Positions 1 through 55,987 of a DNA stretch of 55,987 nt are shown here, one piece after another. The position numbers were made by a program, and so were the translations under genes. The notes under the pieces are model-generated. The model worked only from the letters and a program-made list of their open reading frames with translations, made no database searches and was not told the origin of the DNA. Source of the stretch: Chitinivibrio alkaliphilus ACht1 (lineage in GTDB: Bacteria > Fibrobacterota > Chitinivibrionia > Chitinivibrionales > Chitinivibrionaceae); assembly GCF_000474745.1 (NCBI RefSeq), contig NZ_ASJR01000004.1, forward strand, positions 1 through 55,987. The letters run 5' to 3'. The first letter of the stretch is position 1; every line of letters starts with the position of its first letter.

Positions 1-76
1 ACATGTACTTTGCAGAAAGTCAAAGATCAAATTCGGCCTAAATATACATCTCTTGTGAGGAAGAAACAATACTTTT

Positions 77-1030
77 TTATTTTCTGCTTACCCCGGCTTT
101 TCTTTTTCGTCGTTTCTCTTCATAGAGTAGGCTGTCTGCTTTAGTGAGTACCGCATTAAAAGCTCGTTCTGTGTAGTTTTCAAGAAGTGAGTAACCGATA
201 CTGCAACTGAGGGTGAAACCGTTTTCAGGGTGTGCTGTATTGTATGATGCAAAGTTTTTGCGAATCCGTTCTACGATTATTCCTATGGTTGTTGCGTCAA
301 TTTGAGATGCAAAAATGGTGAATTCATCTCCCCCTATACGACCGATAATATCTTCTTCTCGAACAGAATTTTTGAGTATTTGTGCAGTTGCTGCAATAGC
401 GGTATCCCCTGCTTTGTGACCAAGGGTATCATTTATTACTTTTAGGCCGTCAAGGTCAATAAACATGAGTCCTGCCACGGTGTTTGTTCTCTTTAATCGT
501 GCAAGCCGTGAGTAGGAGAGTGTTAAAAAACCTCGACGATTATAGAGTTTTGTTAAGTCGTCAGTTATTGAAATTTTCTGCACTTCCTTAATTAAAGAAG
601 CTCCTTTTATTGCCGTGGCGATCCCCATGCGAATAGATTCATATGCATCGATTGGAATATTTCGTTTGTATTCAAGAAGCAGGATTCCCGTTTGTTCTTT
701 ATTAAAAAATATGGGCATGTAGAGTATGGTTAAGCGTTTTGACTGGGCTTTGTCTCGATGTTCAATATGTTCAAAGGGGACTTGTTGTTCCCGGCTATCG
801 AATTCGCTGATCGTATCTCCACGAAGCTCAATGATGTTGTTTGCTGTTTGAGGGGGTAGCCATTCTTCATACTGAATTGGGGTATCGTAGAGAAAAACTT
901 GTACATACTCAAGCTTCAACGACTCTTTGACGTGGAGTAGACTTTTTGTTAATGAGTGATAGTCAAAAGAGGTGATAATATCTTCAATGAATCCACGGAG
1001 TTCCCACTGAGAAAAGACCAATTCAGTCAT
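77..1030 (-). CDS. GAF-GGDEF diguanylate cyclase (output half of a split sensor)
   Basis: Predicted diguanylate cyclase making the second messenger c-di-GMP from two GTP. The 317-residue product has a GAF-like N-terminal part (about residues 20-140) and a C-terminal GGDEF domain (about 150-317). The active-site motif GGDEF is intact at residues 233-237, and an RxxD product-inhibition site (REED, 224-227) lies five residues before it, so an active, feedback-inhibited enzyme is expected. There is no signal peptide or membrane segment. The start codon overlaps the stop of the upstream fragment as ATGA. Joining the frames across an A6 run just upstream would fuse it to the LacI-type sensor on the same strand. 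It may therefore be the catalytic end of one roughly 740-residue protein rather than a stand-alone gene. Confidence 0.9.
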   Translation of the reverse strand: MTELVFSQWELRGFIEDIITSFDYHSLTKSLLHVKESLKLEYVQVFLYDTPIQYEEWLPPQTANNIIELRGDTISEFDSREQQVPFEHIEHRDKAQSKRLTILYMPIFFNKEQTGILLLEYKRNIPIDAYESIRMGIATAIKGASLIKEVQKISITDDLTKLYNRRGFLTLSYSRLARLKRTNTVAGLMFIDLDGLKVINDTLGHKAGDTAIAATAQILKNSVREEDIIGRIGGDEFTIFASQIDATTIGIIVERIRKNFASYNTAHPENGFTLSCSIGYSLLENYTERAFNAVLTKADSLLYEEKRRKRKAGVSRK

Positions 1031-1290
1031 TTTGTTTTTTCAGAACGAACTTCAGTGGTGTTAATTATACGGTAAATTTGTTCAACCGCCTCAAATATGT
1101 CAATGGGACGTACGGTGAATAAATCGGTATATTCTACGGTGCATTGCAGGAAAAAGGTCATTACATCCCGCCAGATTGAGATATCTTTTTTTGCCCGTTG
1201 TGATCGAATAATTGCGGTATGCACTATTTGTATGAACTGCTTCTTGTCAAAGGGGGGGTGGAGAGTGCTGAGGTAAGTGACTGTATCCAC
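1027..1290 (-). CDS. Linker fragment between LacI-type sensor and GGDEF protein
   Basis: This 87-codon reading frame is probably the middle of a longer protein, not a gene of its own. Its first 20 or so codons overlap the end of the upstream sensor gene in another frame. Protein-like sequence begins right at a C7 run, where the sensor reads STPPL and this frame reads HPPFDKK. The helical segment (DISIWRDVM) resembles the linker that follows LacI-type sensor domains in sensor-GGDEF fusions known from spirochetes and relatives. It ends in an ATGA overlap with the GGDEF gene. One extra C in the C7 run would make sensor and linker continuous. No good ribosome-binding site was seen for its own ATG. 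Confidence 0.5.
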   Translation of the reverse strand: MDTVTYLSTLHPPFDKKQFIQIVHTAIIRSQRAKKDISIWRDVMTFFLQCTVEYTDLFTVRPIDIFEAVEQIYRIINTTEVRSEKTK

Positions 1291-2291
1291 GGAGAGATGG
1301 GGAGATCGATGTAGCCATTTTCAATAAAGTGAGCTGAGAGAGGATCTACACATACTGTTTGAATCGATGGCTGTATTGGTGCGGGAAGTGGGATTTTACT
1401 TTGTATGCAATTAATATTTTCCGTCGATTCTCGGGTAAGTAATTCTGCTGAGATGTAGTTGATTTTATGCTCTGTTTCTGGATGTGTACAGAGCTTTTGA
1501 AGGGCTTCGGCGGCTCGATATCCTAATTCGTCAAAGGGTTGATTTAGGGTGGTGAGAGAGGGGGTAGAGTTTTGTGATATGTCAGAATTGTCAAACCCTC
1601 CAAGAAGCACATCGTCGGGGACAGAGATTGTGTGTCTGTCAAGGGCTTGGAGGGCACCTAGGGCGGTATCATCATCCACCGCTGCTATGGCATCAAAATC
1701 TGCTCCTCTCTTGAGGAGTTGTTCCACTGCTTCTTCGCCTTCTTCTACACTGAATTGACAGTTCCTAATAACGAGTTTTTCCGAAAAGGGAATACGGAAC
1801 TCCTGCAATGCTCGCATATAGCCTGCAAATCGTGCCTGTGCTTCTTCGTGGTCGTCGGGGCCGCAAAGAAAGGCAATTTTTTGTTTTTTACAATCCGTGA
1901 TGAGGTGGCGGACAAGGTGGTATGTTCCTGCTTCGTTGTCGGTGAGAAAGGCTGTTTCTCCAGGGCATGAAGAAGCTATGGATACGCGTGGTATGCAGGG
2001 GATTGAGTCAATAAACTCCATGAGAGTGGCATTACCGATATCCTCAGCAATAAAGCCTCCTAAATAGATGAGGCCATCAAGCTTTGTATTGGTTCGTATG
2101 GCATCAAAAATTACTTTATAATGTTCTTCAAGTTTTCCGGTTTTTTGTTGGAATACGGAGATATAGGCTGTGACATCAATATTGTTTTGTCTGCAGAATC
2201 GTTCTATGCCCTTCCAGACACGGTGTTGTCCCGGTTCTTCAATCGTTGAAAGAAGCACTCCAAAATTGAGGCGTTCTATCGATTTCTTCAT
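1224..2291 (-). CDS. LacI/PBP1-type ligand-sensing protein lacking DNA-binding domain (frameshifted C-terminus)
   Basis: The 355-residue product matches the type-1 periplasmic-binding fold of LacI/GalR regulators. Signature stretches include GLIYLGG, IAFLCGPDDHEEAQAR, DAIAAVDDDTALGAL and VLLGGFDNSD. It starts directly with the sensing fold (NFGVLLST), with no helix-turn-helix and no signal peptide, so it is a cytoplasmic ligand sensor rather than a repressor. The last dozen residues (after STPP) are a frame-shifted tail rich in Ser and Thr. The natural continuation lies in the neighbouring frame after a C7 run at 1252-1258. The likely intact product is sensor-linker-GAF-GGDEF, coupling an unknown small ligand to c-di-GMP synthesis. 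A GGTAGGGG stretch precedes the start. Confidence 0.8.
   Translation of the reverse strand: MKKSIERLNFGVLLSTIEEPGQHRVWKGIERFCRQNNIDVTAYISVFQQKTGKLEEHYKVIFDAIRTNTKLDGLIYLGGFIAEDIGNATLMEFIDSIPCIPRVSIASSCPGETAFLTDNEAGTYHLVRHLITDCKKQKIAFLCGPDDHEEAQARFAGYMRALQEFRIPFSEKLVIRNCQFSVEEGEEAVEQLLKRGADFDAIAAVDDDTALGALQALDRHTISVPDDVLLGGFDNSDISQNSTPSLTTLNQPFDELGYRAAEALQKLCTHPETEHKINYISAELLTRESTENINCIQSKIPLPAPIQPSIQTVCVDPLSAHFIENGYIDLPISPWIQSLTSALSTPPLTRSSSYK
1252..1258 (-). other. C7 homopolymer at a reading-frame break
   Basis: Read on the minus strand, seven Cs follow codon ACC in the sensor frame. Seven Cs send the frame to a stop at 1224. Eight would continue into the linker frame (TPPFDKK). In the zero frame the site reads C CCC CCT, which fits the X XXY YYZ pattern for -1 ribosomal slippage. 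The alternatives are a base-call error, a true indel or a slippage site. Confidence 0.75.
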
Positions 2292-2392
2292 ATCCCCTAC
2301 CCGTTTTGTATAAGACTGTACATCGTATATAGGGTATAGTATTTACGGGAAAATGCATGGTTTTTCTGTTCTTGAGCAGGATTCTGTACTAT

Positions 2393-2410
2393 GGGAGGCA
2401 GGGGCCTCCC
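2393..2410 (-). terminator. GC-rich hairpin after the YjfB-like gene
   Basis: A perfect 7-bp stem (GGGAGGC / GCCTCCC) with a 4-base loop lies about 8 bases past the stop of the small motility gene. No U-tract follows on the minus strand, so intrinsic termination is uncertain. It also sits upstream of the LacI-type sensor gene. Confidence 0.35.
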
Positions 2411-2417
2411 CACGAAA

Positions 2418-2594
2418 TTAGCCTTGAAGATCGATCTGGGTGCCTTGGTTTGGCATGTTTGCAGACTGCGGCATCGCACGCAGAAGATTCGCTGCTGTTG
2501 TTTCTGCGCTGTCTATGGCTGTCTTTTGGAGACGGCTGTTGATTTCAACCGCAAGACGTGCTTGATTTACTCCACCAACAGATACATCGCTCAT
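2418..2594 (-). CDS. YjfB-family putative motility protein
   Basis: Small acidic protein of 58 residues, read from the ATG at 2594, which has GGGAG six bases upstream. The C-terminus (LLRAMPQSANMPNQGTQIDL) matches the conserved end of the YjfB putative-motility family (PF14070), whose members are about 60 residues long and end in a GxxIDI/L motif. The biochemical role of the family is unknown; membership rests on recognition of this pattern. An ATG at 2615 is in frame but lies only about 7 bases past the predicted transcription start of a sigma-28-type promoter (2629-2655), so 2594 is preferred. Its own flagellar-class promoter supports a role in motility. It is transcribed away from the end of the radical SAM gene. 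Confidence 0.75.
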   Translation of the reverse strand: MSDVSVGGVNQARLAVEINSRLQKTAIDSAETTAANLLRAMPQSANMPNQGTQIDLQG

Positions 2595-2628
2595 AAAATA
2601 CTCCCGGTTATACATTTACTCTCCCCAT

Positions 2629-2655
2629 ATATCGGCAGAAAGAAGTAATTCTTTA
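2629..2655 (-). promoter_or_regulatory. Sigma-28 (FliA-type) promoter for the YjfB-like gene
   Basis: On the minus strand TAAAGAAT, 11 bases, then GCCGATAT. The E. coli FliA consensus is TAAAGTTT-N11-GCCGATAA, so the match is 6/8 and 7/8 with exact spacing. The -35 element overlaps the stop codon of the radical SAM gene. The expected start point near 2622 gives a leader of about 28 bases to the ATG at 2594. Confidence 0.7.
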
Positions 2656-3618
2656 TCTATTAAAGGGAAAATCTTTCAGATATTTCTGTAAAAAATACCT
2701 CCCCTTCGCGGCAAGGCTCTGTAGGAAAAGGGAGTCGTATCGGTAGAGATAGGAGGGGTCGAAGTAACAATTAATGTGGCATCCGGAACAATAGGGGTGT
2801 GAGCCTTCTGTTACCAGATATGCGTGCCGCTTATACGATGCATAGGCCGTCGAAAGATCGGGGGTGATTGGTATGGCGGTTTCTTTGTTGTGGTAGCAGG
2901 GTAAGGCGAGGGTGTTATCCGGGAGAATAACCACGGTAGATTGCACTGCTTTACAGCGAGGCGCTGTTGTGGAGTTGCCCCCCCTTTGTCTGAGGGTGAG
3001 GTGGGCTTTGTTTAGGTATACGCGAGGATGTTTTGCCCATTGTAGAGCATATTCATGGGTGCTTGCACTGACGGGGTCATGGCCGGTATCTGAAAAGACA
3101 GGATCCAGAATAAGCATGAGTTTTTTTTCTTCGCAGAGCGAGATAACTCCCTTCAGTGAGTGAATGTTTTCATTGGTATAGGTAAAGAGGATATCCGGCT
3201 TCATCTTGTGAGCACAAGCGATATCAATAGCTTCCAGCACAGAGTGATAGGACCTGACGCCTCGAAGCATGTCGTGTTCTTCTGCCGTATCTGAATCAAG
3301 GCTGAAATGGAGAAGGTCTATTTTACCGATGAGTTGAGATACTCGTTTTTTAAAGAGAAGAGTATTTGTGGTTACGGAGGTTATAAGCCCTTCTTCTTTT
3401 GCCGCAGATAAAAAAAGAGGAAGGTCTTTATGGAGGAGTGGTTCTCCTCCAGTAAAATCGACAAAGCGACACCCGACTTTGCGTGCCTCTCTAATATTGG
3501 AAAGTACGTGAGACGGATTTGCGTATTGGGGTGATTTTTTCTTCCATATGTTACAGAACGTACATTTTGCATTACATGCTTCAGTAATATAGTAGTGGAG
3601 TAGGAGTGGTTTCTTCAT
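2653..3618 (-). CDS. Radical SAM protein with SPASM-like C-terminal cysteines
   Basis: A 321-residue radical S-adenosylmethionine enzyme. The [4Fe-4S]-binding CxxxCxxC motif is at residues 15-22 (CNAKCTFC), followed by the GGEP motif (about 57-60) that contacts the SAM amino group. Further cysteines cluster in the C-terminal third (RCK, PCYHN, and YCSGCHINC), as in SPASM/Twitch-type auxiliary-cluster domains, so more than one iron-sulfur cluster is likely. The substrate cannot be told. The short core and lack of a peptide-precursor gene nearby argue against a confident RiPP-maturase call. GAGG lies eight bases before the ATG. It starts 11 bases after the patatin-like gene ends, on the same strand, so the two may be co-transcribed. 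Confidence 0.8.
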   Translation of the reverse strand: MKKPLLLHYYITEACNAKCTFCNIWKKKSPQYANPSHVLSNIREARKVGCRFVDFTGGEPLLHKDLPLFLSAAKEEGLITSVTTNTLLFKKRVSQLIGKIDLLHFSLDSDTAEEHDMLRGVRSYHSVLEAIDIACAHKMKPDILFTYTNENIHSLKGVISLCEEKKLMLILDPVFSDTGHDPVSASTHEYALQWAKHPRVYLNKAHLTLRQRGGNSTTAPRCKAVQSTVVILPDNTLALPCYHNKETAIPITPDLSTAYASYKRHAYLVTEGSHPYCSGCHINCYFDPSYLYRYDSLFLQSLAAKGRYFLQKYLKDFPFNR

Positions 3619-3629
3619 AGTAATCCTCT

Positions 3630-5876
3630 TTAAAAGCTATGGCCGAGGGAAAACCGAATGAGCGATGAGGGAATGGTTTTTGTTTCTTCCGGCAAGTTGT
3701 TTTTCAGTAGGGTTGCCCAAGAAAATCGCACGGGTCCTACGGGGGTGTCAAGGGATAATTCTGTTTCAATTCCGAGAGATTTTTGTTCCGCTAATTCTCG
3801 TGGTGTTCTACTTGTTCCAGCATCCCAGAGGGATAGTATATCGAGATAATTGCTGAGATAGAAATCACTGTCTCTTAGCCGGAGTCGTTTTTTAAAGGTG
3901 AGGAGTAGCGCCTTATCTATGGAGAGGGCGTTGTCTTCAAGGCCTGCCAAGGGAAGGGTTATGTTGACATCGGAGGGAGTGTGAAGCCTTCGGTGGCGAC
4001 TGCCTCCGAGGTAATTGCTGTTGGTGATGGTTGGGGTTTGGTCTACCCAGAGATATTCGAGGCTTGGTATAAAAACCACGTGCTCATTTGGGAAGGAAAA
4101 GGCGCGTGTGTGGTTGCCCGCAAACAGAAGGGATGAAGAGGGGAGATTGAGATTGCGTGCACCGGAAATAAGCCAAAAAACATGTCTGCTTCCCGTAGTA
4201 GAAAAGGGCTCCTTGTCAAGGGTTTCTGCAATGAGGGAGCCCCAAAAGTAGGTGTGGAAATTATTGTCAAGGGCAGGGATCTGGATGTCTGTGCTGCGGG
4301 AGATTGTGGCAGATTCAAATTTAACACCTCCAAGGCATTGTATGGTGTTGTTGAAATCGAGCCCGCCGGAGAAAAGAAACCCCAATTTTGAAATGCGGGT
4401 TTCATCGTAGGATACCAAGCTGAGGGTATCATGGCGATCACTATCGGTGACTATGGTGTCTCGTTCGCTATGTCGAATAATGTCTTTTGCACTGAGATAG
4501 CTTTGGAAAATATAATCGTTGCGAACCTGCGTTGCCACGGGAAGACTTCCCATGATGTTCAGGGCGTATTTCTCCCGGTGTTTTCCATATTGGATATAGG
4601 CTTGTATTTTTGTTCCAACGCCCCAAAGATTGCCTATTTCGGGAGCAAGGAAAAATTCTGCGTTGTAGTAGTTGTCCACACGGCTTCCAAAAGAAAGACG
4701 GAGACGCTTCTTTTCTTCTACTTCGATGAGGAGGGTGTCGGATTCAGCATACACATTTACTGTGGAGAAAAGCCCTGTTCCGTAAATGGTATTTATGCTA
4801 TGCTCAATACCTTCTGGTGAGAGGGTGTCCCCTTTCTGAATATGGGAGTGTCGTGTGATAAATCCATCTCGGGTGTTTGTATTACCCAGAACATGAATGG
4901 TTTCTATGGGAACGGGGCTCTTTTTTGCTGTCGTGTCTTTATCTTGGGCGAAACCTAAGGCTGGGAAGTCGGTTTTCAAAGCTTCGGCCGTTTTTCTATA
5001 GGTGAGATCTATGTATTGAAATATGTCTCCAGCTTCACGGTGTGACTGGCTTTCTGCGGGGGCATGTATTAAAAGATCTGCTCGTTTTCTTCGTTTTTGT
5101 TTTCGCGCCTCTATGGTATGACCCACAACTTGCAATCCAATATTTATGGGGCTGTTGAGATCCTCTGCAGTAAAGAGCGGTGAGGTTGCATCTGAAGCTA
5201 TAACAAAGTCATCATCTCCAATGTATTCGGGTAAGATGGGAAGGTTATCGGTGATACCGCCGTCTATGAGGAGGGTTCCTTCATGGGGTACCGGGGCAAA
5301 GGCGAGAGGGACTGATGCCGAGGCCTTAATCGCTTTTACGAGATTTCCTTCAGAAAACACAACACTTTCACCGGTGAGTAGGTCACTGGCAACCACCCGT
5401 ATGGGTATCGGTAATTTGTCGAAGTTGCCTGAAGCAGATTGCAGTTTCGGGGCAATGAAGGGGGATAGTTTTGTGTAGATTACTTGTGCTTCAAGAAGGG
5501 AAGAGGGCATTTGGGGGCGGAAGTCAGAGCCAAATTGAAGGGTGAATATTGGGGTGGGACTGAGGTGTTTTTGTGGTATGGGTATATACTGTTGCTGGGG
5601 TATATTACGGATTTCATTACGGAGATCGGTGTTTTGGAGTATGTATAAAATCTCATGGCTGCTGTAGCCTGCAGCGTAGAGGCCGCCAATAATGGCTCCC
5701 ATACTTGTTGCAATGATGAGGTCTGGTTGTATGTCTGCTTCTTCCAAGGCGCGAATTACCCCGATGTGAGCAAAGCCGCGTGTGCCCCCACCGCTTAAGA
5801 CCAGCACGGTTTGTGCGGAAGCAGATAGAGAGAAGGAGAGTATGAGAATATACATGAGTAAATGGTAGAGTTTCAT
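3630..5876 (-). CDS. Patatin-like phospholipase fused to POTRA and outer-membrane barrel (PlpD-like)
   Basis: A 748-residue protein: signal peptide (1-21, cleavage near SASA/Q), patatin-type phospholipase domain (about 23-300), one POTRA domain (about 325-395) and a C-terminal beta-barrel of the Omp85/BamA type. The oxyanion loop GGGTRG (29-34), catalytic Ser58 (ATSMG) and catalytic Asp205 (DGG) are present. The first glycine of the usual GxSxG elbow is Ala56. This order is that of type Vd autotransporters such as PlpD, which display or release a lipase through their own barrel. The barrel tail ends with Phe (GHSF), as expected for BAM recognition. The start at 5876 is chosen because the signal peptide begins there and GGGGAG lies upstream; the frame extends 16 codons further up. 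Confidence 0.88.
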   Translation of the reverse strand: MKLYHLLMYILILSFSLSASAQTVLVLSGGGTRGFAHIGVIRALEEADIQPDLIIATSMGAIIGGLYAAGYSSHEILYILQNTDLRNEIRNIPQQQYIPIPQKHLSPTPIFTLQFGSDFRPQMPSSLLEAQVIYTKLSPFIAPKLQSASGNFDKLPIPIRVVASDLLTGESVVFSEGNLVKAIKASASVPLAFAPVPHEGTLLIDGGITDNLPILPEYIGDDDFVIASDATSPLFTAEDLNSPINIGLQVVGHTIEARKQKRRKRADLLIHAPAESQSHREAGDIFQYIDLTYRKTAEALKTDFPALGFAQDKDTTAKKSPVPIETIHVLGNTNTRDGFITRHSHIQKGDTLSPEGIEHSINTIYGTGLFSTVNVYAESDTLLIEVEEKKRLRLSFGSRVDNYYNAEFFLAPEIGNLWGVGTKIQAYIQYGKHREKYALNIMGSLPVATQVRNDYIFQSYLSAKDIIRHSERDTIVTDSDRHDTLSLVSYDETRISKLGFLFSGGLDFNNTIQCLGGVKFESATISRSTDIQIPALDNNFHTYFWGSLIAETLDKEPFSTTGSRHVFWLISGARNLNLPSSSLLFAGNHTRAFSFPNEHVVFIPSLEYLWVDQTPTITNSNYLGGSRHRRLHTPSDVNITLPLAGLEDNALSIDKALLLTFKKRLRLRDSDFYLSNYLDILSLWDAGTSRTPRELAEQKSLGIETELSLDTPVGPVRFSWATLLKNNLPEETKTIPSSLIRFSLGHSF

Positions 5877-5947
5877 AGATAGTAGTCTCCCCTCTTTTCC
5901 AATAATATAAATTATTTGTATCATCTTGTTTCATATTCACTGTGCCT

Positions 5948-7477
5948 ATGAGAAAATCAATACAATTTTGGGGAATGATTTTTCTTTGTTCGATGCATAT
6001 TGCCGGGGTGGAAATTCCCCAAACGCTTGATGATGTACATCTTCTGTATCGGGAGGGGGTACTCTCTGCTGAAGATGCGGAGCGCTATGAAGATCTCATA
6101 TTGACACCGCTTATACCCTCGAAAGAAGGATGGGAACGTCTTTTAGCGCTTTCGTCTTTTTCTGTCAGCACAGAACTTCCAAGTGCGACGACCGTGGCTC
6201 TGTACATTGACCATGCAGAAAAACACGAGGATGATTTTTTTTCAAGATACCCAGAGTTATACCCCTATGCGCATCTTATCGATCTTACCGCGCAACCGCA
6301 CTTGTTTTCAGGAGATGTACGGCTAACACACCGGCAGAATCCTTATTATGGCCATCGGGGCGGGCGTATTTCTGGAAAAGTGCAGGTTGACGAAAAACTG
6401 GAGTTGCAAGCAAGTCTTGCCGCAACGGACACGTCGGTGTATTGGCATGAGCGAGCCCTTGTGACAACGCCTTCTTCGAAGTGTTCCCTCAGTATTGGTT
6501 CCTATACTCTTCCGCCAAACCCCTTAGTATGGGGAGACTTATCCAAATCATCCCGCACTGCCGCCACAGGATCATTCCTCACTCCCTACCGAGCAATGTG
6601 GAACGGGGTTTCCTTTTTTCATGCTGGAAGGCACGGGCCCTCTCGGGTCTTTGTGCACAGCCGTGGTTCGGGCATACTCGGTGGTGCCATGAGTAGCTAT
6701 GAAACTTCTTCTGCAGAGTATGGTGTTGGTGCATTTGGTGGATCGCTTCCTGGTTCAGGGGTACTTTTTGTTCGAAGAGAAACATCGCGCGGTCGTATGG
6801 ATTTGGTATTAACAGAGGAGAAGCGGTGGGCCTTTTGGGGGGAGTTTCGCAATAGCAGGGGTGCGCGTTCCGGCCATACTGCAGTGTCGTTTGTACAGGA
6901 GGGGTATTATGCACCCTTTGCTACGCAGTATACAACGCTGAAACGAGTGCGCCCTCAGAATGATCAGGCGGGGTTTATAGAACATCGAGGACAATATCGC
7001 ACGGGAGTGGTTCGTTTGTATCGCCATATTGTACTCGCCTTTTCCGAAGCTGCACAGTATCAAAGCATCCTTGGAGGAGTAACCGTATATTCTCCTTTGT
7101 ACCTTCGAACGTCTCTTGCACGCACCTACGAAACGGTACGTGATGTATCGGTGCGGCTTACGTGGGAGAAGGAGGGGCGTTGGAGCCCCCTGGAGTGGAT
7201 GGATGTGATTTTCCGAGCTTCTCAGAGATATGAGTATACACGATGGGTTCGAGCCTTTCTTCGTCAAGAGATTCGCCTGCATTTGGATCAAATGCAGGCA
7301 ACGGGCACCTTGTTTTTTCGCCAGCAGGTTTGGCGAGATAGAATTATGCCATACGTCGGCATTGGGCTGAGACGGGAGGGGTCTCACGGTGGGTATGGTT
7401 TTCGAGTGCAGGGGCCCCCGGGAAAAGATTTTATATCACGAGGAGTTATCCATGGGAATTTTAGTTATTCTTTTTAG
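5948..7477 (+). CDS. Putative outer-membrane protein, unknown function
   Basis: A 509-residue protein with an N-terminal signal peptide (about residues 1-18, ending near HIAGVE). Then comes a helical segment of about 80 residues (TLDDVHLLYREGVLS, acidic and amphipathic), then a long region of alternating hydrophobic and aromatic residues with many Gly and Arg, typical of a beta-barrel, ending NFSYSF with a terminal Phe. The N-terminal helices loosely recall helix-hairpin-helix modules of ComEA-like proteins, but this is weak. No family is recognised with confidence. A GTG two codons upstream (5942) is an alternative start; neither has a clear ribosome-binding site. It is divergent from the patatin-barrel gene and overlaps the next lipoprotein gene by 26 bases. 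Confidence 0.65.
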   Translation: MRKSIQFWGMIFLCSMHIAGVEIPQTLDDVHLLYREGVLSAEDAERYEDLILTPLIPSKEGWERLLALSSFSVSTELPSATTVALYIDHAEKHEDDFFSRYPELYPYAHLIDLTAQPHLFSGDVRLTHRQNPYYGHRGGRISGKVQVDEKLELQASLAATDTSVYWHERALVTTPSSKCSLSIGSYTLPPNPLVWGDLSKSSRTAATGSFLTPYRAMWNGVSFFHAGRHGPSRVFVHSRGSGILGGAMSSYETSSAEYGVGAFGGSLPGSGVLFVRRETSRGRMDLVLTEEKRWAFWGEFRNSRGARSGHTAVSFVQEGYYAPFATQYTTLKRVRPQNDQAGFIEHRGQYRTGVVRLYRHIVLAFSEAAQYQSILGGVTVYSPLYLRTSLARTYETVRDVSVRLTWEKEGRWSPLEWMDVIFRASQRYEYTRWVRAFLRQEIRLHLDQMQATGTLFFRQQVWRDRIMPYVGIGLRREGSHGGYGFRVQGPPGKDFISRGVIHGNFSYSF

Positions 7478-8054
7478 TTGCATGTTTCTCTATTCTTGTG
7501 CCCTTGAGGAGTATCCTCGCCGCACGGAGAATGCCTCTTTTACCGTATATGTTGACTCTCAGAGTATTTTTGTACAGGTCCTCATGGAGGAGAATGAATT
7601 TATCTTTTCTCCTGATACAACCGGATGGGATTCAGATAGTCTTTCTAAAGAAACAGACACCTTTTTTGCTATCGGTGGTGATACTTTATTGGCTTGTTCT
7701 GCTTCGGAGAAATATGATCAGTATCCTTTTTCCATTCATTGTCATAGCGGAATCATTCTCGCCTCAATATGTCTTGATTCAATAGTCGTTGTTGTTCCCA
7801 TTGGATATGATTCCGGTCGGCGGGATACTCTTCCACGAGGTGATGTCTACATTACTCCAGCAAAACACACCATGGTACCAGTTTCACTTCTGTATGAATT
7901 GGCGCCATCCCATGTTCTCATACCGGCCCGAGGTCCCCATGATTTATATGAGCATCTTCTTACGGCAATGAGTTCCGTGGGGGGAGTCGTCCATCCCATA
8001 CGAACAAGGCAGTACTCCTTTACCAGTGATGGATACTCTCTGTATTGGGAGTAG
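7452..8054 (+). CDS. Putative lipoprotein, unknown function
   Basis: A 200-residue protein starting at the ATG at 7452, which has AGGAG seven bases upstream. The N-terminus is a type II signal sequence with lipobox LYSC (Cys16), so it should be lipidated and anchored in the membrane. The mature part is acidic and beta-rich with no recognised domain. It starts inside the last codons of the preceding envelope gene, suggesting translational coupling and a shared role at the cell surface. A longer in-frame reading from 7389 exists, but its extra residues do not look like a signal and lie within the upstream gene. Confidence 0.7.
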   Translation: MGILVILFSCMFLYSCALEEYPRRTENASFTVYVDSQSIFVQVLMEENEFIFSPDTTGWDSDSLSKETDTFFAIGGDTLLACSASEKYDQYPFSIHCHSGIILASICLDSIVVVVPIGYDSGRRDTLPRGDVYITPAKHTMVPVSLLYELAPSHVLIPARGPHDLYEHLLTAMSSVGGVVHPIRTRQYSFTSDGYSLYWE

Positions 8055-8057
8055 TGC

Positions 8058-9406
8058 TTAAAAAGGGTATTGGGTTTTATGAATCTCCCGAAACTGATAG
8101 GGCGCTTTTCCCACGTGGCGATGAAAGATTTGTTCCATCTCTGCAATACTTGAAAAACGACAGTCATGGGCAATATCTACTTCACTTGAATAGGAAGAAA
8201 TAAGGCGTTCCTTTGCTACTTGCAGGCGTCTGGTAAGGACGTAGGTAGAAAAGGGTGCCTGGCGTAAGAGAAGGCATGCCCGGTTTACTGTTTTTGCTGA
8301 AGTGTGAAACTTTCTTGCCACGGTATCTACGTTCAGAGAATCGGTGACAACATGGGCATCAATATGCGTAACAATGGAGTGGTAGAGGGGGTTGTCATGG
8401 TTTTTCTGTGCAAGGAATGTTATATATTTTTTCTCAAGGAATGTCCAGAGAAGTGCGAGAAGTGCGCCCGCAAAAAACGATATGCCTAAGGCGTGTAGGG
8501 GTGCTATGGTTATGGATCGTCCTTGCCTTTGTACAACCACGGGAAACGTTGCCGGAGCAAAGGAGCGTTGTTTCGCCCCCGACACAAGAGAGAGATGCGA
8601 ATCCTCTCTACCAATGAGAATATTGAGACCGAATTTCTCAGGTATCTCTCCCCCGAGGAACATGGGAGGGATCTTTAGGGTAAAACGTTGCTCATCACGT
8701 GCGGTGTGTATTTCGGGGGTAAGTCGCAGCGGTACCGATGAGTAGGTTCGTGTAAAGAGGGAGTCTCGATGAATTTTGGTGTTTACCAACTGTGCCTGTG
8801 GCGTGGTAGTAAGAGAGGTGAATTGCAATATGGTAAGTTCTTCGTCGGGGTATGGGGCGCTTCTGTTTTCATGGTCTATGTAGAATGTTATGGTGTCATT
8901 TGGAGAAAAGGTGTCCCCCCGAAGCCCCAGGAGTAACTCGAGCTTATTGTTCTGTTTTTGCGGCACGACAAAGAGCGTATCTGCGTTCTCTATCCAGAGA
9001 GTGTCGGGAGTATAGGGTGCGGGGAAAAGGGCAAGGGTATCACGGTTAATCTCATGGGCAAAAAAGAATATCCCCGGTTCAATATGTCGACGGAGAATCG
9101 TGTCATTTCGAAAGTAGTGTAGGGATATTTCGGCACCATGATAATATTGATTCGGAATATCCTCCGTGGGGAGGTGTATTCGGTATGGTGGATTTGTAAG
9201 TGAAGCAATTCGTTTGGTTATGGTGCGTTGTGATTTGTTTCGATAGGCAAGAGAGAAGGTGATGCTGTCAAGGGGGGTGTCCCATTCTGCTGCAATGGTA
9301 CAGGTGGCATGGGATATGATATCTCCACGGGTGGGAGTTATAAGATTCGCCCATGTCGGAGAAAAAATGGTAAGAGTGAAAAGGAGTATGGTGAGTTTTT
9401 TTTCAC
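8058..9406 (-). CDS. Membrane-anchored AraC-type regulator (5' frame interrupted at an A8 run)
   Basis: The C-terminal 100 residues form an AraC-type DNA-binding domain (helices around TVARKFHTSAKTVNR and DIAHDCRFSSIAEMEQIF). A transmembrane segment precedes it (LHALGISFFAGALLALLW), and the N-terminal part is a beta-rich periplasmic region. An uninterrupted frame exists only from GTG 8966 (302 residues), but the same frame stays open upstream to a clear signal or anchor sequence (LTILLFTLTIFSPTWA) lacking a start codon. A GTG at 9406 followed by eight As is one base short of joining it; nine As would give V-K-K-K-L-T-I and a protein of about 449 residues. The layout implies a one-component sensor, with the periplasmic domain reading the envelope and the cytoplasmic HTH acting on DNA. 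It is divergent from the PorV-like gene at 9485, a possible target. Confidence 0.75.
9396..9403 (-). other. A8 homopolymer at a reading-frame break in the AraC gene
   Basis: Minus-strand GTG (9406-9404) is followed by eight As and then CTC. The signal-peptide frame requires nine (or six) As. The zero-frame reading A AAA AAC is also a classic -1 slippery heptamer, but a one-base under-call explains it more simply. Confidence 0.65.
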
Positions 9407-9484
9407 AGAAGGTCCATTCTGATAAATATACACCCTAAATATTAAATTATTTTATATATTAAGTCAAGAGAGGTAGACACAAAT

Positions 9485-10489
9485 ATGGCATTCTATGTGA
9501 TTTTATTACTATTTTCTATACCCCTTTTTGGGGAAACCTCTTACTATACAAATGTGAATAGTCGCTTGTGGATGCCGCCTGAGTATAGTGCGCAGGGAGA
9601 GGCGTCTCAGGTGTTTACGAAAACAGCGCATCCCGAAGCAAACCCTGCTACGCTTTTTGCAGAATCGAAATCTCTCCACGGTGGGTATAATAATTATTTT
9701 CACAATAGTTTTTCCACTGCCTTGGCGGCTGTACAAATTCCTGTAGATTCACTACAGTCCTTTTCTGCGGCCGTGGCCTATCTTCTTGTTCCTGGTATTG
9801 ACTCGGTTTCTGCTGTTGTTGATGACCACGGTGTTCCTGTTGAATATGAAATAACTTCTGAAAGTGCCTCGGAGATATATGTGAGTTTGGGGTATGTACG
9901 CCGCATTCTGAGGAGAGATCTCATTGAAGCGTATGCCGGGGCATCGCTACATATGAACCGTCGTCGTCTTATTGCATGGACGGGGCACGGTCTTGGGGTT
10001 GATCTTGGGGCGTATGCCCGTGTATGGGATCGCCTTCATGTTGCAGCTCATATCAAAGATGCCACAACTCATATGATGTATTGGAACGAAGAGTATACAG
10101 AATATGGTCTTCCCCGGGCATATGGGGCCCTTGGGTACACGGTTGATTTTGGAGATAATTCTGGCCTCAATCTTTCGTATAAGACGCCAGATCTCTTTGG
10201 AAATTCCGGTGTGATTTATGAGGACTTTTCAACGCCAGAATATTATGAAACGCCAGCCTTGGTGCAGTCTGTACGGAGTGATCTCGGGTTGCTTGTGCGC
10301 GCAGCTTCTTACGGGGCCGAGTTTTTTTACAATACCGTTTCTTTTCGAACAGGCTATACCATACGCAATTCTCTTACCTTTGGAGCAGGGGTCAGTCTCT
10401 TTGAGCGTGTTACCATTGATTTTTCCTATGAGAATGCTCCGGATCTGGCTCATACCTATAAAATTGGTACAACCTTTTCCTGGGAATAA
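9485..10489 (+). CDS. Putative outer-membrane barrel protein, PorV/UPF0164-like
   Basis: A 334-residue secreted protein with a short signal peptide (residues 1-16, ending LFGE) and a body of alternating polar and aromatic residues. Beta-hairpin turns (GLGVDLGAYARVWDRL, ALGYTVDFGDNSGLNLSY) and a C-terminal strand ending in FSWE indicate a beta-barrel. The stretch EANPATLFAES near residue 55 recalls the NPA motif near the start of PorV/PorQ-type barrels, but the assignment is tentative. It is transcribed divergently from the membrane AraC regulator and converges on apbE with six bases between stops. GAGAGG lies about ten bases before the ATG. Confidence 0.6.
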   Translation: MAFYVILLLFSIPLFGETSYYTNVNSRLWMPPEYSAQGEASQVFTKTAHPEANPATLFAESKSLHGGYNNYFHNSFSTALAAVQIPVDSLQSFSAAVAYLLVPGIDSVSAVVDDHGVPVEYEITSESASEIYVSLGYVRRILRRDLIEAYAGASLHMNRRRLIAWTGHGLGVDLGAYARVWDRLHVAAHIKDATTHMMYWNEEYTEYGLPRAYGALGYTVDFGDNSGLNLSYKTPDLFGNSGVIYEDFSTPEYYETPALVQSVRSDLGLLVRAASYGAEFFYNTVSFRTGYTIRNSLTFGAGVSLFERVTIDFSYENAPDLAHTYKIGTTFSWE

Positions 10490-10495
10490 TTGCCC

Positions 10496-11506
10496 TTAGT
10501 CTCTACAGCGAATATCCGGGCTTTGTGGACCTTGTATGGTATGCACCGTTGCTGCGCGGTCAACAATGATTGCAGTAATGTCAGGCAGGGCGGAGAGAAT
10601 CTTCTCAGCCTGTGCCACTGGGTGGGCGAGTAGTCCTGTGGAAAGGATATCTGTGGTGACTGGGTTGTTTCCAATAAGAGTCACACTTTGATTTTCCTCG
10701 GTTGGGTATCCTGTTTTGGGGTTTAATATATGGTGGATTCGGTGCCCCTTCGCATCGCGTCGGTATCGTTCATAATCGCCGCTGGTAACAACCGATCCAG
10801 TTGCTACATGAAGTGTACAGAGCACGGCACCTGTTTTCCGTGGGTGTTGTACGCCGAGAATAAAGGGTGTGTCTGTCGTATCATGTAAATAGAGATCTCC
10901 CCCAATTGAGATGATAAATCGGGGGATGTCTTCCTCCAGAAGATAGGTCTTCAGGGCCTTGATTACATAGGACTTGGCAATTCCTCCCACGTCAAGGGTG
11001 CTTTTGTCATGGGAGAATATGAGCGTATCCGGGGCAATAGTGGTTAGGTGTTCCATTCCGGTATAGCGAAGCAACTGGGGGAGAGCCTCTTTTGTCTGAG
11101 CACTGTGAAGATTGGGTAGGCCGCTTTTCTGGGGGGTATTCCAATAGTGGCGAAGTGGAGCAGTTGTGATGTCAAAGGTTCCCCCGAGTACTTTATGGCC
11201 CCACTGGGCTTGCTGCACCATATCAAAGAGTTCTTCATCTACTATTACCGTATCTGAAGTGCGGTGGTTTACCTGCCATACCCACGAGAGGGTGTCCATT
11301 GGTGAGTATCGTCTATTATAGCGATTGAGCAGTTGAGTAACCCCGTCCCACAGGGTGTCATCCGGCGGGGTGGGAGAGGTAAGGGTAATGTCGATGTGGG
11401 TTGAAAATTTCCAAAATCTTCGGTGATGTTCCTCAGGTGTTGTATCATGGTTTGTACAGCCGCTGAGGAACATGAGCCCACAGAAAATACCCGCAAGAAT
11501 ATTCAT
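10496..11506 (-). CDS. apbE: FAD:protein FMN transferase (ApbE), lipoprotein
   Basis: A 336-residue ApbE-family enzyme that transfers FMN from FAD onto a Thr/Ser of target flavoproteins. It has a lipoprotein signal with lipobox LSGC (Cys17), placing it on the periplasmic face of the membrane. Family motifs are present: DVGGIAKSY, SIGGDLY and HHILNPKTGYP, plus TSGDYERY and the late Asp of VTTDILST that contributes to Mg2+ binding. Length fits the family. The usual partners (RnfG/RnfD, NqrC or an FMN-bind protein) are not in this window, so the target is unknown. The start overlaps the queF stop as ATGA, so the two are translationally coupled. Confidence 0.92.
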   Translation of the reverse strand: MNILAGIFCGLMFLSGCTNHDTTPEEHHRRFWKFSTHIDITLTSPTPPDDTLWDGVTQLLNRYNRRYSPMDTLSWVWQVNHRTSDTVIVDEELFDMVQQAQWGHKVLGGTFDITTAPLRHYWNTPQKSGLPNLHSAQTKEALPQLLRYTGMEHLTTIAPDTLIFSHDKSTLDVGGIAKSYVIKALKTYLLEEDIPRFIISIGGDLYLHDTTDTPFILGVQHPRKTGAVLCTLHVATGSVVTSGDYERYRRDAKGHRIHHILNPKTGYPTEENQSVTLIGNNPVTTDILSTGLLAHPVAQAEKILSALPDITAIIVDRAATVHTIQGPQSPDIRCRD

Positions 11507-11955
11507 CCGTGATATGAGCGGGTGTGTGGTGTGTGTCGTAGTAGTAGCGTGTCTGCTCCATGAGGACGCTGTACGGGGGTTTCAAAGACTACGGTTGTGT
11601 CGACATTTCCCCGGGGGAAAAAATCGCCTGTGACCATGGCCCAGGTGGGGGAGAGTTGTTCGCACAGATGGGTAAATATGAAGTGAGTCACCTCTTCATG
11701 GTAGGTGCCAATCATGCGAAAGGCGTTGAGAAAGAGCTTCCATGATTTTAATTCTACCATGGATGTATCTGGTTGGTAGTAGAGCTCAATTGAGCCAAAG
11801 TCGGGGTAGCCTGTTTTGGGGCAGACACAGGTGAACTCTGGAAAGACAATACGGACAACTCCCGTGTTGTCCATTGGGCTGGGAATGGGTTCCAGTTTAG
11901 GAAGACTTTCTTTGGTTCCAGGCTCCTGTAACAGGCGGATATTATCGTAGAACAT
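11503..11955 (-). CDS. queF: NADPH-dependent 7-cyano-7-deazaguanine reductase (QueF)
   Basis: A 150-residue protein of the short (unimodular) QueF type. QueF reduces preQ0 to preQ1 in queuosine biosynthesis, using two NADPH. The catalytic-Cys region (FTCVCPKTGYPDFG), the ExKSxKLFL helix with substrate-binding Glu, the FR and HEE residues and the FFPRG loop are all recognisable. Length fits the B. subtilis-like form. Other queuosine genes (queC, queD, queE, tgt) are not seen here. It is the first gene of a two-gene unit with apbE. I looked for a preQ1-type riboswitch in the short leader and saw none. Confidence 0.92.
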   Translation of the reverse strand: MFYDNIRLLQEPGTKESLPKLEPIPSPMDNTGVVRIVFPEFTCVCPKTGYPDFGSIELYYQPDTSMVELKSWKLFLNAFRMIGTYHEEVTHFIFTHLCEQLSPTWAMVTGDFFPRGNVDTTVVFETPVQRPHGADTLLLRHTPHTRSYHG

Positions 11956-12090
11956 GTATCCTCACTTATGGGGGTGTTTCGGTATCAGTACATTGAAGAA
12001 AATAATTAATTATCTGCTGTGTGACTTTTTTTATATTAAATTACCCTATGAAGTGGTCTGCGAAGTTGGTTTAACAAAACAGCGGGTTTT

Positions 12091-14088
12091 ATGGATATAG
12101 ACAAGAGAAAAGTGCTTGTAATTGATGATGATGCGACCCTTTGTCATGCCATGGAGCGGTATTTGCAGAAAAAAGATTTTGATGTGCTCACCGCCTCCGA
12201 TTGCGAAATGGCTCTGGACCTGCTCAAGCAGGATTACCCCCATGTAATTGTCGCAGATATAAATATGCCGGGAATGTCCGGGCTTGATTTGCTCAAGCTG
12301 ATTCGTCAACGAGATAAGGTAATTCCTGTTATTATTACCACGGGTGATCCGAATATTAGCACCATGATTGAAGCTATACATAACGGTGCGCAGGATTATA
12401 TTATAAAACCCTTTTCTATGACCATGCTACGGGAGAAGATTGTAGAAACCCTTGAGGTTATTCACCGGTATAAAAATACAAACGTTCTCGCTGAACTTGT
12501 GGCAATTCACTCCGTATCAAACCGTCTAAGTAGTACCCACGAATATGATGAGATCCTAGATATTGCCTTTGACTCATGCCGAGAGTCAACCAAGGCGGGG
12601 CGGGGATATATTATGCTCCGTGATGAATCGGAAGAGTTTCTTAATCTTGTTCGCGTGTGGGGCAATTATCATGGTCCGGAGTATACCCGCATACAGCAGA
12701 ATGACGGAGAGTGGGAGGCGGCCAAATGGGTATATCGTAAAAATCGTGCTGTTGCCCTCTACGACGGAGCCTCTTTTCCGTATAAAGACCTTCCCTTTGC
12801 TCAGGAAGTTACGGGGGTGACGATTCTTGCGCCAATACGCATAAACGGAACCCCCCATGGTGTGGTGAGCATGTCTCGACAGAACGATGACGGTGAGCAC
12901 GGGAAAATAGAGCTGAGTCTATTAGAGATTTTAGCGGGGCAGTTGGGAAATGCCCTGGGAAGTGTAAAGCTCTATAAGGCGTTAAATAAACGGATTTCTG
13001 ATCTTCATTTTATTTCCGATTATGCAGAGCAGTTTGTGGGCTTGTTGCAGCCTGAAAGTGTGGTTACCTCCTTTGTTGATACCATTTGTGACTATTTTAC
13101 CGTTGACTATGTTGGGGTTCTCTTTTTAAAAAAGCGGGGCGCAGCTCTTTATTATTGGAGTACGTACGAGCTGGACAAGGCGCAGCACGATGAGATTATG
13201 GACGGCCTTGTTACCTGTTATAACGATAACTCCTCAAGCACTGCCCTTACATCGCAGCAGGTACAGCTTGCCAAGGTTCGTGAAGATGGGGAGCACCCAA
13301 AAGATGCGGCTCCGGCCTTTTCCTATGCTAAAACCCTGCCCCTTGTGTGGGGAGAGTTTGAGTTTGGCTCCATTACGCTACAGTGGGTAGATCGCGATGT
13401 CGATTTAGAGGAGAATGTTAAATTGCTCCGTGGGATAATTAACCAAACCCGTATCGCCTTAACGAATGCAAAGTTATTTAATGACATTAAAGAAAATTAT
13501 ATTCGCACGATTAAAGCCCTTGCCATTGCCGTTGACGCAAAGGATACCTACACCCATGGTCATTCCGAAAATGTAATGTTTTATTCTGAGATTCTCGCTC
13601 GGTATATTGGGCTTTCAGAACAGGAGATACAACTGGTTAAAGATGGCGGGTTACTCCATGATATTGGGAAGATCGGTATCCCCGGGGTGATTCTGAATAA
13701 GCCGGGCCCCTTAACCGATTCAGAGTATAACGGGTTTATGAAAACGCATCCAGCTCTGGGAGCAGATATTATCAAGGATGTGCCCTTTCTCCGAGAGCTG
13801 AAACCGCTCATATTATACCACCACGAACACCATGATGGTTCGGGATATCCTGAGGGGTTGCGCGGGGATGAGATACCTCTCGGGGCGCGTATTATTCATA
13901 TTGCCGATGCCTTTGAAGCTATGACATCCAATCGTCCGTATCGAAAAAGCCTGGGAAACCAGGAGGCTGTATGTCGGCTTCGCAAAAATGCCGGTTCACA
14001 ATTTGACCCTGCGCTTGTTGAGACTTTTATCACGGCCATGCTTGAAGCGGGAAAGCTCAGTGAGGATGAGTTAATTGGTGTCTCATAG
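12091..14088 (+). CDS. Response regulator REC-GAF-GAF-HD-GYP, predicted c-di-GMP phosphodiesterase
   Basis: A 665-residue cytoplasmic signalling protein. Residues 1-120 form a receiver domain with acidic pocket D12-D14, phospho-acceptor Asp56 (VADINMPG) and the conserved Lys of IIKPF. Two GAF-like domains follow (about 130-290 and 300-455). The C-terminal HD-GYP domain (about 470-650) has the metal-binding HDIGK (near 523) and the HHEHHDGSGYP motif (near 577), so hydrolysis of c-di-GMP is expected. Together with the GGDEF protein at 77-1030 the window encodes both synthesis and breakdown of this messenger. No partner histidine kinase lies beside it. It overlaps the start of the EamA transporter by about 11 bases. 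Confidence 0.93.
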   Translation: MDIDKRKVLVIDDDATLCHAMERYLQKKDFDVLTASDCEMALDLLKQDYPHVIVADINMPGMSGLDLLKLIRQRDKVIPVIITTGDPNISTMIEAIHNGAQDYIIKPFSMTMLREKIVETLEVIHRYKNTNVLAELVAIHSVSNRLSSTHEYDEILDIAFDSCRESTKAGRGYIMLRDESEEFLNLVRVWGNYHGPEYTRIQQNDGEWEAAKWVYRKNRAVALYDGASFPYKDLPFAQEVTGVTILAPIRINGTPHGVVSMSRQNDDGEHGKIELSLLEILAGQLGNALGSVKLYKALNKRISDLHFISDYAEQFVGLLQPESVVTSFVDTICDYFTVDYVGVLFLKKRGAALYYWSTYELDKAQHDEIMDGLVTCYNDNSSSTALTSQQVQLAKVREDGEHPKDAAPAFSYAKTLPLVWGEFEFGSITLQWVDRDVDLEENVKLLRGIINQTRIALTNAKLFNDIKENYIRTIKALAIAVDAKDTYTHGHSENVMFYSEILARYIGLSEQEIQLVKDGGLLHDIGKIGIPGVILNKPGPLTDSEYNGFMKTHPALGADIIKDVPFLRELKPLILYHHEHHDGSGYPEGLRGDEIPLGARIIHIADAFEAMTSNRPYRKSLGNQEAVCRLRKNAGSQFDPALVETFITAMLEAGKLSEDELIGVS

Positions 14089-14962
14089 GGATCGTTTAAT
14101 ACGACGAAAAGCTGTTTTGTACATGGTGTTAGCTTCTCTCTCCTTTGCGGTTATGCAAAGTGCCGTAAAGGCAACACCAGAGGTTTCTGTCTTTCAGAAG
14201 GTGTTTGTGCGAAACCTCGTTTCTTTGGTGATTGCCTTTGTGCTGATACGGAGACATGGGGGGCGGCCGTGGGGGACGGGGAAAAAATCAAGAATTCTTC
14301 TTCTGTTTCGTTCTCTTTTTGGGCTTCTCGGGGTTTTTCTTATCTTTTTTGCCATAGAGCATCTGAGTGTGGCCGATGCTTCTGTGTTTATCCGCCTCTG
14401 TCCGTTTTGGGTGGTGCTCTTATCGGCGCTGTTTCTCAGTGAGTCATTGACAATTCCCAAAGTTGTGTCCCTTCTTTTAGCCTCCCTCGGTACTATTATT
14501 ATTGTGCAACCCGGTTTCGCCTCAGAGGGGGATACAGCGCATATTCTTGCCGTTGTACTTGGGGTAATAGCCTCATTTTGTGCGGGGGTTGCCTATCTTT
14601 TGGTAAGCATACTTAAGTCCTATGAGAAACCGGCAACCATTGTATTTGTTTTTTCTCTGTTTTCTGTTATTGCCATGTTTCCCTTTGTCCTTTCCGACGA
14701 GAGAATTCCCCAAGGAGATGAGGTTGCACTTCTTCTACTTATTGGTCTCAGTGCTGCAGCGGGGCAGCTTTTTCTTACGACATCCTATCGTTTAGGAAAA
14801 GCCTCGGAAGTCTCCATTTATAACTACTCCGGAATTGTTTTTGCTGTGTGTATCGATATTTTCTTATTTCAGACGATCCCTTCTTTTTTTACGATCCTTG
14901 GCGCTCTCTGTATTACTGTTGCGGGCATTGTTGTATATTATGGGGGGCGAAAAGAAAACTAA
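14078..14962 (+). CDS. EamA/DMT-superfamily transporter
   Basis: A protein of about 294 residues with ten predicted membrane helices in two homologous halves, the hallmark of drug/metabolite transporters with EamA domains (a helix-rich N half, then a second half starting near ILAVVLGVIASFCAGVAYLL). Conserved small-residue and proline positions (LCPFWVVLLSALFLSE, QPGF) fit the family; the substrate is not predictable. Start choice is uncertain: GTG 14078 and TTG 14075 overlap the end of the HD-GYP gene, and an ATG at 14123 would shorten the N-terminus by 15 residues. The overlap suggests co-transcription with the HD-GYP gene, with no obvious functional link. Confidence 0.85.
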   Translation: MSHRDRLIRRKAVLYMVLASLSFAVMQSAVKATPEVSVFQKVFVRNLVSLVIAFVLIRRHGGRPWGTGKKSRILLLFRSLFGLLGVFLIFFAIEHLSVADASVFIRLCPFWVVLLSALFLSESLTIPKVVSLLLASLGTIIIVQPGFASEGDTAHILAVVLGVIASFCAGVAYLLVSILKSYEKPATIVFVFSLFSVIAMFPFVLSDERIPQGDEVALLLLIGLSAAAGQLFLTTSYRLGKASEVSIYNYSGIVFAVCIDIFLFQTIPSFFTILGALCITVAGIVVYYGGRKEN

Positions 14963-15021
14963 TAAAACCAGTAACATAATCGGTAGTACAGGCAAAATAC
15001 CGTTACTACGGGGGTGCAATA

Positions 15022-15618
15022 ATGCGAATGCTGTTTTTAATTTTGGTTCTATGTGGTATGTCTTTGTCATCTGAGCTTGCTGAGATTGTTTCGCAGCGCT
15101 TAGACAAGCCCCTCCGGTTTTCCTACGATCTTGAGATTTATTGGGATGTGCGCGAAGTGACCACCAGGAGTAGCGGAGATGTTATTCTTGATCAGCCGCG
15201 GCGAAGTTTTCGTTTTTCCGGTAATGATACAGAATGGGTGAGTGACGGGATTACGGTATGGCAGTACAGCGCCGGCACAGATCAAGTGGTGATACAGGAC
15301 TATCTCGATTTTGACCCAACCCTGCACCCGTCAACCATGCTTCGTCGTTTTACTTCATATGATTTTGAAAAGGTACGTGATTCTGCGGGTACCTCTGTGT
15401 ATCAATGGCAGGCACCACCTGATACGCTGGTGGAGTATCAGCAGATTGATGTTTATGCAGACATTTCTGCGCGGCGGTTAGATACGATTCGGTTGGTGGA
15501 CCGTGACAATAATATCAGCACGTATCGCATTACGTCATTTAAAGAAAAGACCGATCTTTCGGAAGATCTCTTTGAGTTTACTCCTCCCCGGGGGGCGCAT
15601 GTTATCGATAATCGATAA
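15022..15618 (+). CDS. LolA-like outer-membrane lipoprotein carrier protein
   Basis: A 198-residue secreted protein with a signal peptide (about 1-17, ending SLSS). It shows the LolA/LolB-type pattern: SGDVILDQPRRSFRF, the strand pair WVSDGITVWQYSAGTDQVVIQD, and the C-terminal FEFTPPRGAHVID, which corresponds to the conserved F-x-PP-G-x-x-V-I/D end of LolA. LolA shuttles lipoproteins through the periplasm from LolCDE to the outer membrane. GGGGGTG lies before the ATG. The next gene starts within its last 20 bases, tying it to an outer-membrane/secretion cluster. A divergent LolA-domain protein dedicated to that cluster is an alternative to housekeeping LolA. Confidence 0.8.
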   Translation: MRMLFLILVLCGMSLSSELAEIVSQRLDKPLRFSYDLEIYWDVREVTTRSSGDVILDQPRRSFRFSGNDTEWVSDGITVWQYSAGTDQVVIQDYLDFDPTLHPSTMLRRFTSYDFEKVRDSAGTSVYQWQAPPDTLVEYQQIDVYADISARRLDTIRLVDRDNNISTYRITSFKEKTDLSEDLFEFTPPRGAHVIDNR

Positions 15619-17101
15619 GGGTGTCCTTTGGGGGCTTCTGTGTGTTGCAGTGGCTGTACAGGGGGCTCCTGTGGCGTTTCGTGAAGATATTACCCTCTCT
15701 TCAAACGAAATTGTTCAAGCAGCTCATGTACATGATGGTGAAGATATGGTTCCCCTTATCATAAACGATGAGGGAGTTATGGTTGCTGTCTCTGAAACAT
15801 CCCCTTTTTCTGGTGTTTCAGGCTTTTCATATGTGTGGCATCCCCTTCGTTTACAAGAACTTGGTTTGCCTGACGACTTGGCTCCACCCCTCTGGGTGCC
15901 CCGTATGGGTGCTGTGGGAGAGGGCGCGTTTTTCCTCCGAGATTTTTCAGAAGACTCCCTGCGCGTGGCAGCACTGCCACGTGGGGCATGGGATGAGGTT
16001 CAGAGTATTTCCTTACCAGCGGAGTCACGTCGTGGCTTTTTTGGTGTTGCCCCCGTGGCAGATGCGGACGGTGTTTGGATCCCCCTCAATTATGGCGGAG
16101 TTGTTCGAGCTATCTGGGAAGAGTCGGGTGATTTTCAGTGGGATCTGCAAATGATTCCCGGCGATACGGTACACACCTTGCGCGACGATTCTTTGTTACA
16201 GCCTGAACCTGACTCGGTTGCTGATACGGCTCGGGTTCGGTCTATCTACCCCGTAGAAGATTCTCTCTGGGTGTTTACAGCAACGCCGGTCTCGTGGGTT
16301 TTTACCGATTCAGCTTGGAGTGATACGACTCTCTTTGCCGACGCGTCCCTGCTGGGAATGGAGCGTTCTCCCGCGGGGCGAACTACCTACTATGGGAGTA
16401 TCGGAACTACCCCTGTGTTATATGTTGAGGGGGTTTCTGGTGAATTTGAGCAATATGATGTGCCGAATCTCGGTGCTCTTACCTATGGTGATGATTCAAC
16501 CCTTATTGTCTTTACCACAGAATCGCAGGGACGTTTTTATTCCATAGAAAATACTGACCCAAAGCAAGAGGTATCTTCGTGGCAGCGCTCGTACAATGCT
16601 GTCTTTGACACCGCCTTTGTTTTGCAGGATCCCCGCGTATATGGTGTTGATCTCGTGGCGTATGCTGATTCTTTCTACCTTTCCATTGCAACCTCAGACG
16701 GAGCGTTGTTTGGGGCTTTTGACCAGCTTGAACGGGCCCCGGAGTTTACCCTCTTTCGCACTGATCGTCCGGTGCGTTCAGATTTGCGAGAAGTCTATGC
16801 GCAGCCCTCCATCTTGAATAACCGCTTTGATCGGGTTCTTTTTGTGTACTCCTTGGAGGAGGCGTCCACCGTTACTATTGATATATTTGATGCAAATATG
16901 GATTTTGTTTGTCGCATTGTCGATGAAGAGCAGCGTTCCCCTGGAGGAACACAGCATAGTACAGATCGCCGGTATGATAGCTGGGATGGTACTCGTAATA
17001 ATAGTGGTGGAGAGCGGGTCTCCCCCGGGGTGTATATATTCAGAATTCGAACAGGCGGAGGGGAGCAGGCCTTTGGAAAAGTCGTTGTTGCAAAAAATTA
17101 A
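15599..17101 (+). CDS. Secreted protein with FlgD-like / T9SS type A-like C-terminal domain
   Basis: A 500-residue protein with a signal peptide (ending VAVQGA), a central beta-rich region of about 370 residues without a recognised domain, and a C-terminal module from about residue 405. That module reads like the FlgD-Ig / T9SS type A sorting family: a strand VTIDIFDANMDFV, then SWDGTRNNSGGERVSPGVYIFRI and a basic end. In Bacteroidota such C-terminal domains direct cargo through SprA and are bound by PorV. It overlaps the LolA-like gene at its start and a PorV-like gene at its end (29 bases). That neighbourhood, and the sprA gene in this window, make a secreted or surface-displayed substrate likely. 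The start at 15599 is chosen for its signal peptide. Confidence 0.72.
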   Translation: MLSIIDKGVLWGLLCVAVAVQGAPVAFREDITLSSNEIVQAAHVHDGEDMVPLIINDEGVMVAVSETSPFSGVSGFSYVWHPLRLQELGLPDDLAPPLWVPRMGAVGEGAFFLRDFSEDSLRVAALPRGAWDEVQSISLPAESRRGFFGVAPVADADGVWIPLNYGGVVRAIWEESGDFQWDLQMIPGDTVHTLRDDSLLQPEPDSVADTARVRSIYPVEDSLWVFTATPVSWVFTDSAWSDTTLFADASLLGMERSPAGRTTYYGSIGTTPVLYVEGVSGEFEQYDVPNLGALTYGDDSTLIVFTTESQGRFYSIENTDPKQEVSSWQRSYNAVFDTAFVLQDPRVYGVDLVAYADSFYLSIATSDGALFGAFDQLERAPEFTLFRTDRPVRSDLREVYAQPSILNNRFDRVLFVYSLEEASTVTIDIFDANMDFVCRIVDEEQRSPGGTQHSTDRRYDSWDGTRNNSGGERVSPGVYIFRIRTGGGEQAFGKVVVAKN

Positions 17102-18140
17102 GATCCTGAGTATCCTTCTTCTCAGTGGCCTTGGGCTGTCTGTTCTTGCCTCTGGTCGTGGCGGTCGTGGTGATGCGCTTATGCGGGCTCCCATGGGGGC
17201 CTATGCAACGTCGCTTGGTGGTGCCGCAACGGCGAGACCTGCCTTCGGAGATGCGTGGTGGAATCCTGCATACTCCGCATCTCGACAGGCAAATCATCTC
17301 TCCGCTGGGGTTGCTCGAAAAAGTCTTGATCGGGGAGAACATTTTCTTGCCTACGATGGGGCTGTTTCCCAAAGCCCCTTTGGCTACTCAGTTCTATTTC
17401 GCCATAGTGGCTTTCTGGGGCTTGATTCCCTTCGTGATGATCAGGGAGAGATTCTTGAATCAGGGGATAATTACTCTCTCATGCTGATGGGTGGGCTCTC
17501 CTTTCGTGTGCAGGATGATCTTTTCCTGGGGGTGTCTACGGGGTGGCGGTATAATACTCTTCCCACAGATTTTCATGGAACAGAAATAGAACAGCGAACC
17601 TCCTCTGGCTTTGGCGGTATTTCTCTCTTTGCCATGTATACAGGGCTATCAAATCTTACCGTTTCCGGTGGTGTTCGTGAACTATTTCTCGATCAGTCCT
17701 GGAGCAGTGATGACGCAACGGCAATCTATTTTGCTATTGAAGATACGGCCCTCACTCCATTTACCGTATCTCTACAGCACGATCCTGTTTTTTCAGCAGA
17801 GGCGCTTTCTTTTTCCTACGATGTTGATGTCTATCTTTTTTCTCACGGGTTTCAGCGGCTTGATCATCCCTTTCTTATGGCTAATATGGGGGTAGAGTGG
17901 GGGGCAAATGAAGTAGTACAGCTTCGTGCTGGGGTGATGGATATTCTTCTGGATGGCTTTGTGTTGAACCCCGATGAAGAGGTGCTTTCTGAGAAATATC
18001 GCCCTCTCTTCACGGGTGGTTTTGGGGTGCAGACAGATTCCATAATCGATTTCTACTCCATGGTACTTAATTACTCTCTTCGGGGCAGCTCTGTGGGGGC
18101 GGGATTTGATCATGCCGTCGATTTTGTATTTCAGTTTTAA
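17073..18140 (+). CDS. PorV/PorQ-like outer-membrane beta-barrel protein
   Basis: A 355-residue outer-membrane protein. The TTG at 17073 is preferred as start because GGAGGGGAG lies seven bases before it and a signal peptide follows at once (KILSILLLSGLGLSVLASG). The mature N-terminus has the PorV/PorQ-type layout: a Gly/Ala-rich segment (GAYATSLGGAATARPAFGDAW) then WNPAYSA, where family members have NPA. The rest alternates as beta-strands and ends FVFQF. PorV proteins are FadL-fold barrels that escort T9SS cargo from the SprA pore to the cell surface. Adjacent genes encode a putative T9SS-type cargo upstream and another PorV-like protein downstream. Family assignment is by pattern and remains moderate. 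Confidence 0.7.
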   Translation: MEKSLLQKIKILSILLLSGLGLSVLASGRGGRGDALMRAPMGAYATSLGGAATARPAFGDAWWNPAYSASRQANHLSAGVARKSLDRGEHFLAYDGAVSQSPFGYSVLFRHSGFLGLDSLRDDQGEILESGDNYSLMLMGGLSFRVQDDLFLGVSTGWRYNTLPTDFHGTEIEQRTSSGFGGISLFAMYTGLSNLTVSGGVRELFLDQSWSSDDATAIYFAIEDTALTPFTVSLQHDPVFSAEALSFSYDVDVYLFSHGFQRLDHPFLMANMGVEWGANEVVQLRAGVMDILLDGFVLNPDEEVLSEKYRPLFTGGFGVQTDSIIDFYSMVLNYSLRGSSVGAGFDHAVDFVFQF

Positions 18141-18150
18141 AGGACTTGGT

Positions 18151-19137
18151 ATGTATCTCATATTTCTTCTTCTGTTTCTCTGTAGTGTGAGTGTGCATGG
18201 TCGGGACTATTCTTGGGCGGGGCGGTCTGGGTTTCAGTTTCTTCGTCGCCCCGTCAGTATCTCGTCTTCCGGTATGGGGGGTGGGGGAACGGCCGATGTT
18301 TCCGATTTTACACGATATATTAATCCAGCCCTTGCCGGTGATATGGAGGGGCCGGAGTTAAATATGGCCTTTGGAAACACAACCTTTCAAGATAATTTGC
18401 GTTTTAGTGGAGAAATGGCTTTTCCCTTTGGCAGTTACTTTTTTGGTATCACCATGCTGAATCATAGGATTGACGATATCTATTTGACTGGTGATCTTCA
18501 AAGCGAAGTTCCTACGGTTTCAACAGCGTGGCAGAGTTCTGACTTTTCTGTGACAGCAGGGGTTAATAGAAATCGCTATTTCCGATGGGCCGTATCTCTT
18601 GGCGGGGCATTCGAAGAGTTTGACGGGTATCGGGCGGGGGCCTTTGTGGCATCGGCTGGTACACAGGTTCGTTTGTTGGAAGAGCAGCTCCTCCTCGGAT
18701 TTTCCGCATTGAACCTTGGTCAGAGTACCTCATTTCTGCGCGACTCAACCGATTTGGGAGATGGTGAAGATCTTCCACGGACATTTCGTGCCGGTGCTGC
18801 GTGGCGTACCTCCCTGGGCGAAGTTCGTGTACAGCCCTTTGCCGATATTGTATATTATCATACCTATGATCCTGATGACGGTGTGCGAGAAAATATCTCT
18901 GACAGGGTTTTCTATCCCCTTGGGCTTGTGGTGACCCCGGTAGAATGGATGCGTTTGCGGGTTGGGAAAAATCTGGGCCATGAAACCGATCTTGTTGCCT
19001 TCGGGACAACCCTGCAAGCGGACTACCTCTCCGCTCGACTGGCCTTTGCAGTACAGGATTTTGACGGGGCTCGACATATGGAATGGAACCTCGGTGTCGG
19101 CTTTGATATTGGTGGGTTTGCGCAACAGGAAAAATAG
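18151..19137 (+). CDS. PorV/PorQ-like outer-membrane beta-barrel protein
   Basis: A 328-residue protein with a signal peptide (YLIFLLLFLCSVSVHG) from the ATG at 18151, which has AAGGAC six bases upstream. The mature start (FQFLRRPVSISSSGMGGGGTADVSD, then YINPALAG) fits the PorV/PorQ pattern of a conserved Gly-rich loop followed by an NPA-type motif, and closely parallels the gene before it. Ordered beta-hairpins follow (WAVSLGGAFEEF, LLLGFSALNLGQ, TFRAGAAWRTSLGEVRVQPFADIVYY). The two neighbouring barrels may be paralogues or a PorV/PorQ-type pair. It probably acts in the outer membrane together with the C-terminal-domain protein of the same gene cluster. Confidence 0.72.
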   Translation: MYLIFLLLFLCSVSVHGRDYSWAGRSGFQFLRRPVSISSSGMGGGGTADVSDFTRYINPALAGDMEGPELNMAFGNTTFQDNLRFSGEMAFPFGSYFFGITMLNHRIDDIYLTGDLQSEVPTVSTAWQSSDFSVTAGVNRNRYFRWAVSLGGAFEEFDGYRAGAFVASAGTQVRLLEEQLLLGFSALNLGQSTSFLRDSTDLGDGEDLPRTFRAGAAWRTSLGEVRVQPFADIVYYHTYDPDDGVRENISDRVFYPLGLVVTPVEWMRLRVGKNLGHETDLVAFGTTLQADYLSARLAFAVQDFDGARHMEWNLGVGFDIGGFAQQEK

Positions 19138-19165
19138 ATCCTATTTCGTTATACAAGGAGTGTGT

Positions 19166-19621
19166 ATGAAGCAGTGGGTGATTCTCGTAATACTCTGTGT
19201 GGTTCCGGTGTGGGCCAATCAAAACCTCGCCTTTCATCAAGAAAGTCAGAACATCTATGTGGGGATTCACCCCGCTTTTGGTTCGTATGGTTCTGTGGGA
19301 GTTTCCGGTGTCTATGAACGAGGGGTGATTAACGATATGTTTTCTCACGGTGGTGAGGTAAAACTCCATGTTGGGGGCTTTGGTATGGCCGGGTTGTACC
19401 GGTTTAACTTTCACCCCTTTGGTGTTCCTGATGCCAACGTTGAGGTGGCAGATGTGATGGATTTTTATACCGGTCTCTCGACGGGACTCTGGTTATCTAA
19501 CAGGGTTGGGTTTATGTTCTCTCCCATGATTGGAACAAAATACTATTTTACTGATACCATTGGTGGTTGGTTTGAGGTTGATTTTTATGGGATTGATCTC
19601 GGGATAGCAATTGTTCTGTAA
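19166..19621 (+). CDS. Small secreted or outer-membrane protein, unknown function
   Basis: A 151-residue protein with a signal peptide (QWVILVILCVVPVWA) from the ATG at 19166, with AAGGAG five bases upstream. The mature part is rich in Gly, aromatic and alternating residues (VGIHPAFGSYGSVGVSGVYERG, GLSTGLWLSNRVGFMFSPMIG), as in small eight-stranded barrels, and ends GIAIVL rather than with Phe. No family was recognised. It lies between the PorV-like genes and smpB in the same orientation, 28 bases after one and 15 before the other, so it is likely part of the same transcript. Confidence 0.65.
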   Translation: MKQWVILVILCVVPVWANQNLAFHQESQNIYVGIHPAFGSYGSVGVSGVYERGVINDMFSHGGEVKLHVGGFGMAGLYRFNFHPFGVPDANVEVADVMDFYTGLSTGLWLSNRVGFMFSPMIGTKYYFTDTIGGWFEVDFYGIDLGIAIVL

Positions 19622-19636
19622 GATAAAAGAGGTGTA

Positions 19637-20119
19637 ATGGCGAAGAAACAAAAGGGTGTATCAACTAAGAGCGGTATCACCCGTATTAGCAAAAATCGCA
19701 AGGCCTATCATGAGTATGAGGTACTCTCAACATATGAAGCAGGTATGGTACTTACGGGAACAGAGGTAAAAGCGCTGCGTGCAGGGAAGGTCAACTTATC
19801 CGATGGGTTTGTGCGCATTGAACGTGGCGAGGCATTTTTATATAATGTTCATATTGGGCAATATGAGAATAGTGCTGTGTATGCCCACTCGCCAGAGCGT
19901 GTTCGGAAGCTTCTCTTAAAGAAAAAAGAGCTCCTGTATCTCTTTCAGCAGACCAATAAACAACCTTTGACACTAGTTGCACTGGAAATTTATATTAAGA
20001 AACGCTGGATTAAATTAAAAATAGGCCTTTGCCGAGGACGCAAGCTGTATGATAAACGTCAAAAAATTAAAGAACAAGAGAGCACGCGGAAGATTGCTGC
20101 TCTTATGAAACGTGGATGA
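19637..20119 (+). CDS. smpB: SsrA-binding protein SmpB
   Basis: A 160-residue SmpB, the tmRNA partner that delivers tmRNA-Ala to stalled ribosomes in trans-translation. The OB-fold core is clear: NRKAYHEYEVLSTYEAGMVL, TGTEVKALRAGKVNLSDGFV, GEAFLYNVHI, and the basic C-terminal tail that enters the empty mRNA channel (GLCRGRKLYDKRQKIKEQES). Length is normal. GAGGTG precedes the ATG by about four bases. The tmRNA gene itself was not seen in this window. Its stop overlaps the amidase start as ATGA. Confidence 0.97.
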   Translation: MAKKQKGVSTKSGITRISKNRKAYHEYEVLSTYEAGMVLTGTEVKALRAGKVNLSDGFVRIERGEAFLYNVHIGQYENSAVYAHSPERVRKLLLKKKELLYLFQQTNKQPLTLVALEIYIKKRWIKLKIGLCRGRKLYDKRQKIKEQESTRKIAALMKRG

Positions 20120-21225
20120 TGAGAATATACAGTACCCTCCTTGTGTTTTTGTGGATCACCTCGCTCCACGGCCTTTCTCTTGTAGGTCTCAGCGGGAAAC
20201 CGTACTCCCTTGATACCATTACCCGTGAGGGGCGTTCCTTCATTCGTCCAGCCCAAGTGTGTGATTTTTTACGATTTTCCGCCACGACAGAACAAAATTC
20301 CTTTACCCTTGTTTCTCAGGGTGATACGTTACTGGTTGACGGTCATTCAGGAGTTGTTTCTCATACGGGGGATACTCTTTCCCGGGCACGTGTATACGTG
20401 GAAGATTCTCTCCTGTTTATGGAAGCCCGCTCTTTCTTTTCCCTGTTGACAGAGCTCACCTCCTTTTACTTTGTTTTTCAAAAAGATACGGTGCTTGTAT
20501 CGCGAGAGCCACAGTTGCCCTTCTATGATGTATCAGGGGTTGTTGTTGTAGATCCCGGTCATGGGGGGCGAGACCCCGGGGCCATTGGTCCACAGGGAAC
20601 CTACGAAAAAGATGTAGTTCTCAGTCTTTCAAAAGCTCTTCGCGATTACATAGAATCCGTTTCTCATATTACGGTGTACCTTACTCGTGAAGAAGATGTC
20701 TTTGTGCCACTTATGGACAGAACCGCCTTTGCAAATGAAAAGCAGGCAGATCTATTCCTCTCGGTCCATGCCAATGCTGCCTTGGACAATAAAAATGCCC
20801 GTGGATACAAACTCTTTTTTCTTGCTGAAGCAGAAACAGAGATGGAACGGCAGGTGGAAGAGCGCGAAAATGCTGTTATTGAGTATGAAACAACCGATGC
20901 AAATCGAGGAGTTATTGAATCAATTCTTTCAGATATGATGTCCACGGAATATCAAAAGGAGAGTCAGGAGTTTACCATACACTCTCTGGAGACGTTGGAT
21001 CGATCTGTGCAGAGTGTTGCCCCCTTTGGAAATGGAGTGGGGCAAGCAAACTTTTTTGTATTGCGCGGTGCAGAGATGCCGGCGGTGCTTGTTGAGTCAG
21101 CTTTTATTTCTCATCCTGAGGAGGAGAAAATCTTACGTACGTCCTCGTTTTATGAAGAATTTGGCTCCGCTCTCGGGTCGGCGGTCGTCTCTTTTCTTGA
21201 AATAAATGGTTCTTTCTATGAGTGA
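20116..21225 (+). CDS. N-acetylmuramoyl-L-alanine amidase (Amidase_3)
   Basis: A 369-residue secreted cell-wall hydrolase that cleaves the amide bond between N-acetylmuramic acid and L-alanine. Signal peptide at about 1-18; an N-terminal domain of about 120 residues resembling the stress-protein/AMIN-like modules that precede such amidases; then the zinc-dependent amidase_3 domain (about 140-365). Metal and catalytic motifs are visible: DPGHGGRDPGAIG (first His), EKD (Glu), LSVHANA (second His) and the terminal VLVESAFISHPEEE (catalytic Glu). Typical roles are daughter-cell separation and wall turnover. ATG 20119 is an equally good start. The last 8 bases overlap murI, pairing wall hydrolysis with a wall-precursor gene. 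Confidence 0.92.
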   Translation: MMRIYSTLLVFLWITSLHGLSLVGLSGKPYSLDTITREGRSFIRPAQVCDFLRFSATTEQNSFTLVSQGDTLLVDGHSGVVSHTGDTLSRARVYVEDSLLFMEARSFFSLLTELTSFYFVFQKDTVLVSREPQLPFYDVSGVVVVDPGHGGRDPGAIGPQGTYEKDVVLSLSKALRDYIESVSHITVYLTREEDVFVPLMDRTAFANEKQADLFLSVHANAALDNKNARGYKLFFLAEAETEMERQVEERENAVIEYETTDANRGVIESILSDMMSTEYQKESQEFTIHSLETLDRSVQSVAPFGNGVGQANFFVLRGAEMPAVLVESAFISHPEEEKILRTSSFYEEFGSALGSAVVSFLEINGSFYE

Positions 21226-22051
21226 TTCACGACCCATTGCAGTTTTTGATTCCGGGTTAGGTGGCTTGTCCGTTGTACGGGAGTTATTACAATTGGTTCC
21301 CGGTGAGGATATTATCTATTTTGGTGATACCTTGCGTTGTCCCTATGGGAGTCGCTCTACAGAAGCAGTTCGCGAATTTGCCCAAGAGGTGGCCACGTAT
21401 CTTCTCTCACAGGATGTAAAGCTCTTTGTGGCAGCGTGTAACACGGTGTCTGCCACTGCCCTTGATGCGATTGAAGCATGTGTTGGCGGTATGATCCCCG
21501 TCATCGGTGTGATAGAGCCGGGAGTGAAGGCAGGGATGGAATCATCATCGCAAAAATGTATTGGAGTTATTGGGACTCGTGCAACCATCGCCTCTCGTGC
21601 CTATACCAATCTTTTTTACACCTATGATCCTCTCATTACCGTATATGAAAAGGCTTGTCCCTTGTTTGTTCCCTTTGTTGAAGAGAATATTCTCCGGGGA
21701 AAACTCCTGGAAATGCTCATTGATGAGTATCTTGACGAATTGGTAGATCGTGGGGTGGATACGATTGTCTTAGGATGCACCCATTACCCCCTCTTAAAAG
21801 AGTCTATTCACTCTGTGGTGGGTGGTCGCGTCTCCATTATCGATTCTGCGTGGTGGACCGCGCAGGAAGTGCGCCAAATGCTTCATACACGGGCACTTTT
21901 CTCTCCCAAAGAGCAGGGGGAGCACCTTTTCTATGTAACAGACATAACACGTAATTTTACAGCCGTGAGCCGTTCGTTCTTAGGACGTGATGTGAATGTA
22001 AAAAATATAGACTTACACAGGGAATTGCGAAAATTAAATAAGGAGATATAG
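21218..22051 (+). CDS. murI: Glutamate racemase
   Basis: A 277-residue MurI that makes D-glutamate for peptidoglycan by cofactor-independent racemisation. The N-terminal IAVFDSGLGGLSV signature, the two catalytic cysteines (AACNTVSA near residue 73 and LGCTHYPLL near 185) and the aspartate and glutamate of the family are intact. Length is normal. The ATG at 21218 overlaps the amidase stop (ATGAGTGA); another in-frame ATG at 21206 would add four residues. The neighbours amidase and yebC in the same orientation indicate one transcript. Confidence 0.95.
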   Translation: MSDSRPIAVFDSGLGGLSVVRELLQLVPGEDIIYFGDTLRCPYGSRSTEAVREFAQEVATYLLSQDVKLFVAACNTVSATALDAIEACVGGMIPVIGVIEPGVKAGMESSSQKCIGVIGTRATIASRAYTNLFYTYDPLITVYEKACPLFVPFVEENILRGKLLEMLIDEYLDELVDRGVDTIVLGCTHYPLLKESIHSVVGGRVSIIDSAWWTAQEVRQMLHTRALFSPKEQGEHLFYVTDITRNFTAVSRSFLGRDVNVKNIDLHRELRKLNKEI

Positions 22052-22053
22052 AT

Positions 22054-22776
22054 ATGGCTGGACATTCAAAATGGGCTAATATAAAGCATCGTAAGGGTGC
22101 ACAGGATGCTAAACGGGGCAAGGTGTTTGGGAAAATTATCCGTGAAATAACCGTGGCGGCCCGTCTTGGCGGGGGGGATCAGGAAACAAACCCGCGCTTG
22201 CGGACTGTCCTTATTAAAGCCAAGTCAAACAATATGCCCAACGACACCATTGACCGTGCTATTGCTCGTGGAACCGGTTCTGATGATTCTGTTCAATATG
22301 AAGAAAAAGTTTTTGAGGCGTATGGACCGGAGGGGGTTGCCTTTGTCATAGAAACCCTTACGGACAATATTAATCGTACGGTGAGCGAAGTTCGCCATGC
22401 CATAAATAAGCACGGCGGGAATCTTGGTACTGATGGTTCGGTGTTATGGATGTTTCGCAGACAGGGGGTAATTTCTCTTTCTGCTGAAGGAATTGAGGAA
22501 GAGGAGCTCATGGAGACAGCCTTAGAGGCAGGAGCATCAGATATTGAGCAGGATGGTGCGTATTTTGTTGTTTTTACTGATCCAGGAGCATTCTCCGATG
22601 TAAATGATGCTCTTGAGCAGCAATATACCTTAGAAGAGAGTGATGTGAAGCTTATACCGGAAAATCATATTCGTCTCACCAGTGATGAAGCCATTGAGAA
22701 AGTCTTTACCTTTCGAGATGCCTTGGAAGATCTCGATGATGTACAGGCGGTACATGGCAATTTTGATCTCCCATAG
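22054..22776 (+). CDS. YebC/PmpR (TACO1) family protein
   Basis: A 240-residue member of the highly conserved YebC family, with the invariant N-terminus MAGHSKWANIKHRKGAQDAKRG and the block NMPNDTIDRAIARGTG. Family members have been described as DNA-binding regulators (PmpR) and, for the mitochondrial homologue TACO1 and some bacterial YebC proteins, as ribosome-associated factors that relieve stalling; the role here is not decidable. It is often encoded with ruvC/ruvA/ruvB, which are not present here. It lies two bases after murI and is probably last in this transcript. Confidence 0.93.
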   Translation: MAGHSKWANIKHRKGAQDAKRGKVFGKIIREITVAARLGGGDQETNPRLRTVLIKAKSNNMPNDTIDRAIARGTGSDDSVQYEEKVFEAYGPEGVAFVIETLTDNINRTVSEVRHAINKHGGNLGTDGSVLWMFRRQGVISLSAEGIEEEELMETALEAGASDIEQDGAYFVVFTDPGAFSDVNDALEQQYTLEESDVKLIPENHIRLTSDEAIEKVFTFRDALEDLDDVQAVHGNFDLP

Positions 22777-22790
22777 CTTTCTGTATTACT

Positions 22791-22855
22791 CCGTGAAACC
22801 ACCTGTTTGAGAGATTCTTTTTGGGTAGGGACCGAAGAGAATTCACGGGTGGTTT
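22791..22855 (+). ncRNA. Structured-RNA candidate with possible pseudoknot
   Basis: In the 158-base gap between yebC and the CapA-like gene: stem P1 CCGTGA (22791-22796) with TCACGG (22843-22848); an inner 11-bp hairpin (22814-22824 with 22832-22842, two G-U pairs, 7-base loop) stacked directly against P1; and AACCAC (22797-22802), in the bulge, complementary to GTGGTT (22849-22854) just after P1. That order makes a pseudoknot, though it leaves no linker between the two stems on either side. No known class is recognised. No U-tract follows at once; a T6 run lies about 20 bases downstream. It could be a leader element for the CapA-like gene or the 3' end of the yebC transcript. Confidence 0.35.
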
Positions 22856-22934
22856 ATCCATCTGTTCGTAAGTTGTATCTTTTTTGTGATCGGTGATTTA
22901 TATTTAAGAAAATTAGTTTTCCCGAGAGGGCTCT

Positions 22935-24232
22935 ATGTGGTATTATCTGGGTGCGATTGTATTTTTGTTATTTGGACTGCATGTGTTTTGGGCGGGACGA
23001 AAGCCATGGCCTACGGAGAGTGATTATGGAAATCGTCTTTTTTCTATTTTAAGTTTTACTATTCTACAAAGTATCTCAGCTCTGTAAAACGAGCTGAACG
23101 GGGGAGCGGTTTTGAAGACTATTTCCGTTCAATGCGAGCCCCTTCCTATGAAACTCCCTTAGCCGATTCAACTGAAGTAACTATCAGTTCCGTGGGGGAT
23201 CTAATGACCCGTCGTGATTTGGCTGCGCCTGCATCACGTCGTTTATGGGATGAAATTGGTGACTCCCTGTTTTCCGCAGATTTTGTCACCGGAAATTTAG
23301 AATTCCCCATAAATCCACATACCCAGCACTATCGTATTTTACGGTACTCCGTGCGGGAAGAGTTTGCTGAGCCTTTTATTTCTCTTCCCCCGAAAGGCGG
23401 GTTTGATTATTTCTCCCTTGGTAATAATCATATAAACGACTCTTATGCTGAGGGGGTGCGAAATACCATGGAGTATCTGGATGCACATTCTATACTCCAT
23501 AGTGGGTGTTCGGCCGTTGAGGAAGACATCGATACGTTTCCCATTGTTGATATCAACGGTATTTCCGTAGCTCTCCTCTCATACACCTTTACAACCAACG
23601 GGGTTGAGTTAGAAGATGATTTTACCTATGGAGTTAATCTTGTACGGTTCAATGCTCTCGATGATGCAGACTACGATCCATCTCTGATCCATCGCCACAT
23701 AGAAAAGGCTCGCCAAGACGGTGCGGATCTCATTGTCTGTAATATCCATTGGGGGATAGAGTTTGAGTACTACCCGTCAAAACGTCTTGTCTCACGGGCT
23801 CATGATCTCCTTGAGGCGGGGGTTGATGTCATTGTTGGGCATCATCCTCATATTTTGAATCCTGCTGAATGGTATACCACTAAGGATGGACGAAATACCC
23901 TCTGTTGCTACTCCTTAGGAAATCTCACATCCTTCGCTCTGAAGCGGCCTACAATGAAACTCTCAGAGATCGTGAAATTTTCCGTTGAAGCGGGCAACGC
24001 GAGTGATGGTTCACGAAAAATTCGTCTGACCGGTGCCACCATAGAGCCAACATTCTTTTGTAAGCATGGCTTTGGTAAAAAGGCTGATCACCGTATTCTT
24101 CCCTTGTTTAAAACCTACGAAGAGCTTGACAGTCGTTCTGATTTGACGCCCTGGCAAAAGTATCAGATACGCCATGTGTATGCAGAGTATCAACAGTATT
24201 TTCTGCAGAAAGATGCCTTTACATACGTGTAG
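22935..24232 (+). CDS. Membrane-anchored CapA-family protein (frame broken at a T6 run)
   Basis: From 23132 an open frame encodes 366 residues of a CapA/PGA_cap metallophosphatase-like domain: VTISSVGDLM, GNLEFPI, SLGNNHINDSYAEGV, IVCNIHWGIEFE, VIVGHHPHIL and CYSLGNLTS. The frame is already protein-like upstream (ERGSGFEDYFRS). An ATG at 22935 with GAGAGGG before it opens a frame encoding a membrane anchor (YYLGAIVFLLFGLHVFWAG) that stops at 23087. Adding one T to the T6 run at 23038-23043 joins anchor to domain (GNRLFFYFKFYYS). The intact protein of about 431 residues would be an inner-membrane protein with an extracytoplasmic CapA domain, a family linked to capsule or poly-glutamate export. 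No capsule genes are nearby. Confidence 0.78.
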
Positions 24233-24315
24233 TAATTAGAACCTTTCGAGAGTTTCCTTTTACGAAGAAGCGCCCTTATATATTTTAGTCCTCTTTGTTT
24301 TTTACAGGAGCAGAA

Positions 24316-26466
24316 GTGACAAACCGTAAGCAGAATAGAACCGAGCAGAGAGAAAATAAACAACGACGGCTTGAAAAACAGAATCGCCCGGGAAAGCCAC
24401 AACCTTCAGTAACACCACCGAGCAATCCCATGAAAACCATGTTTGTCTGGGTACTTGTTGTTGTTCTTATGGTGGGCTTGCTTCGTGCTCTTGATCCTGC
24501 GGGAGATGGGGTTGTTGAGCTGAAATACAGCGAGTTTACCCGGCTTCTTGCTCTTTCAGATGGTAGTATGAAGGAAGCCGAGGATACCTCAGCGGTAATA
24601 GAAGAGGTGCAAGTAACTCTCAGCGGACTTCGTGCAAATCTCATGGGCTCTGTGAAAGATTCGCGTTATTTAGAAGAGGTTCTTGAGGAGGGGGAGCCCG
24701 TGGAATCACCAGAGTTTACGGTGGTCCTTCCCTTTGTAGATAGTCATATGTTATCCTCATGGGAGAATCGGGGGTTTTCTGTTTCCTTTAAAGAACAGGA
24801 AGTCTCATTTTGGGAAATTCTTCTGTCTGGATGGCCAGTACTGCTTCTTATTGCATTTTGGTTTTTTATGTTTCGCAATATGCAGGGCGGGCAAAAAGGA
24901 ATGTTTAGCTTTGGCAAATCACGGGCAAAGCTTCATAATAAAACTAAGACCAGTGTAACCTTTGATGATGTTTCCGGGGCTGAAGAGGCAAAGGATGAAC
25001 TTGCCGAAGTGGTTGATTTCCTAAAGAAACCGGAGAAATATCAACGAGTGGGTGGAAAAATACCGAAGGGGATTCTTCTACTTGGGCAGCCGGGGACGGG
25101 GAAAACGCTTCTTGCCAAAGCCGTGGCTGGTGAAGCTGATGTGGCTTTTTATTCTATCAGTGGTTCTGATTTTGTTGAAATGTTTGTTGGGGTGGGGGCA
25201 TCCCGCGTACGAAATCTTTTCGAAGAGGCAAAGAAGAACTCGCCCTCTATTGTCTTTATTGATGAAATTGATGCAGTGGGACGTCAACGTGGGGCCGGTC
25301 TTGGTGGTGGCCATGATGAGCGTGAGCAAACATTGAATCAGATGCTGGTGGAGATGGATGGGTTTGAACAAAACTCCGGTATTATTCTGATTGCCGCAAC
25401 AAACCGCCCCGATGTTCTTGATCCCGCCCTCTTGCGTCCGGGGCGATTTGATCGTCAAATTGTGGTTGATTCTCCTGATCTCCGTGGACGGCAAGGGATA
25501 CTTGCGGTGCACACAAAAAAAATTCCCCTAGGTGATGATGTATGCTTACAAACAATTGCGCGGGGTACTCCAGGGTTTTCCGGAGCAGATCTTGCAAACT
25601 TGGTAAATGAAGCAGCTCTTCTCGCCGCCCGCTTTGATCAAGCAAAGGTTACCATGCTGGATTTTGAAGAAGCGCGTGATAAAATACTCATGGGTATGGA
25701 GCGCAACAGTAAGATCTTAACGGAGTATGAGAAAAAGACCACGGCATATCACGAAGCAGGGCACGCCATATGTACCCTCCATTGTGCCCATGCAGACCCG
25801 CTCCATAAGGTGACAATTATTCCTCGTGGCCGTGCCTTGGGGGTAACCTTCTCCTTGCCCGATGAGGATAAGCACAGTTACAGTAGAGATTACATGCTTG
25901 ATCGTATTTGTGTTGCCATGGGTGGTCGTGTGGCGGAGTTATTAGTCTTTCAGCAGATGACAACGGGGGCGTCAAACGATATTAAGCAGGCTACGGATAT
26001 GGCCCGTAAGATGGTTTGTGATTACGGCATGAGCGAGTTGGGACCAGTGGCCTATGGGAAGAATGATGAACAGGTGTTTCTCGGTAAGGATATTTCGCGT
26101 CAGCGTGATTTTTCTGAAAGAACTGCTGAGCGCATCGATGAGATTATTCGAAAAATTATTGAAGAACAAGAAAAACGGGTCTATGATATCTTTGAGACGC
26201 ATCGTGATGAACTTGATTGTCTTGCCGAAGCCTTAATTGAACATGAACATTTGGATAAAGAAGAAATTGATATGGTGCTTCGCGGGGAAAAAATTACGGT
26301 GAGTAAGAAAAGTCGAATGGCACGTATTTTTTCATTGCGTAAACGTCGAGAGAGCGAGGCGGAAAAAGATCGTGATTCTGGGCAATATGCGTCGGAGGAA
26401 GATCGTAATAGCAAGGCGGAAGACATCTCTGATTCGGAAGACCTTCCTTCCGATGATTCAAAGTAG
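24316..26466 (+). CDS. ftsH: ATP-dependent zinc metalloprotease FtsH
   Basis: A 716-residue membrane AAA+ protease that degrades unassembled or damaged membrane and regulatory proteins. Order: basic N-terminal extension, first membrane helix ([15 protein letters not shown]), periplasmic domain of about 100 residues, second helix ([14 protein letters not shown]), AAA module with Walker A GQPGTGKT (near 257), Walker B VFIDEID and second region of homology ([19 protein letters not shown]), then the zinc site HEAGH (near 479). An acidic and Ser-rich tail ends the protein. The GTG at 24316 is preferred because GGAG lies six bases before it; a TTG 21 bases upstream is also in frame. It heads a run with folP, the SUMF1 stalk gene and sprA. 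Confidence 0.96.
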
Positions 26467-26481
26467 ATACGGGGAGAGTAC

Positions 26482-27294
26482 ATGGGCAATGAGCCGCGAC
26501 CATGGAATGTAATGGGAATTCTCAACGTTACGCCGGACTCCTTCTATGATGGTGGTACATATACGGACTGTGTTGCAGAGCGGGCGCAGCAAATGTATGA
26601 TGATGGTGCCGTTGTAATTGATGTTGGCGGCGAGTCGACGCGCCCCGGTTCATTGCCTGTATCTGTGCAGGAGGAGTTGGATCGTGTAGTGCCTGCTGTT
26701 GAAGAGATTTTGCGTACCGTTCCCGTACAAATTTCCGTTGATACAACAAAAGCAACTGTTGCCCGCGCAGCGCTTCGAGCGGGGGCGACCATGGTGAATG
26801 ATGTCAGCGGAGGTCGATTTGATCCTGATCTGCCCAGGGTTGCAGCTCAGGAAGATGCCTCTGTGGTTGTAATGCACAGCCGAAAAACCCCCCGCGATAT
26901 GCAGGAAGATCCCTCCTATAAATCAGTCTTAGAAGAGGTGGCGCAAGAGCTCCAAGAGGGAGTTACGCGGTATGTCTCTGCAGGGGTTGCTCACCACAAT
27001 ATTATTATTGATCCGGGAATCGGCTTTGCCAAAACGTATTTCGATAATATCGCCCTCTTAGGGGGGTTGTCATCACTTTCTCTGCCCTATCCTCTTTTAA
27101 TCGGTACGTCGCGGAAGTCATTTCTCGGAGCAATAACCGGCCGTGATGCTGCTGACCGTCTCGCCCCTTCTTTGGCAACGGTTGGACATGCCTATACACA
27201 GGGAGTTCGATGGTTTCGAGTGCATGATGTTGCAGAAACGGTTGATTATTTAAAGACCCTTGATTTTCTTACCACTGTGTCACCACAGGAGTAG
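26482..27294 (+). CDS. folP: Dihydropteroate synthase
   Basis: A 270-residue FolP, which condenses para-aminobenzoate with hydroxymethyl-dihydropterin pyrophosphate in folate synthesis. Family landmarks: MGILNVTPDSFYDGG, DVGGESTRPGS (flexible loops 1 and 2), SVDTTKATVARAA, MVNDVSGG, DPGIGFAK, LIGTSRKSFLG and the closing RVHDV. The usual MH-x-x-G-P is MHSRKTP here. It starts 15 bases after ftsH with GGGGAG upstream; an ftsH-folP pair is a common bacterial arrangement. Confidence 0.96.
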   Translation: MGNEPRPWNVMGILNVTPDSFYDGGTYTDCVAERAQQMYDDGAVVIDVGGESTRPGSLPVSVQEELDRVVPAVEEILRTVPVQISVDTTKATVARAALRAGATMVNDVSGGRFDPDLPRVAAQEDASVVVMHSRKTPRDMQEDPSYKSVLEEVAQELQEGVTRYVSAGVAHHNIIIDPGIGFAKTYFDNIALLGGLSSLSLPYPLLIGTSRKSFLGAITGRDAADRLAPSLATVGHAYTQGVRWFRVHDVAETVDYLKTLDFLTTVSPQE

Positions 27295-27300
27295 CTTGCT

Positions 27301-28587
27301 ATGGAAAATCTGCAGCGCCTGAGGCGTATACGAAGAGTATTTTTCTTGCTTCTTGCGCTATGTCTTATGCTACTTCTTTGGATGTATTTCCTGGGACAAG
27401 AGGCCTTTCGTCGTGAAGAGCAGGTCGCTGCCCATAGTCGTGCCCGTGCTGATAGCCTTGCCCGTGCTGATAGCCTAGCCCGTGCTGATAGCCTTGCCCG
27501 TGCCGATAGTCTTGCCCGTGCTGATAGCCTTGCCCGTGCTGATAGCCTAGCCCGTGCTGATAGCCTTGCCCGTGCTGATAGCCTAGCCCGTGCTGATAGC
27601 CTAGCCCGTGCCGATAGCCTTGCCCGTGCTGATAGCCTAGCCCGTGCTGATAGCCTTGCCCGTGCTGATAGCCTAGCCCGTGCTGATAGCCTTGCCCGTG
27701 CTGATAGCCTTGCCCGTGCTGATAGCCTTGCCCGTGCTGATAGCCTAGCCCGTGCTGATAGCCTTGCCCGTGCTGATAGCCTTGCCCGTGCTGATAGCCT
27801 TCAGGCTTTGCAGGAGCGGTGTAAAAAAGATACCCTCCCTCCATGGACCTATTTGCAGCCGGCGCCGGGACGATATGACGAGTCTCTCTCTGTGACCTTA
27901 CAGAGTGTAACCGAGGATGCTCGTATTGAGTGGCGTTTTTCCACAGACGATACATTTCGTTTATATGAAGGGGAGTCTATTGCAATTGCTGATTCCGTAA
28001 CCATTGTATATCGCGCTGAAGATCCATGTGGAAATGTTTTTTCACCCCGTGAAGGAACGTACGAAATTATCCCTCGAGAAAACCCTTGTCCAGAGGGAAT
28101 GGTGTATATCACTCATGGAGGGGACCCCTTTTGTATTGACAAATATGAATGGCCGAACCGCGCCGGTGAGCTTCCCGTAAGCAATGTTTCCTTAGGACAA
28201 GCACGTGATTCTTGTTTTTCCCGGGGGAAGCGTCTTCCCACAGCAGAGGAGTGGCAGAGGGCGTGTGAAGGCCCGTATGAATGGCAATACCCTTACGGTG
28301 ATACCTATGAGGTCTTTCCCTGTAATATTCGCAGTGAACGCCCGCGTCCTGCCGGGTATTTCCTTGGCTGCAGAACCTGGGATGGTGTCTATGATATGGT
28401 TGGAAACCTCGCTGAATGGACAAATACTCCCTCCGATGTCTCGCCCGGCTTCTTTGTTGTGCGTGGCGGTTTCTGGGAGAGTGGTCGCCGGGCCGATTGC
28501 AGGGTAAGTCGTCACAGTTATTACCCACAAAATCCACACAACCCCGTGGGGTTTCGCTGTGTTACTACTCCTGAGGATAGGAATTGA
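27301..28587 (+). CDS. Inner-membrane anchored (ADSLAR)19 stalk protein with SUMF1/FGE-like domain
   Basis: A 428-residue protein in four parts. Residues 1-10 are basic and cytoplasmic; about 11-32 form one membrane helix without a lipobox; 50-167 are nineteen perfect ADSLAR hexapeptides plus a final ADSL; about 172-260 form a chitobiase-type Ig domain (LQPAPGRYDESLSVTLQS). From about 262 to the end lies a formylglycine-generating-enzyme/SUMF1-type fold (PEGMVYITHGGDPFCIDKYE, RLPTAEEWQRACEG, YDMVGNLAEWT, VVRGGFW, VGFRCV). SUMF1-type domains also occur in the T9SS proteins PorK, GldK and GldJ. In each repeat Asp and the Arg four residues on can form salt bridges, so a straight single helix of about 17-18 nm is plausible. 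It begins six bases after folP; sprA follows at once. A role as a periplasm-spanning partner of SprA is inference. Confidence 0.85.
   Translation: MENLQRLRRIRRVFFLLLALCLMLLLWMYFLGQEAFRREEQVAAHSRARADSLARADSLARADSLARADSLARADSLARADSLARADSLARADSLARADSLARADSLARADSLARADSLARADSLARADSLARADSLARADSLARADSLARADSLARADSLARADSLQALQERCKKDTLPPWTYLQPAPGRYDESLSVTLQSVTEDARIEWRFSTDDTFRLYEGESIAIADSVTIVYRAEDPCGNVFSPREGTYEIIPRENPCPEGMVYITHGGDPFCIDKYEWPNRAGELPVSNVSLGQARDSCFSRGKRLPTAEEWQRACEGPYEWQYPYGDTYEVFPCNIRSERPRPAGYFLGCRTWDGVYDMVGNLAEWTNTPSDVSPGFFVVRGGFWESGRRADCRVSRHSYYPQNPHNPVGFRCVTTPEDRN
27448..27801 (+). repeat. 18-bp in-frame tandem repeat encoding ADSLAR
   Basis: Nineteen complete 18-bp units (27448-27789) and a final 12 bases of a twentieth. 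Units differ only at synonymous positions: CTT or CTA for Leu, GCT or GCC for Ala (units 4 and 10), AGC or AGT for Ser (unit 4). The protein repeat is invariant while silent differences persist, which points to selection on the peptide together with repeat copying. Gain or loss of units would keep the frame and change stalk length by six residues. Confidence 0.97.
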
Positions 28588-28589
28588 TT

Positions 28590-31500
28590 GTGGGAAAACT
28601 AACTATTTTGGTGATACTGGGTATGGCGTGCACTCTTGCGGGGGTTGAACGTATCCTCCATGATGTATATCCGGAAGAATTTACCCCACTCTATGGCCTA
28701 CGTCATCAAAGCTCACCTCTAATCACTCCGCCCCATGATCTTCTGGGAGCTCCCTCCTTTGGTACCGTGCGTGACACCACGGAGATTGATTTCGAAAATC
28801 GATCAATAACCTTTCGCGTATATGATACCTTGACAAATACCCCGCTTCGCACGGTCCATTATACGGAGCTTTCCCAATACCTCTCCGATATGATGATAGA
28901 GGGAATTGAAAATAGTTGGAATGAACATCTCTCCGAGCAAGGAGTGGAGGCGCGGCGGCGACGTGCCAGGGAAGAGGATGATCTTACCTTTGCTCTTCCC
29001 ACGGAGTTGCCCTTGTGGGCACGAAGAATACTGGGTGATGAGCCGCCACAGCTGAGTATTTCCGGTTCACAGTCACTGCGTGTTGGATATGAACGTACTG
29101 TTTCTGGTACTGTGGGAGATGAATCAAATTTTGATCGCAGCTCCAGTCCGGTCTTTGAACCCACGAGTGATTTTCGTATTCAGGGGTCGGTAGGGCGGCT
29201 TCTCGATATGGAGATTGTCCTTCGTGGAGAAACGGGAAGTGATGCCTTTTCAGATCTTGATGACCAGCTGAGTGAGATTCGCCTTCATTACCGAGAAAGT
29301 TATCCAGGGGAATTGGAAGATGACATTATTCAGGAAGTTGAGTTAGGGCGTACTAATTTCAATCTTCCCGGTTTGGGGTTAATCGGGTATCCCACAGGAG
29401 GAGAAGGGCTTTTTGGGGTAAAGGTGAAATCGAGAATTGGCCCCTTGGATCTCACCACTGTTTTAAGTACGGAGCAGACCGAAAGCAAGTCTGAACGTAT
29501 TGATTTGACGGCGGGGTCTCGACCGGTGATAATTAATGAAAAAGATTATGTTCAGAATCGTTTTTTCTTTGTTGATACCTTGTATCGTGAAATATACGCA
29601 CGGGAATTAACCGATGAAGCCCGGGTGAATGAATATCTGCAAGAGCAGGGGCTTACGTCCATTCCTACGGTTGAACGTCTTGATATATATAAAGAGATCC
29701 CCTTGAGCAGTAGTGATGGGGATACGCGGGATCATTTTATTGAGTATGCAGACCCTGATGGTCAGCTAAGTTTTGGCCGATTTCGCCGGCTCAATCCCAT
29801 GGATGAATATGAACTTGACAGAAATTATAATATTATTCGATTTAATAATAGCTTACGTTCTTCCAGCCGTGTTCTTATGTCTGTGGAGTTTAGTGATGGT
29901 CATGAGGGAACGGGCCAGCCAGATACAATACGGGCTGAAATAGAAGGGGAGGAGCGAACTATCCTCACGGGGTTACGTGTGTTGAAAAACCCTGAGAGCG
30001 ATACCTACATGGACAACGAAGAGTTTCCTCTCATGTTGCGTAATGTTTACAGTATTGGACGAGGTGATCCATCGGGGTTTGAATTTGATATTAAGCGTAT
30101 TAACGATGATGGTCGTTCAAGCCGGCGCAATAGTGATGACGACCTGTTCATTGATCTCATGGGGCTCACCAGTGATGGAATTATTGACCGAAATAACTCT
30201 ACGATCTTCGATCATGAGGCAGGGTTTGTTTTCATTCCGCCTTATATGAGTGATGAGATAGATGATGACCAACGTGTTGATCCTCTTCATCCATTTACCA
30301 ATAGAAATTTGGGAACCAACCGTAATGATGAACCAAATGTGAATGATGCAATTTATGATCCACGAGCACGGAACCTTGACAACCGCTTTGAAATACATAC
30401 CGCAACGAGTGAGCGCCGGACCCGATTTAGTCTCGGATTTGGTCTTATTGAAGGCTCTGAGCGAATCTGGCATGGTGCGGATACCTTGGTACCGAATCAA
30501 GATTACACCATTGATGCCTTTACGGGGGAAGTTGAATTGGTATCTAACCGTGCACGAAGCTATAGCCACGTTGATGTTTCATATCAGCAGGAAGCCCTGT
30601 TTCTTCTCGATAAAAAGACTCTTTTTGGGATAAACGGGTATCTTCAGTTTCCAAATCTGGGACGAAACTCGTATCTCTCCACATCCCTTCTTATGTTACG
30701 AATGAGCTCTGGAAGTGCGACTCCACGTATGGGAACCGAACCCTTTAATCGCCTTTCGTACGGTACAAGTTTGCGCCTTGACTTTCAGCCGGAGTGGATG
30801 ACCGCTGCGGTAAATACGATCCCTGGTATAGACACCGATGCCCGGTCTGGAGCGCGCTTTGATTTTGATATAGCCCGGAGTGTTGTGACCTCAAGCGTTG
30901 ACCGGTCAGATGGTGCTTTTGTTGATAATTTTTCAACCAGCGCACGAAGTTTTAACCTTTCAAGCAACCATTTTTCATGGTATCGTTCTTCCCCACAGTA
31001 TCATCCTACCCCCGAAGAGTATTTTTACAATCCTCCGGCATGGCATTTTTACTGGCATCGCCCCGTTGCAGGGGATAATCGTACGGAAAAACGTGATATT
31101 TACCCCAGTGATACTATTCGGCACCAAACAGAGTATGTGAGTACCCTCCGATTGACCGCACAACCCTTTCCGCCAGATCTGTCTCTTCAGGAAGGACTTG
31201 CTCAGGCAGATGAAGAAGTGACTCCCTGGGCGGGTATTATGCGTGGCTTGCAAGGGAGTCTTCGTGATCGGCAGGATGATCGGTACTTTGAGTTTCATCT
31301 TGGCCCGCATGAATCATCGGGAACCCTCTATGTAGATATGGGTGAGATCTCACAGGATCTCTCCCTTGATGGCGCACAGCCCAATAATCGGGAAGATTTT
31401 GAGAAGTTTTCCGGCACCTTGACTCCCGATGATGACCTTGGTCTCAACAGTCTTCCCGATAGCCTTGAATACTGGTGTTACCCTCGATGGGACGGGGACG

Positions 31501-34500
31501 GCTTTGTGTGGGATACCCTTCGCTATGGTGATGAGCGGTTAGGAAAATGGGCGGATGATCCTGCCCGCGACAATTTTCGTCTCTACGATTCGGATAATCG
31601 GAGCAATCGCATGTATGTGAACGGTACAGCGGGAAATATTGTGGTTAATGATCAGCCTGATCGGGAGAATTTTAACCAAGACGGCCGTTTTCTTGTGGGA
31701 AGCCAGTCTCAATACTTTCGTTACGAAATTAATCTTGATGATCTTGAAAACCATCCTTACACAGAACCGATTCGGCGCAGCGATGGATCTGAAACAGGGT
31801 GGTACCGGGTACGACTTCCCGTGAGTGTTATTGCCGAGCCGGATTCTATTGTCGGAGAGCCGGCATGGAGTGATATTACACAGGTGCGGATGCTCTGGAA
31901 AGATTTTGCTGATTCCTATGCAGACACAGCGTGGAAGACCCTTGAGTTTGAAGGGATGCAGTTTGTCGGAAATCAATGGACAGAGTATCTTGATACAGCC
32001 TTTGTTGCAGATGTTGATGAGGTTGAGGTAGGAAAGGTGATTGCCAGGACCCTTGATTCACGACGGACAGAACGATACGAAGAGCGAATTCCCGTAGATA
32101 TTGATAGTACTGGCGGAGAAGCGGTTACGCACTATACATTACAAGTTGATTTTTCATCTATTGAGCCAGCCTTTACTTCTGATGATCAAGATTTCCACGG
32201 CGTTGAGCGCCGTTTCTCTCAGCAGGGAAGTCTCGACTTTTCCCCCTACTCAGATATCGAATTTTATCTCTGTGAGGAACGGTTGCCAGGAAGTCTCTCT
32301 TCTCTGGAAATAAACCCTGATAATGATGTGTGGTTTTCCCTGCGTTTAGGAAACAACGACTCTTCATATTATGAGTTTCGAACACGGGATCTTCCTTCAG
32401 GAGGGGAATGGAACTGGGAACAATTTCAGGTATCTCTCGATGCGTTAACACAATTGAAACTAGATTGGTTTAATACGTACGGTTCACGGTCCGGTGGTAT
32501 TGATACGACCATTACAACCGATCAAGGGGAATTGCGCGTGTACAGCACTAATAATAACTACCCCTCGCTTAGCTCAATTCGATGGATTGGGGTTGGGGTG
32601 GTAAATCAGGATGCGCAGGAGTATGACGGGGTTATAAAGCTCACTGATTTTAAAAGCACGGGTATTAGTAACTACAAAGGGGTGGCCATGCGCTCCTCTC
32701 TTCGTCTGGATTGGGCTGACTTTATCGATAATACGATGAGTTTTGATTACCGTGATGCTACTTTTCGCAGTATGTCTGACAATGTGAATATGGCCAATAA
32801 TGCCACCATGAGCAGTGGTATTAGCGGGGAAATTCGTCTTGATCGTTTCTTAGGTGATCGCCACGGATTTCGCGTGCCTGTTGGGGGGAGTGTAAATGCA
32901 CGGTTGGAACGTCCCGTACAACGAGCAAACAGTGATATAGAGTTGCGTCAAGATGGATCATATGATGGTTTTCGCGATATGGGACGTGATTTTGGGGCTA
33001 TTCTTATTGGGCGTGATTCGAGCGAAGCAACGAATGTGACCCCCTCTGAAGAGTATCAAAATATCAGTCGTGACTACACTTTTTATACAGGGTATGAAAA
33101 AAATCGTACCTCCGATGGGGTCTTAGGGCGGCTTATTGCTGACAGAATTAGCGTATCTTACGACTATTCCTATCGTGAAACAATAAACCGTCATGGACGC
33201 ATTCCTCTGAATGAGCTTATGGATTATTCCCATTGGGGAATCGATTACTTCCATGCTGATATCTATGGGCAAACACGGCATAATTCCGCCCTATCTTACG
33301 ATATGACCCCCGCTCGGCCTATTCGTGACCGTGCGTCGGCGCGGCCCTTTGCTGATCTCAATATCTCCCTCTTACGGGGGCTTCGCTTTAACCTGCTTCC
33401 CGAACAGATGAATCTTGATCTTATCGATTTTAGTTTTACCAGGACAGAGGACTATAGCTCCCTTGACGAGGTAGAGCAGAGTTCCTATGAGTGGGAGCCG
33501 GAGCGCCGCCTTCGTATGCAGCATGGCTTGTCCTTTAACTATCGTCCCATTGATCCTCTTACTCAGTTTCGCTACTCTCTCTCAGTGGATCGTAACTTTG
33601 ACCGTTTTTTTAATCGGTGGGACGGCAGTTCATTCAGTGAGTTTTGGAATGAAGATGTTTTGTTTTCCCGTCAGCCCGAATGGCGAGACTATCACTTTCT
33701 TTTTTCGGAGAACTCCCGCCGCCAAAATGCTTCCATGAGTTTGAGTCCTGACATTGGTCGGTGGATAGATCTTTCAACGGATATCACAACCTCATACAGT
33801 CACTCCCTCGATCTTGCCTCCGATAGTACCGATTTAGATTCACGTGTATCAAATGAGTTTCGTGTTTCCAGCGGGCTTCATCTTCGCCGTCTCTTTCGGA
33901 CACTTTCAGATCATATCGAAGGCAATCGGGAAGAGTCTCAAGGCAGTGTGGCAGGTAATATTGCCGATTTCTTTGATCTTGTAAATCTTTCAACAGTAAA
34001 CCTTACCTACAGTGCGTCCATGGAGCTGCGTAATACGCGCATGACCCCGGCGTATTTTGATACATATTTGGGTGGAGACTATGTTGATTATTTTGCCTAC
34101 ACCCTTGGTGTTCATGGGCGTTCTCTTCGTGATATTATGACCGGTGATATGGATGATGAATCGTACTTTGGTGGAGTGCGGCATCGTAACGATTGGTATG
34201 ATGGGGTTCAACGTAATACGGGAGATCGAAGAAATACAACACGTCGAGTTGAAGGGCGGACAAGTTTTGATATTCCCGCCTTAATTGATCTTCGTATTAA
34301 CACTCTTTCCTTGCAGTGGAATCAGACCTATACCATAACCCCGGAGCTCACCCGTTTTGATACCACAACGACGTGGCCCGATTTTCGCATTGGAGCAAGT
34401 ACCTCCTTTCTGGAAAATCTTGAGAATATTCGCCAAAATTTTCGAAGTTTTCGTTTGCGGACAGGGTATAATTTTAATAAGCGGCTTCGTAAGTATTCTA

Positions 34501-35096
34501 CCTACTGGATTGATGATCGTCCGGGCAGTGAATATTTGGAAGACCATACCTTCCGCTATGGCTTTTCTCCTCTTATTAATATTGATGCGACCCTGCGTCA
34601 GCCCGGTATAAACGTTAAATACACCCTGAATAGAACCTACGATACCACCCTCACCATGTCCCATACCCTAGAGCCTGACCCCGATGTTCCCGGGCAACTA
34701 CAGCTTGTATCAGAGTTTGATGGTGGTCGAAAGACCATATCTACGGTGCATTCCTGGGAAGCAACGTATCGAACGCGGGGCGAGTCGGGAAGGTCTGTGC
34801 AATTTTTTGAAGGTCGCCCCGTGGATGTTGTGGGAGACGTAACCTATCGTCTCAATATTTCTATTGATAAGAAAGAGCATCGTCGGCACCGTGCCGATAA
34901 TGACGGCAACCGTTCAACGGAAGATATGGTAGAGTATGATGAACGAACCTTTACCCTACGTCCACGGGTGGAGTATACCTTCACCGATAAGGTTGATTTT
35001 TTGTTTTCCTATGAGATGCAGCGGCGCATTACCGGTGAAAGTCAAAATGTCCGTGATACGGATCGTCTCTTTGCGGAAGTAACTGTGCGTTTTTAA
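28590..35096 (+). CDS. sprA: SprA/Sov-type outer-membrane translocon of type IX secretion
   Basis: A 2168-residue secreted protein (signal peptide GKLTILVILGMACTLAG) matching SprA in length and order of landmarks. These include LPGLGLIGYPTGGEGLFGVKVKS near residue 255 then STEQTESKS; YTIDAFTGEVELVSNRA near 640 followed by KKTLFGINGYLQF; GTLYVDMGEISQDLSLDG near 912; then SQYFRYEINLDD and the strand-rich second half. It ends in a strand with terminal Phe (LFAEVTVRF). In Bacteroidota SprA is a very large single-chain barrel through which T9SS cargo crosses the outer membrane, gated by PorV and a plug. GTG 28590 has AGGAA upstream; TTG 28584, overlapping the previous stop, is an alternative. Other T9SS core genes (porK/L/M/N) are not in the window under recognisable form. 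Confidence 0.9.
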   Translation: MGKLTILVILGMACTLAGVERILHDVYPEEFTPLYGLRHQSSPLITPPHDLLGAPSFGTVRDTTEIDFENRSITFRVYDTLTNTPLRTVHYTELSQYLSDMMIEGIENSWNEHLSEQGVEARRRRAREEDDLTFALPTELPLWARRILGDEPPQLSISGSQSLRVGYERTVSGTVGDESNFDRSSSPVFEPTSDFRIQGSVGRLLDMEIVLRGETGSDAFSDLDDQLSEIRLHYRESYPGELEDDIIQEVELGRTNFNLPGLGLIGYPTGGEGLFGVKVKSRIGPLDLTTVLSTEQTESKSERIDLTAGSRPVIINEKDYVQNRFFFVDTLYREIYARELTDEARVNEYLQEQGLTSIPTVERLDIYKEIPLSSSDGDTRDHFIEYADPDGQLSFGRFRRLNPMDEYELDRNYNIIRFNNSLRSSSRVLMSVEFSDGHEGTGQPDTIRAEIEGEERTILTGLRVLKNPESDTYMDNEEFPLMLRNVYSIGRGDPSGFEFDIKRINDDGRSSRRNSDDDLFIDLMGLTSDGIIDRNNSTIFDHEAGFVFIPPYMSDEIDDDQRVDPLHPFTNRNLGTNRNDEPNVNDAIYDPRARNLDNRFEIHTATSERRTRFSLGFGLIEGSERIWHGADTLVPNQDYTIDAFTGEVELVSNRARSYSHVDVSYQQEALFLLDKKTLFGINGYLQFPNLGRNSYLSTSLLMLRMSSGSATPRMGTEPFNRLSYGTSLRLDFQPEWMTAAVNTIPGIDTDARSGARFDFDIARSVVTSSVDRSDGAFVDNFSTSARSFNLSSNHFSWYRSSPQYHPTPEEYFYNPPAWHFYWHRPVAGDNRTEKRDIYPSDTIRHQTEYVSTLRLTAQPFPPDLSLQEGLAQADEEVTPWAGIMRGLQGSLRDRQDDRYFEFHLGPHESSGTLYVDMGEISQDLSLDGAQPNNREDFEKFSGTLTPDDDLGLNSLPDSLEYWCYPRWDGDGFVWDTLRYGDERLGKWADDPARDNFRLYDSDNRSNRMYVNGTAGNIVVNDQPDRENFNQDGRFLVGSQSQYFRYEINLDDLENHPYTEPIRRSDGSETGWYRVRLPVSVIAEPDSIVGEPAWSDITQVRMLWKDFADSYADTAWKTLEFEGMQFVGNQWTEYLDTAFVADVDEVEVGKVIARTLDSRRTERYEERIPVDIDSTGGEAVTHYTLQVDFSSIEPAFTSDDQDFHGVERRFSQQGSLDFSPYSDIEFYLCEERLPGSLSSLEINPDNDVWFSLRLGNNDSSYYEFRTRDLPSGGEWNWEQFQVSLDALTQLKLDWFNTYGSRSGGIDTTITTDQGELRVYSTNNNYPSLSSIRWIGVGVVNQDAQEYDGVIKLTDFKSTGISNYKGVAMRSSLRLDWADFIDNTMSFDYRDATFRSMSDNVNMANNATMSSGISGEIRLDRFLGDRHGFRVPVGGSVNARLERPVQRANSDIELRQDGSYDGFRDMGRDFGAILIGRDSSEATNVTPSEEYQNISRDYTFYTGYEKNRTSDGVLGRLIADRISVSYDYSYRETINRHGRIPLNELMDYSHWGIDYFHADIYGQTRHNSALSYDMTPARPIRDRASARPFADLNISLLRGLRFNLLPEQMNLDLIDFSFTRTEDYSSLDEVEQSSYEWEPERRLRMQHGLSFNYRPIDPLTQFRYSLSVDRNFDRFFNRWDGSSFSEFWNEDVLFSRQPEWRDYHFLFSENSRRQNASMSLSPDIGRWIDLSTDITTSYSHSLDLASDSTDLDSRVSNEFRVSSGLHLRRLFRTLSDHIEGNREESQGSVAGNIADFFDLVNLSTVNLTYSASMELRNTRMTPAYFDTYLGGDYVDYFAYTLGVHGRSLRDIMTGDMDDESYFGGVRHRNDWYDGVQRNTGDRRNTTRRVEGRTSFDIPALIDLRINTLSLQWNQTYTITPELTRFDTTTTWPDFRIGASTSFLENLENIRQNFRSFRLRTGYNFNKRLRKYSTYWIDDRPGSEYLEDHTFRYGFSPLINIDATLRQPGINVKYTLNRTYDTTLTMSHTLEPDPDVPGQLQLVSEFDGGRKTISTVHSWEATYRTRGESGRSVQFFEGRPVDVVGDVTYRLNISIDKKEHRRHRADNDGNRSTEDMVEYDERTFTLRPRVEYTFTDKVDFLFSYEMQRRITGESQNVRDTDRLFAEVTVRF

Positions 35097-35107
35097 AATA
35101 TTTTTCC

Positions 35108-35134
35108 TTAAGTTATCCCCTCCGTCGCCGATGG
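35108..35134 (+). promoter_or_regulatory. Sigma-28 (FliA-type) promoter for the DUF5610-like gene
   Basis: TTAAGTTA, 11 bases, GCCGATGG: 6/8 in each element against TAAAGTTT-N11-GCCGATAA with exact spacing. It lies between the sprA stop and the next gene. The expected transcription start near 35141 leaves a leader of about 27 bases. Confidence 0.6.
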
Positions 35135-35167
35135 AATAATATAGACGGTTTAACTAAGGTGGAAACG

Positions 35168-35857
35168 ATGCTGGGCAATATTTTATCACAAGGATCATCT
35201 GCAGGGGGAGGTCTTCCTACTTCTGTCGATAAAAAGCCGGGAGTGAAGCAACTTTCCCAAAAACAAGGGTTTTCCTATCAGGCAGACTCTTTCCAAATGA
35301 GTGTACGGGATTCAGCCGGTACAACCTACGATATTTCACTGTTGAAAGAACGCGCACAGAGTTTTGATTTTCAGAAGTATACTGAGCAGGATCAGGGTAC
35401 TTTTGGTGATATTCGGGGGAAAAGTCAAGACTCTTTTACGCAGTTGCTTCAGACAAGTTACTCCTCCTATTCTCTTGAAATATCTGTTCAAAAGGACTCA
35501 GGGAGTACAGGCGAGCTCTCAACGGAAGAGCTCATTAATCAGCTTCCTGATAAATGGAAGCCCCAGGGAGTGGTTGATTCAATTATGAGCTTCGTACAGG
35601 GCTTTGAGGGCAAAACGGATGCTGAGGGGCGTGAGTTTTTCGAGATGACGAAAAATGCTGTTTTAAAAGGCGCCGAAGAAGCCTTAAAGAAGCTAGAGGG
35701 CTTCCCTGATTCTGTGGTTGGTGTCGCAGAGGAAACGGTACGTGCTCTGAAAGAAGCCTTGGAAAATTGGGGACAGGAGCGTGGGTGGATCTCTTCTGAG
35801 CAAGAGCCAACCGAACCAACACCCGATGCATCATCGGGCCTTGATATCACTGCATAA
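35168..35857 (+). CDS. DUF5610-like protein, possibly flagellar regulon
   Basis: A 229-residue soluble protein without signal peptide or membrane segment. The N-terminal half is Ser/Gln-rich and low in order. The C-terminal part (about 130-205: FVQGFEGKTDAEGREFFEMTKNAV then helical AEEALKKLEGFPDSVVGVAEETVRALKEAL) resembles DUF5610 domains, which are of unknown function; the match is by pattern. AAGGTGG lies five bases before the ATG at 35168, so this start is preferred over the GTG at 35159. A sigma-28-type promoter directly upstream and a strong terminator downstream make it a single-gene unit, and suggest expression with late flagellar genes. Confidence 0.7.
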   Translation: MLGNILSQGSSAGGGLPTSVDKKPGVKQLSQKQGFSYQADSFQMSVRDSAGTTYDISLLKERAQSFDFQKYTEQDQGTFGDIRGKSQDSFTQLLQTSYSSYSLEISVQKDSGSTGELSTEELINQLPDKWKPQGVVDSIMSFVQGFEGKTDAEGREFFEMTKNAVLKGAEEALKKLEGFPDSVVGVAEETVRALKEALENWGQERGWISSEQEPTEPTPDASSGLDITA

Positions 35858-35865
35858 ACGATAAA

Positions 35866-35892
35866 AGACCGCCTTAAAGCGGTCTTTTTTTT
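35866..35892 (+). terminator. Bidirectional intrinsic terminator
   Basis: Stem AGACCGC / GCGGTCT with loop CTTAAA, T8 on the plus strand and an A-run before it that serves as the U-tract for the opposite strand. It lies between the convergent DUF5610-like and pdxJ genes and overlaps the pdxJ stop region. Confidence 0.93.
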
Positions 35893-36616
35893 ATACCAGA
35901 CTTCCTGTGTTGATAAGACGAAGCATCTCTTGAACAGCTCGTTCGAGCCCAACAAAGACAGCCCGACTAATGATTGAATGCCCAATATTTAATTCGTTCA
36001 TGTGAGGCAGTTGTGCAATGGGCGCTGTGTTGTGGTAGTTGAGCCCGTGCCCTGCGTTTACGGTGAAACCGAGTTTATGCGCATATTCCGAGGCTTCGCT
36101 TAGTTTTTCCAACTCTTCCTTTTGAGCAGCCCCCTGTGCGTTCGCATAGTATCCCGTATGAAGTTCTATATGAGTTGCACCGGTTTTTTTTGCTGCTTTT
36201 ATTTGTTGAAAGTCAGGGTCAATAAAAATTGAGACAATCGTATTATTTTCCTGAAGTTTCTGGATGAGCGGGGAAATTTCTTTTTCCCGTCCTTGAACAA
36301 TTAGACCTCCTTCTGTGGTACGTTCCTCCCGTTTTTCCGGAACAATTGTTGTCATATAGGGACGTACATCACAGGCAATGGAAACCATCTCTTCCGTAAG
36401 AGCCATTTCAAGATTAAGAGGACAGGTAATTGCCTCTTTCAGCACGTAAATATCTCGGTCAATCATGTGTCGTCGATCTTCACGTAAGTGGGCCGTAATG
36501 CCATGGCATCCGGCAATTTCTGCTACGGATGCGCCGTGTACTGGTTCAGGTTCAACTCCGCCGCGCGCCTGTCGTAGGGTTGCGATATGATCAATATTTA
36601 CTCCAAGGGTGGCCAT
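35891..36616 (-). CDS. pdxJ: Pyridoxine 5'-phosphate synthase
   Basis: A 241-residue PdxJ, which closes the pyridoxine ring from 1-deoxyxylulose 5-phosphate and 3-amino-2-oxopropyl phosphate in the DXP-dependent vitamin B6 route. Landmarks: LGVNIDHIATLRQARGG, HGITAHLREDRRHI-type block (here RRHM), LNLEMALTEEM, VPEKREERTTEGGL, IDPDFQQI, ELHTGYYA, VNAGHGLNYHN and ELNIGHSIISRA. All catalytic motifs look intact and the length is normal. AGGAGG lies seven bases before the ATG. It follows the YibQ-like gene by 17 bases on the same strand. Confidence 0.97.
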   Translation of the reverse strand: MATLGVNIDHIATLRQARGGVEPEPVHGASVAEIAGCHGITAHLREDRRHMIDRDIYVLKEAITCPLNLEMALTEEMVSIACDVRPYMTTIVPEKREERTTEGGLIVQGREKEISPLIQKLQENNTIVSIFIDPDFQQIKAAKKTGATHIELHTGYYANAQGAAQKEELEKLSEASEYAHKLGFTVNAGHGLNYHNTAPIAQLPHMNELNIGHSIISRAVFVGLERAVQEMLRLINTGSLV

Positions 36617-36633
36617 GGGAATACCTCCTGAGG

Positions 36634-37742
36634 TTATGGTAAGGGGGAAAGGTGAATACCCCGTTCTTCAAAGTACGGGGCTGCCTCTTCAAGGGCAGAA
36701 ATAAACGCCGGTGTTGCAGCAACCCAGAGGGTAACGCTTCCTGATCGTATTGCCCGATCAGCAACCTGTTTGAGGCGTGGAAGAATATCTTCCTCTGTAT
36801 CAGTATCAAAGGAGACATTTTCGTAGAGATAGGTGAGCCCCTGAGAACGGGCATCTTTTCGTTCTTGATCTGTGTTTGGGGCGGGTAACGCAGATATGGG
36901 GCGTCGGTCGTAAAAGGGGATATTACGTGCACTTAAAGCTTTGAAAAAGGTTTTTCTGCTGCGGGAATTACTGAGTACCCGTGATCCCCCAACAGAGGCA
37001 ACTGCCCGGGTTGTGGGGGCGTTTCGCAAAATATCTGCAATTTTGAGTTCCATTTCACTCAAGTTATTATCCAGCATGATGGTGAAGCGGGAGCGAACGG
37101 TATTTCGATCAATCATAGATTCCAGGGGGATCTTTGTAAGAACTGCTTGATCATATCGTTGTAGGAGAGAATAGTAGTCTGTAGCGTTGTCTTTCCATGG
37201 GATGAGTACATAGGTAAAGCCACCGTAGGGGAAGGTGAGGTAGTCAAGACGATCGCTCGGTGAAAGTGCTTCTACGCCGTGTATAATAAAGTGAACCTCC
37301 CCCGTATGAGCCGCATAATATCTTCCTCGTTGCAGAATAACCCGAATATCTTCCTCATCTCTCCGACTGCTTTCAAAGTGCACAATTGTGCGTTCATTTC
37401 GCTCGTGCATGTAGGAGTCACTGAGGGAGTACGAGGTTCCCGAAGCACCTTGCTGAACCCGTTGCACAATCTTTTCCATGGGTACTCCTCGGGGAACAGT
37501 GCAGACAATCTCACGTACTCCCGTTGCAAGGTCGAGGGAGATAGAAAAATGATTTCGCTCCATCCCGTACTCTTTCAGCTTATATACGATGTTTCGTTCC
37601 AGATTGCTGAGTTTCTGTTCCAGGGCGTGTTGACTTGTGGAAAGTTGGGTTGTACTTTCCCGCAAGGAGAGAAGCATTGCCAAGAGAGCCACGGCAACAA
37701 AGAAAGTAATAAGGGCTATTTTTTTATTTTATCAGGAGTCAT
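36634..37742 (-). CDS. YibQ-like divergent polysaccharide deacetylase, apparently degenerate (5' frame broken at an A7 run)
   Basis: The C-terminal 210 residues follow the divergent polysaccharide deacetylase (YibQ) layout: FPYGGFTYVLIPW, the IPLESM block, ASVGGSRVLSNSRSRKTFF, IPFYDRR, and GSVTLWVAATPAFISALEE then ERGIHLSPLP. Metal-ligand positions look lost: family ID-D reads IHG, NNHMGS reads ASVGGS, GHP reads AATP. A coiled segment precedes the domain. The uninterrupted frame begins at GTG 37692 in the middle of a hydrophobic stretch. An upstream ATG (37742) begins MTPDKIKK and then stops at 37719 on an A7 run. One extra A joins it to IALITFFVAVALLAMLL, a typical inner-membrane anchor. The likely product is an anchored periplasmic pseudoenzyme of about 369 residues. 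Confidence 0.7.
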
Positions 37743-37769
37743 AGATAATTTCATTGTTGTAGGATGTTG

Positions 37770-37794
37770 CACGTAAAATAATTATTTTAACGTG
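37770..37794. promoter_or_regulatory. AT-rich palindrome between divergent genes
   Basis: CACGTAAAATAATTATTTTA followed by ACGTG: a perfect 16-base core palindrome (TAAAATAATTATTTTA) flanked by ACGT repeats with a one-base offset. It lies midway between the YibQ-like gene (-) and miaA (+), where a shared operator would be expected. No regulator is identified. Confidence 0.35.
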
Positions 37795-37828
37795 TACTCA
37801 GGGATAGAAACCGATAATAGGATGTTTT

Positions 37829-38737
37829 ATGAAAATACCGGTTGTGTTAGGCCCCACGGCAGTGGGGAAAAGTGGCTTCGCCCTTGAGGTTGCGGAAAAA
37901 ATACAGGGGGAGATTGTCTCCTGTGACTCTCGGCAGGTGTATCGATTTATGGATATCGGGACGGCAAAACCCTCATTGCAAGAGCAGAAACGAGTCCCAC
38001 ATCATCTGCTTGATTGTGTAGATCCTTCCCATGAATATTCTGCCGTGCAGTGGGCAGAGGCTGCGCAACAGGCCCTTGATGACATCTGTTCCCGGGGGCG
38101 TATTCCCGTGATCTGCGGGGGAAGTTTCTTCTATTATCAGGTTCTTGCAGAGGGGGGGCGGGGCATGTCTCAAAAAAATGAGACCTTTCGTCGTGAATGT
38201 CATGCCCGTGAGCAGCAGTCACCGGGAGTTTTGTATGCAGATTTGCAGCGGGAGGATCCTCGTCGGGCTGAAAATATTCATCCCCATGACATCTACCGGA
38301 CCATACGTGCCTTAGAAGCACGGTATTACCCGGCAGACAGGGTGAATGAATCTGTCGGGGGTGACCATGAGTTTGTACCTCTTGTTCTTACCCGTCCTCG
38401 TGCGGAGCTCTATGAGCGAATAAATACCCGTGTTGTCATGATGAAATTCCATGGTTTGATAGAGGAGTTTTCTGCTCTCCTTGCGCAGGGCTACGGTGAG
38501 AGTACGCCCGGACTGAAAAGTGTTGGATATAAGGAGTTATTTAATTATATTCATGGAAAGTGTTCTCTTGATGACGCCCTGTCTACAATTCAACGGAATA
38601 CGCGAAGATATGCAAAGCGCCAACTGACATGGATACGTAATAAACTCTCTTCGAACTATGTATTCAGGGCAGATCAAACATGTTCTATGGAAGAGACTGT
38701 ATTGCGATTGGTGCATGGAAAATACGAAAAGGAGTAG
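37829..38737 (+). CDS. miaA: tRNA dimethylallyltransferase
   Basis: A 302-residue MiaA, which adds the dimethylallyl group to N6 of A37 in tRNAs reading UNN codons. The P-loop GPTAVGKS (8-15), the DSRQVYR substrate loop, DIGTAKPS, HHLLD, the insert domain with GGSFFYYQ and the late LKSVGYKELFNY motif are all present. Length is normal. Downstream genes follow closely in the same orientation (38741, 39068, efp), giving a unit of tRNA modification and translation genes around two less-known ones. Confidence 0.96.
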   Translation: MKIPVVLGPTAVGKSGFALEVAEKIQGEIVSCDSRQVYRFMDIGTAKPSLQEQKRVPHHLLDCVDPSHEYSAVQWAEAAQQALDDICSRGRIPVICGGSFFYYQVLAEGGRGMSQKNETFRRECHAREQQSPGVLYADLQREDPRRAENIHPHDIYRTIRALEARYYPADRVNESVGGDHEFVPLVLTRPRAELYERINTRVVMMKFHGLIEEFSALLAQGYGESTPGLKSVGYKELFNYIHGKCSLDDALSTIQRNTRRYAKRQLTWIRNKLSSNYVFRADQTCSMEETVLRLVHGKYEKE

Positions 38738-38740
38738 GGT

Positions 38741-39049
38741 GTGACACAACGATCGAGGGGTGATCAGGAACAGCTTCGTTTGCTTTCACGTATTGTACGG
38801 CAGAATGAAGTAATGATTAGCTTATTGCGAACCCTTTGCGGGGAGAAGAAAACAGAAGCCCGTGCGGCACGTGTTCCTGCTGCGGATCAGGGGACAGATG
38901 TACAAAGTACAAAGAAAAAGAGTAGTCCTGCCGATAGAAGGAAAGAAGAGGCCATCGCTGAGCCCCAAAAGACACCGCGTAAATCGGTTGACACTTCAGA
39001 AAATAATATTGGAGAGCCTGATCCATATGATCTCTTCGATCTAAAATAG
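38741..39049 (+). CDS. Small hydrophilic protein, unknown function
   Basis: A 102-residue protein from a GTG at 38741, three bases past the miaA stop, with GGAG upstream. The first 35 residues form a likely amphipathic helix (EQLRLLSRIVRQNEVMISLLRTL). The rest is charged, Lys/Glu/Pro-rich and probably disordered, ending in the acidic DPYDLFDLK. No family was recognised. Tight spacing with miaA and the next gene supports it being translated. Confidence 0.6.
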   Translation: MTQRSRGDQEQLRLLSRIVRQNEVMISLLRTLCGEKKTEARAARVPAADQGTDVQSTKKKSSPADRRKEEAIAEPQKTPRKSVDTSENNIGEPDPYDLFDLK

Positions 39050-39067
39050 ATTTCTCAGGGAGAGCCC

Positions 39068-40480
39068 GTGAAGCTCCATTATTCGATTCTTATTCTTATG
39101 AGCCTTCTCATTCCCCTTGCGGGGAAGACGAGACAGAGTGCGATCTACCGTATTCCCCATGCAGACTTTCTTCACGGAGGGAGCCTGGCAAGTCAGTATC
39201 GCCTGGTGTTTCTCCATGATAGATCCGACGAGCTTGAGCATGTGCATATGGGAAGAGCTTCATTTGGGGTGAGTGAATATCTTAATCTGTCCCTTGACTG
39301 GACAGGAGAGGGAGTCTCCTTTGGGGTAAAAGGGCGCATTATGAGTGAGCTGAATGGGTGGCCCTCCCTTGCTATTGGAGTGCGCGATCTCTTTGCCAGC
39401 ATGCCCATGGCATATGACTTACAGGATGTTGAAAAAGCGGAACGAACAGGGGAGCTTTTTATTGCGGCGGGACGGACGATTGATCCTTACGCAGTACGGT
39501 TTCACGGAGGAGTTACGAGTCTCCCTGATTCAAAGAGTGACCAGTTTAATCTTTTTGTGGGCATGGAAAAGCATATTGCCGGTTCTTTTTTTATTACGTT
39601 AGAAGGATGGAGCATGGCCGATCGGTTTCACCTGCTCTTTTCAAGTACCTTTCGGTTTTTAGAAGATGATCGCGGTGAAGTGGTCTTTGCCCTCACAGAT
39701 CTTGAACATCTTCTGCGAGATTCACGGGGAAATACAAGCTTGGCCCTTCGCGATGACGGGCGCGATGATGGTGTTCGACCGGCCATATCCCTCGGGATTG
39801 GGTATACTTTTCCCACGGGGGTGGGGGAAACCGTGGCGTTTCGAAGTTTAGAAGATTTGTACCAGCAGGGACGCGACGATATGGATGCGCTCAAACAACG
39901 TCTAAGCCTGCTGGAAGATTCCCTGGAGGATCTTTCCGTACACCATGGTCATACCACGCATCGTGTCGATTCCCTTGCGGAGTATATTGCGTCCATAGAT
40001 TCTCTCTCTCCTGAATATCGAGAGGTGTACTATATACTCGAAGATTTACATCGGCATTTTACCACACGCCCAGTTAATTACGAACGGATCCGTCGGTATC
40101 AGCAAGATATCTACGGCTTGGGAGATGCCGCTGTGGAGCCACTTCTTACAATTGTAGCACAGGAGGATGTGCCCGTTCCTATTAAATACCAGGGTGTCTC
40201 TGTTTTGGGGCATATGCAACGCAGTGAAGCGGTCCCCCTGTTTCTTGAACAGTTGGCAGAGAGTCAGGATAGTCGGTATCGGGTGGAGCTGATTGTTGCT
40301 CTCGGGTTTATTGGAGACCGATCTGCGCAGGATGTCATAGAAGAGCTTACTACTTCTGCAGATACCATGGTTTCTACGGCAGCGCGAGAGGTATTAACCA
40401 TGTGGGAGACGGGGGCTGGAAGAGAAACCCTTCAGGAGCAAAGCCCCTTTACCATCGATCTTGAATACATTGAACAGTAA
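39068..40480 (+). CDS. Exported barrel-like protein with C-terminal HEAT-like repeats
   Basis: A 470-residue protein from a GTG at 39068 with CAGGGAG upstream. A signal peptide (1-18) is followed by about 240 residues of beta-rich sequence resembling YjbH-like barrels (GRASFGVSEYLNLSLDW, PSLAIGVRDLF, FNLFVGMEKHI). A coiled segment comes next (about 265-305, LKQRLSLLEDSLEDL), then helical repeats of the HEAT type (about 345-455: AAVEPLLTIV, VPIKYQGVSVLGHMQRSEAVPLFLEQL, YRVELIVALGFIGDRSAQDVIEEL). The combination suggests an outer-membrane protein with a periplasmic protein-binding tail; the function is unknown. It lies between the small miaA-linked gene and efp in the same orientation. Confidence 0.65.
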   Translation: MKLHYSILILMSLLIPLAGKTRQSAIYRIPHADFLHGGSLASQYRLVFLHDRSDELEHVHMGRASFGVSEYLNLSLDWTGEGVSFGVKGRIMSELNGWPSLAIGVRDLFASMPMAYDLQDVEKAERTGELFIAAGRTIDPYAVRFHGGVTSLPDSKSDQFNLFVGMEKHIAGSFFITLEGWSMADRFHLLFSSTFRFLEDDRGEVVFALTDLEHLLRDSRGNTSLALRDDGRDDGVRPAISLGIGYTFPTGVGETVAFRSLEDLYQQGRDDMDALKQRLSLLEDSLEDLSVHHGHTTHRVDSLAEYIASIDSLSPEYREVYYILEDLHRHFTTRPVNYERIRRYQQDIYGLGDAAVEPLLTIVAQEDVPVPIKYQGVSVLGHMQRSEAVPLFLEQLAESQDSRYRVELIVALGFIGDRSAQDVIEELTTSADTMVSTAAREVLTMWETGAGRETLQEQSPFTIDLEYIEQ

Positions 40481-40517
40481 TAGTAACCAATAATTTTTTC
40501 TAAAGGTAGTGCAGTGT

Positions 40518-41084
40518 ATGTTTAAAGCAAGTCAGTTATCAGAAGGTAATATCATTATTTTTAATAAGGAACCGTACAAAATAGTGGAGATGAAAAATAC
40601 CATGACCGGTCGTGGTGGTAACACTATTTCAACGGTATTACGTCATATCATTAATGGGACACAGGCAAAGCACCGTTTTAAATCTGATGATAAGGTGGAA
40701 CGCCCTTTTATTGAAAAACGTGATTTTGAATATCTCTATGCCGCAGGGGATGATCTTTTCTTCATGGATCTGGAGACTTTCGATCAGGTTGATATGAAGC
40801 TGGAAGAAGCCGGAAGTGCTGCAGGATACCTTATACCAAACACCAAATGTACCCTTGAAATATATGAAGGCCGCCCCATCGGGATTCAGGTTCCGAAAAC
40901 AGTAGAGCTGAAGATTCTTTCCACAGAGCCAGTTATTAAGGCAGCAACCGCTTCTAATAGTTCTACAAAACCGGCAGAGCTTGAAACGGGAATTAAGGTG
41001 CAGGTTCCCATGTTTATTGAGGAAGGTGAAGTAATTGTTATTAATACGGTTACAGGAAAATATCAGGGAAGATCAGAGTCGTAG
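40518..41084 (+). CDS. efp: Elongation factor P with arginine at the modification-loop tip
   Basis: A 188-residue EF-P, which binds between the P and E sites and speeds peptide-bond formation at polyproline stretches. Domain I (KOW-like, ASQLSEGNIIIFNKEPYKIVE), the OB domains and the C-terminal VPMFIEEGEVIVINTVTGKY are typical. The loop that contacts the P-site tRNA reads MTGRGGN with Arg32. E. coli-type EF-P carries a modified Lys34 after Pro-Gly, while EarP-type EF-P has Gly31-Arg32 and is rhamnosylated. The present loop matches the latter geometry without its usual downstream Asn-Ala-Ala. No modification enzyme is encoded in the window. ATG 40518 fits the family start; GTG 40509 is upstream in frame. 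Confidence 0.95.
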   Translation: MFKASQLSEGNIIIFNKEPYKIVEMKNTMTGRGGNTISTVLRHIINGTQAKHRFKSDDKVERPFIEKRDFEYLYAAGDDLFFMDLETFDQVDMKLEEAGSAAGYLIPNTKCTLEIYEGRPIGIQVPKTVELKILSTEPVIKAATASNSSTKPAELETGIKVQVPMFIEEGEVIVINTVTGKYQGRSES

Positions 41085-41111
41085 CCTTTTTATGGTGGTA
41101 AAATGAAAAAA

Positions 41112-41139
41112 AATCGGTATTTCATTGCCGATTTTTTTT
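41112..41139 (+). terminator. Intrinsic terminator after efp
   Basis: Stem AATCGGTA / TGCCGATT (one G-U pair), loop TTTCAT, followed by eight Ts. It ends the miaA-efp transcript. A possible promoter for glgC (TTGCCG, 16 bases, TATCAT, at 41125-41152) overlaps it. Confidence 0.9.
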
Positions 41140-41202
41140 ATTATGCTATCATTCCCAAAAAGAGTAAAAGCACGTAGTAACTACCAAAATGAAAGGACTG
41201 TT

Positions 41203-42450
41203 ATGGATACCTTTAACAGAGTGTCAGGGCATCCCAATGTTATGGCCATGGTGATGGCCGGGGGAGAAGGGTCTCGTTTGTATCCTTTGACGAAGGACAG
41301 GGCAAAGCCAGCGGTTATATTTGGAGGGAAATACCGAATTATTGATTTCGTTCTTAATAATTTTGTCAATTCAGGAATTTATAAAATTAAGGTGCTTACC
41401 CAGTTTAAGGCAGACTCCTTAATTCGTCATATTACGGGTGGATGGACCTTAAGTCCCATGCTTGGTCAATATGTAGATCCTGTGCCTGCACAGATGCGCA
41501 CCGGAAAAAATTGGTACCAGGGTACGGCCGATGCGATTTATCAAAATCTTAATCTGATTAAGGATGAAAACCCGGACTATCTTGCCGTGTTCGGTGCTGA
41601 TCATATTTACAAGATGGATATTTCTCTGATGTTGAAGTATCATATCTCCAATGGCGCTGTTGCGACGGTTGCGGCGATACCAAAACCTATTGATGAAGCC
41701 TCTGCTTTCGGCGTTATTGAGATAAATGAAAATGGGAGAATGATTGGGTTTCAGGAAAAGCCTGCTCATCCTAAGCCGATTCCCGGAAACCCTGAGATGG
41801 CCCTTTGTTCCATGGGCAATTACATCTTTACGAAAGAGTTCATTGTGGATCGTCTCTGTGATGATGCAGATGATACTGCCTCAAGCCATGATTTTGGAAA
41901 AGACATTATACCTGCAATCTACGAAAAGTTTCCCGTATATGTGTATAATTTCGCTAATAATGTTATCCCCGGTGAAACAAAAGAGCAGAGTACCTATTGG
42001 GAAGATGTGGGAACCATCGAAGCGTATTATCGGGCAAATATGACCCTTCGCGATGTTATACCTGATATTAATCTGTATAATTCCCGCTGGCCCATACGGA
42101 CAAAGGCAGGGCAGAGTGCACCCTCAAAATTTGTGTTTGGGAGCAAGAAGAATGAAAAAGATCCCCGGGTGGGACAGGCAATTGATTCCCTTATCTCCGG
42201 TGAGTGTATTATCTCCGGTAGTGAGGTGATTAACTCGGTCTTATCACGAGGGGTGCGTGTTCATAGTTATTCACGGGTAGAAGACTCCATTGTCTTTCCC
42301 GATGTAGAAATTGGGGATCGATGTAAGATTCGTCGTGCAATTATAGACCGTGATGTAAAGATTCCTGCGGGAACGGAGATCGGCTTTGATATTGAAAAAG
42401 ATCGTGAGCGGTACTTCGTATCGGAAAGCGGTATTGTTATTGTCTCATAG
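41203..42450 (+). CDS. glgC: Glucose-1-phosphate adenylyltransferase
   Basis: A 415-residue ADP-glucose pyrophosphorylase, the committed step of glycogen synthesis (ATP + glucose-1-P to ADP-glucose). Nucleotide-binding GGEGSRLYPLTKDRAKPAV, the FGGKYRIIDFVLNN block, YQGTADAI, FGADHIYKMD, GFQEKP, the YWEDVGT motif and the C-terminal left-handed beta-helix repeats (VINSVLSRGVRVHSYSRVEDSIVFPDVEIG) are all visible. The ATG at 41203 has AAGGA six bases upstream and is the natural start; the frame reads back through the efp terminator. It stands alone between two terminators. Other glg genes are not in the window. Confidence 0.96.
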   Translation: MDTFNRVSGHPNVMAMVMAGGEGSRLYPLTKDRAKPAVIFGGKYRIIDFVLNNFVNSGIYKIKVLTQFKADSLIRHITGGWTLSPMLGQYVDPVPAQMRTGKNWYQGTADAIYQNLNLIKDENPDYLAVFGADHIYKMDISLMLKYHISNGAVATVAAIPKPIDEASAFGVIEINENGRMIGFQEKPAHPKPIPGNPEMALCSMGNYIFTKEFIVDRLCDDADDTASSHDFGKDIIPAIYEKFPVYVYNFANNVIPGETKEQSTYWEDVGTIEAYYRANMTLRDVIPDINLYNSRWPIRTKAGQSAPSKFVFGSKKNEKDPRVGQAIDSLISGECIISGSEVINSVLSRGVRVHSYSRVEDSIVFPDVEIGDRCKIRRAIIDRDVKIPAGTEIGFDIEKDRERYFVSESGIVIVS

Positions 42451-42460
42451 ATCACAAAAG

Positions 42461-42491
42461 GAGCGCGGCGCATATAATCTGTGCCGCGCTC
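42461..42491. terminator. Hairpin between convergent glgC and TPR gene
   Basis: A perfect 9-bp stem GAGCGCGGC / GCCGCGCTC with a 13-base loop. Poor T-run on the plus side (TTAT); on the minus side CCTTTTG follows. Likely a bidirectional terminator for the converging transcripts. Confidence 0.7.
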
Positions 42492-42494
42492 TTA

Positions 42495-43904
42495 TCACAA
42501 CGAGTTAATAACTTGATTCAAAAGATGTGATATCTCTTCGGTCACATCCTTTTCTTTAAGAATATGTTGTAGGGAAATCTCCGCGATAGTTTTCACTCTT
42601 CCATGCCGTTCTTTCAGTTGTAAGGCGTGGGAAAAAGCCTCATTAAACTGCTTTGTTCGGGTAAAGAAGTGGCAGAGTTCAGTACGCAGAATATCTTCCT
42701 GTTCTCTATCCACGGAATCGAGAATATCACGGGCTGCGGCAAGGGTTTGTTCAGAGGCGGTTTTTTTGCCGATACGATGGTAGGCTTCTGCTAAGCTCAA
42801 GAGGCTACGGAACCGATACGTCCTGTTTTCTACAGAGCGAATTATCTCGTGGGCTTGGGTGAAAAAACCACGGGAGTCTCCATGGAGTATCGTATGATAC
42901 ATTCCAGCCTTTGCCAAGGCAGGTGCTGCTTGGGAGGGGGTATCGATACGGGGGAGGTTTGTCTGTATATTTGTTCCGTGTATGCTCCGTGCCTGCTCTT
43001 TTTTATCGAGGGCAATAAGGGTATCCACAATAGTAGCAAAGGCGCTGAAGCGAAGATAGGGTGATTCTGTAATAGTACTGGCCCTTACAATGGCTGTGTT
43101 GAGGTTTTTAAACGTGGGGGCCATGAATCGAAATTGTTCAATATAGGCACTTTCCTGCAGGTAGGTATCACGAAGATCACCCTGCAAAGCGCGTGCTTCT
43201 GTTTCCATGCCCATGGCACTGTAGGCACTGAGGAGTGAGAGTGTGAGGCGTTCACGCAAGAGTGATCTTTCCATTGCTGTGAGGGATATGCGCGCCCGTT
43301 CAAGTAGTTTTAATGCCTTTTCCTGCTCATCAATGGCATGATACATAACAGCCAGAGAGGTAAGTAGATCGATGCGAAGTGGGGCGTGAGGAAGTTCATT
43401 GAGGTAGCCGAGGGCGTTTCCTAGATGCTTTCGGGCTCTGTCGTCACTCTGTCTGTTCGTATATGCTTCAGCAAGAAAGAGGGAGACGACCCCCTTGTAG
43501 TAGGGATCACTGAGCTGATCTGTGATAAATAGCAAGAGAGAAAATAAATCTTCCTCGGCCTGGGCCCGTTGTTGTATTGCTGGAAGAATACGTGATTGTA
43601 ACTCTTCTAAGGTATAAGAACCAACGGGGATGGTGCCGGCAATGAGATCTTGGGTTGTACGTGTAGAACGATATCTATCGCGGCGCAGGGTTTGTAGTTC
43701 CGAGAGGGCTTTATTGTAGAGGTGGAGGGCTTTTGAATAATCCTGCGAACTCATTTCTTCAGCTTGGGAGATGAGCTGTGCTGCTTCTTCGATAATTTGC
43801 TGGGCCTGTTGTTCCCGTCGTTGCGTATGAACAAGAAAAATGATGCCGCCCACGGCCAACACCAAGAGAACCACCACAAGGTATCTGATGAGTTTCTTAT
43901 TCAT
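42495..43904 (-). CDS. Membrane-anchored helical-repeat (TPR-like) protein
   Basis: A 469-residue protein from the ATG at 43904, with GGAG eight bases upstream. One N-terminal membrane helix (YLVVVLLVLAVGGIIFLV) is followed by about 430 residues that are almost entirely helical with TPR-like spacing (AQEMSSQDYSKALHLYNKAL-type units, DDRARKHLGNALGYLNELP, EKALKLLERARISL, TASEQTLAAARDILD). It lacks enzymatic motifs and is likely an extracytoplasmic or membrane-facing scaffold. The start overlaps the end of the membrane AraC gene by 8 bases, so the pair is translationally coupled. It may help sense or signal with that regulator. Confidence 0.75.
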   Translation of the reverse strand: MNKKLIRYLVVVLLVLAVGGIIFLVHTQRREQQAQQIIEEAAQLISQAEEMSSQDYSKALHLYNKALSELQTLRRDRYRSTRTTQDLIAGTIPVGSYTLEELQSRILPAIQQRAQAEEDLFSLLLFITDQLSDPYYKGVVSLFLAEAYTNRQSDDRARKHLGNALGYLNELPHAPLRIDLLTSLAVMYHAIDEQEKALKLLERARISLTAMERSLLRERLTLSLLSAYSAMGMETEARALQGDLRDTYLQESAYIEQFRFMAPTFKNLNTAIVRASTITESPYLRFSAFATIVDTLIALDKKEQARSIHGTNIQTNLPRIDTPSQAAPALAKAGMYHTILHGDSRGFFTQAHEIIRSVENRTYRFRSLLSLAEAYHRIGKKTASEQTLAAARDILDSVDREQEDILRTELCHFFTRTKQFNEAFSHALQLKERHGRVKTIAEISLQHILKEKDVTEEISHLLNQVINSL

Positions 43905-45000
43905 GCCTATGCTCCTTTTTTCGATATTCATTAGGTGAACAGTGACAGGTGTCTTTAAATATACGGTTGAATGTGGAGGGGTACCGATATCCCACGGCAA
44001 GAGCTATTTCGGTTATTTGCCGATCTGTTTCACGAAGCAGTCGCTGGGCTTCTTTTATACGTAATGTGTTTACATATTGGCGAAACAGCATGGCATAGTT
44101 TTTTCGCAATAATTCCGGAATTTGAGAGCGACTGATTCCGGTGTTTTCCGACACCATCTCTACGGATAAATCGGGATTATCAAATTCAGAGCCGATGTAG
44201 TCCGTCAGCCGTTGGAGATCTTGGTCAATATGATTTTGAAGGAGGATGTTCTTATGTGGAGGAAGCGGAGCTGGTTTTTCCTGCGGTACTCTTTGATAAT
44301 AGAAGAAGAGGGCGAAGGAGAGAATCGCCCCTGCCACGATGCCATACAAAAGGAAAAATGGCGATTTTTGTGTGACCGCAAGGGATGTTATGGTGGTGCT
44401 GTAGGGGGTTGTAATTGTGTTTTGTTCATGATTCGTGAGGACAATGGATTCTACGTGTAAGCTGGGACGAAGCTCTTGAATATCTTCAAAGAAGAGATCA
44501 TGCTCATTGAGCCACCATTGGGGGGGAATGAAGTTTTTCAGCAGGAGTGGATGTGTTGTGTCTGACGAGCCTGTTTTAATGATCTTACAGAGCTTTACCC
44601 GAGAAGGGCTGTGTTCTGCTTCGGTGGTTGTATTAAGACAAACGGTGATGCTTTCGGTTCTGTTATCAGCAATTGAAAGAAGCAGGGTATCATATTCGGT
44701 AAGAGCAAAAAGCTCTGTTTCGTTTTCAAAGCCAATCCCTGCATAGGGGTAGGCGTACCCTTCTTGGAGTGTGTAGGTAAAACGGATTCCCCGATCTGTT
44801 TTTTCATGGAATACAGAGCTCTGCCCTTTCCATTCAAGGGAGTCGGAAAAGGTGTAGATGTGTATGGTGTCATCTTCCGGAGTGTAGATAAATCGGGGGC
44901 TCCCACGGTACGCCGTGATAGAGAGTATCCCTGCGATAAGGAGTAGAAAGATTCCTGCAAAAAGAAAAAATCGTGCCCGTTCTATTTGTTTCATACTCAT
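43897..45000 (-). CDS. Transmembrane AraC-type transcriptional regulator
   Basis: A 367-residue one-component regulator: membrane helix 1 (about 10-30, FFLFAGIFLLLIAGILSI), an extracytoplasmic beta-rich domain of about 180 residues, helix 2 (about 212-235, FFLLYGIVAGAILSFALFFYY) and a cytoplasmic AraC DNA-binding domain (about 260-367). Both helix-turn-helix motifs are present (LSVEMVSENTGISRSQIPELLRK; QITEIALAVGYRYPSTFNRIFKD, then CSPNEYRK). The layout parallels the regulator at 8058-9406, so the organism has a family of membrane AraC sensors that would connect an outside signal directly to DNA. It is coupled to the downstream TPR-like membrane protein. ATG 44994 is an alternative start. Confidence 0.88.
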   Translation of the reverse strand: MSMKQIERARFFLFAGIFLLLIAGILSITAYRGSPRFIYTPEDDTIHIYTFSDSLEWKGQSSVFHEKTDRGIRFTYTLQEGYAYPYAGIGFENETELFALTEYDTLLLSIADNRTESITVCLNTTTEAEHSPSRVKLCKIIKTGSSDTTHPLLLKNFIPPQWWLNEHDLFFEDIQELRPSLHVESIVLTNHEQNTITTPYSTTITSLAVTQKSPFFLLYGIVAGAILSFALFFYYQRVPQEKPAPLPPHKNILLQNHIDQDLQRLTDYIGSEFDNPDLSVEMVSENTGISRSQIPELLRKNYAMLFRQYVNTLRIKEAQRLLRETDRQITEIALAVGYRYPSTFNRIFKDTCHCSPNEYRKKEHRHE

Positions 45001-45037
45001 TTTATCCGTACGTGCAGAGTCTTCTCATAAATATATT

Positions 45038-45067
45038 GGGACACATGAAAAATGTGTCCCTTTTTTT
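45038..45067. terminator. Hairpin between ahcY and the AraC gene
   Basis: A perfect 9-bp stem GGGACACAT / ATGTGTCCC with a 5-base loop. T7 follows on the plus strand; on the minus strand, the direction of both neighbouring genes, only an AT-rich stretch follows. It probably ends the ahcY transcript but is better formed for the opposite direction. Confidence 0.6.
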
Positions 45068-45091
45068 CTTGATGAATAAGAAAAGAACGAT

Positions 45092-46519
45092 TTAATATCG
45101 GTAGTGTTCAGGCTTAAATGGCCCTTGAGGATTCACTCCGATATAGGCTGCCTGTTCCTCCGTCAGTTTTGTAAGCTGTACACCCAGCTTCCCTAGATGG
45201 AGGCGAGCCACTTCTTCATCCAGTTCTTTTGAAAGGCGGTACACCTTGTTTTCATACGTTCCCTGCTTGTTCCACAGGTCAAGCTGTGCCAAGGTTTGGT
45301 TGGTAAAGCTGTTTGACATAACAAAGGAAGGATGCCCCGTGGCACACCCGAGGTTTACCAATCGTCCCTCAGCAAGAAGGAAAATAGTTTTTCCGTCGGG
45401 AAAGATATATTTGTCAACTTGGGGCTTGATATTGATTTTTTCTATCTGTGGCCACGCGTTGAGCTTATCAACCTGAATTTCATTATCAAAATGACCGATA
45501 TTACAGACAATTGCCTGATCCTTCATTTGCGACATGTGTTCGGCTGTGATAACGTCTTTATTCCCGGTGGTTGTTACGTAAATCATGCCTGTTCCGAGGG
45601 TTGCCTCGACAGTTTGCACTTCAAAGCCTTCCATGCTTGCCTGGAGGGCACATATCGGATCAATTTCAGTCACGATAACCCGCGCACCAAAACCTCGTAA
45701 GGAGTGGGCACAGCCTTTTCCTACATCGCCATAGCCGCAGACCACGGCAACTTTTCCGGCAATCATTGTATCCGTAGCCCGTTTGATGCCGTCTGCTAAG
45801 GATTCCCGGCATCCATAGAGGTTGTCAAATTTAGATTTTGTTACGGAATCATTTACATTGATGGCAGGAAAAAGCAAGCTCTTCTGTTCCATCATCTGGT
45901 ATAATCGATGTACTCCCGTGGTGGTCTCTTCTGACACACCGCGAATCTCTTGCACAATGGATGACCAGAAGGTTGGAGTTTCGGCATGAACCGATTTGAG
46001 TAGTGATTTTACCACCGCCTCTTCTTCTGTCTCTGCTGGTTCATCTACCCAGGAAGAGCCTTGTTCGAGTTCGTATCCTTTATGAATGAGCAGGGTGGCA
46101 TCGCCGCCGTCATCGACAATAAGCTGTGGGCCGGTTTCTGCTCCAAAACGGAGGGCTTGAAAGGTGCAGCGCCAATACTCTTCAAGGGTTTCGCCTTTCC
46201 ACGCAAACACGGCGGTGTCCGTGGCCGCAATGGCTGCGGCAGCATGATCTTGTGTGGAGAAAATATTGCACGAAGCCCATCGGATATCCGCTCCCAGCTC
46301 CTGGAGGGTTTCAATGAGTACGGCTGTTTGTATGGTCATATGGAGAGAACCCATTATGCGCACGCCCTTGAGAGGTTTCTCTGTGCCATATTTTGTTCGC
46401 GCCGCCATAAGGCCCGGCATCTCCTGTTCTGCAATTTCAATCTCCTTGCGGCCCCATTCGGCCAGTGAAGGGTCTGCAATAACAGAGTTTCGTGTGTCCC
46501 ATAAGGTAATTTTCGACAT
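45092..46519 (-). CDS. ahcY: Adenosylhomocysteinase
   Basis: A 475-residue S-adenosylhomocysteine hydrolase, which removes the product inhibitor of methyltransferases by splitting it to adenosine and homocysteine, with tightly bound NAD. Landmarks: [32 protein letters not shown], the Rossmann [33 protein letters not shown] and the C-terminal [10 protein letters not shown] that completes the neighbour's NAD site. The ATG at 46519 has GGAG six bases upstream and gives the usual length; the frame continues 29 codons upstream without support. I looked for an SAH riboswitch in the leader and did not recognise one. Confidence 0.97.
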
Positions 46520-46620
46520 AGGTGCTCCATGGTTGAAGTGGTGTATAAAATATGCTCTTTCTGTGTACAGGGAAGGGGAGATAACGCGTTCGTTGAGTTT
46601 TTTCATCTCCGCGGGGAATT

Positions 46621-46866
46621 TTAGGGAGTATCTGCAGAAGAGTCAAGTTCGTCCTCAAAGACTGCTTCAAGGTCTTCTGCTTCGAGAGATTCCATAAGTA
46701 TTCTACTCACTTCTGCCTCATCACGTCTAAACTCATACTCTGTACGGAGAAGAAATTCAACACGCGTAAGGTATTGTATAAGGGAGTTGAGAACTTTACT
46801 GATGACCATAAAGAGGATGAGTTGCGTTACCAGTACAGAAATCACAATGACATAGTGTATTTCCAT
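46621..46866 (-). CDS. Small membrane protein, unknown function
   Basis: An 81-residue protein with one N-terminal membrane helix ([22 protein letters not shown]) and a strongly acidic cytoplasmic or periplasmic tail ([24 protein letters not shown]). GAGG lies just before the ATG. No family recognised. It is divergent from pepA, with an AT-rich palindromic stretch (TATATTAATATA at 46915-46926) between them, and lies about 100 bases upstream of ahcY in the same orientation. Confidence 0.6.
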
Positions 46867-46949
46867 GAAACCTCAATTGCCTCACGCGGTTTGTTTTTGT
46901 GGTTCGTGTATAGTATATTAATATATACTTTTGCTTTCAAGGAGAATAT

Positions 46950-48335
46950 ATGAATCTGGAGATACAGGAGAAACAGGGACGGTACGATACGGAAATTCGT
47001 CTTGTTACTGAAAAACAGGCAGAAGAGATCCGCGATTTTGAGGGGCGCAGTGGCAGTGTCTGTGTTCGCTATGAAGGAGATACTACGTATATTTACGCAG
47101 CTCTTGGAGAGGAGGGTGATCTCTTGAATCCTGTGGCAGCGGCAGTGCGCGTTGCGCGCAATCTCAAGCGGAAGGCTCTTTCTCTTTATGTGGAGCGGTC
47201 CCATGACTTTGCAACCTATGTACAGGGAGCCCTTCTTGGGGCATATCGGTTTGAACAGTATAAGGAAACACAGACGCCCCCCTTGGAGCATATTGAATTT
47301 GTCGGTACGGGGCTGCAGCAAGAGGCTCTTACGAAGGGGCGTATCTTTGCTGACGCAACAAATTACACCCGGGACTTGGTAAATAAAAATGCAGGTGAAA
47401 TTTACCCCGATGCCCTTGCACGTCAGGCGCAGCAGTTGGCCATGGAATTTCCGGCTCTCACGGTGACGGTGTTTGATGAAGAAGAAATTGCCCAAGAGGG
47501 GCTTTCTCTTCTCTCGGCTGTTGGGCAGGGAAGCGCAACTCCCCCGCGATTCATCTTGCTGGAGTACCAGGGTGCTGCCCCCACGGAGGATCCGCGAGTT
47601 CTTGTGGGAAAAGGGATTACCTTTGACGCGGGGGGACAAAATCTGAAGCCGAGCGGTTCTATTGAGAATATGCGTCTTGATATGGCCGGCGCCGGTGCTG
47701 TCCTCGGCATCATGAAAGGGATATGTCGGTTGGGTCTGCAAGAAAATATTGTCGGTGTCATACCAGCAGCCCAAAATGCCCTTGGTAAAGATGCATACTA
47801 TACGGGCGATGTATATCCCTCCCATGCAGGAAAAACCGTGGAGGTACTGAACACCGATGCTGAAGGACGCCTTGTTCTTGCCGATGCAATTTCCTATTGT
47901 CGCAAGGCATACCGTCCTCGTGAAATAATTGATATGGCAACTCTTACGGGGGCAATGGTTGTTGCTCTGGGAGATACGGTTTCCGGTCTTTTCACGAATA
48001 CTCCCGCTCTTTCAAAGGGGCTCTTTCAGGCGGGGGAAGCTGTGCGGGATCGTCTGTGGGAACTGCCCGTCTATACAGAGCATATGAAGGCCATGGAGAG
48101 TGATATCGCTGATCTGCGAAATGTTTCTACCCTAAAACGGAAGGCTGGGTCTATCACCGCTGCTGCTTTTTTGCACCATTTTGCTGAAGAAGTACCGTGG
48201 GCACATCTTGATATTGCAGGCACGGCATGGAACGATGCAGAACCGCGCGGGATTACGCCGAAGTATGCCACTGGAGCAGGAGTTCGTGTCATATTAGAGT
48301 ATTTACAACGCCAACAGGGTGAGCAGTCTGCATGA
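46950..48335 (+). CDS. pepA: Leucyl aminopeptidase (M17 family)
   Basis: A 461-residue cytosolic dizinc aminopeptidase that removes N-terminal residues, notably Leu. The catalytic domain (about 170-461) shows VGKGITFDAGG (Lys and Asp ligands near 221), the NTDAEGRLVLADA signature (near 301) with Asp, Glu and Arg, and DMATLTGAMVVALGD. The N-terminal domain is the usual macro-like regulatory part. AAGGAG lies six bases before the ATG. Its stop overlaps tadA as ATGA. Confidence 0.95.
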   Translation: MNLEIQEKQGRYDTEIRLVTEKQAEEIRDFEGRSGSVCVRYEGDTTYIYAALGEEGDLLNPVAAAVRVARNLKRKALSLYVERSHDFATYVQGALLGAYRFEQYKETQTPPLEHIEFVGTGLQQEALTKGRIFADATNYTRDLVNKNAGEIYPDALARQAQQLAMEFPALTVTVFDEEEIAQEGLSLLSAVGQGSATPPRFILLEYQGAAPTEDPRVLVGKGITFDAGGQNLKPSGSIENMRLDMAGAGAVLGIMKGICRLGLQENIVGVIPAAQNALGKDAYYTGDVYPSHAGKTVEVLNTDAEGRLVLADAISYCRKAYRPREIIDMATLTGAMVVALGDTVSGLFTNTPALSKGLFQAGEAVRDRLWELPVYTEHMKAMESDIADLRNVSTLKRKAGSITAAAFLHHFAEEVPWAHLDIAGTAWNDAEPRGITPKYATGAGVRVILEYLQRQQGEQSA

Positions 48336-48868
48336 CCATACTCTATGAGTGCGGTGAATCACTGCCCCAGAACGATGAGCTTTTTATGCAGCGGGCCTAC
48401 AGTCAAGCCCTGCATGCATATGAAAATCGGGAAGTTCCTGTGGGGGCAGTGGTTGTTCATGCAGGTCAGATTATAGGACGGGGATATAATCAAATAGAAA
48501 AACTACAGGATGCCACGGCCCATGCGGAAGTTCTTTGTCTTGGTGCTGCGGCTCATCACCATGGTACATGGCGCCTTACAGAGTGTACGCTGTATGTCAC
48601 TCTTGAGCCGTGCATGATGTGCCTGGGGGCAATTCTTCAATCACGTATTTCACGTGTTGTCTTTGGGGCAGGGGATAGTCGCTTTGGTGCACTGCATAGT
48701 GAAGCATATCGGTCACAGGCCTATGATGCCTATGGCCGGTTTCCCGAAATTATCCCGGGTATATATGAAGAGCAATGTCGCGAGCTAATCCAACGGTTTT
48801 TTCGGGAAATACGAATGCAACGGAAAATGGAAAAAGAGCGTGCCGCCGCACAGAATGAGTCTGTATAG
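48332..48868 (+). CDS. tadA: tRNA-specific adenosine deaminase
   Basis: A 178-residue zinc deaminase converting A34 to inosine in the anticodon of tRNA-Arg(ACG). The zinc site is complete: HAE (near 65, with catalytic Glu) and PCMMC (near 93-97). Other family features are VPVGAVVV, GRGYNQ, CTLYVTLEPC, SRISRVVFGAGD and the C-terminal RFFREIR. About ten extra residues precede the usual start and a short basic tail ends it. It is translationally coupled to pepA by an ATGA overlap. Confidence 0.94.
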   Translation: MTILYECGESLPQNDELFMQRAYSQALHAYENREVPVGAVVVHAGQIIGRGYNQIEKLQDATAHAEVLCLGAAAHHHGTWRLTECTLYVTLEPCMMCLGAILQSRISRVVFGAGDSRFGALHSEAYRSQAYDAYGRFPEIIPGIYEEQCRELIQRFFREIRMQRKMEKERAAAQNESV

Positions 48869-48894
48869 CAGTGGGGAGATTCTTTTCCTCCTTC

Positions 48895-48915
48895 AAACTG
48901 ACTAAAGCAGTTTTT
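48895..48915 (+). terminator. Weak intrinsic terminator after tadA
   Basis: Stem AAACTG / CAGTTT with a 7-base loop, running into five Ts, about 27 bases past the tadA stop. The stem is short, so efficiency is doubtful. Confidence 0.5.
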
Positions 48916-49327
48916 AAGAGATGCTCTGTTTGATATCGCATGCATTGAGAGCTTATTGAAATGTTTATCCAGTTTTATGGGGTAGTAAGGCCATAATTTG
49001 ATTTTGTATGCTTCCTTGGTGCATAATATGTACAAAGGAAACTAGCGAATTTTAATTTACATATCCACCATTGTAACAGTGCAAGCTATCTCGAAGTGCT
49101 GCAATAGAGAGGGTGCATGACAGGAGTTGTTTTCCTTGGTATCCTATGGGGGCTCTTTTTCGTATCATTTACTTTTTTTAGATAAATCTTGATCTAAAAA
49201 TCAAAACACACTTTGCTTTTTTTGTATATTACACAAAAATAGGATAGTTAGTTTTATTTTCTCTATTTTACTATACGGTGAATATATTTAAGAATAACGG
49301 ATTATACCATTCAATAGGGGTGATACT
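48916..49327. other. Intergenic region upstream of the giant surface gene
   Basis: About 410 bases without a supported gene, AT-rich towards the 3' end. A perfect 9-bp inverted repeat, TTTTTAGAT / ATCTAAAAA with an 8-base spacer, lies at 49175-49200 and could be an operator or a weak hairpin. I could not fix a promoter: TATATT at 49227-49232 is a possible -10 without a good -35. AGGGGTG before the ATG at 49328 is the ribosome-binding site. No tRNA or known small RNA was recognised. Confidence 0.5.
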
Positions 49328-52300
49328 ATGAAAACGGTACAACAAACATGGGTCTTGCTGCTGCTTCTCTGTTTTGTCGGGGGAGTACATGCGGTAAGTA
49401 TTGATGATTTGAATCTTGCAATTATATGGAATCAGAATACTACCATGGATAAGGCTCACACGCCGTATCGTTTGTGGCGGGAATTGGTTAATGAAGGGTC
49501 TGAAGAAGATCGTCAAGGGTGGCGCGAGGCTCCTGAAATTGGTAAGGCGCAGTTAAAGTTTTATCTCGCTGCTCTTTCTAATGGAGCTGTATCAGTTGAT
49601 CCCGATAATTCTCTTGATGCGGCAGGGGTGCCCGAGGAGCTTTCCTATGGGGATGGTTTCTCCTATGAAGGAAATGATGGTGTTCTTACTAATCTTGCTG
49701 TATACAATAATTCCCATTTCTATTCAAACGATTTTGACCTTGATCGCCTCTACAGTGATTTTGGGGGTGAACGTCCCGATGCTGTTATTTATATAAACGC
49801 GGGGGCGTCCTGGTCAGAGCCCGGGGAAGATAATGGGTTGTTTGATTTGCTCTTAGATGCTGCGGAGGAAGGTATTGGTGTATTAACTGTGGGTGATGGC
49901 TCTGTTGGCGATGCGCGGAATATTGATCCATCACGGGAGACTTTCCCCGTTATGGGGGTTCAAAACTGGTATCGTTTAAAAGCATTTTCCGATGCAACTA
50001 TCCGTGAATTTAATTTCCTTGAACAAACTGATTTTACGGTTCATCCGGATTTTGAAACACCCGATGTGGTACATCTCCGTCTTGATTCTGTAGAAGGCGA
50101 AGAGCGATATCGTATTGCCTTGGGAGAGTATCAGTCGGCTCTTCCCGCAGATGAGGACATTATTTATGAGGCCCGTATGGTTCAGCGTCCAGGTGGTGAT
50201 GGTGATCAAGGACACTGGGATGATTCGTATTATGATCCCGGAGATGGGAAGTGGTTTGAGTATAATACCATGGAGGTGCTCCGCAGAAACGATAACATCT
50301 ACAGCGAAGATGGAAACGATGTTATTATTAATCATGCCAATGGGGAGTGGTCTATTTATGCAAAGGCTGTTGATGTAATTGAGCAGGATCTCTATGCCCC
50401 TGAAATGAGTGCGGGGGTGTATAACAACCATGATGTTATTTTGGGCTATGATACTCTCCCAGGAAATGAACGTATTTATATAGTTGATGAAACAAGTTGG
50501 AGCTCCGTCGCTGATTTTGGTGCTGAGTTGTGGATTGATGGAGAGATTTTGACAAGATACGGCGAGGCGTTGCCGGGGCTGGAATCACGAAGTGATCTAG
50601 AACTATATGGAGAGTTTACCACTGTCGGTGGACGTGATGTGTTCCGTTTTACCCGAGATTATACAGTAGTGAGTCCTTATACGGATCGGGAGATATTGGT
50701 AATTGCCGAAGGCCGTCAAATTGCTGGTTTTTCTCCGGGTGATCCCGGTGAAGACCTAATATGGTATAATACGGATAATCCCAACGAACCAACTAACTAC
50801 TTCGGTAGTTATGCCTCCGGTGGATATAAAGATTTGCAAATAGTGCTATTCCCCGATGAGTATGATGATAATGCAACCGGGCAAATTTTCAACAATGTAT
50901 TTCCTTCCCTTGCAGGTGAATCAACGCTTGAATTCCGTGATTGGGAACATACGCAAGATCGTACGGGGCGTCTTCGTGCGGCCGCTGATATTTGGGCATT
51001 TAACGAAAACCTTGATTTACGAAGCTTTGAAGAGCTTTTTGATCAAGATGCAGAGTTTGCTAAAGATGCATACTATGTAAATTATCTTGGGAAGCAAGTT
51101 GCGGGGAGAGAGGGATACCCCCATTTTGTAACTCCTCCCGGCTCAACCGATGAGGAACCGCTGTATCCGCTGCCAAGTGATGTCGATCCTGTGCAGTTTG
51201 AGTTTTCCTATCCCGCATCCGAGAAACGCCACGATCTGCATGGCTACGATGAAGATGGCAAGCTGTACCATGCGGTGTCAGTGGTGCAAACAGGGCAGCG
51301 TCGTCTCGGGATGCTCGGGTTTCAACCAACCTACTTGAAAGATGTTTCTACCGTAATGGGTATGCTTGAAGATATTACGCGGTGGATTGCCGTGGATGAT
51401 TGGCGCTATCCTGATCCGCAAATAAATTTTGTCTATGAAGGAGCAACAGAGCCAGCAGATGGGCGGCTTGTCTATACTGATGTGGATGAAATAGAGCTTC
51501 AGGTCGATTTTACGGTGAAGGGGCAGGACCTCCGTGATTCTCGATATGATGCGATCCTTAAGGTGACCTATAATGGAGAAACCGAGGAGTTGAGTATCGA
51601 TAACTATACGCGTAATGCTGGTGAGGAGGTTGATATTCACACCTTTAATCTTCGTGAAGCCTTTGATGTTGATCCCACGGAAAATGATGCTCAGAATATT
51701 AGCCTGAATGCGTATATTGAACCAACATCCCCGCGGTTTATTCGTGGAAAATCTGAAGGATCGCTGACCCTGCGTAAGCTTGCGCCTCCTTCTTTTGATG
51801 CTGATGATGATCAGTTTGAGGAGAGTATTGAGGTTCGTATCTCTCAGACCGGTGATGTTGATGGTAATGCCGTGAGTGATGAGGTAACCATTGAAGTGAC
51901 AGATCCCAAGGTGGACGCAGGGCTTTCGGAATTTGCGTATACCTTAAATCAAGGGGGGACTGTTCGCGCCTTTGCCTCTGCAGATCGGTATCTCAACTCT
52001 GAACGGAATGAAAGTAGTTCCTTTACGCAAGAAGCGACCATGCCTGCCCCGCAGGCTGATTCCACAGATGGTACCCTCCTCTTTGCGAATGATACGGTGA
52101 CTCTTTTTGTTGATCTGAGCAGTCTTGACAGTGAACCTGACTATGAAATAGAGTATACTGTTACCTATGACGGGACTACTGTAATTTCCACTCGTGGAGA
52201 CCGTAATGAATCAGTGGAGATTCTTCTGGAAGGCTTTATTGACCGTGAAACCCGCGCAGTGACAGACTTTACGGTGACGGCGAAAACGATTGGTATAGAT

Positions 52301-54964
52301 GATGTTTGGAATGATAGCCGTGAAGTAACCTTTGATTACTCGGTACGAAAGTTGAGCACCGATCCATCACAACCAGTGACCATTGATTTTTGGGAAGATG
52401 CACACACCCTTGAAGTGGCTGCGGTTTTCGATGATGTTCGATTTGATGAAGAGATTGATGGAGCCTATGCCCATATCCGTTTAGGAGAAGACGAAAATAG
52501 CACTGAGAGAACCAAAGAGAGCATTGCTCACTTTGATTTTGATGAAACAGAGTCTTTTACGTTTGTGTTTTGGGCAGAACATCCTCGATATATTCATTCT
52601 GATATCGTGGATAATAACGAGTTCGTGGTGGAACAGCGACAGCTGCCAGATCCTGTTGCGGCCCCCTCTGATGATGAGGCCAATAACCGTGATGCTTATC
52701 ACTTCTATGATCCTCACGATATACGCATATCCCTTGAGCGTGATGCGAATTATGATGATGTGGCCCAAGGTGATTTTGTAATAGATATCAGGGGGGATAT
52801 TGATGGTGAATTGCTGGAAAAATCGGCAAACTCCCTTAATATTACCATGGATGTTATCAATGATCTCATAGATATGGGGCGGGGAACCCGTTCCCTTGAT
52901 TTCAGAGGACGAACAAATCCTGCAGAAGGGGTTGATTACTGGATCTCCAGTGATGAGCAAAACTATTCATATAATTTCAGGACAGTTGATCTTGATATTG
53001 CTGTTGTGGATGGAGATGAAGAGTCCGATGAACTGGGTATTGTCTTTTCCGCCTCGGATCCTGTAAACAATCGTCAGCTTACTGATGGACGTATCTTTTA
53101 TACCTATGAAGGTCACGACATGTCCCCCAATGTTCTTGATACTTCCGATGCATCAACCTATTCCGGCAGTGCTGACCATGGAGAGGAAATAACAATCCCC
53201 AACGGTGTAATCCTTACTGCCATAGGCTTTCGCAACGGGTATGTGCCCAATAGCCCCGATGAGGGAACAGATATTTTCATACGGGACGCAACACTTCTTA
53301 TTTCGCCGGAGGACAGAACCGCCTTTGGGGATGCCCTTGAGGTTCGTGTTCAATCAAATCTCAGTCCCATTCACTATGAGGTGTATGGTGAAACAGGGCA
53401 GATTGACGGAAACAGTGGTACGATTATTCTGGACAGGGGAGATCCCGCACCCGGTGATAGCGTGAATGTAAATTTCCGTGCCTGGGTTGAGGGGGATGAT
53501 GTAACAGAGGGTGTTGAGGAGGAGCGTCTCTATTATCGGCGCATGTTGCCTGATGTTGGCATTACTCCTTCTTCGGGAGATTATCCTGGAGATATTGAAG
53601 TCACCATGACAAACAGTGCCCCTGCGCAGGAACGAGATATCTTTTACTCCTTTGACGGTACACCTGACCGGGATGATGACCTGTATGAAGACCCCATTAC
53701 AGTTACTCCGGATATTGATGTTTTTGGTCGGGCCTTTGTAAATCCCGATGTGGTTGAATCAAACGGAGCTGGCGGATGGTTACCTTCCAACACAGAAGAA
53801 CGTAATTATCGACGTGTCACGACGGGTGTTGATGAAGGCAGTGCCTATTTTGACCGTTCTTCATCACAGGATGATCTGGATGCTGACGGAATCATAGATC
53901 TGGCAATTGTTGAGCTCGCAGATCGCTGGGATGACTTGGCCTTACCGGACAGTGTTGCCGCGGTTTTTCCTGGTACCTCAGATATTCTTGTTGTGAGTGA
54001 TGGTATTACGTGGGAAGACTCTGATGATATGGATAATAAGCGAATCCATGTCTCTCTGCCCTTTGAAGAACGTAATACCGGATTTCCCACGGATGAGTAT
54101 ATTACCTTATATGGTGCTCAGTACACAGGGAATGTTCGTGTTGCCGACTCAGTGGCTCCGGTTATTTCTCGAGCGTGGTATCTATCAGGAGATTTTGATC
54201 TTGATGGAAATAGAACTGCTGATACTCTCAAGGTACAGTTTTCAGAAGAAGTTGTGTCCTTAACGGAAGGTGCGCCCCGTGAAGATAATCTCTTTTTCTT
54301 TGGATCACTGGAAAATCCCTACACGGGAGATATTACCTTCCATGATATGAGCAACGATACGGTGTGGTTTATTGTGGAAGACCTTTCTGCCCGCATGTAT
54401 CCATACCAAGGAGATTCTCTCTGGATTCGGACTTCCTCTCCAGTTGATATTATGGATGGTGCTGGAAATGTACAGGCCACAGAATTAAACCGTCGTGTTG
54501 AAATGGATGTAGAACGTCTTCGAATTAATATTCGTATGGATGCATTTTGGATCCTTGATAACCCAGATTTTTCTGGGGTGTCATCCTATACTGATATTGG
54601 AACCCCCGTTGCGGGGAGTGATATTTCCGTGTCACTTGGTGGGGCGATTATTATCGATCCTCGTGTCCCCTTTACAGAAGAGCAAGTCCTTTCTAGTGAT
54701 TTTGATGCGCAGGTAACAATCCTAGATGAGGTGGGGAATACAGTTGTTTCTACGTCCGGTAAAGATGACGATCAGTCAAATATAGAAGTTGTTCCGCTTA
54801 TGTATGATGGGCGTTATGTGATTGCCATTGCATGGGATGGAACAAATCGTAATGGTCGTCAAGTGCATGCCCGTTCCTATAAAGTACATGCGCGGACGGT
54901 ATGGCCCGGTATCGATGGCTCCATACGAGTGAACGGAGTTATTCCTGTAATGAAAGATTATTAA
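49328..54964 (+). CDS. Giant secreted surface protein with chitobiase-type, DxDxDG and FlgD-like domains
   Basis: An 1878-residue exported protein with a signal peptide (TWVLLLLLCFVGGVHA). The first 700 residues form a domain of unknown type, with a DUF4159/GATase-like feel (VIYINAGASW, GIGVLTVGDGS, RRLGMLGFQPTYL). Beta-sandwich modules follow from about 700 to 1400. A chitobiase/CHB_HEX_C-type module lies near 1408-1475 (PSSGDYPGDIEVTMT, FYSFDGTPD). Calcium-type loops DDLDADGIIDLA (near 1514) and GDFDLDGNRTADTLKV (near 1621) each precede strand-rich units, and a FlgD-like Ig end follows (about 1798-1878, WDGTNRNGRQV). It is very acidic. Likely a cell-surface or matrix protein, plausibly T9SS cargo, although the extreme C-terminus is not a textbook sorting domain. 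It is a single-gene unit closed by a strong terminator. Confidence 0.8.
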   Translation: MKTVQQTWVLLLLLCFVGGVHAVSIDDLNLAIIWNQNTTMDKAHTPYRLWRELVNEGSEEDRQGWREAPEIGKAQLKFYLAALSNGAVSVDPDNSLDAAGVPEELSYGDGFSYEGNDGVLTNLAVYNNSHFYSNDFDLDRLYSDFGGERPDAVIYINAGASWSEPGEDNGLFDLLLDAAEEGIGVLTVGDGSVGDARNIDPSRETFPVMGVQNWYRLKAFSDATIREFNFLEQTDFTVHPDFETPDVVHLRLDSVEGEERYRIALGEYQSALPADEDIIYEARMVQRPGGDGDQGHWDDSYYDPGDGKWFEYNTMEVLRRNDNIYSEDGNDVIINHANGEWSIYAKAVDVIEQDLYAPEMSAGVYNNHDVILGYDTLPGNERIYIVDETSWSSVADFGAELWIDGEILTRYGEALPGLESRSDLELYGEFTTVGGRDVFRFTRDYTVVSPYTDREILVIAEGRQIAGFSPGDPGEDLIWYNTDNPNEPTNYFGSYASGGYKDLQIVLFPDEYDDNATGQIFNNVFPSLAGESTLEFRDWEHTQDRTGRLRAAADIWAFNENLDLRSFEELFDQDAEFAKDAYYVNYLGKQVAGREGYPHFVTPPGSTDEEPLYPLPSDVDPVQFEFSYPASEKRHDLHGYDEDGKLYHAVSVVQTGQRRLGMLGFQPTYLKDVSTVMGMLEDITRWIAVDDWRYPDPQINFVYEGATEPADGRLVYTDVDEIELQVDFTVKGQDLRDSRYDAILKVTYNGETEELSIDNYTRNAGEEVDIHTFNLREAFDVDPTENDAQNISLNAYIEPTSPRFIRGKSEGSLTLRKLAPPSFDADDDQFEESIEVRISQTGDVDGNAVSDEVTIEVTDPKVDAGLSEFAYTLNQGGTVRAFASADRYLNSERNESSSFTQEATMPAPQADSTDGTLLFANDTVTLFVDLSSLDSEPDYEIEYTVTYDGTTVISTRGDRNESVEILLEGFIDRETRAVTDFTVTAKTIGIDDVWNDSREVTFDYSVRKLSTDPSQPVTIDFWEDAHTLEVAAVFDDVRFDEEIDGAYAHIRLGEDENSTERTKESIAHFDFDETESFTFVFWAEHPRYIHSDIVDNNEFVVEQRQLPDPVAAPSDDEANNRDAYHFYDPHDIRISLERDANYDDVAQGDFVIDIRGDIDGELLEKSANSLNITMDVINDLIDMGRGTRSLDFRGRTNPAEGVDYWISSDEQNYSYNFRTVDLDIAVVDGDEESDELGIVFSASDPVNNRQLTDGRIFYTYEGHDMSPNVLDTSDASTYSGSADHGEEITIPNGVILTAIGFRNGYVPNSPDEGTDIFIRDATLLISPEDRTAFGDALEVRVQSNLSPIHYEVYGETGQIDGNSGTIILDRGDPAPGDSVNVNFRAWVEGDDVTEGVEEERLYYRRMLPDVGITPSSGDYPGDIEVTMTNSAPAQERDIFYSFDGTPDRDDDLYEDPITVTPDIDVFGRAFVNPDVVESNGAGGWLPSNTEERNYRRVTTGVDEGSAYFDRSSSQDDLDADGIIDLAIVELADRWDDLALPDSVAAVFPGTSDILVVSDGITWEDSDDMDNKRIHVSLPFEERNTGFPTDEYITLYGAQYTGNVRVADSVAPVISRAWYLSGDFDLDGNRTADTLKVQFSEEVVSLTEGAPREDNLFFFGSLENPYTGDITFHDMSNDTVWFIVEDLSARMYPYQGDSLWIRTSSPVDIMDGAGNVQATELNRRVEMDVERLRINIRMDAFWILDNPDFSGVSSYTDIGTPVAGSDISVSLGGAIIIDPRVPFTEEQVLSSDFDAQVTILDEVGNTVVSTSGKDDDQSNIEVVPLMYDGRYVIAIAWDGTNRNGRQVHARSYKVHARTVWPGIDGSIRVNGVIPVMKDY

Positions 54965-54988
54965 CGGGGCTTTTCCTCTTTTTATTTG

Positions 54989-55018
54989 GCTCCTCCCATT
55001 GGGAGGAGCTTTTTTTTT
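54989..55018 (+). terminator. Strong intrinsic terminator after the giant surface gene
   Basis: A perfect 9-bp stem GCTCCTCCC / GGGAGGAGC with loop ATT, followed by nine Ts, 25 bases past the stop. Confidence 0.95.
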
Positions 55019-55042
55019 CTGCGGATTCGGTGCAAAAAAATA

Positions 55043-55071
55043 TTGCCTTCCATGGTGAAACATGGTATACT
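55043..55071 (+). promoter_or_regulatory. Sigma-70 type promoter for the gene at 55112
   Basis: TTGCCT, 17 bases, TATACT, which is close to the consensus with ideal spacing. It lies just past a strong terminator. The expected start near 55078 gives a leader of about 34 bases. Confidence 0.7.
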
Positions 55072-55111
55072 CAGAAGTCTGGTGTATGGCAAGTGTTCAC
55101 TCGGAGGATGT

Positions 55112-55987
55112 GTGAAATATGTAGGTATTCTTCTCTGTTTCATGGTAACAGCTCTCTCGGCGGCTCCTCTCGTTTCTTTGGAGAACACGCGTATTGTGCA
55201 GGATGATTGGGGAGTTTCTTACGAATGGGGGCGTTTGCCCATCGACTCTTCCGGAGTATATCGTGTAGAAAGTGATGTGAAAGTTGTGTACGCTGATCTT
55301 GATAATCTTGCCCTCTTAATTCCACCATCTCCCTATCCCATGGAAGTATTTATAAATGATGCCCTGGTGTATGTTTATGGAGATTTAGAAGATACACAGT
55401 GTTTAGCCAACTTTTCACCTGCCTTTGTACGCTTGGGGCCCGAACTCATTACGCCAGATCAAACGAATCAATTTACGGTATATTTTTACACCGATGGAGA
55501 ACGGGTCGCCCTGCCGGAATTTCGCATTGGTAGTCAGGAGCGTATCGAACGGAGATATCTTCTTCAGAAGCTACTCAACAGTACATTTATTCAGCTTCTT
55601 TCGCTCAACTCTTTGATCCTCTTTAGTGTGTTTATTATGCTCTCCTTTTATACCAAGTATAAAACAAAAATATATCGTTATTACGCCCTTCTTTCTCTTT
55701 TTATCGGTTTGGCCTATATCCCCTTCGTATTTAACTACAGTACAGCTCCTGAAATCTTTTTAACAAAGGTATCTAAATCATCTTTCGTCCTTGCAGCTTA
55801 CTTTATATTCCTTTTTTGTATACACCTGTATCGAATACAGGTATGGATCTTTCTGAAACGGCTCTTAGCTTTTTTCTCCTTTGCAGGGGTTGTGCTTATT
55901 TTTGCACAGCAGACAAAATATGCTGTTAATGACACCTTTGCTTTTTTTATGGTGATGCAGATTCTTCCACTTTTTCTTTTCGCGACA
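55112..55987 (+). CDS. 7TM sensor-like membrane protein (7TMR-DISM-type), 3' end outside the window
   Basis: An open frame of 292 codons from a GTG with GGAGG four bases upstream, running off the window end. A signal peptide (KYVGILLCFMVTALSA) is followed by a periplasmic beta-sandwich-like domain of about 150 residues (ending near FRIGSQERIERR). Consecutive membrane helices then begin (FIQLLSLNSLILFSVFIMLSF, YYALLSLFIGLAYIPFVF, SFVLAAYFIFLFCIHLY, LLAFFSFAGVVLIFA, FAFFMVMQILPLFLF). This is the pattern of 7TMR-DISM sensors, which usually end in a kinase, GGDEF, PP2C or HTH output domain. The output part is not in view. Confidence 0.75.
   Translation, partial: MKYVGILLCFMVTALSAAPLVSLENTRIVQDDWGVSYEWGRLPIDSSGVYRVESDVKVVYADLDNLALLIPPSPYPMEVFINDALVYVYGDLEDTQCLANFSPAFVRLGPELITPDQTNQFTVYFYTDGERVALPEFRIGSQERIERRYLLQKLLNSTFIQLLSLNSLILFSVFIMLSFYTKYKTKIYRYYALLSLFIGLAYIPFVFNYSTAPEIFLTKVSKSSFVLAAYFIFLFCIHLYRIQVWIFLKRLLAFFSFAGVVLIFAQQTKYAVNDTFAFFMVMQILPLFLFAT

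Follow-up and report, generated by a model that had tools for sequence, protein, structure and literature searches.

Among the type IX secretion systems (T9SS) of Bacteroidota, the proteins PorK, GldK and GldJ share an FGE-like fold, which in PorK serves as a docking hub (PMC12421860). They lack the catalytic cysteines of FGE, use the fold for docking and are associated with SprA/Sov (PMC12421860, PMC12635249), and they are outer-membrane lipoproteins forming a ring or a track with PorN/GldN. The motor arm, PorM/GldM, is anchored in the inner membrane and reaches across the periplasm toward the translocon, and in Flavobacterium the motor is needed for the release of cargo from the translocon (PMC10994853). 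A survey of 2016, whose models included Gld proteins, placed T9SS in Bacteroidetes only (PMC4793230). Ignavibacterium and Melioribacter are reported to have only SprA, PorV and Plug of the system (PMC11705866), and for the cellulases of Fibrobacter succinogenes a T9SS export was proposed, peptides of the CTD region being absent from the mature proteins (PMC6851124).

We analysed a stretch of 55,987 nucleotides of Chitinivibrio alkaliphilus ACht1 (the window), where sprA stands directly behind the gene of a protein with a SUMF1/FGE-fold domain on a long stalk (Table 1). According to our analysis this stalk protein is a real, conserved, phylum-specific and membrane-tethered pseudo-FGE, and it is not a PorK. 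It resembles PorK, GldK and GldJ in having the FGE fold, probably without the catalytic cysteines, and in the association of its gene with sprA; unlike them, it appears to have a membrane helix instead of the lipid anchor and a shorter SUMF1 domain that belongs to a separate clade, in a phylum where GldN was found in none of the 22 genomes tested. With PorM/GldM it shares a predicted reach from an inner-membrane anchor across the periplasm toward the translocon, but it is a single helix with no motor partner identified, and no GldM was found in the 61 Fibrobacterota genomes.

Table 1. Features of the stalk-sprA locus, in positions of the window
Feature	Positions	Strand	Basis or content
ftsH (AAA protease), upstream in the conserved ftsH-folP-stalk string	24295..26466	+	TIGR01241, 829 bits; synteny in relatives
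folP (dihydropteroate synthase)	26482..27294	+	TIGR01496, 307 bits
Stalk protein P0001	27301..28587	+	inner-membrane anchor and repeat stalk, then beta domain and SUMF1/FGE-fold domain
Inner-membrane helix (predicted) at residues 13-31, with the N-terminus inside	27337..27393	+	hydropathy over 44 orthologues
Helical stalk (residues 33-176); would measure about 21 nm as an unbroken helix	27397..27828	+	AlphaFold2
Tandem array of 20.1 copies of an 18-bp unit, encoding the ADSLAR repeats	27441..27801	+	Tandem Repeats Finder, 94% match
Small beta domain, chitobiase-C-terminal-like (weak)	27829..28068	+	strands modelled at residues 183-256 (AlphaFold2)
Domain of SUMF1/FGE fold at residues 263-421, without the catalytic Cys pair	28087..28563	+	PF03781
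sprA, T9SS outer-membrane translocon, 2170 aa	28584..35096	+	TIGR04189, 353 bits (cut-off 200); PF14349, E 3.9e-14

Architecture of the stalk protein

The coordinates of the stalk gene, which codes for 428 residues, were confirmed. A preliminary description of this DNA had read in it an inner-membrane helix, an ADSLAR stalk and a SUMF1/FGE domain, encoded before SprA, and with this architecture the open reading frames, Tandem Repeats Finder and Pfam agree. The hydrophobic helix is single and is preceded by a positive N-terminus; it is strongly hydrophobic, and no consensus lipobox is seen by eye.

AlphaFold2 models the protein alone with a mean pLDDT of 87.4 and makes the stalk nearly continuous, from one helix at residues 2-127 and another at 134-176, with pLDDT mostly at 80-93 and a drop to near 51-56 at residues 121-140. 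The periplasm-long helix of the preliminary description is not supported as a property of the family: in a proline-rich relative (L063) the linker models as disordered, with pLDDT below 50, and a rigid helix as a family trait was rejected on this ground. Since, in addition, the linkers of orthologues vary from about 58 to 216 aa (by an automatic measure, which misplaced the helix of one locus, L061), the repeat helix is, as far as the models go, a feature of C. alkaliphilus and some of its relatives.

The domain that follows, described before as chitobiase-type, keeps its beta character in the model; in sequence, PF13290 (CHB_HEX_C_1, chitobiase C-terminal) matches weakly 3 of the 44 orthologues, with a best E of 0.022. 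Elsewhere in the window, at 49328-54964 (+), a 1878-aa protein is encoded that neither Pfam nor NCBIfam matches at the thresholds applied and that, by eye, is secreted and contains a chitobiase-C-terminal-like stretch.

The last domain is matched by PF03781 at residues 288-421 (E 1.4e-16), and a Foldseek search of the model brings CalU17, ToxD and FGE as the best PDB matches, the E values of 1e-6 to 1e-5 against FGE structures being those of an FGE fold. The alignment of 44 orthologues has eight invariant cysteines, and positions 313 and 421 carry cysteine together in 40 of the proteins and other residues together in the remaining 4; these positions would fit structural disulfides. A free cysteine for a GldK-style disulfide attachment was considered and set aside, as Cys 313 and Cys 421 appear and vanish together and a paired disulfide is likelier. 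No orthologue (0 of 44) has a cysteine at residues 391-399, which we take, from the human FGE motif, to be the site of the FGE catalytic pair; the profile alignment to FGE spans the earlier structural cysteines and stops short of this region. Because the orthologues are devoid of cysteine at the site of the FGE catalytic pair, P0001 is probably a pseudoenzyme, and the same observation speaks against an active formylglycine-generating or related oxidase in the periplasm, which the FGE fold and the retained structural cysteines might otherwise suggest and which we hold to be extremely improbable.

Distribution and descent

Orthologues with the same layout are present in 57 of 61 Fibrobacterota genomes (E below 1e-40). 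In a scan of named genomes all full-length relatives among the matches listed belong to Fibrobacterota, and the listed matches from outside the phylum extend over the SUMF1 part and hardly beyond it. A 670-aa protein of an uncultured proteobacterium (L159:2089-4101) has two or more SUMF1 stretches and reaches E 2.4e-93 against the model of the stalk domain.

In a tree of 56 SUMF1 domains, with rows hand-chosen from the hits of a SUMF1 domain search, the stalk proteins group with Myxococcota-type domains, their nearest SUMF1 relatives there, which differ from them in lacking, among the matches listed, most of the remaining layout. Three GldK, named by their place in a gldK-gldL-gldM-gldN string, group with other Fibrobacterota and Bacteroidota domains. 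A clade of stalk proteins plus GldK is rejected (AU test, p=0.0043), the starred split carrying 100/97. In direct comparison the PorK chains align to the stalk domain over an 18-residue motif only (E about 3e-5), whereas SUMF2 reaches 2.6e-15, and PorK is absent from the best 50 fold matches of P0001.

The stalk protein might be regarded as a divergent GldK/PorK, that is, as an outer-membrane ring protein whose lipid anchor was swapped for a long inner-membrane tether. An FGE fold stands beside SprA, no GldK passes the cut-off in the phylum, and PorK, GldK and GldJ do share this fold (PMC12421860). Against the tree and the short PorK match, we consider such a protein highly unlikely; descent from PorK/GldK, which the preliminary description had invited, is rejected by the SUMF1 tree together with the AU test.

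The stalk-sprA pair and its neighbourhood

If sprA starts at TTG 28584, it overlaps the stalk gene by 4 nt; GTG 28590 is, by our own reading, an alternative start. The set counted for the window's order comprises G000-G039, of which 36 are scorable (G011 is split at contig ends, and G015, G016 and G031 are without a clear orthologue), and in 34 of them sprA comes immediately after the stalk gene on the same strand, so the adjacency is not a matter of chance. The two genes are apart, both being retained, in G002 and G004. Of the 17 loci compared, most have a gap of about zero between the two genes; one has a longer gap, and one gave no clear spacing. Beyond the order an orthologue is present, and in the loci read it lies away from sprA. 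For the order, the survey of sprA neighbours thus bears out the immediate succession first noticed in this window. What is supported is a module of FGE fold with an inner-membrane tether, its gene tightly paired with sprA across the order, in a phylum where no PorK/GldK passed the cut-off and neither GldM nor GldN was found. The draft genome G034 carries the junction twice (L141, which is G034:C95, and G034:C37), by duplication or mixed assembly. Region 593-647 of the SprA model also matches a gene pair in the order (L149:1974-4902, G000:C1) that looks by eye like FlgK and FlgL, which suggests a shared short beta motif.

Linkage to ftsH and folP had been regarded as unusual for T9SS genes, and this we reverse: ftsH-folP are the older neighbours of the stalk gene and sprA is the later one. 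In most relatives folP adjoins the stalk gene or is separated from it by one gene, cdaA; Fibrobacteraceae and one further family have the order ftsH-folP-cdaA-stalk, with sprA elsewhere. In the window's order cdaA is missing from the gene string, the string itself being what was examined, and the stalk gene remains. The next gene after sprA encodes RNase E/G in 14 of the 18 genomes of the order examined (three of these genes were checked), so that the block mixes unrelated housekeeping genes. As the sprA-RNase E/G adjacency is found outside the order too, the present block seems to have arisen by the joining of two older strings; a junction in an ancestor of the order would be the simplest account. 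Its long retention is consistent with co-function, and also with a shared operon of housekeeping genes. Some 9 kb before sprA the window has a further frame (18106-19137, +) with a weak match to the PorV/PorQ family (NF033709, E 1.1e-7, below cut-off).

Secretion genes of Fibrobacterota and a possible role of the stalk protein

SprA passes the curated cut-off (TIGR04189) in 58 of 61 Fibrobacterota genomes, the PorV family in 60 of 61, and CTD cargo (TIGR04183) is present in all 61, with 25 matches in the genome of the window. A PorU-like sortase matches in each of the 22 Fibrobacterota tested (E 5.2e-57 or better), several genomes, that of the window included, falling below the 420-bit cut-off. 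GldM was found in none of 61 genomes and GldN in none of the 22 Fibrobacterota tested, with models that do match three Bacteroidota controls, G061-G063 (E 1e-98 to 1e-167 for GldM and 1e-58 to 1e-82 for GldN). For GldK (cut-off 350 bits) and GldL no genome of the 61 passes, GldL giving three weak matches with a best E of 7.4e-5, and both counts are to be read by the cut-off alone, without a Bacteroidota control; in G061-G063 the frames beside gldM/gldN resemble gldK and gldL in their position and in how their sequences begin, a likeness that stands outside the model searches. In Fibrobacterota the known T9SS proteins of motor and ring seem to be missing, and divergent replacements for any of GldK, GldL, GldM and GldN are possible. 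In a limited literature search we found no description of a T9SS with translocon and without motor in Fibrobacterota. It is partly precedented by Ignavibacterium and Melioribacter, which are likewise reported with SprA and PorV and without other T9SS proteins (PMC11705866), but Fibrobacterota have, in addition, many cargo proteins with a CTD and the PorU-like sortase. One genome, G052 (98% complete), has SprA, PorV, PorU and CTD matches and no stalk orthologue, its best match to the stalk alignment being E 1.2e-9 where two congeners give 5e-106 and 9e-109; a gap in its assembly is possible.

We propose that the stalk protein is a Fibrobacterota-specific periplasmic adaptor, a proposal whose chances of being right we see as about even. 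By computation, the hydrophobic helix anchors it in the inner membrane, and the low-complexity linker carries the beta domain and the catalytically dead, multi-cysteine SUMF1/FGE domain away from the membrane; this last domain may bind a partner on the periplasm's outer side, in the manner of the FGE-like fold of PorK. In the window's order one partner could be the T9SS translocon or something serving it; this link is the least certain step, and a role in T9SS stays tentative, its chances falling slightly short of even. A bolder version, in which Fibrobacterota run a T9SS without the GldKLMN energy chain and part of the bridging or docking falls to an inner-membrane-tethered pseudoenzyme that has the FGE fold and a separate origin, appears unlikely to us.

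The adaptor draws on the near-zero pairing with sprA in the order, on the spread of the layout through the phylum, on an FGE fold, by sequence and structure, with no Cys in the catalytic-pair region, on the missing GldM and GldN and the GldK and GldL counts, and on the precedent of PorK as a docking hub (PMC12421860). It has against it the older linkage to ftsH-folP-(cdaA) instead of sprA, the housekeeping mixture of the block, the two genomes with the genes apart, the T9SS set of G052 and the distance of the SUMF1 domain from GldK. The stalk protein may instead be a general envelope protein of the ftsH-folP-cdaA string, for instance an outward-facing partner in the slot that cdaR takes in other bacteria; a single rearrangement in an ancestor would then have brought sprA next to it, and a shared promoter would have held the two together. 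The families with ftsH-folP-cdaA-stalk and a distant sprA, the sprA-RNase E/G adjacency inside and outside the order, and G052 all favour such a protein; yet the stalk gene stays where cdaA is gone from the string, and its close spacing to sprA persists at an identity of about 40-48%. Identity with CdaR was dropped, no YbbR/CdaR match appearing among the first 25 families listed for the 44 orthologues. Taken as a whole, the housekeeping account is an appreciable possibility that remains clearly below even.

If the motor and ring are truly missing in Fibrobacterota, their T9SS would have to use another energy source, or energisation would not be universal among these systems. The neighbour of sprA would, in that case, be a concrete first gene to test.
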